46,039 nucleotides of DNA from assembly GCA_944392585.1 (NCBI GenBank), contig CALXXA010000046.1, forward strand, positions 1 to 46,039, read 5' to 3'. Made by a program: the position numbers and the translations under genes. Shown in pieces: positions 1 to 46,039 of the stretch (the first letter of the stretch is position 1; every line of letters starts with the position of its first letter). This stretch comes from an uncultured Alphaproteobacteria bacterium (GTDB taxonomy: Bacteria > Pseudomonadota > Alphaproteobacteria > CAAHEQ01 > UBA3637). The notes under the pieces were generated by a model, which saw only the letters and a list, made by a program, of their open reading frames with translations, was not told where the DNA came from and made no database searches.

Positions 1-332
1 AATGACGAAGCCCATCCAAAATAAAGTGCTAATAAAAGTAATGATTCCAAAAAAACAGAAATCGTTATAAAAAGTAATAATCCTTTTCCAAAAAACCTTT
101 CTATAGAAACAGAAAAAAAACCAGCAATACTTAGAAAAACAGCTCCTAACAAAAATAAAAAGCTCAAATCTATTCGACCATAAGTCCCTAAATAAAGTGC
201 CGTCGCCGCACTATCAAACCAAATAATGCTTACCGCCTGCAAAAAAGATCCCAATCCCAATAGGATCATTAATACAACTTGTTCCGAACTCAATGAAATA
301 AGATTTTCAAAAATACGCTTAACTTTATTCAT
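1..332 (-). CDS. Partial integral membrane protein (N-terminal part only)
   Basis: An open frame runs from an ATG at 332 off the left edge of the window, giving about 110 residues of an incomplete protein. It begins MNKVKRIFENLISLSSEQ and continues with at least three long hydrophobic stretches, rich in Leu, Phe and Ile, separated by short polar turns such as GTYGRIDLS and SIERFFGKG. This looks like the start of a polytopic inner-membrane transporter, but the family cannot be named from this part. Its ATG overlaps the last codons of ftsY by 8 bases, so it is probably translationally coupled and the last seen member of the mtaB-ftsY operon. Confidence 0.6.
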   Translation of the reverse strand, partial: MNKVKRIFENLISLSSEQVVLMILLGLGSFLQAVSIIWFDSAATALYLGTYGRIDLSFLFLLGAVFLSIAGFFSVSIERFFGKGLLLFITISVFLESLLLLALYFGWASS

Positions 333-1227
333 TATCTATTCCTAACAATCCCTTAACATAATCCTGAACAGAAAAATCATGTAAATCCTCTTCACTCTCT
401 CCTATACACACGTAATGTATTGGTATATGGAACTGATCCGCCAGAGCAATTAAAATACCCCCTTTAGCCGTTCCATCCAATTTTGTCATGACTAGTCCCG
501 TTACATTTGTCATCTCTTTAAACGCCGCCACCTGAGATATTGTATTCTGACCAATTGTTGCATCCAATGTTAATAAAACTGCGTGCGGGGCTGTCTCATC
601 TATTTTTTGAATAACTCTTATTATCTTTTTCAATTCTTCCATTAGTTCTTTTTTATTCTGAAGCCGTCCTGCCGTATCTAAAAATAAAACATCTTCCTTA
701 TTCTTACGTGCTTTTTGCAAAGCCTCATAAGCCGCTCCGGCGGGGTCAGCCCCTTGTTCTCCAGCATACACGGGGCATCCGACTTTTTCTCCCCAAAGCT
801 GCAGTTGCTCAATAGCCGCCATTCTAAATGTATCAATTGCTCCCAGAGAAACTTTCAATCCTTTTTTCTTCATTTGATAAGCTAATTTTCCGATAGTTGT
901 TGTTTTCCCAGCTCCATTTACTCCAACCATTAAAATAACAAATGGTTTTTTTTCTGCGGTCACGACAAAAGGTTGGGCAACAGAATCCAATTGTTTACAT
1001 AGCTCTTGATAAAGAACTTGTTGGGCTTCTTGCGTCGTTTGTACTCTTCTTTTTTCAAGTAATTGTCTAAGAGCCATTGATCTTTTAACACCCATATCTG
1101 ATAAAATAAGAGCTTCTTCTATTTTATCCAGAGCCTCGTCATCTAGTTTCGTAAAAGTTAACGCTCGCGAAACTTGAGACGATGTCTTTTCTAACCCCTT
1201 TTTAAACTTCTGCCACCAACTCACCAT
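325..1227 (-). CDS. ftsY: Signal recognition particle receptor FtsY
   Basis: This is the SRP-type GTPase that docks ribosome-nascent chain complexes bound by Ffh at the inner membrane. At 300 residues it is a short FtsY, lacking the long acidic N-terminal domain of the E. coli protein. The helical N domain covers about residues 1-85. The G domain follows, with the P-loop GVNGAGKTT (102-110), the DTFRMAAIEQL motif (132-142), DTAGR (184-188) and TKLDG near 246. The start ATG has a clear AAGGAAG ribosome site. The gene overlaps the end of mtaB by 26 bases, an order (mtaB-ftsY) common in alphaproteobacteria, so the two are probably co-transcribed. Confidence 0.97.
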   Translation of the reverse strand: MVSWWQKFKKGLEKTSSQVSRALTFTKLDDEALDKIEEALILSDMGVKRSMALRQLLEKRRVQTTQEAQQVLYQELCKQLDSVAQPFVVTAEKKPFVILMVGVNGAGKTTTIGKLAYQMKKKGLKVSLGAIDTFRMAAIEQLQLWGEKVGCPVYAGEQGADPAGAAYEALQKARKNKEDVLFLDTAGRLQNKKELMEELKKIIRVIQKIDETAPHAVLLTLDATIGQNTISQVAAFKEMTNVTGLVMTKLDGTAKGGILIALADQFHIPIHYVCIGESEEDLHDFSVQDYVKGLLGIDNE

Positions 1228-2401
1228 TTTTTACTTCCTTATTCATCACCTCTACAAAAGTTCCCGGCAATATTTTCTTATTAATATGTGTTTTAATATA
1301 ATGTGTGTTTAATCCACTTCCATCTTGTTCTATTAAAACAATATCCGTTTTCCCTATTTGTTTTTTTAAATACTCTGTCAGCAAACTTTGTCCTTTATCT
1401 CTTAAAATCTTAGCCCTTTCCTTCCGTATTTTTATCGGAATTTGAGGCATGTATGCTGATGGAGTTTCCTGCCTGACTGAAAAAGGAAAGACATGCAACA
1501 ATAATATGTTTGCCTGCTCAACCAATTCCACGGTTTGGAAAAACATCTCATCTGTTTCTGTCGGGAAACCTGTAATAAAGTCAGCACCGATAATAATATC
1601 CGGGCGATTATGCTTTAACACATCTATTAACATTAAAACATTTTCTCTTGTATGACGCCTTCCCATACGTTTCAAAATTAAATTATTCCCGGATTGAATT
1701 GATAAATGCACATGAGGCATCAGTTTTTCATGTTTATGAAATAGTTGAATTAATTTTTCATCAATCCCGGCAGGATCCAAAGAACCTAGTCTTAATCGCT
1801 TTAAGTCCGGAACTTCATTTAAAACACGCTCTATCAAATCAGAAAGACCAAAAGGATAACTTGTAACATCAATCCCTGTTAAGACAACTTCAGAGTATCC
1901 TTTTTTTATCAGCTGCTTTATTTCCTCTATAACAATATCCGGTTTTAATCCTTTATTTTTTCCTCGAACCTGATTAACAACACAAAAAGTACATTTATGA
2001 TCACATCCTTGTTGAATTTGAATAAAAGCACGCGTTCGTCCGGAAAAATCCGTAATGAGAGGAATATCAAAAGCAACATTTAGAACAAGACCTACCATTA
2101 CTTTTTCTTCGGCTAATAAAGTACTTTTATTCAATTTTTCTCGGTTCCCCAGAACACGTTCTACCTCCGGCATAGCCGCATATATTTCAGGATGGAGTTG
2201 AGCGGCGCATCCTGTAACAAAAATGCGTTTTTTTGGATTTTCTTTTTTTAATTTTCTAATAGCCTGACGGCATTGACGCTCTGCTTCAGCTGTAACGGCA
2301 CATGTATTAATCAAAATAACATCTTGCAAGCCCGGAATAAGCTCTTTTATTCGTGCTGATTCATAAGTGTTGATGCGACATCCAAATGTAACTATTTCCA
2401 T
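1202..2401 (-). CDS. mtaB: tRNA t6A37 methylthiotransferase MtaB
   Basis: This radical-SAM enzyme adds a methylthio group to N6-threonylcarbamoyladenosine at position 37 of tRNAs reading ANN codons. The 399-residue protein has the three-part family layout. An N-terminal methylthiotransferase domain holds the cluster cysteines C8, C34 and C65. A radical-SAM core carries CxxxCxxC at C133, C137 and C140 (GCDHKCTFC). A C-terminal TRAM-like segment lies at about 330-399. The short N-terminal motif FGCRINTYES separates MtaB from MiaB and RimO. It is the first gene of a minus-strand unit with ftsY. The ribosome site before the ATG is weak. Confidence 0.94.
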   Translation of the reverse strand: MEIVTFGCRINTYESARIKELIPGLQDVILINTCAVTAEAERQCRQAIRKLKKENPKKRIFVTGCAAQLHPEIYAAMPEVERVLGNREKLNKSTLLAEEKVMVGLVLNVAFDIPLITDFSGRTRAFIQIQQGCDHKCTFCVVNQVRGKNKGLKPDIVIEEIKQLIKKGYSEVVLTGIDVTSYPFGLSDLIERVLNEVPDLKRLRLGSLDPAGIDEKLIQLFHKHEKLMPHVHLSIQSGNNLILKRMGRRHTRENVLMLIDVLKHNRPDIIIGADFITGFPTETDEMFFQTVELVEQANILLLHVFPFSVRQETPSAYMPQIPIKIRKERAKILRDKGQSLLTEYLKKQIGKTDIVLIEQDGSGLNTHYIKTHINKKILPGTFVEVMNKEVKNGELVAEV

Positions 2402-2492
2402 TTTTCTTTTTTAGCTTTTTTTTTATATCTTGTCTAGTTTTTAATCAAAAAGCATGTATAATAAAAAAAAAGAGCCTTAAAAGGAGAATAAA

Positions 2493-3593
2493 ATGGAACA
2501 TAGATTACATCCTTTATTAGCTATCGGCTTAAAAAGTGATACCGCCATCACCGGAGTTGATGCTGCTTTGGTCAAAACAGACGGAATAGATATTTTTGAA
2601 AACAATATATCTATCTCCAGACCTTATTCAGAGGAATTACGTATGGATATAAAATCCGTATTAGGAGAAAAAGGACAACTTGATATTAACCATTTAAAAG
2701 AAGTCGAACAAAAAGTGACCCAATATCATATTGACGCCGTCAAAGCACTTTTAGAACTCGCCGATAAAAACCCTCTCAATATAGATGTTATCGCTTTCCC
2801 AGGGCATACCGTCTTAAATAGACCTCGTCAGAAACTATCCATTCAAATCGGTCACGCTCAAACAATGGTACAAGCTTTTGGTCGCCCCGTCGTCAATCGT
2901 TTTTATCAATCTGATTTGGCCGCCGGAGGGCAAGGATCTCCTATTTTCCCTTCTTTTTTTGACGCGTTGACACGTGATATGGAAAAACCCCTGGCTGTTT
3001 TATCTATCGGAGGACTAACATCTCTTTCTTATATCGGAGTTAATGGAGAACTTTCTGCCTTTGAAGTCGGCCCAGGAAATATTCTCATAGATCAATGGAT
3101 GCAAAATCGCATGGGCGCTGAAATGGATTTCGACGGGCTTTGGGCCGCTAAAGGAATTGTTGATCAACGCCTCCTTCGAAAATTAAAAACGCATCCTTAT
3201 TTTTCAAAAAAGCCCCCGAAATCTGCCGATAGAGATGAATTCGATTGCCTTATGCAAGATGTAAACGGTTCAAATGTCGCAGATGGAGCCGCAACTTTAA
3301 CAGCTTTAACTGTACAATCTGTCGTTGAGGCAACTCAATATCTCCCTGACGAACCTCTTCTGTGGATCGTCATCGGCGGAGGAGCTTTTAATCCCTCTCT
3401 TGTCAAAGGGCTAAAACAATCGTTAAAAGGAAAAGTGTTAACCGGAAACGAGGTCAATTGGAACTCTTCTCATATTGAAGCGCAAGGTTTCGCTTTCTTG
3501 GCAACTCGAACAATATTTAATCTCCCTATTTCATTCCCAACAACTACAGGCGTTCCAGCTCCTATGCCCGGAGGACAAATTTATCAACCATGA
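2493..3593 (+). CDS. anmK: Divergent anhydro-N-acetylmuramic acid kinase (AnmK family)
   Basis: AnmK phosphorylates 1,6-anhydro-N-acetylmuramic acid from peptidoglycan turnover so that it can be recycled. The 366-residue length, the AAGGQGSP segment (143-150), the GPGN loop (193-196), a C-terminal IGGGAFN loop and the overall order of motifs support the family. Several signature residues differ from the usual form. The N-terminal SGTSxDG loop reads SDTAITG (15-21), the Asp before GPGN is replaced by Glu191, and the PPKSTGRE segment reads PPKSADRD. The fold is therefore likely right, but activity on the usual substrate is uncertain. A good AAGGAG ribosome site precedes the ATG. The gene stands alone and is divergent from mtaB. 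Confidence 0.85.
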   Translation: MEHRLHPLLAIGLKSDTAITGVDAALVKTDGIDIFENNISISRPYSEELRMDIKSVLGEKGQLDINHLKEVEQKVTQYHIDAVKALLELADKNPLNIDVIAFPGHTVLNRPRQKLSIQIGHAQTMVQAFGRPVVNRFYQSDLAAGGQGSPIFPSFFDALTRDMEKPLAVLSIGGLTSLSYIGVNGELSAFEVGPGNILIDQWMQNRMGAEMDFDGLWAAKGIVDQRLLRKLKTHPYFSKKPPKSADRDEFDCLMQDVNGSNVADGAATLTALTVQSVVEATQYLPDEPLLWIVIGGGAFNPSLVKGLKQSLKGKVLTGNEVNWNSSHIEAQGFAFLATRTIFNLPISFPTTTGVPAPMPGGQIYQP

Positions 3594-3622
3594 AAATTTC
3601 TCATTACATTTAAAAGAAATAT

Positions 3623-3646
3623 AAAAGAATAAATTCAAATTCTTTT
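3623..3646 (-). terminator. Possible weak terminator of the coupling-protein operon
   Basis: AAAAGAAT and ATTCTTTT form an 8-bp stem with an 8-base loop just past the last minus-strand gene. It is AT-only and has a short T-rich stretch on the minus-strand 3' side, so it is only a weak candidate. Confidence 0.35.
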
Positions 3647-3681
3647 GAATAACATTTTGTTATAAAAAAATTCTTGTAACT

Positions 3682-4077
3682 CTAAATATTTGTTAGTTTT
3701 AATAAACGATCTATCATCTCTTGATATTCTTCCGGCGTTAACATTTGTATCGAAAAAAATGACAATAAATTATATCCCGCAGAAAAAAGTGTTAACATCT
3801 TAGCTACCCATGGGAAAAGTTTTTTCCCTGTGTCTTTCTCGTAATAATTTGCTGATTTATATACTCCAACCGCTTGCCATAAAGATATTCCAAAAGAAAT
3901 TAAATAATAGTTCATCAAATATCTGTCAAGTTCTCTGATTTGATCCGAATAAAGTAAATTCAATATAACAAAAGCATAAATAAAGCTTATCAGAAAATTA
4001 ATCCCAATATAATTCCCCCAAAAACTTACTCGTAAAGAATATTCTCCTTGCCAATGTTTCTTAATATAACTTATCAT
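3682..4077 (-). CDS. Small multi-pass membrane protein, last gene of the coupling-protein operon
   Basis: I do not recognise a named family. The 131-residue protein begins MISYIKKHWQGEYSLRVSFW, an amphipathic opening seen in several proteobacterial inner-membrane proteins. Hydrophobic segments follow at about 22-45, 58-72 and 93-112, and the C-terminal tail is short and charged. Its ATG lies one base after the stop of the SUKH-like gene, whose end supplies an AGAGAGGA ribosome site, so translation is almost certainly coupled. Its place after a toxin/immunity-like pair makes a second immunity protein or a membrane partner of the ATPase possible. Both ideas are inference. Confidence 0.7.
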   Translation of the reverse strand: MISYIKKHWQGEYSLRVSFWGNYIGINFLISFIYAFVILNLLYSDQIRELDRYLMNYYLISFGISLWQAVGVYKSANYYEKDTGKKLFPWVAKMLTLFSAGYNLLSFFSIQMLTPEEYQEMIDRLLKLTNI

Positions 4078-4078
4078 C

Positions 4079-4540
4079 TTAATCCTCTCTTATTTTTGCT
4101 TGCACAATTGCTTCTGAAAATAAATATATCAAATCAAAAAAACGCGGTAAACTTAATTCTGTTTGTAAATCTATTTTATCCACTAATTGATATGTTTTTT
4201 CTTTTGAATTATACACAATTAAATCTTCTTCAACATTTCCCAATACTAAAAAATTCTTTCCTCTTTTACGTTCTAAATAATCCATATTAACTTCTAGCAA
4301 GCTAGGAAGAGTATACCCTAGAGAATCCCTTTTGTGAGAATAAACTCCATACACCTGCATTCCATTCCAAAGCATCCCATCTGTTAATGTTAAAAATTGA
4401 GCGTAATCCGCCGGTAAATTAGGCAACTTACGACGCCCTAACGTTACTCTCAAAAGACGAATATCTTCTTCTTTCGCCGGATGAAACATTACAGCCCCGA
4501 CACGATAAATTTTTTTTAAAAGCTTTTTTAATAATCCCAT
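4079..4540 (-). CDS. SUKH (SMI1/KNR4, YrhA-like) family protein, possible immunity protein
   Basis: This 153-residue protein has the SUKH pattern. LPADYAQFL (42-50) is followed by TDGMLWNGMQVYG (53-65), a conserved Asn within LLEVN (85), FLVLGNVEEDLIVYN (97-111), and a closing aromatic helix near RFFDLIYLFSEA. SUKH proteins of the YrhA type usually neutralise nuclease toxins encoded next to them. Here the gene lies 2 bases after an HNH-like gene, exactly the expected arrangement. A basic, hydrophobic N-terminus (KKLLKKIYRV) precedes the domain. The family call is from motif reading; the immunity role is inferred from the neighbour. Confidence 0.75.
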   Translation of the reverse strand: MGLLKKLLKKIYRVGAVMFHPAKEEDIRLLRVTLGRRKLPNLPADYAQFLTLTDGMLWNGMQVYGVYSHKRDSLGYTLPSLLEVNMDYLERKRGKNFLVLGNVEEDLIVYNSKEKTYQLVDKIDLQTELSLPRFFDLIYLFSEAIVQAKIRED

Positions 4541-4542
4541 TT

Positions 4543-5151
4543 TTATCGTCCTGGCATGTTTTTTTGCGCCAAAGTTTTAAAGGTACTTTCTGAGAAACCA
4601 GCATAAACACTTCTATCGTGTTTCCCTTTCCCCCCTGATCCTGTATACATTGTCAACGGAATATAAATTTTCCCCGTCGGGACAGGAATATACATCTTCA
4701 ATGGGCGCATATTGATATCCATTCCTTCCATCTGCATGTCTATAAATTTATGGATATCTTCATGAAAAGGATAATTCTGTATTAAAACCATATTAGAAAA
4801 ATCTACCTGCCCTGTATAATCAAAGGGAATTTTTAAGTGAACATTAAAATTTTCCGGAATTATTCCTTTTTTAAAATAAAAAATATTATCTTCACTCATT
4901 CCCGCCGATCGAAGATCATTTACATAATTATATGATAAATAGCGTAAAAAATCTTTTTTTATTCGCTTGTATTGTTTACGTAAATTAACTTTTTCCAAGA
5001 CAGTCAATGGATATGCCGTTGCTTCTACCAAATCCATTCCTGGAAAGTTCATTTGCTGAAACTTTGTTTCCCAATAAGCTACATCATAGCGCATTTCATC
5101 TGTAACCAAGATAGAAGAACGTTTCGGTGAATTTAAAAAAAATGTCTCCAT
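4543..5151 (-). CDS. HNH/colicin-like nuclease-fold protein with altered active site
   Basis: The central part of this 202-residue protein matches the beta-beta-alpha metal HNH toxin pattern: G-I-I-P near 96-99, then VHLKIPF (104-110), an Asn at 120 (DFSNMVLI), and the metal-binding HxxxH at H130 and H134 (FHEDIH). It closes with a PVPTGKIYIP segment (156-165) like that of HNH toxins carried by polymorphic toxin proteins. Such enzymes have VHHK; here the second His, the expected general base, is Leu106, read directly as codon TTA. The N-terminal 90 residues look helical and charged. The gene starts 3 bases after the coupling ATPase stop, with a GGAGAG ribosome site inside that gene. It may be an inactive nuclease used as an adaptor, or a diverged toxin. 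Confidence 0.72.
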   Translation of the reverse strand: METFFLNSPKRSSILVTDEMRYDVAYWETKFQQMNFPGMDLVEATAYPLTVLEKVNLRKQYKRIKKDFLRYLSYNYVNDLRSAGMSEDNIFYFKKGIIPENFNVHLKIPFDYTGQVDFSNMVLIQNYPFHEDIHKFIDMQMEGMDINMRPLKMYIPVPTGKIYIPLTMYTGSGGKGKHDRSVYAGFSESTFKTLAQKNMPGR

Positions 5152-5154
5152 TTT

Positions 5155-7320
5155 TTAACTCTCCAGTTCTTCTAACTCTTCATCAAGTGTACTTGCTAAT
5201 ACTTTCAAATCTGTGTTCTCACGCTGTGCCACAATCCAATAAGGAACAAATGGAGCGGGCGGTATAGAACATTTCTTTTTCATTGATTTATCTAAAAAAT
5301 ACCGTGGAGAATCTGCCAAGATAGGTCTATTTAAAAAGCCTTGCATAATAACATATTGTTTTAACTTATCCAAACTCATCATATCAGAAGCTCCGACAAC
5401 AGATTGAGCTTGTAATGATTTAGACACATTTTGCGTCATACTCGGATTTATCCCCAAAATACTTTGATTTGTGCTATACGAAACAGATATAGCTGTTTTA
5501 GTCCCAATCATTTTTTCAAATCTTTGAGCTGTTTGTTCATTATTTTGAGCTAAAATAACTTTTGCCGCGGTTGTTGTAATGATTGTTTCCAAATCATCTT
5601 TTCCATATTGACCGGAAATTTGTCCTAAATCCTGCCCGATTAACAAATAAGAAACTTTTTGTCCCCGCCCTACAGCAGGACCATCTTTAACAGCAGACAG
5701 CTTAGGCATTTGAGGGAACTCATCCAAAACGAACAAAACTGGATAAGGCCCTGCTTTAATTCCATCCGAACCTACAAAATTAGGTGGGTTTGCAATTAAA
5801 AAAGAAGACATTAATTCAATAAACACACCCGTAATAACAGATAAGGCACGCGCATCAACTTGATTAACGGACAAGTAGACGGAAACAGGTTTCATTTCTC
5901 CGGTTATAGGATCTTTCATCCCTCTTAGATCTCTAAAAGTAAAATCAGAAAATCGAGTTCTTGCTACAACTGCTGAGTTCTTAAAAGGACTTATTCCTGT
6001 CAATGCCGTTGATAAAATGGATCCTCTTTCTTTATCCGGAGTGCTTGCCAACTGATTCATTTCCAACATAGCTCTTTGAGAATAGTGAAAGCGAGAGCAT
6101 TCTTGAACAGCAAAATCCAACACATCTCGCATAGGATCCGCTAAGGCCGCCATCTGATCTCCTTCATTTGCTCTACGTTTAATATCTGCCGCAATCTTCA
6201 TTTGAGTATCATTCAACCAATCTAAAATCATTGCAATACACGGTTCACATCCATGCCAATAATCCGGAAGCCCTTCCCAAGTCCCTACTGGAACATAATT
6301 ATCATATGTTAACGTTCCTTCTTCAATTGCTTGCATTGCGGACCTAGCACTTAAATCAGACATTTCTGCATAATACGTCATCAGAACTTTAGCATCTTCC
6401 TCATCAAAAGAATCATCCATCAAACGAGCCATAAAATAATCATTTGCCCGCGCTCTTTCACATTTACTGGAAATAAAATGCAAAAATCCAGACATTGCAT
6501 TTCGACCTGTTTTTGACCAGTGTGGATCTGCGCCTCCTTTCGGTTCTTCAACAATAACCGCCACCATCGAATCTATATACATATCCCGCGCAGGACCGGC
6601 AGGAGGCAAACAACTTTCTGATAATGGATTCCACGATGGATAATAAATTCCTTTAGAGGGGATATCTTCTTCTCCCCAATTAATAATAAAAACAGGACCT
6701 TGCGTTGCTCTATATCCAGATGTTGTAAAACATAATTCAGGTTTAGGGTCATTAACAATAATACTTAATCCAGGAGATTCTAAAATTGTCGGAACGACAA
6801 CTGCAGCCGTTTTACCTGTTCCCGGAGGAGCGACAACCAAAGCAGATAAAGTTTCCGGCATCTTAAGCAATTTTCCCTTAAATCGTCCTAAAACAATAAC
6901 GAAACCATCAAAAAGTTTCATCTTTTTGACATCCGCATAAGTAGCTAACCTGCCCCCACCAAGAGCTTTAACCATAAAATCATACGGATTTAAAACAGCT
7001 CCTATTGAAAAGACAATTCCCCACATCAGAAACGGGATTAAACCTATTAATAACCCTAACATCCCGAATTCTCTTAACATCAGATAAAACCATTTCACAT
7101 ATTGATCCCATATAAGAGAAGGATGCTTAACTGCCTCTGATAAATAATTCCAAACTTCGGCGACAGATTGTCTGCTTACTCCGTTTTCCAAAAGATGCCA
7201 GAAAGGAACAATTAAATATAAACTTAATATACAAAAACAAACTCCGATAAAAAACCATATTACCAAATACGAAATGGCATTATCTCTGTCTGCATATTCT
7301 CCCGGACGTTGTAAAACCAT
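5155..7320 (-). CDS. VirD4/TraG-type type IV coupling ATPase
   Basis: This 721-residue protein is a membrane-anchored hexameric-type ATPase that would recruit substrates (DNA or protein) to a type IV secretion channel. Two transmembrane segments lie at about 16-40 and 85-110. They are followed by the VirD4/TraG linker GGGRLATYADVKKM (121-134), Walker A APPGTGKT (164-171), an all-alpha-like insertion (about 280-430), Walker B VLFVLDEF (528-535) and the GQDLGQISGQYG segment (562-573). The tail is strongly acidic (about 704-720), as expected where adaptors dock. Catalytic motifs are intact. No relaxase, VirB or Dot/Icm channel gene is visible in the window, so its channel must lie elsewhere or be different. 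Confidence 0.88.
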   Translation of the reverse strand: MVLQRPGEYADRDNAISYLVIWFFIGVCFCILSLYLIVPFWHLLENGVSRQSVAEVWNYLSEAVKHPSLIWDQYVKWFYLMLREFGMLGLLIGLIPFLMWGIVFSIGAVLNPYDFMVKALGGGRLATYADVKKMKLFDGFVIVLGRFKGKLLKMPETLSALVVAPPGTGKTAAVVVPTILESPGLSIIVNDPKPELCFTTSGYRATQGPVFIINWGEEDIPSKGIYYPSWNPLSESCLPPAGPARDMYIDSMVAVIVEEPKGGADPHWSKTGRNAMSGFLHFISSKCERARANDYFMARLMDDSFDEEDAKVLMTYYAEMSDLSARSAMQAIEEGTLTYDNYVPVGTWEGLPDYWHGCEPCIAMILDWLNDTQMKIAADIKRRANEGDQMAALADPMRDVLDFAVQECSRFHYSQRAMLEMNQLASTPDKERGSILSTALTGISPFKNSAVVARTRFSDFTFRDLRGMKDPITGEMKPVSVYLSVNQVDARALSVITGVFIELMSSFLIANPPNFVGSDGIKAGPYPVLFVLDEFPQMPKLSAVKDGPAVGRGQKVSYLLIGQDLGQISGQYGKDDLETIITTTAAKVILAQNNEQTAQRFEKMIGTKTAISVSYSTNQSILGINPSMTQNVSKSLQAQSVVGASDMMSLDKLKQYVIMQGFLNRPILADSPRYFLDKSMKKKCSIPPAPFVPYWIVAQRENTDLKVLASTLDEELEELES

Positions 7321-7329
7321 TGTTTCCCT

Positions 7330-8430
7330 CTATTTAATCCCTAGAACCTGCTTAAGTTCATTTATTGTTTCTTGCGAAGCGGCCTCATTCTCCATCGAAA
7401 ATGCTGCCCCGAAAATAGGTAATTCATCAGGTTGGCCTAAATTCGTCCGACAAACAATAACTTTTAATTCCGCCCATGTTGCCATCATATCCTCCGCATT
7501 GATAATGGTTCCTTTGTCTTTAACTAAAATGCACTGTCCCGTCATTTGTATACCTGCTTTGTTCAAAAGAGCCAAAATCTTCTCTTGCTTTTGCATCAAT
7601 AATGTTACAGGAGACACTCTATGAGAACTTTCCGAATACCACAAAGGATCTTCATTATTAAATCTTTCTTCGTCAGCCAACCATTCTCCATCTTCCGAAT
7701 CTTTTTGGATAAAATAAATTTTATCTTTGGCTATTGCTAACCAATCTATTTGAATGTCCCCAACGACGACGTCTGCCAGAACTTGGCACCCTGTTTCTTG
7801 CATAATTTTGTTAAGATCTTCAACAACAGGTTCTTTTGGTTCTTCCGGTAAATTTAAAGACATAAAGTCTTCATTTTCTTCTTCCCGATCAAATGGAGTC
7901 TCTGCATTAACCCCAAAGTCATCTCTTGTTCTCTCAGACGGATAAAGCGATTTTCCTCCTGCTTTATTGTCTTCTTCAATCATAAAGTTATCGGTTTTTA
8001 AAAGATCTGATGTCTTTTGAACTGAATGACTGAAAGTATTTGAAATAGGTTTAGGTCTTGTTTCTTTATGCGAACGTTTCTTAGGAACACGAATTTTACG
8101 TTCCCTTTTTTTCGCATCTGCTTCCTTATTATAAATTAAATTCCAAAATAGTTTCTCTTTTATACGTTTATATGGAATAGTCATCAAGACACAATATCCT
8201 ATAACCCATATAGGTATCATTAAAAACAAAGAAATAACAAATGTCCAATAGTACGTCCCTTGAATAACCCATCCATCATACCACCATTGTTGAATAATGT
8301 ATCGCCAATGCCATCCATAAAAGATATGGAAACTCCAATTTGTTACTAAAAACCAATTAAAGCAATAAAAATAAATAAGTGTCCAAATAACAAAAATAAA
8401 TGTGTTTCGCCCAAGTAATTTTAATGTCAT
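7330..8430 (-). CDS. Two-TM membrane protein with degenerate NERD-like C-terminal domain
   Basis: This 366-residue protein has two transmembrane helices (about 10-30 and 63-85) with an unusually Trp/Tyr-rich periplasmic loop between them. A long charged linker follows (about 100-205), then a C-terminal domain (about 210-330) whose pattern recalls the nuclease-related NERD fold: a leading beta hairpin, IDW (228-230), YFIQKDSEDGEW (239-250), then a helix and a QCILVKD strand. NERD enzymes have a catalytic E-x-K where this protein has Gln242 and Asp244, so it looks inactive. It is the first gene of the operon, 9 bases before the coupling ATPase, with a good AAAAGG ribosome site. Its layout parallels two-TM partners of coupling ATPases (DotM/TrbA), but I see no sequence match to them. 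Confidence 0.65.
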   Translation of the reverse strand: MTLKLLGRNTFIFVIWTLIYFYCFNWFLVTNWSFHIFYGWHWRYIIQQWWYDGWVIQGTYYWTFVISLFLMIPIWVIGYCVLMTIPYKRIKEKLFWNLIYNKEADAKKRERKIRVPKKRSHKETRPKPISNTFSHSVQKTSDLLKTDNFMIEEDNKAGGKSLYPSERTRDDFGVNAETPFDREEENEDFMSLNLPEEPKEPVVEDLNKIMQETGCQVLADVVVGDIQIDWLAIAKDKIYFIQKDSEDGEWLADEERFNNEDPLWYSESSHRVSPVTLLMQKQEKILALLNKAGIQMTGQCILVKDKGTIINAEDMMATWAELKVIVCRTNLGQPDELPIFGAAFSMENEAASQETINELKQVLGIK

Positions 8431-8480
8431 GTAGATACCTTTTCTTTTTTCTATATATCATACAGAAAAAATCGAATACT

Positions 8481-8517
8481 TTCCAGTACAAAATATGAAT
8501 TTTGTATTTTTTTGGAA
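8481..8517. promoter_or_regulatory. Palindromic operator candidate before the coupling-protein operon
   Basis: TACAAAAT and ATTTTGTA form a perfect 8-bp inverted repeat with a 4-base centre (8487-8506), flanked by TTCCA and TGGAA. It lies about 50-85 bases upstream of the first operon gene, in the only gap between that gene and the terminator of the RHH gene, where the operon promoter must be. A regulator binding site is likely; which protein binds is unknown. Confidence 0.45.
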
Positions 8518-8549
8518 TCTTAATATTTTTGCCTGTAAGTAGTAGATAG

Positions 8550-8582
8550 AAAAGAAGAGGATTTTTTATATCCTCTTCTTTT
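8550..8582 (-). terminator. Strong terminator after the RHH regulator gene
   Basis: A 13-bp perfect stem (8550-8562 with 8570-8582) and a 7-base loop lie 5 bases past the RHH stop codon, with a T-rich run on the minus-strand 3' side. It separates the RHH transcript from the coupling-protein operon downstream. Confidence 0.75.
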
Positions 8583-8587
8583 AAAAT

Positions 8588-8884
8588 TTATTGCGCCCGA
8601 ACAACATTTAAAACTTGTTCTACTCTGAAACTCGGAGCCGCTTCAACAACAGGTTTCACGTTTACCTCATATTTTGCCAATGAGCGGCGATAATATGTCA
8701 GAACAAAAAGCCTCGTCGCCGAAGACAATCCTGAATTTCCTTTAGATGTATCTATCAACGAACATAATTTATACAAAGATACGTTCTCCCTTTTACATAT
8801 GTCTGATAACGCTAACCATGTTTCTTTATCTAACCGCATACTTGTTCTGCGACCATTAACAACCACATTTTTACATAACAACAT
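8588..8884 (-). CDS. Ribbon-helix-helix DNA-binding protein
   Basis: The 98-residue protein starts with a basic beta strand, VVVNGRRTSMRLDKETW (8-24), then two helices ending in the LSSATRLFVLTYYRRSL pattern (53-69). This is typical of alphaproteobacterial RHH_4-type proteins with the consensus rTSxrLe..w. It is probably a homodimeric transcription regulator. An AGGGGA ribosome site precedes the ATG. The gene has its own promoter and terminator and lies just upstream of the coupling-protein operon, so it is a candidate regulator of that operon, of itself, or of both. The C-terminal 25 residues (KPVVEAAPSFRVEQVLNVV) are not part of the recognised fold. Confidence 0.8.
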   Translation of the reverse strand: MLLCKNVVVNGRRTSMRLDKETWLALSDICKRENVSLYKLCSLIDTSKGNSGLSSATRLFVLTYYRRSLAKYEVNVKPVVEAAPSFRVEQVLNVVRAQ

Positions 8885-8955
8885 TGTTTTTTCCCCTTTT
8901 CTTATTTATAGTTAAAATATATCGACTCTTATAAGACGAATCGACGAACACACGT

Positions 8956-8984
8956 ATTATAAGAATAATATATTGTTCAATCAA
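8956..8984 (-). promoter_or_regulatory. Promoter of the RHH gene
   Basis: On the minus strand TTGATT (8984-8979) and TATAAT (8961-8956) are separated by exactly 17 bases. An ATTG-TT-CAAT element lies in the spacer, and downstream the transcribed region has repeated TTATAAGA and ATCGAC words. Confidence 0.6.
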
Positions 8985-9027
8985 CCACTAACTTGTATTT
9001 TTTTCAAAAAAGTTGAAAATTATAATC

Positions 9028-9570
9028 ATGAACACACCTAAAAGTACGGAAAACCACTTAAAAAAAAGAAATTGCGATCATCCTGGTTGCCCTGAAGAAG
9101 GTTCTTTTAAAGCTCCTAAAGATAGAACTTTACGTTCTTATTATTGGTTTTGTTTAAAACATGTCCAAGAATATAATAAAAATTGGAACTATTACGCTGG
9201 TTTATCCTCTGAGGAAATAGAACACGAAATTCGTGAAGATATCGTTGGTCATCGTCCCACTTGGAAAGTTAATTTTTTACACTCTAAGCGATTAAAAGAT
9301 CCTTTCCATTTTTTTGAAAATATTACGCCTTCAAAAACATCCTTTTCAAAACAAAAAGGAAAAACTTTTTTAGTCACTCCCCGCCATCTCGAGGCAATTA
9401 AAACATTAAAGTTGTCTCCTCCCGTTACTCTTGAGATGGTTAAGAAAAATTACAAGATATTAGCGAAAAGATATCACCCAGATATTAATGGAGGAAATAA
9501 ACAGTCAGAAGAAATCTTTAAAGAAATTACTCAAGCTTATCGCCTGCTTTGTAAAGTTTTTAAGGATTAA
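9028..9570 (+). CDS. J-domain protein of the alphaproteobacterial DnaJ-like type
   Basis: J-domain proteins stimulate the ATPase of DnaK. In this protein of about 180 residues the J domain is at the C-terminus: VTLEMVKKNYKILAKRYHPD, with the essential HPD tripeptide, then a helix with EEIFKEITQAYRLL. The N-terminus has a cysteine-containing segment (CDHPGCPEEG, then FCLKHVQEYN) that probably binds zinc, a layout common in alphaproteobacterial genomes. I chose the ATG at 9028; a TTG at 9013 is also in frame and neither has a clear ribosome site. The gene is divergent from the RHH gene and convergent with rpmB. Confidence 0.87.
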   Translation: MNTPKSTENHLKKRNCDHPGCPEEGSFKAPKDRTLRSYYWFCLKHVQEYNKNWNYYAGLSSEEIEHEIREDIVGHRPTWKVNFLHSKRLKDPFHFFENITPSKTSFSKQKGKTFLVTPRHLEAIKTLKLSPPVTLEMVKKNYKILAKRYHPDINGGNKQSEEIFKEITQAYRLLCKVFKD

Positions 9571-9680
9571 CTCTTTTTTTTTGATCCACAGAAGAGGGTA
9601 TCATTTAAATTACATCATACGCCGAGTGTTTTTACATAACAGCATTGATTATCTTACGAAATAAAGATTAATTCAAAAAA

Positions 9681-9702
9681 AAAGATCCTCGAAAGGATCT
9701 TT
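9681..9702. terminator. Bidirectional terminator between the J-domain gene and rpmB
   Basis: AAAGATCCT and AGGATCTTT form a 9-bp stem with a 4-base loop, with an A run on the left and a T-rich stretch on the right, so it can stop transcription of both convergent genes. Confidence 0.75.
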
Positions 9703-9714
9703 ATAAATTTTTAT

Positions 9715-10008
9715 TTACGCAGATTTAGCGACAGCAACCTTTTGAATCCTTTTTTTAATTTCTCTGGCTTCTGCCGTCAACCGACTATTCGGAGTCGACA
9801 ACAAGTAAGCATCTAATCCTCCATTATGCTCAATTGTTCGTAACCCATGCACAGATATTCGTAACCGAATAATGTTCCCCAATGTTTCACTTAATAAAGA
9901 AACACTTTGTAAGTTCGGCATAAACCGGCGCTTTCTTTTATTATTCGCATGACTAACGGAATTTCCCGTTTGCACACTTTTCCCCGTGACCAGGCAATGT
10001 TTTGCCAT
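9715..10008 (-). CDS. rpmB: 50S ribosomal protein L28
   Basis: The 97-residue basic protein matches L28. It opens MAKHCLVTGKSVQTGNSVSH, a variant of the usual M-xx-C-x(3)GK-xxxxGNxVSHA start, followed by KRRFMPNLQ and the C-terminal IRLRISVHGLRTIEHNGGLDAYL. It is a structural part of the large ribosomal subunit. The alphaproteobacterial length (about 95-100) is met. It is a single-gene unit with a short AT-rich upstream region. Confidence 0.97.
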   Translation of the reverse strand: MAKHCLVTGKSVQTGNSVSHANNKRKRRFMPNLQSVSLLSETLGNIIRLRISVHGLRTIEHNGGLDAYLLSTPNSRLTAEAREIKKRIQKVAVAKSA

Positions 10009-10090
10009 AATATAATCCTTTCTTTAAAATAAACTTGAGCCATCTTTTTACATGGATTTAACTAAAAAGTCAAGTAAAATTATTGAATTA

Positions 10091-10693
10091 TTATAAAATT
10101 TTTATTAAAGCGAAACTTCCGACCAATAAAATAAAAAATAAAACAGACAACCAGCCTAAGTTTTTTTCAATATATATTTTCATAGGTGCTCCCCATTTCC
10201 ACAACAGCCACGCCACAAAAAAGAATCTTCCGCCCCGAGCTAAAACGGAGACGATTCCAAAAACACTCAAATCCAAATGAACCACTCCGCTGGCAATTGT
10301 CACTATTTTATACGGAAATGGCGTAAATCCGGCTCCGAAAACGATCCATGCCCCATATTTATGGTATGCTGCTGCAAGCTCTTCGAACTGCTTTTGATAA
10401 TTATAGAAATCCAATATGGGGACAGCAACTGAATCATAAAGCACGTACCCGATAAAGTATCCGAAATAACCTCCTAACACACTGGAAACAGTACAATACA
10501 TCGCCAACATAAAGGCTTTTTCTCTATTCGCCAAAATAAGCGGGATTAAAATAATATCTGGAGGTATCGGGAAAAAAGAACTCTCTATAAAAGAAATAAC
10601 AACCAAAAGCCAAACAGCATTCGGTTTCGCAGAAATATTCATCGCCCAATCATACATTCGTTTAACAGAACGATCATATACTTTCTTTATCAT
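10091..10693 (-). CDS. YqaA/DedA-like (VTT domain) membrane protein
   Basis: The 200-residue protein has the SNARE-associated/VTT domain pattern of the YqaA branch. An FIESSFFPIPPDIILIPL re-entrant segment (about 36-53) is followed by a Gly-rich GGYFGYFIGY helix, then AGFTPFPYKIVTIASGV (about 125-141) and LARGGRFFF (about 151-159). Four to five hydrophobic segments are visible. Relatives are linked to lipid-carrier recycling or membrane homeostasis; no specific substrate can be assigned here. The gene is divergent from the glycine-zipper lipoprotein and has no obvious operon partner. Confidence 0.85.
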   Translation of the reverse strand: MIKKVYDRSVKRMYDWAMNISAKPNAVWLLVVISFIESSFFPIPPDIILIPLILANREKAFMLAMYCTVSSVLGGYFGYFIGYVLYDSVAVPILDFYNYQKQFEELAAAYHKYGAWIVFGAGFTPFPYKIVTIASGVVHLDLSVFGIVSVLARGGRFFFVAWLLWKWGAPMKIYIEKNLGWLSVLFFILLVGSFALIKIL

Positions 10694-10784
10694 AAAACTC
10701 CCTTTGCAAATAAAATATTTTATGTTATCTTATCTAAAAAAAAAAATACCTGCAACTTTATTTTTCTAAGAAGGGAATAATAAA

Positions 10785-11237
10785 ATGAAAAAAATATTAT
10801 TTAATATCTTAATTTGTTTAACCTTATCTGCATGCGGCATCGGAGAAACTAATTCCACTTACAGCCGATATAATATCGGGCAACAAGCATTAGTTCAATA
10901 TGGAACCATCATTTCAATACGTCCCGTAAATATCGAAGGAACTTCAACCATCGGAACTATCGGAGGCGCTGTTGCCGGCGGAGCCGCAGGATCTATGATC
11001 GGAGGGAATACGGCTGTCAATATTATCGGAGCTACCGGAGGAGCTATTGTCGGAGGAATTATTGGAAGCGCTGCGGAACAAGCTGTTACAAAAGACACCG
11101 CTTATGAATTTATCATTCGCAAACAAAACGGACAAACCATAGCAGTTGTACAATCCAATGAAGATCGTTTCCGTGTTGGAGATAACGTCATTTTGACTAC
11201 AATAAATGGAACAACGAGAATTCAATTAAACCAATAA
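10785..11237 (+). CDS. Glycine-zipper outer-membrane lipoprotein (SlyB/Pcp-like)
   Basis: The protein starts with a lipoprotein signal peptide, MKKILFNILICLTLSACG, with lipobox LSAC and lipidated Cys17. A glycine zipper of repeated GG-A-GG and GG-x-x-G steps (about 62-98) predicts a membrane hairpin. The C-terminal half (EFIIRKQNGQTIAVVQSNEDRFRVGDNV) matches the SlyB/Pcp family, whose members stabilise the outer membrane under stress. At 150 residues it has the family length. An AAGGGA ribosome site lies 9 bases before the ATG. Confidence 0.88.
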   Translation: MKKILFNILICLTLSACGIGETNSTYSRYNIGQQALVQYGTIISIRPVNIEGTSTIGTIGGAVAGGAAGSMIGGNTAVNIIGATGGAIVGGIIGSAAEQAVTKDTAYEFIIRKQNGQTIAVVQSNEDRFRVGDNVILTTINGTTRIQLNQ

Positions 11238-11349
11238 AGCATAAAATTCTAGATAATTAAAGCTTTGAAATATCTTTGTGGCACAGGAAATTAATAACTT
11301 TTAACAGAAGTTCTTTATAACAAGATTCACTTACTTTTCGAGACTTTTC

Positions 11350-13572
11350 TTATTTAAATTTATTACTTCTCGGGAAGCCAACCGGAGGCAATTTTCCGAC
11401 TAAAGCCCTTTTCCCTATCCACATTGTCAAATCTCTTTCAACGCGAATTCCATTTCCAAAGGCAAAAGGCATCCCATCCTCTTTATTGAAAAATTCAATA
11501 TCAGAAACACCTCCTCCTTGATACTTTTGCAGAATAACGCCTTGCCCTCGAGCCATAAACGGAATTTCCTCTGTTTTAAAAATCAATAACTTTCTATTCT
11601 GACCGATAATTGCCGTCATGTCTCCCGTAACCGGAAGGCTATTCTTCGCCACATCTCCTTTAGCCAAATTTAAAATAATTTTTCCAGAACGCGTTTGAGC
11701 TACAACATCTTCTGCTTTTACTCGGAATCCTCTCCCTTTTTTTGAAACGACCAAAAAAGAAGTCTCTTTATTATATACAAACATATTTAATATCATTTCA
11801 TTTTCAGGCAAATCTATCAATAACCGAATAGGTTCCCCGAAACCGCGCCCTCCCGGAACTTTATCTCCCATAATTGTATAGAAACGTCCGTTAGTTGCAA
11901 ATAATAAGATTTTATCTGTCGTTTGTGCATGAAGCCACCCAGATAAAGCATCGCCTTCTTTAAACTTAACATCAGAAATATCGACATGACCTTTTAAAGC
12001 TCTCACCCATCCTTTTTCCGACAAAACTACTGTAATAGGCTCTTTTTCAATCAAAGACTCCAAAGGGACTTCCACCGACGCCGGAGAGGAAGCTATAATC
12101 GTCTTCCTTCTACCTAATTCAGTTCCGGAACCAAACTTCTTTTTTATCTCATTTACCTCATTTGCAATAGCTCTCCAGCGTAACGTTTCATCTGTTAATA
12201 ATTTTTCTAAATTTTCACGCTGCTCTTTCAATGAATGAAACTCCGTTTTTATTTGCATTTCTTCCAGCTTACGTAAAGAACGCAGTTTCATATTTAAAAT
12301 AGCTTCTGTTTGAACATCTGACAGCTTAAATTCTGCCATTAAAATAGGCTTAGGGTCATCTTCTCCGCGAATTATCTCAATAACTCTATCCAAATTCAAA
12401 TAAGCAATTAAAAATCCTTCCAATAATTCCATTCTGTGTTTTATTTTTTCCAGTTGGAAAGAAGAAGAGCGTTTTAAAACAATATGTCTATGGTCTAGAA
12501 AGGCTTGCATTACTTGCTTTAAACTCATAACTTTTGGAGTACCATCCGCATCCAACACATTCATATTTAGATGGAAGGTATTTTGTAAGTCGGTTTTTTG
12601 AAACATATGCTCCATCAATAACTCTGGTTGAACAGCTCTATTTTTAGGTTCTAAAACGATACGAACTTTTTCATCTGACTCATCTCTGATATCGGCAAGC
12701 AAAGGAAGTTTTTTATCCATAAGCAACTTAGCTGTTTTAGCGATTAAATCTGCCTTTAAAACGCCATAAGGAATTTCCGTAATAATTATTTGGTACAATC
12801 CATGTCCCAACTCTTCTTTTTCCCATTTAGCCCGCACTCTTAAAGCGCCTCTTCCTGTTTCATAAGCCTTTTGAATTGTATCTTTATTTTCGATTAGCAA
12901 ACCTCCGGTAGGGAAATCCGGTCCTTGTATAAAATCTGTTAGTTTTGCAGCTTCCGTTTGAGGATGTTTAATAAGATATAAAAGCCCATCACAAATTTCT
13001 CCGACATTATGAGGAGCTATATTTGTCGCCATCCCAACAGCGATTCCGGAAGATCCATTTGCTAATAAATTAGGGAAAGCCGCCGGCATGACCACAGGTT
13101 CGTCTTCTGAACCATCGTAAGTTGGGCCAAAATCCACTGCATTATCGTCCAATCCTTCCATAAGAGCCACGGCGACATCTGTCATCCTTGCTTCGGTATA
13201 CCGCATTGCGGCAGCTCTGTCCCCATCAATATTACCGAAATTCCCTTGTCCTTCCACCAAAGGATATCTTACGGCGAAATCTTGCGCCAAACGAACCATC
13301 GCATCATAAACAGCAACATCTCCATGCGGATGATATTTACCAATAACATCCCCAACAACACGCGCACATTTTTTAAACCCTGCCTTTGGATCTAACTTTA
13401 AATGTCTCATTGCAAAAAGCAATCGACGATGCACCGGCTTCAAACCGTCTCTTACATCCGGCAAAGATCGTGAAACTATCGTCGACATTGCATATGCCAA
13501 ATATCGTTCACTTAAAGCATCTGCTAATTTAGAATCTTGAATTTGCTCTTTAATTTCTTCTGTCATTATCAT
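11350..13572 (-). CDS. parC: DNA topoisomerase IV subunit A
   Basis: ParC is the breakage-reunion subunit of topoisomerase IV, which decatenates daughter chromosomes with ParE. The 740-residue protein has the winged-helix domain with GKYHPHGDVAVYD (79-91) and the active-site Tyr125 (AAAMRYTEARM), then tower, coiled coil and a C-terminal beta-pinwheel without a GyrA box, which favours ParC over GyrA. The position matching Ser80 of E. coli ParC is Val, a natural variation in the quinolone-contact region. The gene is a single unit, divergent from csp. No clear terminator is seen after it. Confidence 0.95.
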   Translation of the reverse strand: MIMTEEIKEQIQDSKLADALSERYLAYAMSTIVSRSLPDVRDGLKPVHRRLLFAMRHLKLDPKAGFKKCARVVGDVIGKYHPHGDVAVYDAMVRLAQDFAVRYPLVEGQGNFGNIDGDRAAAMRYTEARMTDVAVALMEGLDDNAVDFGPTYDGSEDEPVVMPAAFPNLLANGSSGIAVGMATNIAPHNVGEICDGLLYLIKHPQTEAAKLTDFIQGPDFPTGGLLIENKDTIQKAYETGRGALRVRAKWEKEELGHGLYQIIITEIPYGVLKADLIAKTAKLLMDKKLPLLADIRDESDEKVRIVLEPKNRAVQPELLMEHMFQKTDLQNTFHLNMNVLDADGTPKVMSLKQVMQAFLDHRHIVLKRSSSFQLEKIKHRMELLEGFLIAYLNLDRVIEIIRGEDDPKPILMAEFKLSDVQTEAILNMKLRSLRKLEEMQIKTEFHSLKEQRENLEKLLTDETLRWRAIANEVNEIKKKFGSGTELGRRKTIIASSPASVEVPLESLIEKEPITVVLSEKGWVRALKGHVDISDVKFKEGDALSGWLHAQTTDKILLFATNGRFYTIMGDKVPGGRGFGEPIRLLIDLPENEMILNMFVYNKETSFLVVSKKGRGFRVKAEDVVAQTRSGKIILNLAKGDVAKNSLPVTGDMTAIIGQNRKLLIFKTEEIPFMARGQGVILQKYQGGGVSDIEFFNKEDGMPFAFGNGIRVERDLTMWIGKRALVGKLPPVGFPRSNKFK

Positions 13573-13647
13573 TCTCTTTTAAGCGTTACTATAAAATAAG
13601 CCCCCTTAAAACGCAAGTAAAATTATCCTTATAACAAAAGAAAAAAC

Positions 13648-13675
13648 TTGCTTATTTAAAGATATGTCGTATCAT
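13648..13675 (+). promoter_or_regulatory. Promoter of the cold-shock gene
   Basis: TTGCTT (13648-13653) and TATCAT (13670-13675) are 16 bases apart. Initiation near 13682 would give a 5' leader of about 115 bases, a length typical of cold-regulated csp mRNAs. Confidence 0.45.
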
Positions 13676-13706
13676 GAAAGAGTCTTCGGCCGAATCAGAA
13701 AAGATG

Positions 13707-13789
13707 AAAGTTTAAAGTTTTTTAAATTGATCGCCTTTTAGATTACCGAATTAAATAGCCTTGACAAGGCAACTTTAAACTTTAAGGAG
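13707..13789 (+). promoter_or_regulatory. csp 5' leader with 13-bp inverted repeat next to the ribosome site
   Basis: AAAGTTTAAAGTT (13707-13719) is perfectly complementary to AACTTTAAACTTT (13771-13783), and the second copy ends exactly at the AAGGAG ribosome site (13784-13789). A second small hairpin, GCCTT-gac-AAGGC (13758-13770), sits directly inside the loop. The leader could fold in two ways and control ribosome access with temperature, as in known cspA leaders. Regulation itself is inferred. Confidence 0.55.
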
Positions 13790-13796
13790 AATTATT

Positions 13797-14006
13797 ATGT
13801 CCACAGGAAAAGTTAAGTGGTTCAATTTTAAAAAAGGCTACGGTTTTATCACTCCGGAAGGCGCGGATAAAGACGTCTTTGTTCATATTTCCGCTGTACA
13901 ACAATCCGGATTAAGAGGGTTGCGTGAAAATCAATCGGTAGAGTTTGATATTAATACTGATGAACAAGGAAGAAATTCTGCATCCAATATTAAAATTAAA
14001 GAGTAA
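13797..14006 (+). CDS. Cold-shock domain protein (CspA family)
   Basis: The 69-residue protein is a single OB-fold cold-shock domain. The RNP1 motif reads KGYGFITP (residues 14-21) and RNP2 reads VFVHISA (27-33); both bind single-stranded RNA or DNA. The opening MSTGKVKWFNFKKGYGFI is canonical apart from K in place of the usual E or A. Such proteins act as RNA chaperones. A strong AAGGAG site and a structured leader suggest post-transcriptional control. The gene is monocistronic, with a terminator 11 bases after the stop. Confidence 0.96.
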   Translation: MSTGKVKWFNFKKGYGFITPEGADKDVFVHISAVQQSGLRGLRENQSVEFDINTDEQGRNSASNIKIKE

Positions 14007-14016
14007 TTCTAAGAAA

Positions 14017-14048
14017 GAAACCTCTGTTAAAAAACAGGGGTTTCTTAA
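14017..14048 (+). terminator. Terminator of the cold-shock gene
   Basis: GAAACCTCTG pairs with CAGGGGTTTC (one G-T pair) around an 8-base loop, beginning 11 bases after the csp stop codon and followed by a short mixed T/A stretch. Confidence 0.7.
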
Positions 14049-14298
14049 AATCAAGAATATATTACTTCTTTACCCGGACAATCAAGTTCTTGTAAGACAT
14101 TTTTACGGAAGAAAGAGGCTTGACAAATTCATAAAAATTATAGCAAACTGTTATTATTTATTTAAAGCAGAGGAAGAAATGGTTCAAAGTACATCAGCTT
14201 CTTTTGAAAATTTAATCCCTTTTAGAGGGATTTCGATTCTAAAACACATTGAGCAATGCGACCGCATATATTATATTTGATGATGTAGAGGAAAATAA

Positions 14299-14538
14299 AT
14301 GATGATTTCATTTTCAGCATTAGATTGGATAAGAACTTTTATTTGTCTTTTTTTCTTAGAAGGACTTATTTATCTTCTCTTTCCTAAAATCATTCAAAAG
14401 TTTGCCATCAGGATTTTATGTGAAGCTTCTCCTCGAACACTTCAATTATTCGGCGTTTTTCTTTTAATCATAGGATTTGTTTTATGGGTTATCGCATCAA
14501 AGTCTTTTGCTACTTCCTCTTTTTCTGCTTTTCAATAA
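14299..14538 (+). CDS. DUF2065 (YjeT-like) small membrane protein
   Basis: This 79-residue protein has two hydrophobic helices (about 10-27 and 47-66) with the family motif FFLEGLIYLLFPKIIQKF, the turn SPRTLQLFGVFLLIIGFVLW and a short tail. Members of DUF2065 are usually encoded beside hflK-hflC and a DegP protease. Here hflKC is absent, but the protease follows. An AGAGGAAA ribosome site precedes the ATG. Its last 55 bases overlap the start of the protease gene in another frame, so expression is probably coupled. Confidence 0.85.
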   Translation: MMISFSALDWIRTFICLFFLEGLIYLLFPKIIQKFAIRILCEASPRTLQLFGVFLLIIGFVLWVIASKSFATSSFSAFQ

Positions 14539-15545
14539 TGCCTCCTGTAAAAGCACTTATTCCTTCAGAATCTTTTGCTCCGATCGTAAAAGAAGTTATG
14601 CCATCTGTCGTAACTGTTCTAGCTGGGATGGAAAGTATTCAACCTTTGGGAGAAGAAACAACCCCCCTGCAAAATTTAGAAAATAGAAAAATCGGATCAG
14701 GCTTTATTCTAGACGCAGACGGCCATATTTTAACAAACAATCATGTTGTCGGACAAAGCGACTATATTTTCGTAGAACTTGCAGATGAAAACATTTTAAA
14801 AGCATTTGTTGTCGGTAGAGATCCTCAGACAGATATCGCTTTATTAAAAGTAAAAACAGATAAGAAATTGTCTCCTATTTCATGGGCAGATTCTAATTCT
14901 GTTCAAGTCGGAGATTTAGTTATTTCTGCCGGGAATCCTTTTGGGCTTGGACTAACCGTCTCCACAGGTATTATTTCTGCACGATCCCGTGACCTATCTT
15001 TCGGAGCGTATGATGATTTCCTACAAACAGATGCGGCTATTCATCAAGGAAACTCAGGAGGTCCTTTATTTAATATAGAAGGACGCGTCATCGGAATGAA
15101 TACAGCTTTATTTGCTCCGAAAGGAGAAAATATCGGTTTAAACTTTGCTATTCCTTCCAACACTATTATATGGGTTACAAACGCTCTTTTAAAAGAAGGA
15201 ATTGTTAGACGAGGGAAGCTCGGTTTAAAAATTCAAGATGTCCCACAAGAGATAAGAAGTTCTTTAAATTTATCACAAACCGCAGGTGCTTATGTCTCTG
15301 AAGTTGTTCCAAACGGTCCCGCTCAACAAGCCGGTTTACAAAAAGGAGACGTCATCGTTTCGGTTAATCAAATTCCTATCACGCAAACAAAAATGGTTGC
15401 CAGATTATCAGCTCAACTTCCTATCGGACAAACGATTCCTATTGATATTTATCGGGGACAAGAACGATATACTTTAACGTTAGTCGTCGCAGAAAAAGAA
15501 AATTTACCTTCATCTAAAACAAAAGAGAACATTTATGAGAATTGA
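14484..15545 (+). CDS. DegP/DegQ/DegS-type periplasmic serine protease with one PDZ domain
   Basis: This is an HtrA-family protease for quality control in the cell envelope. The 353-residue protein has a signal peptide (about 1-24), then a trypsin-like domain with catalytic His87 (TNNHVV), Asp117 (TDIALLKV) and Ser191 (GNSGGPL), and one PDZ domain (about 230-335). Two-PDZ DegP is longer; one PDZ and this length resemble DegS, but a cleavable-looking N-terminus leaves the localisation open. The start overlaps DUF2065 by 55 bases, and the end overlaps holC by 11, giving a three-gene unit. Confidence 0.92.
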   Translation: MGYRIKVFCYFLFFCFSIMPPVKALIPSESFAPIVKEVMPSVVTVLAGMESIQPLGEETTPLQNLENRKIGSGFILDADGHILTNNHVVGQSDYIFVELADENILKAFVVGRDPQTDIALLKVKTDKKLSPISWADSNSVQVGDLVISAGNPFGLGLTVSTGIISARSRDLSFGAYDDFLQTDAAIHQGNSGGPLFNIEGRVIGMNTALFAPKGENIGLNFAIPSNTIIWVTNALLKEGIVRRGKLGLKIQDVPQEIRSSLNLSQTAGAYVSEVVPNGPAQQAGLQKGDVIVSVNQIPITQTKMVARLSAQLPIGQTIPIDIYRGQERYTLTLVVAEKENLPSSKTKENIYEN

Positions 15546-15984
15546 TTTTTATCATTTAAAAAAAACACCCCTTGATAGAGCTTTACCTGTTATTTTGGAA
15601 AAAATATACGCCTCCGGGAAACACGCCTTATTAAGAACTGATTTAACCGAACGCGTTTCGTATATCAATTCTTTACTTTGGACGTATGAACCGGGCTCCT
15701 TTATCCCTCATGGAGAAGAAAAAGACGGCCTTTCTAACAAACAACCTATTTTCATCACAACAAATAGAGAAATTAATCCGAATAACGCTCAATATTTAAT
15801 TCTTATCGATGGAGTCCCTATTTTAGAAAATGACTCTTTTGAACGCGTCTTTTATTTTTTCAACGGATTAGAAGAAAATGAACTAAAAAAAGCTCGTGAA
15901 CTATGGAAAAGCTTAAAATCTCGCCAGTTTGAATTACATTACTGGCAACAAGCTCCCAACGGACGATGGGATGAAAAAGTATAA
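15535..15984 (+). CDS. holC: DNA polymerase III subunit chi
   Basis: HolC links the clamp-loader complex to single-strand DNA-binding protein at the replication fork. The 149-residue protein follows the family pattern: FYHLKKTPLDRALPVILEKIYASGKHALLRT at the start, the LLWTYEPGSFIPHG segment (48-61), QPIFITTNREINPNNAQYLILIDG (70-93) and the tail W-x-x-APNGRW. Such short sequences diverge fast, but all blocks are present. It begins inside the end of the protease gene, so it is co-translated with that unit. Confidence 0.9.
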   Translation: MRIDFYHLKKTPLDRALPVILEKIYASGKHALLRTDLTERVSYINSLLWTYEPGSFIPHGEEKDGLSNKQPIFITTNREINPNNAQYLILIDGVPILENDSFERVFYFFNGLEENELKKARELWKSLKSRQFELHYWQQAPNGRWDEKV

Positions 15985-16033
15985 TTATTATACGACTTAA
16001 TTATAATAAAGAACTTATGATAAACAAGACACA

Positions 16034-16738
16034 TCAAGGCTTTTTATTTTGAGAAGAAATTTTTTTCTTTTGTCTTTCTTTTTTTCTTCCATGGGTTATC
16101 AATAATGTCGGAACATTAGATACAACTGTTTCAAAAACATTTTTTAGATACCCGTTATACAAATGATCCGCCTGAGGAATTTCGACATAATTGACTTTCA
16201 CACGCCGACATGTATCGAGTCGCTCTGCCAACGCCCGAACTTCAGAAGTATTAACAACCGTATCTGCACTCCCTTGAATAATCAACCCAGAGGCCGGACA
16301 TGGCGCCAGAAAAGAAAAATCACACACGTTTGCCGGAGGAGAAACAGCCACAAATCCATTTATATCTGGACGTCTCATCAATACCTGACACCCAACCCAT
16401 GCTCCGAAAGAATACCCTGCGATCCAACAGTTAAAAGATTCTGGATTTAACTTCTTCAACCAATCCAGCGCAGCTAATGTATCTGCCATTTCATTATTCA
16501 CATCTCCATCAAAAACCCCCTGCGATTTCCCTACACCCCTGAAGTTAAACCTCATAACAGAAAATCCTATTTTTGCAAACGCTTGGTATAACGTATAAAC
16601 AACCTTATTATTCATTGTTCCCCCTAACTGAGGATTAGGATGTAACAAAAGCGCTATAGGGCTTCCCGGTTTTTGAGAGGAGTAGTATCTAGCTTCAATC
16701 CTTCCCGCCGGGCCTGTAAAAAATATTTCCGTCATCAT
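16034..16738 (-). CDS. Alpha/beta hydrolase of the COG2945 type
   Basis: The 234-residue protein is an alpha/beta hydrolase with the nucleophile elbow AGYSFGAW (about 108-115), the oxyanion-side segment LLLHPNPQLGGTMNNKVV (about 30-47) typical of this family, FRGVGKSQG, an acid residue in GSADTVV, and His in ADHLYNG. Members are soluble serine hydrolases, probably esterases, of unknown substrate. The C-terminal 20 residues are very Lys/Gln rich (RKKERQKKKISSQNKK), an extension not part of the fold. An AAAGGA site supports the ATG at 16738. Confidence 0.88.
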   Translation of the reverse strand: MMTEIFFTGPAGRIEARYYSSQKPGSPIALLLHPNPQLGGTMNNKVVYTLYQAFAKIGFSVMRFNFRGVGKSQGVFDGDVNNEMADTLAALDWLKKLNPESFNCWIAGYSFGAWVGCQVLMRRPDINGFVAVSPPANVCDFSFLAPCPASGLIIQGSADTVVNTSEVRALAERLDTCRRVKVNYVEIPQADHLYNGYLKNVFETVVSNVPTLLITHGRKKERQKKKISSQNKKP

Positions 16739-16845
16739 TTAATCCTTTTTTCATCTGTTTTTTTTATCATAGCATGAAAAAGGGAATAAAAATCAAGTAA
16801 AAAAATTATTCTTAGAAACAATAGAAATATCTTATAAAAAAACTA

Positions 16846-16874
16846 TTGACATTTTTACTTAAAAAATATATAAG
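16846..16874 (+). promoter_or_regulatory. Promoter of tRNA-Met
   Basis: TTGACA (16846-16851) and TATAAG (16869-16874) are spaced by 17 bases, placing initiation a few bases before the tRNA at 16888. Confidence 0.75.
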
Positions 16875-16887
16875 TATTTTACGTTTC

Positions 16888-16964
16888 GGCGAAGTAGCTC
16901 AGGCGGCTAGAGCAGCGGAATCATAATCCGCGTGTCGGGGGTTCGAATCCCTCCTTCGCTACCA
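16888..16964 (+). tRNA. tRNA-Met (CAT anticodon, elongator type)
   Basis: All four arms can be drawn. The acceptor stem is GGCGAAG with CTTCGCT, including the G1-U72 pair that also occurs in other alphaproteobacterial elongator tRNA-Met sequences. The D-arm is GCTC-AGGCGGCTA-GAGC. The anticodon stem is GCGGA/TCCGC with loop ATCATAA and anticodon CAT. The T-arm contains GGTTCGAATCC. CCA is encoded. A CAT anticodon could also mean tRNA-Ile2 or initiator tRNA, but the sequence resembles the elongator form. Confidence 0.93.
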
Positions 16965-16972
16965 AATTTAAC

Positions 16973-16998
16973 GCCGCTCTTCAAAAGCGGCTTTTTTT
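16973..16998 (+). terminator. Terminator after tRNA-Met
   Basis: GCCGCT and AGCGGC form a 6-bp GC-rich stem with a 7-base loop, followed by seven T residues. Confidence 0.8.
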
Positions 16999-17072
16999 AA
17001 TTTCTCTCAAAAACATCCTTTCGACAAAATTACATCTCCGAATAAGCATTGCCATCATTTTTGACTTCCCTA

Positions 17073-17117
17073 TTGACATTTTTCTCAAAATAAATTAAGA
17101 ATGCTAATTATTATTAA
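17073..17117 (+). promoter_or_regulatory. Promoter with PerR/Fur-like dyad before the regulator-rubrerythrin pair
   Basis: TTGACA (17073-17078) is followed after 17 bases by a weak -10, TAAGAA. Overlapping the -10 is an AT-rich dyad, TTAAGAAT (17095-17102) and ATTATTAA (17110-17117), 7 of 8 bases symmetric. It resembles, but does not exactly match, the PerR box. Autoregulation by the PerR-like protein downstream is inferred. Confidence 0.5.
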
Positions 17118-17130
17118 TTTGTGAGATAAA

Positions 17131-17523
17131 ATGAATTATTCTAAGCATCGCAGTCTTATTTTAGACGCTTTAAAAATAAATACAAATCATCCAACAGCTG
17201 AAGAAATTTATATGTTCTTAAAAAAAGATTATCCAAAATTAAGTCTTGCAACTGTTTATAGAAATTTAAATTATTTATCACAACTTTGTCTTGTTAAAAG
17301 AATCAAAGGCTTAGGAAATTCAGACCATTTTGATTATCAAACACATTCACACTCTCATTTTTTATGCCAGTCCTGTGGGAAAATTCATGATTTACCAGAA
17401 ACTATTGCTCCTGATATTAATAAATCTGTCGAACAAATATTAGAAGCAAAAGTAGTTTATCATGATATGAGCTTCATTGGTGTTTGCTCTGACTGTCAAA
17501 AACACCATAAAGTACAATTTTAA
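17131..17523 (+). CDS. PerR-like Fur-family peroxide regulator
   Basis: The 130-residue protein has a winged helix (about 1-60; [11 protein letters not shown] and [13 protein letters not shown]) and a dimerisation domain with a four-Cys zinc site, C79-x2-C82 and C119-x2-C122. The likely metal-sensing ligands of PerR are present: His20, Asp68 (in HFDY), His74 and His76. Asp at 68 is the residue linked to peroxide sensing in Bacillus PerR, so a peroxide role is favoured over iron sensing. It sits 14 bases before rubrerythrin, a peroxide-removing enzyme, which supports this. The regulator role is inferred from residues and neighbour. Confidence 0.87.
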
Positions 17524-17537
17524 AGGAGAAAAATAAA

Positions 17538-18077
17538 ATGGAATTAAAAGGTAGTAAAACAGAACAAAACTTAATGACGGCTTTTTCTGGAGAATCTCAA
17601 GCACGAAACAAATACACATATTATGCGAGTAAAGCTCGTAAAGAAGGATTTAATCAAATAGCGGAATTATTTGAAATCACAGCTAATAATGAAAAAGAAC
17701 ATGCGAAACTTTGGTTTAAGGCGCTTCACGGAGGGGAAATCGCAGACACAGCGACGAACCTAGAAGATGCCGCCCAAGGCGAACATTATGAATGGACGGA
17801 CATGTATGCAACATTTGCAAAGGAAGCTGAAGAAGAAGGCTTTAAAGAAATCGCCGCTCAATTTAAAATGGTTGCAGAAATTGAAAAGCGCCATGAAGAA
17901 AGGTATCGTAAGCTCCTTTCAAACGTCAAAACAGGAGAAGTCTTCCAAAAAGGAAGCATCGTCATTTGGGAATGTGCAAACTGCGGTCATATTCATGTCG
18001 GTGAAAAAGCTCCGGAGATTTGTCCAGTTTGTAAGCATCCGAAAGCATATTTCTTTATACATGTTGATAATTTTTAG
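17538..18077 (+). CDS. Rubrerythrin
   Basis: Rubrerythrin reduces hydrogen peroxide with electrons from rubredoxin-like donors in anaerobic and microaerophilic bacteria. The 179-residue protein has an N-terminal ferritin-like four-helix domain with diiron ligands in [27 protein letters not shown] and [11 protein letters not shown], then a C-terminal rubredoxin domain with two iron-binding pairs, CANC and CPVC (about 154-170). It is co-transcribed with the PerR-like gene, with a strong AAAGGAG site and its own terminator. It suggests an oxygen-avoiding lifestyle. Confidence 0.95.
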
Positions 18078-18082
18078 ATTTT

Positions 18083-18110
18083 AAAAAGACCTTTTCAAAA
18101 GGTCTTTTTT
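18083..18110 (+). terminator. Terminator after rubrerythrin
   Basis: AAAAAGACCTTTT and AAAAGGTCTTTTT form a 13-bp stem with a two-base loop and a T run, 6 bases past the stop codon. Confidence 0.85.
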
Positions 18111-18190
18111 AATATAAAAAATTCGCCCATTTATGCTTGTAATATATTTTTCTCTTGCGTTTAATAACTTTCTATCTAATATAATCAAAG

Positions 18191-18297
18191 GGGAAATTAT
18201 TATTTCCCAAAAGGAAGTTTTTAATTGTTCAATATTGTTCAATTATACACATAACCATTGATATCTCTTTTAAAAGATATATCAACGTTTATATAAT
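18191..18297 (+). promoter_or_regulatory. Complex control region before pgk
   Basis: The region holds three DNA elements in order. GGGAAAT and ATTTCCC form a perfect dyad (18191-18208). ATTGTTCAAT is repeated twice in direct tandem (18224-18243). A 28-bp palindrome with one mismatched pair runs from TTGATATC to ATATCAA (18258-18285). A TATAAT -10 lies at 18292-18297, so the palindrome overlaps the -35 position, as a repressor or activator site would. Leader length to the pgk ATG would be about 30 bases. Confidence 0.55.
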
Positions 18298-18334
18298 GTA
18301 ATTTGAACAAAATAACATATAATAAGAGGTTAAA

Positions 18335-19531
18335 ATGTCTGAGTTCAATACACTTGATAACTTAAAAGAGATCAAAGGAAAAACTGTTTTTGTTCGCGCC
18401 GATTTAAACGTCCCGGCAAAAGATGGAAAAATTACAGATACAACTAGAATAGACAGGTTCGTTCCAACTTTAAAAGAACTTATAAATAAAGGAGCTAAAG
18501 TTATTGTCGCATCTCATTTTGGTAGACCGAAAGGAGAAAAAAAATCAGAATTTTCACTAGATTTTATTGCTCCGGAATTAGAAAAAGCTTCTGGAGTAAA
18601 AATTACTTTCATTGATGATTGTATCGGAGATAAAGTCCAAACCGCCATTTCGAATATGAAAGATGGAGATGTTCTTTTACTAGAAAATCTTCGTTTTTAT
18701 CCAGGGGAAGAAAAAAATGATACCTCTTTCAGTAAAGATTTAGCTCAAAATATCGATATTTATGTTGACGATGCTTTCTCGACAGCTCACCGAGCACATG
18801 CATCAACAGCCGGAATGACAAACTTTATTCCGATTAAAGTCGCCGGACGGTTAATGCAAGAAGAGTTAAACGCTCTTGATAAGGCCTTAGAAAATCCGGA
18901 ACATCCCGTTGCAGCTATTGTCGGCGGTTCCAAAGTATCCACGAAATTAGATTTACTTGCTAACTTGGTAAAAAAAGTTGATTACTTAATGATCGGAGGA
19001 GCCATGGCTAATACTTTCCTCGCCGCGAAAGGTTATAAAATGGGAGAAAAGGCCATGGTAGAAACAACAATGGTAGAAACTGCCAAGACAATTTTAGAAA
19101 ATGCTGGCACGTGCCGGATTATATTGCCTATCGATTTAATGTGGGTAGATGAATTCGCCGAAGGACAAACACCTCACTATGCTGATGTTAACCATTTGCC
19201 AGATGATAAGATTTTCCCAGATATCGGTCCAAAATCAACTCAGGAATTTATTAATATCATTCAAGAATGCAAAACCCTAATTTGGAATGGACCTGTCGGA
19301 GCTTTTGAAATAAAACCTTTCGACACAGCAACAAATGCTATTGCCGAAGCTGTCGCAGAACAAACAAAACAAGGGAAACTTATCTCTGTAGCAGGGGGCG
19401 GAGATACTGTCTCTTCTTTGAAAAAAGCAGGGGTTCAATCAGAACTAACTTATGTTTCCGCCGCCGGAGGAGCCTTCCTTGAATGGATGGAGGGGAAACA
19501 ACTTCCAGGAGTAAAAGTTTTAGAAAAATAA
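18335..19531 (+). CDS. pgk: Phosphoglycerate kinase
   Basis: Pgk makes ATP from 1,3-bisphosphoglycerate in glycolysis. The 398-residue protein has the full two-domain layout. The N-terminal substrate domain carries VFVRADLNVP (17-26), SHFGRPKG and DDAFSTAHRAHAST (about 149-162). The C-terminal nucleotide domain carries GGSKVSTK, WNGPVGAFE and the closing AGGGDT loop (about 353-358). The start has an AAGAGG site. It is a single gene with a terminator and, unusually, an elaborate upstream control region. tpiA and eno of the same pathway lie elsewhere in this window. Confidence 0.98.
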   Translation: MSEFNTLDNLKEIKGKTVFVRADLNVPAKDGKITDTTRIDRFVPTLKELINKGAKVIVASHFGRPKGEKKSEFSLDFIAPELEKASGVKITFIDDCIGDKVQTAISNMKDGDVLLLENLRFYPGEEKNDTSFSKDLAQNIDIYVDDAFSTAHRAHASTAGMTNFIPIKVAGRLMQEELNALDKALENPEHPVAAIVGGSKVSTKLDLLANLVKKVDYLMIGGAMANTFLAAKGYKMGEKAMVETTMVETAKTILENAGTCRIILPIDLMWVDEFAEGQTPHYADVNHLPDDKIFPDIGPKSTQEFINIIQECKTLIWNGPVGAFEIKPFDTATNAIAEAVAEQTKQGKLISVAGGGDTVSSLKKAGVQSELTYVSAAGGAFLEWMEGKQLPGVKVLEK

Positions 19532-19546
19532 ATATTTTTTATTCAA

Positions 19547-19578
19547 TCCTGCATCTTTTAAAATGCAGGATTTTTTTT
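19547..19578 (+). terminator. Terminator of pgk
   Basis: TCCTGCAT and ATGCAGGA form an 8-bp stem with an 8-base loop and an eight-T run. It reaches up to the stop of the convergent queH gene. Confidence 0.85.
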
Positions 19579-20121
19579 CTATTTTTCATATCGAGGTTTA
19601 CACCCACAATAACTTTGCTTATATAAATTTAATTCCTTAACCAAACTTTGACGAACAATTTCCAATCCGTTTCGCCGCCAATCAATTGATAAATATGGAA
19701 TACCTGTCACTTCAGAAGCTTTTTCTCCTGCACAGTTAACTTGATCCAAATTCTTGTATCTTGATACGCCTAAAACAGACGTTACAGCATCAAATCCATT
19801 TTCTTTCGCATATTGACAGGTTCTTTGCAGACGTAAAGCGAAACAAACCGCACATCTTTTCCCTCTTTCCGGCTCATTTTCTAATCCACATACGGCCTCA
19901 TCCCATTTCTCCGGATTATACTCTAACTCAATAAACGGAACTTTATATCGTTCACATACACGCTTATTTTCTTCCAAGCGCTTCTTATATTCTTCGAAAG
20001 GACGTATATTCGGATTATAAAATAAAACAGAAAAAAATTGCCCTTTTTGAGACAGATATTGAATCACCCCACAAGAACATGGGGCACAACATGAAAGTAA
20101 TAATAATCGTTTGGCTATCAT
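19579..20121 (-). CDS. queH: Epoxyqueuosine reductase QueH
   Basis: QueH performs the last step of queuosine synthesis in tRNA and replaces the cobalamin enzyme QueG in many bacteria. The 180-residue protein has the expected cysteines: the vicinal pair in LSCCAPCSCG (10-18), CAVCFALRLQRT (about 99-110) and a C-terminal CGC (about 172-174). These bind a 4Fe-4S cluster and a mononuclear iron. The central VLGVSRYKNLDQVN is also typical. It is a single minus-strand gene between pgk and tRNA-Arg. Confidence 0.92.
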   Translation of the reverse strand: MIAKRLLLLSCCAPCSCGVIQYLSQKGQFFSVLFYNPNIRPFEEYKKRLEENKRVCERYKVPFIELEYNPEKWDEAVCGLENEPERGKRCAVCFALRLQRTCQYAKENGFDAVTSVLGVSRYKNLDQVNCAGEKASEVTGIPYLSIDWRRNGLEIVRQSLVKELNLYKQSYCGCKPRYEK

Positions 20122-20275
20122 TTCTCTCTTTACATCTTTTCAATTCGTTGTTTTCACCTTTAAAACTGTTTTTTTATATCAAGCATAATTAAATTTATAA
20201 AGGAACTCTTCCACTAACTAAAGCAAAACTCTTTTGCTGTCAGAAAACTTAACGGCATACAAAAGGATCGAACAA

Positions 20276-20307
20276 AAATATCGGAAGAATCACTTCCTCC
20301 GATATTT
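20276..20307 (-). terminator. Terminator after tRNA-Arg
   Basis: AAATATCGGA and TCCGATATTT form a 10-bp stem starting 5 bases beyond the tRNA 3' end, with a T-rich run on the minus-strand 3' side. Confidence 0.7.
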
Positions 20308-20311
20308 ATTT

Positions 20312-20388
20312 TGGCGCGCTCAAGAAGATTCGAACTCCTAACCTTCTGATCCGTAGTCAGATGCTCTATCCAGTTGAGCTATGAGCGC
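20312..20388 (-). tRNA. tRNA-Arg (ACG anticodon)
   Basis: On the minus strand the acceptor stem is GCGCTCA paired with TGAGCGC, then G73 and an encoded CCA. The anticodon stem is TCTGA/TCAGA with loop CTACGGA and anticodon ACG, which is read as ICG after A-to-I editing. D- and T-arms are complete (GAGTTCGAATC in the T-arm). Confidence 0.95.
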
Positions 20389-20481
20389 AAAACCACTTGC
20401 CTGAGACAAAATTTCAATAAAACATCTTTTAGACAAGTTTAATTTTTTATATCCGATTCTTAAAAAGAATGCAAGTTTTTT

Positions 20482-21267
20482 TTACGCTTTGACCAGAGTT
20501 TTTAAATTATCTTTCCAAAAAGAAATATTGTTTACATTTGAATGCGTTGTAATTCCAACTGGTTCAAGAGCAGAAATATACAGACTATTTGAGAAAAACT
20601 TCTTTAAATTTTCCGCTTTTTCTTGAGGGACATATGACCAAACCAAACCCCAGAAAAGTTCTTCTCCATATTCCATTTCTTTTAAAGGAGTCCGAGATAA
20701 AATACTGTTCCATACTTTTTTATCTTCTTCATAAGCAATATCCATCTGCTTTAAGCCATGAGCCTCGACAGAATCCATCTCAATTGTTTCAGCCTTAAAC
20801 ATCGCATCATGGAACTTAAAAGAGGAAGAATGAAATTTCTCTCTATAAAAAGCTACAATAGATTGAATCCCTTTTTCCGTTGTATGTAAAACTTTTTCAT
20901 TTTGAGTATTTTTTGCCTCATTATGTACTCCATACAAAACAGAAATTCCCATTTCATAATCGAAAAACATTTGTTCTTGCTTTGACATGTTTTCTTTCTT
21001 CTGTTTTAATTCATCTAGTTGATTTAAAAGAAAGGTGTTTTCAAAGTAAGAGTCTGTTTTTTGAGGATTATTCAAACTCTCATCCATTTTGATAAACCGT
21101 TTTGAAGCCATTAAAGCGACTAAACACTCATTTAGTTTGATGTAAAGAGGAGATTCTACTTCTTTAAGAGCAGAAAAACCCAACCGTTCCATCGCTTCTT
21201 GGGGAGATTGATAAATAATCTCGTCCCACACGATCGCTGCGGGCTTTACACCATTTTTCTTATTCAT
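20482..21267 (-). CDS. Hypothetical protein, 261 residues
   Basis: I do not recognise a family. The protein is soluble-looking, with no signal peptide or membrane segment. It is rich in Glu, Lys and Phe and is predicted mostly helical. Features include a short N-terminal segment (NKKNGVKPAAIVWDEIIYQSPQ), a charged helical stretch around LDELKQKKENMSKQEQMFFDYE (about 84-105), and aromatic-rich YGEELFWGLVWSYVP (about 200-214). It is a single gene between tRNA-Arg and rpmI. The frame is long and intact and base composition matches the neighbours, so it is likely real, perhaps lineage-specific. Confidence 0.75.
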   Translation of the reverse strand: MNKKNGVKPAAIVWDEIIYQSPQEAMERLGFSALKEVESPLYIKLNECLVALMASKRFIKMDESLNNPQKTDSYFENTFLLNQLDELKQKKENMSKQEQMFFDYEMGISVLYGVHNEAKNTQNEKVLHTTEKGIQSIVAFYREKFHSSSFKFHDAMFKAETIEMDSVEAHGLKQMDIAYEEDKKVWNSILSRTPLKEMEYGEELFWGLVWSYVPQEKAENLKKFFSNSLYISALEPVGITTHSNVNNISFWKDNLKTLVKA

Positions 21268-21438
21268 TTTTTACTCCTACTATATCCTTTTTAAAAGCAT
21301 TTTGCTTCACGAATCAGTACTTGAAAAAAGTATATTTTATCAAAATCAGTGTTTTATGTCAAGTCTTTATTAACAAAAAGTTAATATGTCTCCGTTTTGA
21401 TAAAAAATATATTTTAAAAAAAATTTTTCCTAAAAAAC

Positions 21439-21467
21439 TTGCTTTTTCATTTTTTTTAGGATATAAG
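21439..21467 (+). promoter_or_regulatory. Promoter of rpmI-rplT
   Basis: TTGCTT (21439-21444) and TATAAG (21462-21467) are spaced by 17 bases. Initiation near 21474 gives a leader of about 70 bases. Confidence 0.6.
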
Positions 21468-21483
21468 AGTAGTCTTGTCGAGT

Positions 21484-21520
21484 CAAACAGGCAATGGGAT
21501 GCCTGCCGGCTTGTTTTTTA
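21484..21520 (+). promoter_or_regulatory. Hairpin in the rpmI leader, possible L20 control site
   Basis: CAGGCA and TGCCTG form a 6-bp stem around a 6-base loop. It is followed by CCGGC and a T-rich run (TTGTTTTTT), so it could act as an attenuator or a binding site for ribosomal protein L20, which controls this operon in other bacteria. Function is inferred from position. Confidence 0.4.
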
Positions 21521-21542
21521 ACTTAAACACAAGGAAAAGAAA

Positions 21543-21740
21543 ATGCCCAAACTTAAGACAAAAAGTGCTGCTAAGAAACGTTTTACCGTAACCGGCACAG
21601 GAAAAATCAAAAGAACAACGGCTTACAAACGTCACTGTCTAGCCTGTAAAACAACAAAAATGAAACGTCAAGCTCGTGGTGGACGTATTTTGGATAAGTC
21701 CAACTTTAAAGCGGTTATTCGGTTCATTCTCGGGAAGTAA
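21543..21740 (+). CDS. rpmI: 50S ribosomal protein L35
   Basis: The 65-residue basic protein matches L35: [20 protein letters not shown] at the start, then [26 protein letters not shown], ending with a short helix. L35 belongs to the large ribosomal subunit. It precedes rplT by 10 bases with an AAGGAG site between them, the usual arrangement. infC, normally upstream, is not here. Confidence 0.97.
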
Positions 21741-21750
21741 GGAGTTTAAA

Positions 21751-22110
21751 ATGGCTAGAGTAAAAAGAGGCGTTGTCGCTCATGCGAAACACAAAAAAAT
21801 CTTAAAACTTGCAAAAGGCTACAGAGGACGCAACAAAAATGTCTTTACAGTCGCGAAGGAAAAAGTCGAAAAAGGCTTAAAGTACGCGTATCGTGACAGA
21901 CGCAAGAAAAAGACAACTTTTCGTTCTCTTTGGATTACTAGAATTAATGCCGGCGTCCGTGAAAACGGATTAACTTATTCTCGATTTATGAGCGGGCTGA
22001 GAAAGGCCAAAATTGAGCTGGATCGTAAAATCCTTGCAGATATTGCCATGAATGATTCTGCAACTTTTAAAAGTCTGGTAGAAAAAGCAAAGACGGCGTT
22101 AGAAGCTTAA
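21751..22110 (+). CDS. rplT: 50S ribosomal protein L20
   Basis: L20 is an early-assembly protein of the large ribosomal subunit and often a translational repressor of its own operon. The start at 21751 gives 119 residues beginning [24 protein letters not shown], followed by the family segment [14 protein letters not shown] and a conserved [15 protein letters not shown] block. A GGAG site lies 7 bases before the ATG. An upstream in-frame start would extend into rpmI without any L20 similarity, so it was not used. Confidence 0.97.
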
Positions 22111-22128
22111 CCTAAAGCCTCAAAATAA

Positions 22129-22158
22129 AAAGGACCGTCCTCTTGACGGTCCTTTTTT
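22129..22158 (+). terminator. Terminator after rplT
   Basis: AAAGGACCGTC and GACGGTCCTTT form an 11-bp stem followed by a run of T residues, so the ribosomal genes are separated from pheST. Confidence 0.85.
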
Positions 22159-22203
22159 ATTAAAGTATTCTATGTTATCTTGCATCTTAACAAGGAAAAT
22201 ATC

Positions 22204-23289
22204 ATGAATGAAACGGAAACTCTGAAAAAACAAATTTTAAAAAAAATTGAAGAAACTCTTTCTTTAGATGAGTTAGAAAATATTCGTATCTCAACTCTTG
22301 GGAAAAAAGGCTCTCTGACCGAAATGATGAAAACGTTAGGACAACTTCCCCAAGAAGAACGTAAACTTATCGGACAAAGTCTTAACTCTATCAAAATAGA
22401 AATCAGTGAAGCCATAGAAACTAAAAAGAAGTTTTTAGAGGAAAAAGAATTAGAAACAAAAGTTGCCGCAGAATCCATTGATATCTCTTTGCCCATTCGT
22501 CCTCTTCAACAAGGACGCATCCATCCCGTATCTCAGGTCATGGAAGAAATGTTAACAATTTTTGCTCAAATGGGGTTTGAATTAGCCGAAGGTCCTGACA
22601 TAGAAGATGATTTTCACTGTTTTGAAGCTTTAAATTTCCCCAAAGATCATCCGGCTCGTCAAATGCAAGCCACTTTTTTTATGAAAAATGGAGATAACTT
22701 AATTTTACGAACGCATACATCTCCTGTCCAAATCAGAATAATGGAGGAAAAACAACCTCCTATCAAAATCGTTGCCCCCGGTCGCGTATACCGTTGCGAC
22801 TATGATATGACCCACACTCCTATGTTTCATCAAATCGAAGGACTTGTTATTGATAAAGAAACAAATATGGGCCATTTAAAAGGCGTTTTAATGAATTTCA
22901 TGAGAGTCTTTTTTGAAGTGGATAATGTTCCAATACGTTTCCGTCCTTCTTTCTTTCCCTTTACAGAACCTTCAGCAGAAGTCGATATAGGATGTTCAAG
23001 AGAGAACGGAGAATTTAAAATCGAATCCGGGAAAGGATGGATGGAAATACTGGGATGTGGAATGGTTCATCCAAACGTCATAAAAAACTGCGGATTAGAT
23101 CCAAATGAATATCAAGGTTTCGCTTTTGGTTTCGGATTAGATCGCTTTGCCATGCTTAAATATGGAATTCCTGATTTACGATCTTTCTTTGACGCCGATA
23201 CCAGATGGATAAAACATTATGGTTTCTTACCATTAGATATTCCGTCAATCACAAGTGGATTAAGTTTAAACGGAGGACAAAAACGATGA
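22204..23289 (+). CDS. pheS: Phenylalanyl-tRNA synthetase alpha subunit
   Basis: PheS is the catalytic subunit of the heterotetramer that charges tRNA-Phe. The 361-residue protein has the N-terminal coiled coil (about 5-85) and a class II core with motif 2 in VYRCDYDMTHTPMFHQIEGLVID and motif 3 in GFAFGFGLDRFAMLKYGI near residue 308. The ATG at 22204 is preferred over one 24 bases upstream, because an AAGGAAA site lies just before it. The stop overlaps the pheT start (ATGA). Confidence 0.97.
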   Translation: MNETETLKKQILKKIEETLSLDELENIRISTLGKKGSLTEMMKTLGQLPQEERKLIGQSLNSIKIEISEAIETKKKFLEEKELETKVAAESIDISLPIRPLQQGRIHPVSQVMEEMLTIFAQMGFELAEGPDIEDDFHCFEALNFPKDHPARQMQATFFMKNGDNLILRTHTSPVQIRIMEEKQPPIKIVAPGRVYRCDYDMTHTPMFHQIEGLVIDKETNMGHLKGVLMNFMRVFFEVDNVPIRFRPSFFPFTEPSAEVDIGCSRENGEFKIESGKGWMEILGCGMVHPNVIKNCGLDPNEYQGFAFGFGLDRFAMLKYGIPDLRSFFDADTRWIKHYGFLPLDIPSITSGLSLNGGQKR

Positions 23290-25646
23290 AATTTTCTTTA
23301 TCTTGGCTAAAAAATTACTTGGAGACAACCGCCTCCCCCGGCGAAATAGCAGAGACTCTAACCGCCATCGGTTTGGAGGTGGAAGAAATAGAAGATAAAG
23401 CAACCGCTTTACAAAACTTTATAGTTGCCGAAATTAAAACTGTTGAAAAACATCCTAACGCAGACAAACTTAATCTATTAACAGTATGGACAGGGAAAGA
23501 AACATTACAAATTGTATGCGGAGCTCCTAATTGCAAAGTCGGAATGAAAAGTGTTTTAGCTCTTCCGGGAACTATTATTCCTAAATTCAATGAAGTTCTG
23601 CAAAAAGGGAACATTCGCGGAGTTGAAAGTCAAGGAATGTTGTGTGCGGAAGATGAATTATGTTTGGGAGACGATCACTCCGGTATTATAGAATTACAAA
23701 CAGAAGCCACGGCAGGAACTCTTTTTATTAACATATTAAAACCAGATGTCGTATTTGATATTACTGTCACCCCCAACCGCGGAGATTGTTTCGGTGTTAA
23801 AGGAATTGCTCGTGATTTAGCCGCGGCAGGAATTGGGAAATTTAAAAACACAGATACTTCTCTTGTTAAAGGAACTTTTAAAAGCCCTATTTCCGTTCAT
23901 ATTACGACTCCTGATTGCCCCGTTTTTGTAGGTCGTTATATCAAAGGAGTTAAAAACAAAGAAAGTCCCGATTGGCTAAAGCAAAAATTACTTTCCGTCG
24001 GGTTACGTCCTATTTCTGCATTAGTCGACATCACAAATTACTTTAATATCGGAGAATGCAGACCATTGCATGTTTTTGACGCAGATAAATTATCCGGAGA
24101 TATTACTGTCCGATCGGCAAAAAACGGAGAAAAAATAAAAACTCTGGACGATAAAGAATACACTTTATCCGAAAATATGATTGTTGTTGCAGATGATAAA
24201 AACGCTCAAAGCATCGCCGGAATTATGGGAGGCATTGAAACTGCTGTTTCAAAAGAAACAACAAATGTTTTTTTAGAAGCCGCTTATTTTAATCCAATAT
24301 CTATTGCCAAAACAGGTCGTGCTTTAAATGCAGAATCAGACTCCCGCACTCGTTTCGAACGCGGCGTAGATGCAATGGCGACCATACAAGGAAATGAAAA
24401 CGCCACTCAAATGATTTTAGACCTGTGTGGAGGAGAAGTATCTGACTTAATTATTGCAGGGAAAGAACCTGATACAAAACGAATAATTGATTTTGATTTT
24501 AATCTCGTAAAAAAATTATGCGGAATTGAATTAAATAAATCAGATTCAATCACGACTTTAGAAAATCTCGGCTTCATTGTTAACGGGTCCATGATAACTG
24601 TTCCGTCATGGCGTTACCATGACGTTTCAAAGCCTAATGATATTGTAGAAGAAATTATTCGAATTATCGGTTATGATAAATTACCCGCATTTCCTATGAA
24701 ATCTAACGATATTATTATTTCAACACTGACGCCGATGCAAAAAAGAGAATTTGCCGTACGCCGAGCCTTGGCTAATGTCGGTTTGTGTCAAGCCATTACT
24801 TGGTCTTTTATGGACAGCTCTCTCGCTTGTTTTTTTAATACTAAAAAAATTATGCTCCAAAATCCAATCGCATCAGATTTAAATGAGATGCGCCCCAGTT
24901 TGGTTCCAAACTTATTATCAGCGACAAAAAGAAATTTAGATAGAGGAGAAACAAATATCCAGCTCTTTGAAATAGGTCCGGAATTCTTCGGAGTTCAACC
25001 GGGGCAACAACGTATAGTCGCCTGTGCGCTTCGTGCAGGAGTGACACATAATCGTCATTGGAACGATACAGTACGTTTTGTTGACTGCTATGATGCGAAA
25101 TCAGACGCCTTAACCGCTTTAATGGCTTCGAATGCCCCTATGAATGTTCAAACTTATCCCCAAGCCCCTTCATGGTATCATCCGGGGCAGTCCGGAAGTT
25201 TTAATTTAGGAAAAAACGTATTAGCTTACTTTGGAGAAATTCATCCTAAAATTCTTAAACTTTTTGGAATCAAAGTCCCAGTCGTCGCATGTGAAGTTTA
25301 TTTAGAAAATATTCCTATTTCTAAACCTAAGACAAAAACACAAAAACCATTAAAAATATCTAATTTAATGCCTTTATCTCGCGACTTTGCTTTTATTATA
25401 GATACTAAAATACAAGCTGCTGAATTAGTCAGTTCAATTTATTCCGTTGATAAAGAACTTATAAAAGAAGTACGTGTTTTTGATCTTTATGAAGGAGAAA
25501 ATCTTCCGATTGGAAAAAAATCACTGACTGTTGAAGTTGTTATTCAACCATTCCAAAAAACACTCACGGATAATGAAATTGAAAGTTTATCTCGCAGAAT
25601 AATAGCTTGTGTTCACAAAAACACCGGAGCAGAACTTCGTTCATAA
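23286..25646 (+). CDS. pheT: Phenylalanyl-tRNA synthetase beta subunit
   Basis: PheT forms the second half of the synthetase and carries tRNA-binding and editing domains. The start at 23286 (ATGA overlap with pheS, GGAGG site upstream) gives 786 residues. Domains in order are the tRNA-binding OB fold (about 38-150; NADKLNLLTVW, VCGAPN), B3/4 editing (about 200-380), B5 (about 400-470), the synthetase-like core, and a C-terminal anticodon-binding ferredoxin fold (about 690-786). It matches the usual length. A terminator follows. Confidence 0.97.
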   Translation: MKFSLSWLKNYLETTASPGEIAETLTAIGLEVEEIEDKATALQNFIVAEIKTVEKHPNADKLNLLTVWTGKETLQIVCGAPNCKVGMKSVLALPGTIIPKFNEVLQKGNIRGVESQGMLCAEDELCLGDDHSGIIELQTEATAGTLFINILKPDVVFDITVTPNRGDCFGVKGIARDLAAAGIGKFKNTDTSLVKGTFKSPISVHITTPDCPVFVGRYIKGVKNKESPDWLKQKLLSVGLRPISALVDITNYFNIGECRPLHVFDADKLSGDITVRSAKNGEKIKTLDDKEYTLSENMIVVADDKNAQSIAGIMGGIETAVSKETTNVFLEAAYFNPISIAKTGRALNAESDSRTRFERGVDAMATIQGNENATQMILDLCGGEVSDLIIAGKEPDTKRIIDFDFNLVKKLCGIELNKSDSITTLENLGFIVNGSMITVPSWRYHDVSKPNDIVEEIIRIIGYDKLPAFPMKSNDIIISTLTPMQKREFAVRRALANVGLCQAITWSFMDSSLACFFNTKKIMLQNPIASDLNEMRPSLVPNLLSATKRNLDRGETNIQLFEIGPEFFGVQPGQQRIVACALRAGVTHNRHWNDTVRFVDCYDAKSDALTALMASNAPMNVQTYPQAPSWYHPGQSGSFNLGKNVLAYFGEIHPKILKLFGIKVPVVACEVYLENIPISKPKTKTQKPLKISNLMPLSRDFAFIIDTKIQAAELVSSIYSVDKELIKEVRVFDLYEGENLPIGKKSLTVEVVIQPFQKTLTDNEIESLSRRIIACVHKNTGAELRS

Positions 25647-25666
25647 ATTTTGTCGCATATCATGGA

Positions 25667-25698
25667 AAAAACCGCTTTAAGAATAAAGCGGTTTTTTT
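25667..25698. terminator. Terminator between pheT and ptsN
   Basis: AAAACCGCTTTA pairs with TAAAGCGGTTTT around a 4-base loop, with an A run before and a T run after. It can serve both convergent genes. Confidence 0.85.
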
Positions 25699-25711
25699 AA
25701 TTCATGAGAAA

Positions 25712-26167
25712 TTATTCGTCTTTATCCGCCTCGTTAATTAAAGCCAATGCTTCTTGCGAAGTTTTTACTTTTCTTAGGGCCTCACACACTTCTTCATTTC
25801 TTAATAACTTTGAAATTCTTGCCAAAGCTTTTAAATGATCTGCTCCGGATTCTTCAGGAACGAGCAAGAAAAAAATCAAATCAACAGGCTTCCCATCTAT
25901 TGACTCAAAATTTACAGAATTTACACGCATAAAAGCACAAAATAAACTTGTCAACCCTGTCAATCGCGCGTGAGGGATTGCTACTCCTTTTCCTATTCCG
26001 GTTGTCCCCAGACGTTCTCTTTCCACTAGAGCGTCAAAAATATTTCGCTCATCGCACGCTATCACAGAACTGGAAATTTTCGCAATTTTCTCTAGTGTTT
26101 CTTTTTTAGAGGCGATATTCACATCTAAAAACACAAGCTCAGGCTTTAAAATATCTTGAATTTTCAT
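25712..26167 (-). CDS. ptsN: Nitrogen-regulatory PTS IIA protein
   Basis: PtsN is the output protein of the regulatory PTS and is phosphorylated on a His to signal nutrient state. The 151-residue protein is one EIIA-Ntr domain, with the phosphorylation site in GVAIPHARL (His66 or thereabouts), the opening IQDILKPELVFLDV and the KLLRNEEV helix. It follows hpf by 8 bases, the order seen in many proteobacteria (rpoN-hpf-ptsN), though rpoN is not visible here. Confidence 0.94.
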   Translation of the reverse strand: MKIQDILKPELVFLDVNIASKKETLEKIAKISSSVIACDERNIFDALVERERLGTTGIGKGVAIPHARLTGLTSLFCAFMRVNSVNFESIDGKPVDLIFFLLVPEESGADHLKALARISKLLRNEEVCEALRKVKTSQEALALINEADKDE

Positions 26168-26175
26168 TTTTAAAC

Positions 26176-26727
26176 CTATGATTTATCCTTTGGATCAACC
26201 CAACCGATATTTCCGTCCGGACGACGATAAACCATATTTAATCCTCCATGAGCGGAATTTCGGAATAATAAAGCCGGCATCTCTGCCAAATCCATTCTCA
26301 TAACGGCACCGCTTACAGAACATATCGGTAATTCCGTCTGCATTTCAGCAATAATAACCGGAGCCGTTCCCGTTGGTTCTTGTTCTGTGTCATCTTCAAT
26401 AACACTCATATCGACCAGTTCTACCTTCTGTATCTGGTGATCTTTCAAACGATTTTTATACTTGCTTAGCTGTCTGGCGATTCTATCACACGCTCTATCA
26501 AAAGCCAAATATGCATCGCCGGCTTGTGCGCTGCCTTTTAACAAAGCTCCCGTCATCGGATGAACAGTCACATCTGCTTTAATCTGTCCTCCTTCTTTGG
26601 AAAAAACAATTGTTGCATCCAAGGCCGTATCAAAATATTTCTCTACGACTGCTGTCAGATTCTTTTCTGCATACGTTTGCATGCTGTCTCCGACATTTAT
26701 TTGTTTCCCTGTAATTGTAATTTGCAT
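26176..26727 (-). CDS. hpf: Ribosome hibernation promoting factor, long form
   Basis: This factor binds 30S subunits and dimerises ribosomes in stationary phase. The 183-residue protein has the N-terminal S30AE domain (about 1-100: MQITITGKQINVGDSMQTYAEKN, then VTVHPM) and the C-terminal dimerisation domain of the long type (about 130-180: AEMPALLFRNSAHGGLNMVYRRPDGNIGWVDPK). A single long HPF replaces separate short HPF and RMF. It is the first gene of the hpf-ptsN pair. Confidence 0.95.
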   Translation of the reverse strand: MQITITGKQINVGDSMQTYAEKNLTAVVEKYFDTALDATIVFSKEGGQIKADVTVHPMTGALLKGSAQAGDAYLAFDRACDRIARQLSKYKNRLKDHQIQKVELVDMSVIEDDTEQEPTGTAPVIIAEMQTELPICSVSGAVMRMDLAEMPALLFRNSAHGGLNMVYRRPDGNIGWVDPKDKS

Positions 26728-26841
26728 TTTTTTATCCTATTCAATAAAAAACCATAGACTTTACAAAATAGAAGTCTTTACATAAAAAGTCAAGGTTCTT
26801 TTCATATTGCCTTCATCCGATATTTTTGACATACTTTGATT

Positions 26842-27903
26842 ATGAAAAATTTATTTGCTTTATATTGCCACTGGCCTTATTGTTTGTCCAAATGTCCTTA
26901 TTGTGATTTTTATTCACTCCCTATACGGCCTTATAATGAAACTCTTTTCCTAGACAGATACAAAAAAGAAATCGCTCTTATTCCAAACACTCAAAAGCTT
27001 TCAAGTATTTTCTTCGGAGGAGGAACTCCCAGCCTTATGCCTATTCCTTTTATTGAAGAGATATTAAATGCCATTTATAAGCATTTCCATGTATCAAAAA
27101 ATGTAGAAATCTCCATCGAAGCTAACCCTGATGCCATCGATTTAAACAAAATGATTTCTCTTAAGAATCTCGGTTTCAACAGAATTTCCTTAGGAATTCA
27201 ATCTCTCAATGAAACCGCTTTACGCTTCTTGGGACGGAGACATTCGCTTAAAACCGCCCGGCAGCGTATTAAAGAAGCTATAAGTTGCTTTCATAATGTT
27301 TCAATCGATTTAATATATGCATTGCCTCAACAGACTTGGGAAATGTGGGAAGAAGAACTCTCCGCAGCCCTTGAGTTTCACTTACCCCATTACTCTTTAT
27401 ACCAGCTAACAATAGAAGAAAACACTCCGTTTTTTAACAAAAAAATTCTAATCCCTGATGATATAACAGCAAGAACTCTCTTTCTCAACACTATACAAAA
27501 AATGGATGCCGCCGGAGTCCCGCTTTATGAAGTTTCTAATTTTTCAAAACCAGGCTTTGAATGTCTCCATAATCAAACTTATTGGCGAGGGAAAGATTAT
27601 GCCGGGATTGGTCCCGCCGCCCACAGTCGTCTGGGATTGGTCGCTCTAGAAAATCCCCGAAACATTGACGCTTGGCTCAAAGGAAATAAAATCCAAACAA
27701 CTTTGTCAAAAAAACAAAAAGAAGAAGAGCGAATTTTAATGGGGCTTCGTCAAAAAGAAGGAATTGAAATAAAACACATATCTCCGACATCCATTTCTTC
27801 TGCCGTTCAAAAAGGATGGATATTTCAAAAAGGGAATCGTATTTATCCCACAAATGAAGGATTGGTTATGCTTAATAGCCTCATTCTTGAGTTATGGCCT
27901 TAA
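26842..27903 (+). CDS. hemW: Radical SAM heme chaperone HemW
   Basis: HemW is a radical-SAM-type protein that binds heme and delivers it to target proteins; it was formerly taken for oxygen-independent coproporphyrinogen oxidase. The cluster motif is in HWPYCLSKCPYCDF (CxxxCxxC), with Asp where HemN has a fourth Cys, as in HemW. FFGGGTPSL, the SIEANPDAI block and GIQSLNE follow, and GPAAHSRL is near the C-terminus. The ATG at 26842 gives 353 residues; a TTG two codons upstream is possible. No clear ribosome site is seen. The end overlaps the convergent lipoprotein gene by 23 bases. Confidence 0.93.
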   Translation: MKNLFALYCHWPYCLSKCPYCDFYSLPIRPYNETLFLDRYKKEIALIPNTQKLSSIFFGGGTPSLMPIPFIEEILNAIYKHFHVSKNVEISIEANPDAIDLNKMISLKNLGFNRISLGIQSLNETALRFLGRRHSLKTARQRIKEAISCFHNVSIDLIYALPQQTWEMWEEELSAALEFHLPHYSLYQLTIEENTPFFNKKILIPDDITARTLFLNTIQKMDAAGVPLYEVSNFSKPGFECLHNQTYWRGKDYAGIGPAAHSRLGLVALENPRNIDAWLKGNKIQTTLSKKQKEEERILMGLRQKEGIEIKHISPTSISSAVQKGWIFQKGNRIYPTNEGLVMLNSLILELWP

Positions 27904-29299
27904 TTTCAGAAGATTCTTCTGTGCTGTTCCCTATCATGGCAGGTTGATTGAATGTTTTCTTTTCTAATTCTCTGACTTGTGTTAAATACTCATTTTGAAG
28001 ACGGATTCTTTCCATATTTTCTTTTCGAACAGCTTCCTGCTCAAAGTTGACGGAAGGTTTTTGAATGGTTCGAAATTTATTCCTGGAAACAATTTCTGAG
28101 ATTCCTAATAATCTTTCAGATTCTCCGGTCGGTTTTAATCTAAATAAACCATCTGTTCCTATAAAACCTCTGATGTTCGTCAAATTCTCTTTAGTTATTC
28201 CACCCGTTTGAGATAAAATAGATGCAAGAGCGACTGCATCATATGAAAGCGAGGCTAATCTTATTGGCTTTTTACCATAAGTCTCTTCATATCTTTGACT
28301 AAATTTTTCAAACCCTTCTATAGGCAATGCCGAAAATTTAGCTCCGGCTAAAGCGCCTTCCAAGGTTAATGTCGGATCTTGCCAGGTTGATGTTCCGATA
28401 AATAAAACTTCTCGAGGTGTCACATCATATAAAGCGAATAATGAAGCAATCGATTTGAGTCGATTTCCATCATCCGCAATTAAAAGCGTATCAAAATCTA
28501 TTAATTCTGTAATTGGAATTTGCTCATCTTCTTTATCTACTTCATCTACTTCTTTTTTTTCTAAAATTTTAATGTTTTTAAATGACTCTGGTAAAGTTTT
28601 TAATACATATGGTTCAAAATTAATAAACGTCGGATTATAAACAGATACGGCAGAAATACGCATCCCACAAGCTTGAGCCGCTTTTTCAGCAGAATCAATT
28701 GCGACATCTCCCGCCTTGTTGTCAGGAGCCATAATCGCTAAACTTTGCTTCCCTTTTTCACAAGCATATCTCACAGATCTTTCCACTTGCTCGGGAACCA
28801 ACAAGGCCAACGTATAAACACCCTCATCTACTTCATCTGTGTCAGAAGTAAAAGAAACAACCGGAATCTTTTTTGCTCGCGCCTGCCGCCGAATAGCGCC
28901 GACTTCTTTTGCAAAAACAGGGCCCAATATTAAGTCGACGTGTGCTTTAGCCGCTTGTTTGAAGGCTTCTTTAGCTCCCTCAGGCGTCCCTTTCGTATCA
29001 TAAAACTGCAAAATAAAATTATTATTCGCAATATCAAACTGAGCCATCATTCCCGCATTACGTAAATCTTCCCCCACTTTTGCATCTTTCCCCGTCAGCG
29101 GTAATAACATCGCAACTTTAACATTACGGCTAAAAGCGGAATCAGTCATTAAATTATCATATAACGGCTTTTCTTGCTCATACGGGATAATAGAAGCCGG
29201 AATTTTAGATGAAACAGGTTGACGATATAAATCAACCTCGGCGCATGAAGTTAGAAACATTAAAATCGCTATAATAAATGTTTTTTGAAAATAAACCAC
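27881..29299 (-). CDS. LpoA-like penicillin-binding protein activator lipoprotein
   Basis: The 472-residue protein starts at a GTG with AAAGG upstream and has a lipoprotein signal (lipobox LTSC, Cys19). The main part (about 58-400) is a periplasmic-binding-type fold like LivK: VAMLLPLTGKDAKVGEDLRNAGMMAQFD at the front, then LGPVFAKEV and IGTSTWQDP. This is the YraM/LpoA C-terminal domain used to activate peptidoglycan synthases from the outer membrane. The E. coli TPR half is absent. The gene is divergent from rsmI and next to yraN and a BON lipoprotein, as in the classic yraM-yraN-yraP locus. Confidence 0.87.
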   Translation of the reverse strand: MVYFQKTFIIAILMFLTSCAEVDLYRQPVSSKIPASIIPYEQEKPLYDNLMTDSAFSRNVKVAMLLPLTGKDAKVGEDLRNAGMMAQFDIANNNFILQFYDTKGTPEGAKEAFKQAAKAHVDLILGPVFAKEVGAIRRQARAKKIPVVSFTSDTDEVDEGVYTLALLVPEQVERSVRYACEKGKQSLAIMAPDNKAGDVAIDSAEKAAQACGMRISAVSVYNPTFINFEPYVLKTLPESFKNIKILEKKEVDEVDKEDEQIPITELIDFDTLLIADDGNRLKSIASLFALYDVTPREVLFIGTSTWQDPTLTLEGALAGAKFSALPIEGFEKFSQRYEETYGKKPIRLASLSYDAVALASILSQTGGITKENLTNIRGFIGTDGLFRLKPTGESERLLGISEIVSRNKFRTIQKPSVNFEQEAVRKENMERIRLQNEYLTQVRELEKKTFNQPAMIGNSTEESSEIKAITQE

Positions 29300-29395
29300 G
29301 TTTTAAAACCTTTTTTTAACGAAACCCTATTTTTTTTATTCTTATTTTGGTATACTCATTTTTGATGAAATTTGCAATAAGAAAGGATAACTCTT

Positions 29396-30223
29396 TTGGA
29401 AAAAGGTCTTTATTTAGTATCAACTCCTATCGGAAATTTAGAAGATATGACACAAAGAGGAACTCTTGTATTAAGACAAGCAACCGTTATTGCCTGTGAA
29501 GATACTCGAACGACACATAAACTACTATCTCTTTTGAGTATTTCTTCTAATGCAAAAATGCTCTCTTATCATGAGTATAATGCCGATAAAATGAGACCCA
29601 CTTTAATCAGTCTGCTTTTAAAAGGAGAAATGATTGCTCTTGTTTGCGATGCTGGAACTCCGCTTGTTTCAGATCCGGGATACCGTCTTGTCCGCGAATG
29701 TTTGGATAAAGGAATAAAAGTTTTCCCTATTCCCGGAGCAAATGCACTCCTTCCCGCCCTACAGTTATCCGGACTTCCTTCAGACAGATTCTTTTTTGTA
29801 GGATTTCTTTCTTCAAAAAAAAGCGCTCGGCAAAAAGAATTAAAAGAAATTTCATCCGTTCCAGGAACTTTGATTTTTTATGAATCACCTCATCGTGTCA
29901 AAGAAACATTAACAGATATGTTAACTATCCTCGGTAATAGGAATGCCGCCGTCGTCCGTGAAATTACAAAAAAATTTGAAGAAACAAAACGTGGATCCCT
30001 TTATGATCTGATTGCTGATTTTAATCAAGATCCCAAAGGAGAAATTGTTATTTTAGTAGATCGCCCTCAACCGGTACAAGAAAAAATCAATTTAAACGAC
30101 ATGCTTGAAAAAGCTCTTTCTTCTCAAACCGTAAAAGATGCCGCAGCTCATATAGCGAAAGAAACAGGTTTGTCTAAAAAACACGTCTATCAGAAAGCTT
30201 TGGAACTTAAATATGACGAATAA
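29396..30223 (+). CDS. rsmI: 16S rRNA 2'-O-ribose C1402 methyltransferase RsmI
   Basis: RsmI methylates the ribose of C1402 in 16S rRNA using SAM. The 275-residue protein belongs to the tetrapyrrole-methylase fold: GLYLVSTPIGNLEDMTQRG (4-22), CEDTRTTHKLL (about 34-44), SYHEYNA, CDAGTPLVSDPGY (about 88-100) and FYESPHRVKETL. Translation starts at TTG with AAAGGA 9 bases upstream. It begins a plus-strand operon with yraN (11-base overlap), a BON lipoprotein and a small helical protein. Confidence 0.96.
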   Translation: MEKGLYLVSTPIGNLEDMTQRGTLVLRQATVIACEDTRTTHKLLSLLSISSNAKMLSYHEYNADKMRPTLISLLLKGEMIALVCDAGTPLVSDPGYRLVRECLDKGIKVFPIPGANALLPALQLSGLPSDRFFFVGFLSSKKSARQKELKEISSVPGTLIFYESPHRVKETLTDMLTILGNRNAAVVREITKKFEETKRGSLYDLIADFNQDPKGEIVILVDRPQPVQEKINLNDMLEKALSSQTVKDAAAHIAKETGLSKKHVYQKALELKYDE

Positions 30224-30593
30224 AGTTTTACAAGGGTTAAACGCTTATATAAGTGGTAAACTGGCCGAACAAAAAGCACGTTCTTTTCTCCGAAAAAAAG
30301 GATATAAGTTTGTCGCTCAAAATATTCGCCCTCAACGAGGTATCGGAGCTCATGAAATCGATTTAATCATGCAAAAAGAAAAAACACTTGTTTTTATTGA
30401 AGTAAAAAAAAGAACTCTTGTATCCGAAAGTGCTTTTGCCATCACTCCCACCATACAAAAACGAATTTACAGAGCCGCAGAAATTTTTTTGGCTCACCAC
30501 CCAGAGTTTTCAGATTACTCCTGTCGGTTTGATGCCGTCTTAATAGATCCGTCACAGAAACTTGTTCATATAAAAGATGCCTGGAGAGGATAA
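30213..30593 (+). CDS. yraN: YraN/UPF0102 family nuclease-like protein
   Basis: The 126-residue protein is a PD-(D/E)xK-type domain of the YraN family. The signature runs GKLAEQKARSFLRKKGYKFVAQNIRP, then HEIDLIMQKEKTLVFIEVKKR with the catalytic-type Asp and the E-V-K pair intact. Function is not firmly known; Holliday-junction-resolvase-like structure is reported for relatives. It overlaps rsmI by 11 bases and ends just before the BON lipoprotein start, so all are co-transcribed. Confidence 0.92.
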   Translation: MTNKVLQGLNAYISGKLAEQKARSFLRKKGYKFVAQNIRPQRGIGAHEIDLIMQKEKTLVFIEVKKRTLVSESAFAITPTIQKRIYRAAEIFLAHHPEFSDYSCRFDAVLIDPSQKLVHIKDAWRG

Positions 30594-30594
30594 G

Positions 30595-31170
30595 ATGCAA
30601 TATCTTTTTCTTCTTTATTTTTTCTTTTTCATGTCGGCATGTTCTTTTTTAGGAACAGCTTATAATATCAGTAGTAAAGTCGGTGCCGTTTTATTGGATG
30701 AACGTTCTTTGGAAGATGATTGGAAAGATACTCAAATCAATATTCAAATTCGATCTTCTCTGATGTCTATTAAACCAACTTATGCCCTTGACATAGAAGT
30801 AACCGTCTTTGAGGGAGAAGTTATGCTCAACGGAGCTCTCCCCACCGTTGAAGATATTCAAACCGTTGTAGAAACGGCGTGGCAACCTGATGATGTTTCA
30901 AAAGTTTATAATCATATTCGTATCCAAAATCCTTCGGATATTATGGCAACTTCAGATGACGCTTTAATCGCAAGTTCCATTCGTTCACAGTTGCTCTTGA
31001 CTCAAAACATTTCTTCTGTCAATTATAAAATAACAGTAGATGAAGGAACTCTTTACGTTATGGGAATTGCAAAAAATCAACAAGAACATGACGCAGTGAT
31101 GAATATCATCTATGCAACAAACGGGATAGAAAAGGTTATTTCACATGTCCGAAAATCATATGAGCAATGA
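30595..31170 (+). CDS. BON-domain outer-membrane lipoprotein (DolP/YraP-like)
   Basis: The start at 30595 gives 191 residues with a lipoprotein signal, MQYLFLLYFFFFMSAC (Cys16). Two BON domains follow (about 42-105 and 118-185), each with the pattern of a helix, VTVFEGEVMLNGAL or ITVDEGTLYVMGIA, and a closing helix. DolP helps maintain outer-membrane integrity and binds anionic phospholipid. The locus order LpoA-like/rsmI/yraN/BON matches the E. coli yraM-P region without diaA. The ribosome site AGAGGA lies at the end of yraN. Confidence 0.9.
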   Translation: MQYLFLLYFFFFMSACSFLGTAYNISSKVGAVLLDERSLEDDWKDTQINIQIRSSLMSIKPTYALDIEVTVFEGEVMLNGALPTVEDIQTVVETAWQPDDVSKVYNHIRIQNPSDIMATSDDALIASSIRSQLLLTQNISSVNYKITVDEGTLYVMGIAKNQQEHDAVMNIIYATNGIEKVISHVRKSYEQ

Positions 31171-31372
31171 AGAATTATTACGGTTACTTCTTTCTTTTGT
31201 ACCGCAGGACAATGAGTCCCTTAAGCAAAAAGCACTTCTTTTGGCAACGTTCGGAAATTTAAAAGAAGCTATTTCTGCTATGGAAAAATATATTGCTTTT
31301 GCTCAAGAAGAAGATCTTGATTTAACAAAAGATATCGAGCTTCTTGAAAAAATGAAGTCTTATTTAAATTAA
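31145..31372 (+). CDS. Small helical protein, 75 residues, end of the rsmI operon
   Basis: I do not recognise a named family. The protein is predicted almost all helical and acidic, with a TPR-like helix pair: QKALLLATFGNLKEAISAMEKYIAFAQEEDL (about 28-58). It starts 26 bases inside the end of the BON lipoprotein in another frame, with AAAAGG upstream, so it is probably translated by coupling. The position suggests an envelope-linked or general housekeeping role, but none can be assigned. A terminator follows. Confidence 0.7.
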   Translation: MSENHMSNEELLRLLLSFVPQDNESLKQKALLLATFGNLKEAISAMEKYIAFAQEEDLDLTKDIELLEKMKSYLN

Positions 31373-31394
31373 AACAAAAAAAAACAAGATTCCT

Positions 31395-31505
31395 GCCGAG
31401 TCGCTATCATCAAGGTTTTCAGCCTGTTTCCGAGTCGTTTAAGAGTTTATCTAATGCGACTCGGGAAAATTTTTTCATTTTTTTCTTGCATTATAGCGAC
31501 TCGGC
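31395..31505. repeat. Four CCGAGTCG elements, two in each orientation
   Basis: GCCGAGTCGCTAT (31395-31407) and its exact reverse complement (31493-31505) flank a second pair, CCGAGTCG (31430-31437) and CGACTCGG (31457-31464). The inner pair forms the terminator of the rsmI operon. The right outer copy lies between the -35 and -10 of the next gene, an RHH protein. Repeated identical half-sites suggest an operator array for that protein. Confidence 0.7.
31427..31475 (+). terminator. Terminator of the rsmI operon built from the repeat pair
   Basis: TTTCCGAGTCG and CGACTCGGGAAA can pair around a loop of about 19 bases, followed by a TTTTTT run. The stem consists of the repeated CCGAGTCG element. 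Confidence 0.6.
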
Positions 31506-31515
31506 TGTTTATAAT
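31486..31515 (+). promoter_or_regulatory. Promoter of the small RHH gene with internal operator
   Basis: A perfect TATAAT (31510-31515) is preceded at 18 bases by a weak -35, TTGCAT (31486-31491). The spacer holds one copy of the repeat element, ATAGCGACTCGGC, ideally placed for repression. Confidence 0.55.
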
Positions 31516-31554
31516 ATCTCTTGTAAGCTGTAAAAAATGTATGGGAGATAATTT

Positions 31555-31761
31555 ATGGCACGAAAAGTTTCTTTAAATATAGATGACAGGTTATATACAA
31601 GACTTGAAAAAAACGCACACAAAAACGGAGAAAGTGTACAAGATTTTCTCATCCGCGCTGTTTGCGATGCTTTAGACATGTGGGATGACTTTTATGATTG
31701 CGATGAAGCACTTAACAAAAAAGAAAAAGCCCCTAAAATTAGCTTCTTTGCAAACAGCTAA
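31555..31761 (+). CDS. Small ribbon-helix-helix (CopG/Arc-like) protein
   Basis: The 68-residue protein has one RHH motif: strand KVSLNIDD (4-11), helix LYTRLEKNAHKNG, then SVQDFLIRAVCDALD (27-41). An acidic segment and a short basic tail complete it. It could be a stand-alone regulator or an orphan antitoxin; no toxin gene follows within the same strand unit. A GGGAGA site lies 8 bases before the ATG. Its promoter region carries four CCGAGTCG elements, so autoregulation is likely. The next genes are an efflux operon, a possible target. Confidence 0.78.
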   Translation: MARKVSLNIDDRLYTRLEKNAHKNGESVQDFLIRAVCDALDMWDDFYDCDEALNKKEKAPKISFFANS

Positions 31762-31874
31762 CTTTAGATAATTTAAAATTCCTTACCTTAAGAAAAAAGC
31801 TCTTCCATCTCCTTCTTCTTTTTTACATTTTATTAATAATCTTGTCCTATATACTAAAAAAGGAGATGTTTTAC

Positions 31875-33233
31875 ATGACGGGGTCGCGTATCTTATTTTT
31901 TCTCACATTCGGAATATTTTTAATTTTTTCAACATTCCGCGTCTATGCTTTAGATCCTTTCAACGTTTATCAAAATGATAAAGTCCCTGTGTGTCAAAAA
32001 CCAGACTTATCTAAAGAAATAACCTTACTGGATGCTATGGAAATAGCTGTTTGCGAAAGTCCCGTCTTAAAATCCAGTTATCTGTCTACACAAGTTTCTG
32101 CTTCCAGTTACGGGCAAAGTCTTTCAACATATCTTCCTTCTTTAGACGGGACAGGATTAATATCTCAAGACAGCTCTAAAATTGACGGAGACGATCATTC
32201 TGACTTAACAGATACTTCGGCTCGCATTTCTTTAAATTGGCTCTTATTAGACTTTGGAGCCAGGTCAAATACCGCCGATAAATTTAAAAGTTATCTTGCC
32301 TCTGCTTATTATTCTTATGACAATACCTTACAGTCGACTCTTTATGGCGTCGCAGAAAGTTATTATAACGTCTTATCCGCAGAAGAAAAATATGAAGGAC
32401 TATTAAAGAGCGAAGAAGCCTCTAAAAAAGCCTTTGAAGAGGCAAACAGTCGTTATAAGCTAGGTCTTGTCCCTTTAAGCGATAAGCTCCAAGCAGAAAC
32501 AGCTTATGCTCAAGCAAAACTGGAAACAACCGTCGCAAAGAAGAATATCGCTATTGAACGCGGAAATTTAGCTAATTTATTAAATTTACCTCCGTATACT
32601 TTATTTAAATTATATCGCCAGGAAAAGATTATAGAAGATAAAGTTAAATTAGATGATATTGAAAAATTAATCCATTCGGCACTTGAAAACAGACCTGACT
32701 ATCATGCTATGCAAAAAGATAAAGAAGGAGCCTCATTTAATGTCAAAACAGCTCAATCCGGACATTTACCGACGTTAAACGCTGTCGGATCTGCTTCTGC
32801 TGGGAAAGAAATTCGTTTGGGAGAAGACGGATCTTATAACAGCTCCATCGGCTTACAACTATCCATTCCCATTTTTTCCGGATTCGATCAATCTTATAAA
32901 GTCGGACAAGCTCGTTATGAACTTAAACAAATAGAAGAACAACTTAATCAATTAAAGATAGATATTGAAAATGAAGTTTGGGCGGCTGTTCAAGATTATA
33001 AAACATCTTTTCAAACGCATCAAATCAGCAAAACCCTCTTGGCCAGCGCAGAAGAATCCGAACGAGTAGCTTTCGCTTCTTATAAAGTCGGGAAAGTCAA
33101 TATATTAACCCTTCTTGATGCGCAATCTCAATTAGCAAGTGCTCGCATAGAATATTCAACCAGTTTCTATAACTTCATGATAGCTAAAAATAATTTAATG
33201 AAAGCATTAGGACAAATGGAGAAAAAAGCATGA
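31875..33233 (+). CDS. TolC-family outer-membrane efflux channel
   Basis: The protein forms the outer-membrane and periplasmic tunnel of a tripartite exporter. The ATG at 31875 has AAAGGAG 9 bases upstream and opens a signal peptide (about 1-25) ending near RVYA. The 452-residue protein has the duplicated TolC layout with long amphipathic helices, for example SYYNVLSAEEKYEGLLKSEEASKKAFEEANSRYKLG and the matching YKVGKVNILTLLDAQSQLASARIEY near the end. Its stop overlaps the next start (ATGA), so the operon is tolC-like, macA-like, then two macB-like genes. Confidence 0.92.
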   Translation: MTGSRILFFLTFGIFLIFSTFRVYALDPFNVYQNDKVPVCQKPDLSKEITLLDAMEIAVCESPVLKSSYLSTQVSASSYGQSLSTYLPSLDGTGLISQDSSKIDGDDHSDLTDTSARISLNWLLLDFGARSNTADKFKSYLASAYYSYDNTLQSTLYGVAESYYNVLSAEEKYEGLLKSEEASKKAFEEANSRYKLGLVPLSDKLQAETAYAQAKLETTVAKKNIAIERGNLANLLNLPPYTLFKLYRQEKIIEDKVKLDDIEKLIHSALENRPDYHAMQKDKEGASFNVKTAQSGHLPTLNAVGSASAGKEIRLGEDGSYNSSIGLQLSIPIFSGFDQSYKVGQARYELKQIEEQLNQLKIDIENEVWAAVQDYKTSFQTHQISKTLLASAEESERVAFASYKVGKVNILTLLDAQSQLASARIEYSTSFYNFMIAKNNLMKALGQMEKKA

Positions 33234-34372
33234 AAAAATTCCTTATCGCTGTCGTTGTCATCTTCGCCGCAATCGTTGGTTTGTATTATATTATGAAACC
33301 TTCTGACAAATTAACTGAGCGCCAGTTCGAATTTATTACCGTGGAAAAAGGAGACGTCACCGAAAAAGTGACTGCAACTGGGACACTCCAGCCCATAAAT
33401 GTTGTAAACGTCGGAACACAAGTTTCCGGAATTATTGAAAAAATTTATGTCGACTACAATGATGAAGTCACAGAAGGACAACTTCTCGCCGAATTAGATA
33501 AATTCTTATTGCAAGAAAACTTAAATGAAAGTAAAGCTCAATTAGATTTAGCAAAAAGTAAGTTAAAAGTCGCAGAAATGAACTATAATCGCTATAAAGA
33601 TTTATATTCTCAAAAACTCATTGCAAAAGCAGAAATGGAAGACGCGGAAATCAGTTTAGCCTCCGCCGAATCAGACCTATTAAGCGCTCAAGCCAATTAT
33701 AATAAATCTCAACAAAATATAGATTACGCTATGATTACTTCTCCCGTTTCCGGAACAATCATTTCAAAAGAAGTCGAAGAAGGACAAACGGTCGCCGCTT
33801 CTTATTCAACTCCAACATTATTTGAAATCGCAGAAAACTTAAAGCTTATGCAAATAGAAGCTTCTGTTTCCGAAGCCGATATCGGAAAAATTAATTACGG
33901 AATGAAAGCTGAATTTACCGTAGATGCTTATCCGACAGAAACTTTTTGGGGAACCGTTAAACAAATTCGTTTAAACCCGACAGAAGAACAAAATGTTGTT
34001 ATGTACACGGTTATTATAGAAGTTAATAATGAAGATAAAAAACTACTCCCCGGAATGACTGCTTTCGTAACAGTTCTTACTGATGAAAAAAAGGGCGTTT
34101 TAAGAATTCCCAATACAGTTGTTCAATTTAAACCTAATGCGGCTTTACGTCAGAAAATGGATGGACAAAGACCTATGAATTTAAAGGCAACCCAAGCTGT
34201 TGTTTATACTTTTGAGAATGGACAAATTAAGCCTCATGTCATAGAACTTGGTCTTTCCGACGTTATGTACGCTGAAGTCATAGAAGGAGTTAAAGAAGGA
34301 GATAGGCTTATTTCCGAATTCATTACAACTACAAAATCTTCCGGAATTTTCGGGGGTAGACCAAGACCATAG
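33230..34372 (+). CDS. MacA-like periplasmic adaptor (HlyD/RND type)
   Basis: The 380-residue protein has one N-terminal membrane anchor (about 3-22). A lipoyl/barrel-sandwich domain is split around a coiled-coil hairpin (about 95-165, NESKAQLDLAKSKLKVAEMNYNRYKDLYSQ). The lipoyl halves carry GTLQPINVVNVGTQVSG and ITSPVSGTIISKEVEEGQTV, and a beta-barrel and membrane-proximal domain end the protein. It would bridge an ABC pump and TolC. Overlap ATGA with the TolC gene and 12 bases to the ATPase gene show one operon. Confidence 0.92.
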   Translation: MKKFLIAVVVIFAAIVGLYYIMKPSDKLTERQFEFITVEKGDVTEKVTATGTLQPINVVNVGTQVSGIIEKIYVDYNDEVTEGQLLAELDKFLLQENLNESKAQLDLAKSKLKVAEMNYNRYKDLYSQKLIAKAEMEDAEISLASAESDLLSAQANYNKSQQNIDYAMITSPVSGTIISKEVEEGQTVAASYSTPTLFEIAENLKLMQIEASVSEADIGKINYGMKAEFTVDAYPTETFWGTVKQIRLNPTEEQNVVMYTVIIEVNNEDKKLLPGMTAFVTVLTDEKKGVLRIPNTVVQFKPNAALRQKMDGQRPMNLKATQAVVYTFENGQIKPHVIELGLSDVMYAEVIEGVKEGDRLISEFITTTKSSGIFGGRPRP

Positions 34373-34384
34373 TGAGTAAAAAAA

Positions 34385-35104
34385 ATGCCTCAGAAAACTG
34401 TCGTCGAAGTTAACAATTTAAAAAAAACTTATTATATGCCCGGAGGAATGAGCCAAAATGTATTAAAAGGTGTTTCCTTCCAAATAGAAGAAGGAGAATT
34501 TGTTGCTATTATGGGACACTCCGGTTCCGGGAAATCAACTTTAATGAATACGCTTGGGTGTTTAGACAGACCAACCAGTGGAACTTATTTATTAGATGGA
34601 AAAGAAATTTCAAAACTGTCTGATGAAGAATTAGCTCTTGTACGAGGAAGAACTCTCGGATTCGTCTTCCAAAATTTTAATCTACTAATGAAACGAACCA
34701 TAGCCGATAATGTCTCTTTACCTCTATTATATCAAGGAATCAGCAAAACTCAAATGTATACTCGTGCCAAAGCAATGTTGGAAAAAGTTGGATTAGCCGG
34801 ATATGAAAATCGTATTCCAAATCAACTTTCCGGAGGAATGCAACAACGTGTCGCTATTGCAAGAGCTTTAATAAATAATCCTAAAATTATTCTCGCAGAT
34901 GAACCAACCGGAAATTTAGACAGTCAAACTTCTGATGAAATCATGACTTTCTTCCAAAGCCTCAATAAACAAGGTATCACGATTATTCTAGTCACGCACG
35001 AACCGGATGTCGCCATGTATGCTAAACGATTAATCCGTATCGCAGATGGTGTTGTCGAATACGACGGGTCTGTTAAAGAATATATGGAGCGTCAACATGT
35101 TTAA
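34385..35104 (+). CDS. MacB-type ABC transporter ATP-binding protein
   Basis: The 239-residue protein is a complete ABC ATPase of the MacB/LolD class: Walker [10 protein letters not shown] (about 44-52), Q-loop VFQNFNL, signature [15 protein letters not shown] (about 147-161), Walker [13 protein letters not shown] and the H-loop THEPD. In MacB the ATPase is fused to the permease; here it is a separate protein, as in YvrO-type systems. It hydrolyses ATP to drive export by the next gene product, with which it overlaps by 8 bases. Confidence 0.94.
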
Positions 35105-36314
35105 TTTAATTTTCTCTGAAGCATGGATTTCCATTACCGCATATAAAATGCGAACATTTTTAACAACTCTTGGAATTATGATCGGAGTAGCTGCCGTCGT
35201 ATTAATGGTCGCAGTTGGTCAAACCGTTCAAAACGTCATTGATGAGAGTTTCGAAAGTATGGGCGGAAATTTACTCATCGTCTTGCCCGGAGCTTCAACA
35301 TCTGGAGGGGTCCGTACCGCAATGGGAAGACCTACTGTCAGCCGACAAGACATGGATTCTATAAAAGAATTAAAAGATGTTTTAACAACTTCCTATGCAA
35401 CACAGTCCGGAGTACAAGCCGTCTATGGGAAAAATAATTGGAGCGTTAACGCCATGGGAACAACTCCTGATTACTTAGACGTCGGAAATTGGGAAATCGA
35501 TCGAGGCATTATGTTCACTGAAAGAGACCTAAAATCTGCTGCTTCTTATGTTGTTTTAGGACAAACCGTCGTAGATGAATTATTCGGATTTGAAGATCCC
35601 ATCGGAAAAAGCGTTCGCTTACAAAATATCCCCTTTCTGGTTATCGGAACTTTAAAAAGTAAAGGTCCCGGACTGACAGGAGATGATCAAGATAATTTAA
35701 TTATGATGCCTTTTAGTACTTTAAGACAAAAAATCAGAGGAGCCCGACAACCACAAATGGTCAGTATCGGTTTTGTCAAAGTCAACAGTGAAAATAAATT
35801 AGATACCGTATTGCAACGAGTCACGTACTTATTACGAGCCAGACATCACTTAAAAGATACTGAAGATGATGATTTTACCATTCGTAATATGGCTGAACTC
35901 GTAGAACAAGTAAAAAAAGTCGGATTTTATTTGTCTTTGTTATTAGCAGCAATCGCTTCTATTTCTCTTATTGTCGGGAGTATCGGAATTATGAATATGA
36001 TGCTTGTATCCGTTACAGAAAGAACAAGAGAAATAGGAACGCGTAAAGCTTTAGGAGCTCCAAATCGTTGGATTATGATCCAGTTTTTGGTCGAATCTAT
36101 CTTAATTTCCTTTATGGGAAGCCTCATGGGTTTAGTCATTGGAATAACGACTTCCCAAATCGGAGGGTACATCTTTGAAAAAGAAGTTCCTATTTCAATT
36201 TGGACTGTTATCTTATCTTTCTCCGTCGCCGTCATCGTTGGCGTTGTTTCCGGATTATTCCCTGCCATCAAGGCCATGAAATTAGACCCTATAGATGCTC
36301 TGCGATATCAGTAA
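35097..36314 (+). CDS. MacB-type ABC transporter permease (FtsX-like)
   Basis: The start at 35097 gives 405 residues. There is one N-terminal transmembrane helix (about 18-43; RTFLTTLGIMIGVAAVVLMVAVG), a large periplasmic MacB_PCD domain (about 50-270) and three C-terminal helices with the FtsX pattern IMNMMLVSVTERTREIGTRKALGA. The layout is that of the MacB membrane half. Substrates of relatives include macrolides, toxins and lipid-like compounds; none can be predicted here. No terminator is evident after the gene. Confidence 0.93.
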   Translation: MFNLIFSEAWISITAYKMRTFLTTLGIMIGVAAVVLMVAVGQTVQNVIDESFESMGGNLLIVLPGASTSGGVRTAMGRPTVSRQDMDSIKELKDVLTTSYATQSGVQAVYGKNNWSVNAMGTTPDYLDVGNWEIDRGIMFTERDLKSAASYVVLGQTVVDELFGFEDPIGKSVRLQNIPFLVIGTLKSKGPGLTGDDQDNLIMMPFSTLRQKIRGARQPQMVSIGFVKVNSENKLDTVLQRVTYLLRARHHLKDTEDDDFTIRNMAELVEQVKKVGFYLSLLLAAIASISLIVGSIGIMNMMLVSVTERTREIGTRKALGAPNRWIMIQFLVESILISFMGSLMGLVIGITTSQIGGYIFEKEVPISIWTVILSFSVAVIVGVVSGLFPAIKAMKLDPIDALRYQ

Positions 36315-36357
36315 AAAACATTTTTCTTAAAACTCCTTCGTCGCATCTGCTAAAATC

Positions 36358-36386
36358 TTGCATATTTATTACTTTTGTGGTATATT
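36358..36386 (+). promoter_or_regulatory. Promoter of leuS
   Basis: TTGCAT (36358-36363) and TATATT (36381-36386) are spaced by 17 bases, about 30 bases before the leuS ATG. Confidence 0.55.
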
Positions 36387-36416
36387 TCTCCATTCAAGTT
36401 TTTATGGAGTTTATAT

Positions 36417-38939
36417 ATGACAGAGGCAAATTACGATTTTACTAAAATTGAAAAAAAATGGCACGAAAGATGGGAAAAAGAAAAAACTTTTAAATCTGAA
36501 ATTAACCATTCCAAGCCCAAGTATTACGTTTTAGATATGTTCCCTTATCCTTCTGGAGACGGATTACATGTCGGACATGTCGAAGGATATACAGCCTCCG
36601 ATATTATTTCCCGTTATAAACGTATGCGGGGCTTCAATGTCCTCCATCCAATGGGATGGGATGCTTTCGGATTGCCCGCAGAACGCTATGCCATGAGAAC
36701 TGGAACTCATCCGTCTGAAAATACCAGAAAAAATTGTGCTCATTTCCGTGAGCAATTAAAAAATATCGGCTTTTCATATGATTGGGATCGGGAAATATCA
36801 ACCATCGATGAAAATTACTATAAATGGACTCAATGGATATTTTCCATCCTATTTGAAAAAGGACTGGCTTATGAGGTTGAAGTTCCTGTTAATTGGTGTC
36901 CTAAAATGAGAACTGTTCTCGCTAATGAAGAAGTTAAAGACGGGAAATATGTTGAAACCGGAGATGAAGTCATCCGAAAACCAATGCGGCAATGGATGTT
37001 AAAAATAACCGCTTACGCAGAAAGATTATTAAAAGATTTAGACGATCTCGACTGGCCCGAGGGAATTAAAACCATGCAGCGAGAATGGATTGGAAAATCA
37101 ATCGGCGCTGATGTAATTTTCAAAATAGATGGAACAAATAAAACCTTTACCGTTTATACAACTCGCCCGGACACCTTGTTTGGAGCGACATATTGTGTCT
37201 TGGCTCCGGAACATCCTTTGGTCAAAGAAATTACTTCACCAGAACAAAAAGCAGAAGTTGACGCTTACGTAGACGCCGCCTCTAAAAAATCGGCTCAAGA
37301 CCGTATGAAAGAAGATAAAGAAAAAACAGGCGCTTTTACAGGGGCTTATGCTATCAACCCCGTAAATGGGAAAAAAATTCCTATTTATATCGCCGATTAT
37401 GTCTTAGGAGATTATGGATATGGGGCTATCATGGCTGTTCCCGCTCATGATCAACGCGATTATGATTTCGCTAAAAAATTTAACCTTCCTATCATACAAG
37501 TCATAGAAGGAGGCGATATTTCACAATCCGCTTGGGAAGGCGACGGAGTTCTCATTAATTCAGAATTCTTAAACGGGTTACATGTAGAACAATCCAAAAA
37601 AGCCATGACAAATTGGCTCACAGAGAAAAATCTTGGAAAAGAAACTATCAATTATAAATTACGTGATTGGTTATTTGCCCGTCAACGATATTGGGGAGAA
37701 CCTTTCCCGATTCTACATCTAGAAGACGGATCCGTCAAAACCGTTCCTATGAAAGATTTACCTGTTCTCTTACCTCCTATGTCTGACTTTAACCCAACAC
37801 AAGACGGTGAAGCTCCTTTAGCTCGTGTAACAAGCTGGGTGAATACAATCGATCCGGAAACAGGAAAACCAGCTAAAAGAGAAACAAATACCATGCCTCA
37901 ATGGGCCGGATCCAGTTGGTATTTCCTACGATTCACAGATCCTAAAAATAATGATCAAGCATGGAGTAAAGAAGCCGAATCCTATTGGATGCCCGTCGAT
38001 ATGTATATCGGAGGAGCTGAACATGCCGTATTACATTTATTGTATGCTCGTTTCTGGCACAAAGTCTTATTTGATGCAGGTCTAGTATCTACAAAAGAAC
38101 CTTTCCAACGTTTATTTAATCAAGGAATGATCCTTGCTTATTCTTATCAAGATGATCATGGTAAATATTACTATCCTCATCAAATAGAGAAAAGAGGTTC
38201 TGATTATTTCGTAAAAGAGACAAATATCAAAGTTAAAACTCAAATTGAAAAAATGAGTAAGTCTCGGTACAACGTGGTTAATCCAGATGACGTTATCAAA
38301 GAATACGGAGCCGACACAATACGGCTCTATGAAATGTTCATGGGACCTGTTTCCGCCGAAAAACCATGGACAAATGAAGGAATTAACGGAGCTTTTCGTT
38401 TTATAAAACGTGTTTGGGCGATGTTTATGGATGGTGATAAATTATCTGATAAAATTGTTGAAACAAAAGGTGATGAAAATGTCACAAAATTAGCTCACAA
38501 AACAATTCAATCTGTCACCAAAGATATGGAAAATTTATCTTTCAACACCGCTATTGCGAAAATGATGGAATTAACAAACGCCATTTATAAAACTGATAAA
38601 GTGAATAAGGCCGTTATGGAAGATTTTATCTTATTAATGGCTCCTATCACGCCTCATATGTGCGAAGAACTATGGGAAAAGCTCGGACATACAGAAGGAA
38701 TCACTTACGCCGAATGGCCCACATACGATGAAACTTTATTACACGAAGATGAAATCGAAATTGTTGTTCAAGTTATGGGGAAAAAACGTGCTAATATATT
38801 AATCCCTGTCAATGCAACACAAAACGAGGTTTTTAAAATAGCCCAAAAAGAACCACGCATCTTAGACCTCATCAAAGAAAAAGAAATCGTTAAAGTCATT
38901 TATGTCCCGAAAAGATTACTTAACATTGTCATCAAATAA
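36417..38939 (+). CDS. leuS: Leucyl-tRNA synthetase
   Basis: LeuS charges tRNA-Leu. The ATG at 36417 (GGAG site 8 bases upstream) gives 840 residues starting [20 protein letters not shown]. The class I signature HVGH lies in [14 protein letters not shown] (near 49-52), the CP1 editing domain spans about 220-420 with the [12 protein letters not shown] segment, and KMSKS is present in [10 protein letters not shown] (near residue 612). The anticodon-binding domain and a C-terminal extension follow. Length is normal for bacterial LeuS. Confidence 0.98.
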
Positions 38940-38940
38940 A

Positions 38941-38975
38941 AAAGGGAAGAGTCATTTGAAGACTCTTTCCTTTAT
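38941..38975 (+). terminator. Terminator of leuS
   Basis: AAAGGGAAGAGTC pairs with GACTCTTTCCTTT around a 7-base loop, starting 2 bases past the stop. The following T tract is short, so strength is moderate. Confidence 0.65.
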
Positions 38976-39265
38976 CTATAAAGTGATCTATTGAAGAACT
39001 TTACTAAGTTCTTTATCTAAAAAAAAAAGAGCCTTTAATGTCTATTCCAGGGAAGAGACCTTATTACCAGATGCTTATGCGAAGCAATTTTTTACGTATC
39101 TATTCTGCTCTCTCAACGCCAAGAAGTTATGGGATATGTTGAATTTAAATCAGAAAAACCTCTATCCTCTTTTAACCAAAATCTCAAAAAAGCTATAGAC
39201 TATAAACTTACCTAATATTTAACTATTTTACTTTATTGTTAGTCTTGAATATATATCAACATATC
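38976..39265. other. Gene-free stretch with a possible coding remnant
   Basis: No intact gene is seen. On the plus strand a frame ending at about 39214 reads QRQEVMGYVEFKSEK and then PLSSFNQNLKKAIDYKLT before its stop, which has protein-like composition but no start or family match. This may be the tail of a decayed gene. The last 30 bases contain AT-rich promoter-like sequence for the RNA downstream. Confidence 0.35.
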
Positions 39266-39443
39266 TAGGTCGTCAGAAACCCTTAATACAATTAGTCGCC
39301 AAACATAGCGCCTTAAAACTATATGCCGATTTCTGTCTAAGGACGGATGTCGGTGAATAAGGCTACGGCCAAATAAGCCGAGCCGTTTTAATTGTATTAC
39401 TGTTTCTGAACATCCGCCCACCTTGAACGGTGGGTTTTATTTT
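39266..39443 (+). ncRNA. Structured non-coding RNA with 6S RNA-like architecture
   Basis: The segment folds into the plan of 6S RNA, the regulator that mimics an open promoter and binds RNA polymerase. A long closing stem pairs CAGAAAC (39274-39280) with GTTTCTG (39402-39408) and AATACAATTA (39285-39294) with TAATTGTATT (39389-39398). A central bubble contains, on its 3' side, the hairpin CGGC-CAAATAA-GCCG. The terminal arm pairs GCCTTA with TAAGGC around an inner stem with CCGA and TCGG. A terminator, CCCACC-TTGAAC-GGTGGG with a T-rich tail, ends it. About 178 bases is the usual 6S length. The 6S identity rests on structure read by eye. Confidence 0.55.
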
Positions 39444-39468
39444 AACTAGTTGGAAAAGGATGTTCATT

Positions 39469-39891
39469 ATGAAAAAAGTGTCTTTATTTTTGATTATAGG
39501 TATATTTGCTGGTTTTCTTGGCTCTTGTGCAACTGTAATGAGAGACAACACACAAACTATACCAATTAAATTCAGTGTTGAAAAAGTTGATATAAAAATA
39601 ACCAATAAAGCCGGTGAAGTTATTTTTGAAGGGCAACCACCAACAACCATCACCCTCAAAACAGCGGCGCCGAGAGATTATTTTAATCCTAAGAAATATA
39701 TCGTTATAGCTTCCAAAGATGGTTTTAAAACTCAAACAACCGTTATCGATTGGCATATTAGCGGTTGGTATTGGGCCGGGAATTTCGTTTTTGCTGGTTT
39801 AATCGGATATTTGATTGTTGATCCAATAACAGGTGATATGTATTATCTCGATGAAGAAGTTAATTTGAACATGACACCACTTAAATCATAA
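39469..39891 (+). CDS. PEGA-like outer-membrane lipoprotein
   Basis: The ATG at 39469 has an AAAGGA site and gives 140 residues with a lipoprotein signal (lipobox LGSC, Cys20). The mature part has a PEGA-like beta domain (VDIKITNKAGEVIFEGQPPTTITLKT, about 43-68) and the tail W-x-x-GNFVFAGLIGYLIVDPITGDMYYLD. That tail occurs in a family of small lipoproteins of unknown function in many Gram-negatives. It is probably anchored in the outer membrane; no partner gene is adjacent. A bidirectional terminator follows. Confidence 0.82.
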   Translation: MKKVSLFLIIGIFAGFLGSCATVMRDNTQTIPIKFSVEKVDIKITNKAGEVIFEGQPPTTITLKTAAPRDYFNPKKYIVIASKDGFKTQTTVIDWHISGWYWAGNFVFAGLIGYLIVDPITGDMYYLDEEVNLNMTPLKS

Positions 39892-39948
39892 AAAAAAGAA
39901 AGCGATAAAAAATACCGTCTTTACTTATGAAGAATTCTAAAAAAAAAG

Positions 39949-39977
39949 AACCGCCTCTGTCGAGGCGGTTTTTTTAT
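39949..39977. terminator. Bidirectional terminator between lipoprotein and outer-membrane protein genes
   Basis: AACCGCCTC and GAGGCGGTT form a 9-bp GC-rich stem with a 4-base loop, an A run on the left and seven T on the right. Confidence 0.9.
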
Positions 39978-39987
39978 CATCGTCAAA

Positions 39988-40758
39988 TTAAAAAGCTGCC
40001 TTTAAGTTGACACCGACCGTATATCCGTCATAATCGGAATCGAAATCATCTTCCCTTCCGTCAAACATATAGGATCCGAAAACGCCCGCAGAAATTTTAT
40101 TTGTAAATAAATAATCTGCCCGTGCAACAATAGACCAATCTTTAGCATCATCATTCTTATCCCACTTATATCTAACGCCGGCATCTACTGCGACTTTATC
40201 CGCAAACAGACGATAAGCTCCAATATACGCATCATACATAGGATCATTTAAACTTTGTTTTGATTGAGCAATTGGAAATTCTCCGATCACTCTCGCATAT
40301 GGAATCGCCCAACCAAAGTCATATCCTCCTTTTAAAGCAACCGTAACAGCTTTATATTCTCCGACGGTCGCAACATTTTCTCTTTGTCCATAGTTCGCAT
40401 CTATTTGTACATAAGTATTATTTGCATTTAAAAGATTATATGTTCCTCCAATATTCCAACCTAAATTTCTATCTTCATCTACCACCGGCCCACGATCTGG
40501 ATTACGTCGAGTCCATGAATTTTCACCTGTTACATACACGGCTAAATCTTTATAAACACCAAAAGAGATTTTTTCTGCCAGCGTATTATCTGTTACTTTG
40601 GCAACATCATCAAAATCAACTGAGTTAAAAGTATATGTTGTATCCGACATAACCTCTTTTTGTCCCGGAACATAGAATGGGTGCGTAACTTCTGTTGCGT
40701 ATGTATTCCCAGCTACCAATATAAAAGCTGAAGATAATAAAACTGTTGATAATTTCAT
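39988..40758 (-). CDS. Outer-membrane beta-barrel protein
   Basis: The ATG at 40758 has a clear AAAGGAG site and opens a signal peptide, MKLSTVLLSSAFILVAGNTYA, cut before TEVTHP. The mature protein (about 235 residues) alternates polar and aromatic residues in barrel strands such as TYVQIDANYGQ, AVTVALKGGYDFGW and KISAGVFGSYMF, and ends in a C-terminal Phe (VNLKAAF), as barrel substrates of BamA do. The substrate or role is unknown. A single transcription unit has a good promoter at 40816-40845. Confidence 0.85.
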   Translation of the reverse strand: MKLSTVLLSSAFILVAGNTYATEVTHPFYVPGQKEVMSDTTYTFNSVDFDDVAKVTDNTLAEKISFGVYKDLAVYVTGENSWTRRNPDRGPVVDEDRNLGWNIGGTYNLLNANNTYVQIDANYGQRENVATVGEYKAVTVALKGGYDFGWAIPYARVIGEFPIAQSKQSLNDPMYDAYIGAYRLFADKVAVDAGVRYKWDKNDDAKDWSIVARADYLFTNKISAGVFGSYMFDGREDDFDSDYDGYTVGVNLKAAF

Positions 40759-40815
40759 AATATTTTCTCCTTTTTGTTTTAAAACAAATAACCCCCTTTT
40801 TTTTGGGTACATACA

Positions 40816-40845
40816 ATCGTAAACACACTTCTTTTAAAATGTCAA
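40816..40845 (-). promoter_or_regulatory. Promoter of the outer-membrane barrel gene
   Basis: On the minus strand TTGACA (40845-40840) and TACGAT (40821-40816) are spaced by 18 bases, leaving a leader of about 50 bases. Confidence 0.6.
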
Positions 40846-41141
40846 ATTTTATTAACTCATTGACTATAAAAGATATTTTCAAAAAAGAGATTATTTTCTT
40901 TTATCTAAAAATTAAAAAATTATTATTTTAAATCAAATACTTAATGAAATTTTGCTTTTAGGAAAAAATAAATTTTCAGTATATATTTCATTTTATTACA
41001 AAAAATATATTTTTTATAAACTCTTAATAAGAAATATAGACTCCTTTTCAGCATCCAAAAACTATAAACATCCGGTTAAAATATCCGTATTCATATATTA
41101 AATATAATCGCTTCCCGAAAGTTGTTTTATAAAAATCCTTT
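40846..41141. other. Gene-free AT-rich stretch
   Basis: Very AT-rich sequence between the promoter of the barrel gene and the end of the PH-domain gene. I see no convincing gene, repeat or terminator in it. Confidence 0.5.
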
Positions 41142-41588
41142 TTACGACTGCTCTAATACAACAGTTCCTCTTGAATTACGAGCTCTCGTATAGGCCTGTC
41201 TTAAGGAATCTCTGACTAAATGAGGATCCGGAATTTTTTTCATAACCGCGACTCCCGTCATATCTGTAGAAGATATAATAATAGTCCCTAAATTCGCCCA
41301 TCTATCAATAAGGGATTGTATCGTCTTACTGTCAATAATACGAAACAATTCAATTTCATCCACTCGCCGACCTAATATCCCGGAAATAATAATAAACCGA
41401 CTGGATGTCAAAACATAGTAATGATAGGATCTATACAAATAAAGAGCCCATAAATACATCCCTAAAGTACATATAACCAAAATCCAATTAATAGGATTAT
41501 ACTTCCAATCACGAACAGACCCGGTAACCTGCCAAATAAATTGTTCATCTGATTCGAGCATCCCTCTTAAAATATTTTCATTTTTCAT
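41142..41588 (-). CDS. Bacterial PH-domain membrane protein
   Basis: The ATG at 41588 gives 148 residues. A hydrophobic hairpin (about 32-54: NPINWILVICTLGMYLWALYLY) is followed by a bPH_2-type domain, HYYVLTSSRFIIISGILGRRVDEIELFRIIDSKTIQSLIDRWANLGTIIIS, with the family pattern YxLTxxRi.i..Gil.r....i.l..i.d. Such proteins resemble YdbS/YdbT; their role is unclear. A TTG two codons upstream is possible, but the AGAGG site fits the ATG better. Single gene. Confidence 0.85.
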   Translation of the reverse strand: MKNENILRGMLESDEQFIWQVTGSVRDWKYNPINWILVICTLGMYLWALYLYRSYHYYVLTSSRFIIISGILGRRVDEIELFRIIDSKTIQSLIDRWANLGTIIISSTDMTGVAVMKKIPDPHLVRDSLRQAYTRARNSRGTVVLEQS

Positions 41589-41732
41589 AACCAAGCCTCT
41601 TTTTAGTAATTTTAAAACCTTTTACAGTGTATGAAAAATGCTCTTTTTTTTCAAGTTTAAAAACAAAAACATATTATATTATTTTATTTAGCATATTTTA
41701 CTATTTTTTTTTAAAAAAACAACTTTTTGTTG

Positions 41733-41762
41733 TAGACAAATGATTCTTATTATTGATAAAGT
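41733..41762 (+). promoter_or_regulatory. Promoter with Fur-box-like element before the OmpA-like porin gene
   Basis: TAGACA (41733-41738) and TAAAGT (41757-41762) are spaced by 18 bases. Between them, at 41739-41759, the minus-strand reading TTATCAATAATAAGAATCATT-like sequence is close to the classic Fur box, with ATAAT and ATCATT half-sites. Iron control of the downstream gene is inferred. Confidence 0.45.
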
Positions 41763-41804
41763 AGCAATCGTTGTACTTCATATTTGATAAAAAAGGAGTT
41801 AAAA

Positions 41805-42398
41805 ATGAAGAAATATCTTATGTCAACACTTGCTGTTTTCACAGTATTGACGATTACTACAGCCGCCTCTGCTCAAACCACCTATTATGATGATGGGTAT
41901 GTAAAAGTAGACGCTGGTTATTCTATGGGATCTGGAAGAACAGAAAACGCTGCTTTATTTGGCATCGGAACAGGTTTTCGAATGAACGACTACTTCAAAG
42001 CAGATGTAACAGCTGAATTCCGTCCATGGGGAAAAGAACAGTTTAGAAACGCCGGCGGCCTAAAAGGTGATATGTGGACAGCTGATTTAATGGCTAATGC
42101 TTACGCAAGTTACCCGGTATGGGATAAATTCTCTGTTTATGCAACCGGAGGTGTCGGCTATGCTTACACAAAAGTTAAAAATTTTGCCGGTCAATATAAA
42201 GGAGAAGCAAAAAGTAACTTTGCTTGGAATGTCGGAGCTGGCGTTGAATACGCTTTAACATCCAACATTTGCCTTGACTTAGGTTATCGTTATACCGACT
42301 TAGGTACAGCAGAAGCCAAAGACAGAGCTACTGGGGCAAAACATAAAGAAGATGTAAAATATAACGATATCAAGTTAGGTATGCAATACTACTTCTAA
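41805..42398 (+). CDS. Small OmpA-like/Omp25-type outer-membrane beta-barrel
   Basis: The ATG at 41805 (AAAGGAG site) gives 197 residues with a signal peptide, MKKYLMSTLAVFTVLTITTAASA, cut before QTTYYD. The mature part is an eight-stranded barrel of the OmpW/Omp25/OmpA_membrane type: GYVKVDAGYSMGSG, FKADVTAEFRPW, FSVYATGGVGYAYTKVK, WNVGAGVEYALT, LDLGYRYTDLG, ending in the barrel signal MQYYF. It is probably a surface protein. A Fur-box-like site lies in its promoter and a strong terminator follows. Confidence 0.9.
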   Translation: MKKYLMSTLAVFTVLTITTAASAQTTYYDDGYVKVDAGYSMGSGRTENAALFGIGTGFRMNDYFKADVTAEFRPWGKEQFRNAGGLKGDMWTADLMANAYASYPVWDKFSVYATGGVGYAYTKVKNFAGQYKGEAKSNFAWNVGAGVEYALTSNICLDLGYRYTDLGTAEAKDRATGAKHKEDVKYNDIKLGMQYYF

Positions 42399-42438
42399 TA
42401 TTTAAATTAATTATCGTATTCTCATTCCTCTGTAAGTT

Positions 42439-42472
42439 CAGCTCGGACATAAAATCCGAGCTGATTTTTTAT
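42439..42472 (+). terminator. Terminator of the OmpA-like gene
   Basis: CAGCTCGGA and TCCGAGCTG form a 9-bp stem with a 7-base loop followed by ATTTTTTATT. Confidence 0.88.
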
Positions 42473-42484
42473 TCATAATTCCTC

Positions 42485-42516
42485 ATAAAAAAACCGCTCC
42501 AACGGAACGGTTTTTT
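42485..42516 (-). terminator. Terminator of the tpiA-eno operon
   Basis: AACCGCTCC and GGAACGGTT pair with one mismatch around a 3-base loop, with an A run on the left that is a U tract for the minus strand. It lies 16 bases after the eno stop. Confidence 0.75.
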
Positions 42517-42531
42517 ATTTTTTATGATAAG

Positions 42532-43818
<1,287 letters not shown>

Positions 43819-43843
43819 TTATTTCTCCTTTTTATAAGATTTT

Positions 43844-44665
43844 CTAACTTTTGGCGATTTTATCAAAAGCTTTCATTCTTTTCAACATGTTTTCAAGTTC
43901 ACTGAACACGATCATATTCGATCCATCACTCGGAGCTTGATCAGGATTTTTATGTGTTTCCACAAACACCCCGGCGATAGCTGTTGTTAAAGCTGCGTTT
44001 GCTATTACAGGTGCAAATTTTCTGTCTCCACCGCTGGAAGTTCCTTGACCTCCTGGTTTTTGAACGCTGTGTGTTGCATCTATAATAACAGGATATCCTG
44101 TTTCTTTCATAATCGGAAGTGAACGCATATCTACAACTAACGTATTATATCCGAAAGAAACGCCTCTTTCCGTTAATAAAATTTTTCCATCCCCGGATTC
44201 CGAGACTTTATCAGCTACATTTTTCATATCCCATGGGGCCAGGAACTGCCCTTTTTTGATATTAATCACAGCCCCTGTTTTTGCCGCAGAAACCAATAAA
44301 TCCGTCTGGCGGCATAAAAAAGCTGGAATTTGTAAAATGTCCACGACCTGAGCAACGGGGACACACTGATTTGGCTCGTGGATGTCTGTCAGGGTCAAAC
44401 ATCCGACTTTTGACTTAATATCAGAAAAAGCAGCCAATCCTTTTTCTAATCCTATTCCTCTTTTTCCTTTTAAAGAGGTTCTATTAGCCTTATCAAAAGA
44501 AGCTTTAAAAACAAACGGTATTTTTAACTTTTCTGTCAGTTCCTTTAAAGCAGTTGCCATTTCAATACCATGTTCTCGGCTTTCCATTTGACACGGACCA
44601 GCGATTAAAACAAAAGGCAAATCATTCCCGAAAACAACGTTCCCCAGGGAAACATGTTTTTGCAT
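43844..44665 (-). CDS. kdsA: 3-deoxy-D-manno-octulosonate 8-phosphate synthase
   Basis: KdsA condenses arabinose 5-phosphate and phosphoenolpyruvate to make the Kdo precursor of lipopolysaccharide, so the organism makes Kdo-containing LPS. The 273-residue protein has the family motifs: VLIAGPCQMESREHG (about 20-34), FKASFDKANRTS (about 53-64), LTDIHEP, DILQIPAFLCRQTDLL, and the ATHSVQKPG block. It lies between secG and eno; pyrG, which often sits between them in alphaproteobacteria, is missing. Confidence 0.97.
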   Translation of the reverse strand: MQKHVSLGNVVFGNDLPFVLIAGPCQMESREHGIEMATALKELTEKLKIPFVFKASFDKANRTSLKGKRGIGLEKGLAAFSDIKSKVGCLTLTDIHEPNQCVPVAQVVDILQIPAFLCRQTDLLVSAAKTGAVINIKKGQFLAPWDMKNVADKVSESGDGKILLTERGVSFGYNTLVVDMRSLPIMKETGYPVIIDATHSVQKPGGQGTSSGGDRKFAPVIANAALTTAIAGVFVETHKNPDQAPSDGSNMIVFSELENMLKRMKAFDKIAKS

Positions 44666-44674
44666 TTTAAACTC

Positions 44675-45064
44675 CTATTGAGCTCCATTTCCCGGAATCG
44701 CAGCAGGAATCGGATCGTCCGTCGGAATCGCAGCAGGAGTTGTCTCTGTTACAGGAAGTTGTTCATTTGCCGGATTTTGTTCTGATGGAAGCGAGTTTTG
44801 AATCGGAATCACAGACAATACACTATCTTGCTTGACTTCTTGTTTTGCTAAAATAGCCAACGTCAGACTTGTTACCACAAACAGTCCGGCGACCACAGCT
44901 GTCATCTTCGTCAAAATATTTCCGATTGATCTTCCTGTCATAAAATTAGATCCTGTTCCACTTCCAAGAATGCCTAAAGCACCTCCTTCGGGTCGTTGCA
45001 AAAGAACTAATCCTACCAAAAAAACCGCTAAAATAATATGGAAAACCAAAATAATCGTGTACAT
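44675..45064 (-). CDS. secG: Preprotein translocase subunit SecG
   Basis: SecG assists the SecYEG channel. The 129-residue protein has two membrane helices (about 3-22 and 53-72) linked by the conserved cytoplasmic loop LVLLQRPEGGALGILGSGTGSNFMTGRSIGNILTK. A Pro/Glu/Ala-rich tail of about 50 residues follows, in which PAAIP occurs twice, produced by a 16-bp direct repeat in the DNA. The tail is typical in kind, but variable, among alphaproteobacterial SecG proteins. It sits between tpiA and kdsA with gaps of 11 and 9 bases. Confidence 0.96.
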   Translation of the reverse strand: MYTIILVFHIILAVFLVGLVLLQRPEGGALGILGSGTGSNFMTGRSIGNILTKMTAVVAGLFVVTSLTLAILAKQEVKQDSVLSVIPIQNSLPSEQNPANEQLPVTETTPAAIPTDDPIPAAIPGNGAQ

Positions 45065-45075
45065 TTTTCAAATCC

Positions 45076-45831
45076 CTACATTACAGCTTGAGCAATTGCC
45101 CAAAAATCATTAACTTTTAAACTAGCTCCCCCAACCAAGGCTCCATCGACATCTGGCAAAGTTAACAAGTCTTTCGCATTGTTTGGTTTAACGGAACCGC
45201 CATATAATAACCGTATATTTTGAGCTATTTCAGCTCCTACCACGTCTGCCAGAACATGCCTCATGGAAGCATGAACTTCCTGCACATCATTTTTTGTCGG
45301 CGTTTTCCCAGTTCCTATTGCCCACACTGGTTCATAAGCAATAACGACTCGACCTGCCGTTGTTTCTGTCGGTATTGACTTTTGCAACTGTTCTTTTACA
45401 ACATTTAATGTTTTTCCAGTCTCTCTCTCTCTCAATGTTTCCCCGACACAAATAATAACGCCCAAACCAGCCTTTAACGCAGCCTCAGCCTTAGCCTTAA
45501 CAATTTCATTTGTCTCTCCATGATCTGCCCGTCTTTCGGAGTGTCCTACAATAACGCCGCCGCATCCCAAATCCTTCAGCATTATTGGACTAACGTCACC
45601 TGTATGAGCTCCCGCATCATACATAGAACAATCTTGAGCTCCAACCCAAACACCGGATTCTTTCACAACCTCCAAGACATTTGACAAAAGAGTAAATGGA
45701 GGCGCAATAAACATATCAAAAATTGGATTATCTGAAGCTTTATACAAATTCGCTAAATCTTTCGCCAAAGAAATGCCATCATGGGTTAAGCCATTCATTT
45801 TCCAATTACCTGCTATCAGCTTTTTCCTCAT
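45076..45831 (-). CDS. tpiA: Triosephosphate isomerase
   Basis: TpiA interconverts glyceraldehyde 3-phosphate and dihydroxyacetone phosphate. The ATG at 45831, with AAAGGA upstream, gives 251 residues starting MRKKLIAGNWKMNG, the usual N-terminus with Asn and Lys of the active site. Catalytic His is in VGHSERR and Glu in AYEPVWAIGTGKT; the phosphate loop LYGGSVKP and the ending VGGASLK are present. An upstream in-frame start adds 22 residues without family support. It is the first gene of the operon. Confidence 0.97.
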   Translation of the reverse strand: MRKKLIAGNWKMNGLTHDGISLAKDLANLYKASDNPIFDMFIAPPFTLLSNVLEVVKESGVWVGAQDCSMYDAGAHTGDVSPIMLKDLGCGGVIVGHSERRADHGETNEIVKAKAEAALKAGLGVIICVGETLRERETGKTLNVVKEQLQKSIPTETTAGRVVIAYEPVWAIGTGKTPTKNDVQEVHASMRHVLADVVGAEIAQNIRLLYGGSVKPNNAKDLLTLPDVDGALVGGASLKVNDFWAIAQAVM

Positions 45832-45897
45832 TAGATTTTCCTTTAATAAATTAAACAATGTTCTATTTTTATCATATTGTCTTTTTTTTTCAAGCAT

Positions 45898-46039
45898 TAT
45901 CTTTATTTTTTATATTGACAAGGAAAGGAAGAGGAGTTAGAAGAAAAGAGAGGAAGAACGAATGATGGGAGTACAAAAAATGAGAAAGAAAGAAGTAAGA
46001 ATGAAGAACGATTGTGATGGTATGGGTTTCACCCCCCCC
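45898..46039. other. Low-complexity right edge of the window
   Basis: From about 45920 the plus strand is strongly purine-biased (GGAAAGGAAGAGGAG and similar), unlike the rest, and the window ends in a run of eight C. No gene is seen. It is probably a contig end, perhaps with assembly or sequencing artefact. Confidence 0.5.

What the first reader, a model, noticed from the sequence alone, without database searches (positions are those of the whole stretch)
4543..5151. HNH-like protein has lost the expected general-base histidine
The metal-binding set His105, Asn120, His130 and His134 is kept in the right spacing, but the second His of the usual His-His pair is Leu106 (codon TTA). In colicin-type HNH nucleases that second His activates water. 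Keeping the metal site while losing the base argues for a retained fold with changed function, such as an adaptor, or for an immunity-tolerated inactive toxin.
Basis: partly seen in the sequence, partly recalled or inferred. Interest (0 to 1): 0.65.

Follow-up and report, generated by a model that had tools for sequence, protein, structure and literature searches.

The report
Dead nuclease in secretion-system operon
A bacterial DNA-cutting toxin domain that has permanently lost a key catalytic residue is kept, together with its matching immunity protein, inside the operon for the ATPase that feeds a type IV secretion system, which suggests that a weapon was recycled as a part of the machine.

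Summary
Leu106 is not a one-off mutation. All 45 cassette members examined have a non-His here (30 Leu, 8 Ile, 4 Phe, 1 each Val/Met/Gln). Of 26 stand-alone paralogue domains, 25 have His-His; the exception is one half of a tandem protein. The cassette members form one side of a branch (support 99, long-branch rows left out), and the gene is under strong purifying selection.

The gene lies in a conserved operon: degenerate PD-(D/E)XK (NERD-like) membrane protein, VirD4-type coupling ATPase, this protein, YrhA/SUKH immunity-family protein. It is present in 41 of 42 genomes of the bacterial family and in other alphaproteobacterial families. Active relatives are the C-terminal HNH domains of LXG antibacterial toxins in SPbeta-like phages and Cytobacillus, also followed by a YrhA-family protein. 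In several lineages the cassette copy lost most metal ligands too, while the operon stayed.

[quoted passage not shown] Fixed loss of the base, toxin/immunity ancestry and operon linkage are shown by sequence. The adaptor role, metal binding and physical contacts are inferred.

The parts
4543..5151 (-). pseudo-HNH protein (202 aa): the finding; called HNHL below
4834..4839 (-). codons of His105 (4837-4839) and Leu106 (4834-4836, TTA); Leu106 occupies the general-base position
4792..4794 (-). codon of Asn120, kept in all homologues
4750..4764 (-). codons of His130 (4762-4764) and His134 (4750-4752), predicted metal ligands
4546..4650 (-). C-terminal tail (about residues 168-202; TGSGGKGKHDRSV...MPGR): conserved in most cassette members, absent from the stand-alone HNHs compared, low confidence in the model; candidate binding segment
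5155..7320 (-). VirD4/TraG-type type IV coupling ATPase (721 aa); its stop lies 3 nt before the HNHL start
   Evidence: (PF02534 E 1.3e-53)
7330..8430 (-). membrane-anchored NERD-like protein (366 aa) with PD-(D/E)XK-type fold; the expected E-x-K is replaced (Q242, invariant D244)
4079..4540 (-). SUKH protein of the YrhA family (153 aa), immunity-type partner; its start lies 2 nt after the HNHL stop
   Evidence: (NF038335 E 2e-18, above cut-off)
3682..4077 (-). small membrane protein (131 aa), present only in close relatives and one further family; probably optional

Best explanation
The protein is a catalytically dead HNH-fold protein descended from an antibacterial HNH nuclease toxin. It was recruited, with its YrhA/SUKH immunity partner, as an accessory subunit of a type IV coupling complex. 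Shown by sequence: the homology to toxins, the fixed loss of the general base, the conserved operon with VirD4, a second degenerate nuclease and the immunity-family protein, and purifying selection. Inferred: the His3/Asn site still holds a structural metal in most lineages; the SUKH protein binds the dead nuclease as it would bind a live toxin; the pair docks on VirD4 and/or the NERD-like membrane protein, and helps recruit, sort or gate substrates.
For: Base loss is fixed and tracks the operon: of 71 distinct homologous domains, all 45 in NERD/VirD4/SUKH cassettes lack His at 106, and 25 of 26 outside it have His-His. Cassette members form one side of a branch with SH-aLRT 99. Operon order NERD-VirD4-HNHL-SUKH holds in the loci where the neighbours are in reach, 27-100% identity to the window protein. 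Present in 41 of 42 genomes of the bacterial family and in others of the class. dN/dS 0.04-0.09 where it can be computed (synonymous sites near saturation). In G073 (L051), G110/G229/G399 (L108-L110) and G322 (L111) most metal ligands are lost too, yet the gene stays with NERD-like and SUKH neighbours. Toxin ancestry: best phage and plasmid matches include C-terminal domains of LXG toxins (32% identity, E 5e-13), all five examined keep HH, and in four of the five the next gene is a YrhA-family protein (the fifth has it beyond an IS element). The same genome has VirB4, VirB9, VirB10 and VirB11-like proteins. LXG toxins of this group are cytotoxic and neutralised by their partner genes (PMC8321402).
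Against: No physical evidence of any complex: only single chains could be modelled. Sequence similarity to the known coupling-complex adaptor DotN was not established (on its plasmid counterpart). In four genomes the NERD-HNHL-SUKH trio is not next to VirD4, so VirD4 contact is not implied there. Foldseek hits are weak. Loss of activity is inferred from one residue in most members.
Confidence: 0.6

Rival explanations
1. It is a secreted T4SS substrate (effector) that works by binding nucleic acid or protein without cutting, encoded beside its coupling ATPase, with SUKH as its chaperone or immunity protein.
For: Effector genes often lie near secretion genes; HNH/YrhA pairs are toxin/immunity pairs elsewhere; the flexible conserved C-terminal tail could be a secretion signal.
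Against: One copy per genome, core gene, fixed order between VirD4 and SUKH, strong purifying selection: unlike typical variable effectors. In some lineages most of the former active site is gone.
Confidence: 0.17
2. It is an inactive toxin kept only as an immunity decoy or sponge, or a vestige tolerated because of the immunity gene.
For: Immunity-family gene is adjacent, and stand-alone live HNH/YrhA pairs occur in related genomes (L045, L056, L103, L105, L139, L140).
Against: dN/dS about 0.05 and near-universal presence exclude a decaying vestige. A decoy would not need strict placement with VirD4 and the NERD-like protein.
Confidence: 0.12
3. It is still an active nuclease that uses another base (for example Lys107 or Tyr112) or a substrate-assisted mechanism.
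For: Metal-ligand set and Asn kept in most members; Lys107 and Tyr112 nearly invariant.
Against: Lys at 107 is equally common in HH paralogues, so it is not a replacement. Several cassette members lost most metal ligands while the operon was kept. The replacing residue drifts among Leu/Ile/Val/Phe/Met/Gln, as expected for a core position without chemistry.
Confidence: 0.08

Closest known systems
HNH toxin domain of LXG polymorphic toxins (yokI-locus toxin of Bacillus phage SPR; Cytobacillus LXG toxins) with YrhA-family (NF038335) partner
   Same: Homologous HNH domain (32% identity, E 5e-13, residues 30-163), partner of the same YrhA family next door or close by
   Different: Toxins have His-His, an LXG delivery domain and patchy distribution; the window protein has His-Leu, no delivery domain, and is a core gene beside VirD4. 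The yokI of SPBc2 carries a different C-terminal domain.
DotN (IcmJ), accessory subunit of the Legionella coupling complex, and Orf38 of pOXA-48
   Same: Small soluble protein working with a VirD4-family ATPase; modelled with Zn in PMC12365149; binds the DotL tail (PMC7280309)
   Different: No detectable sequence relation via the likely Orf38 gene; this operon has no DotM-like all-helical protein (NERD-like fold instead); the VirB/VirD4-like proteins found here are not of Dot/Icm type
Teneurin C-terminal GHH domain
   Same: Inactive HNH domain of bacterial toxin origin reused for another function (PMC3482391)
   Different: Animal cell-surface protein; it lost the conserved histidines, and no immunity partner or secretion ATPase is involved
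Colicin/pyocin HNH DNases
   Same: bba-metal motif in the same register (pyocin AP41)
   Different: General-base His absent here; immunity partner is of the SUKH fold, not the colicin Im fold

Membership tests
Catalytic HNH/EndoVII nuclease | bba-metal fold | tested here: met
   Model; profile match to HH homologues (99.8%); PDB fold hits weak
Catalytic HNH/EndoVII nuclease | metal-ligand His set and Asn | tested here: met
   H105, N120, H130, H134 kept in the window protein and most orthologues; most ligands lost in L051, L108-L111. Metal binding itself not testable.
Catalytic HNH/EndoVII nuclease | general-base His next to the first ligand | tested here: not met
   Leu106; non-His in all cassette members
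Polymorphic toxin-immunity pair (LXG-HNH/YrhA type) | toxin domain homologous to the HNH domain | tested here: met
Polymorphic toxin-immunity pair (LXG-HNH/YrhA type) | cognate YrhA/SUKH gene directly downstream | tested here: met
   NF038335 above cut-off; 2 nt apart
Polymorphic toxin-immunity pair (LXG-HNH/YrhA type) | N-terminal delivery domain | tested here: not met
   No Pfam/NCBIfam domain in 202 aa
Polymorphic toxin-immunity pair (LXG-HNH/YrhA type) | patchy, variable presence | tested here: not met
   41 of 42 family genomes
Type IV coupling complex subunit | conserved genetic linkage to a VirD4-type ATPase | tested here: met
   not adjacent in G110, G229, G399 and G322, though an orthologue is found elsewhere in G110, G399 and G322
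Type IV coupling complex subunit | physical association with the ATPase | not testable with these tools
   no multi-chain prediction or experiment available
VirB/VirD4 type IV secretion system in this genome | VirB4, VirB9, VirB10, VirB11 present | tested here: met
   VirB11-like ATPase read sequence
Dot/Icm (type IVB) system | DotH/IcmK present | tested here: inconclusive
   no match in 11 genomes, but no control genome rang either
DotN/IcmJ family | sequence relation | tested here: inconclusive
   pOXA-48 gene in the icmJ position (assumed to be Orf38) shows only a weak PHD-finger match, no HNH match, and did not find DotN itself in the PDB

The most novel reading that the evidence does not exclude
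A complete toxin-immunity pair (HNH + YrhA) was disarmed and built into a type IV coupling complex together with a second dead nuclease (NERD-like). By mimicking live HNH/YrhA toxin-immunity pairs made by related bacteria, it lets the coupling ATPase recognise toxin cargo still bound to its immunity protein.
Probability: 0.2. Interest if true: 0.85.

Novelty: new variant of a known kind. Interest (0 to 1): 0.6.

Why it matters
How coupling ATPases of type IV secretion systems pick their cargo is known in detail for few systems, such as Dot/Icm. This operon suggests a different accessory set made of recycled conflict proteins: two dead nucleases and an immunity protein. It gives concrete, testable subunits for a poorly studied secretion system of uncultured, largely gut-derived Alphaproteobacteria, and a bacterial case of toxin domestication to set beside teneurin.

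Tried and rejected
One-off mutation: rejected, the substitution is fixed across species and families. Decaying pseudogene: rejected by dN/dS and near-universal presence. Ordinary polymorphic toxin: rejected by lack of a delivery domain, core-gene distribution and base loss. Dot/Icm assignment through DotH: no match, but controls silent, so no conclusion. DotN homology through the likely pOXA-48 Orf38 gene: only a weak PHD-finger match. NERD-like protein as a DotM homologue: rejected, DotM is all-helical (PMC5802825) while the model is PD-(D/E)XK-like. Anti-phage defence: no PADLOC match for HNHL, SUKH or the NERD-like protein. Relaxase (PF03432) absent from the six family genomes tested, present in some other families, so conjugation versus effector export is not settled. 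A claim that SPbeta YokI itself carries this domain was dropped: SPBc2 YokI shares only the N-terminal 379 residues. Literature searches with SUKH, HNH, NERD and type IV terms found no description of this operon (open-access subset only).

Full report
1. Observation. The ORF lies on the minus strand, 5151 to 4543, 202 aa. Three tests support it. A profile of cassette members aligns with a profile of HH-containing homologues at 99.8% probability, E 3.8e-30 over 131 columns, His105 on the first and Leu106 on the second His. A profile of both groups finds HNH domains in the PDB (Cas8f-HNH 7e-5, pyocin AP41 0.003). An AlphaFold model from 37 rows has strands 102-106 and 121-125 and helix 126-140 at high confidence. 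Foldseek lists HNH proteins first, but with weak E-values because the motif is short; the cassette-only profile gives only weak PDB matches.

2. Is the Leu fixed? Yes. The gene is found in 41 of 42 genomes of the same family and in several other families of the class; a phylum-wide draw of 399 genomes found it in only two, both of this class. Among 71 distinct homologous domains the position after the first His is Leu 30, Ile 8, Phe 4, Val 1, Met 1, Gln 1 in cassette members, His in 25 stand-alone paralogues, and Arg in the N-terminal half of a tandem HNH protein. The split follows genomic context: cassette members lack the base, while 25 of 26 stand-alone domains keep it. With long-branch rows left out and the motif columns removed, the 44 remaining cassette members form one side of a branch, SH-aLRT 99; with those rows in, three changes are counted and two long branches join doubtfully. 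Counts are of sequences, not events: this is most simply one loss that was then kept. dN/dS against near relatives is 0.04-0.09 where computable; synonymous sites are near saturation. In L051, L108-L110 and L111 the metal ligands have largely gone as well (Met/Ala/Glu; Arg/Ser/Asp; Ile/Ser/Phe), while the gene stays next to its partners. Catalysis is therefore very unlikely to be its job.

3. Neighbourhood. Four genes run nearly end to end: a NERD-like membrane protein (8430-7330), a VirD4/TraG-type coupling ATPase (7320-5155), the HNH-like protein (5151-4543) and a SUKH protein of the YrhA family (4540-4079). This order recurs in the homologous loci, across many families. In G110, G229, G399 and G322 the trio NERD-HNHL-SUKH lies apart from VirD4; a VirD4 orthologue was found elsewhere in G110, G399 and G322. 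The NERD-like protein matches NERD in 8 of 24 members (best E 2.7e-5), and its model's closest folds are PD-(D/E)XK proteins. Where E-x-K would be expected the family has a variable residue and an invariant Asp244, so it too is probably inactive; that alignment is inferred. The genome has VirB4, VirB9, a 2254-aa VirB10, a VirB11-like ATPase and a VirB2-like pilin (weak), with PilO, TcpQ and secretin-like genes in the VirB4 region.

4. Origin. tblastn of the window protein against phages and plasmids finds, as best phage match and among the best plasmid matches, the C-terminal domains of LXG (T7SS) polymorphic toxins of Bacillus and Cytobacillus (32% identity, E 5e-13), and enterobacterial HNH genes. 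The five examined have His-His. In four the next gene is a YrhA-family protein, in the fifth it follows an IS element. The window's SUKH protein finds the YrhA partners of these toxins in Cytobacillus and Listeria. In related Alphaproteobacteria 6 of the 9 SUKH copies outside the cassette sit beside an HH HNH gene. LXG toxin operons of B. subtilis, including yokI-yokJ, are cytotoxic and neutralised by their partners (PMC8321402), although the 3610-type YokI toxin domain is probably a different one. Imm-SUKH is a known partner of HNH toxins, and an inactive toxin-derived HNH is known in teneurins (PMC3482391). So the gene pair descends from, or shares ancestry with, a toxin-immunity pair.

5. 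Mechanism. Most likely the dead HNH protein, with its SUKH partner still bound, is an accessory part of the coupling complex. Shown: homology, base loss, operon, selection. Inferred: structural metal, SUKH binding, docking on VirD4 or the NERD-like protein, and a role in cargo handling. DotN is the nearest functional analogue in the literature (PMC7280309; modelled with Zn in PMC12365149), but homology was not shown.

6. Novelty. Dead HNH domains, SUKH immunity and accessory coupling subunits are each known. Their combination in one conserved coupling operon was not found in the searchable literature, which is an open-access subset only.

Noticed in passing
L063:6289-13053 (own genome, contig C25): A VirB10-type protein of 2254 aa built largely of degenerate repeats (G-x-V-x-(D/N)-x-x-G-x-x-I-G-x-V); open frames of 1280-2838 aa in relatives. 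No clear DNA tandem array over most of it.
   Followed up: partly
L064:7204-15946 (own genome, contig C19): PilO, TcpQ, secretin-like and PilQ-like ATPase genes sit together with VirB4 and a VirB2-like pilin: possible hybrid of a VirB-type system with a thin type IV pilus set.
   Followed up: partly
7330-8430: The NERD-like protein seems to be a second dead nuclease: PD-(D/E)XK-like fold, E-x-K replaced, plus an invariant downstream motif WLADEE..FN...PLW.SE..HR.SP.
   Followed up: partly
L044:643-1125 (own genome, contig C38): Stand-alone 160-aa HNH with intact His-His beside recG; similar short HNHs match in many relatives. A natural active control.
   Followed up: no
L134:6271-6771 (own genome, contig C41): Second YrhA/SUKH copy directly upstream of queA without an HNH gene; in G092 (L045) the same spot holds two HH HNH genes, SUKH, then queA: the nuclease seems lost and the immunity gene kept.
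   Followed up: partly
L105:4141-5658: One protein with two HNH domains, the first degenerate (Ile-Arg-Arg) and the second intact (His-His), between another HNH gene and a SUKH gene.
   Followed up: no
L146:2264-3355: HNH-YrhA pair with intact His-His beside a TraG-N gene on an IncHI2A conjugative plasmid; hits on hundreds of enterobacterial plasmids, most predicted conjugative. A possible independent link of this pair to type IV systems.
   Followed up: no
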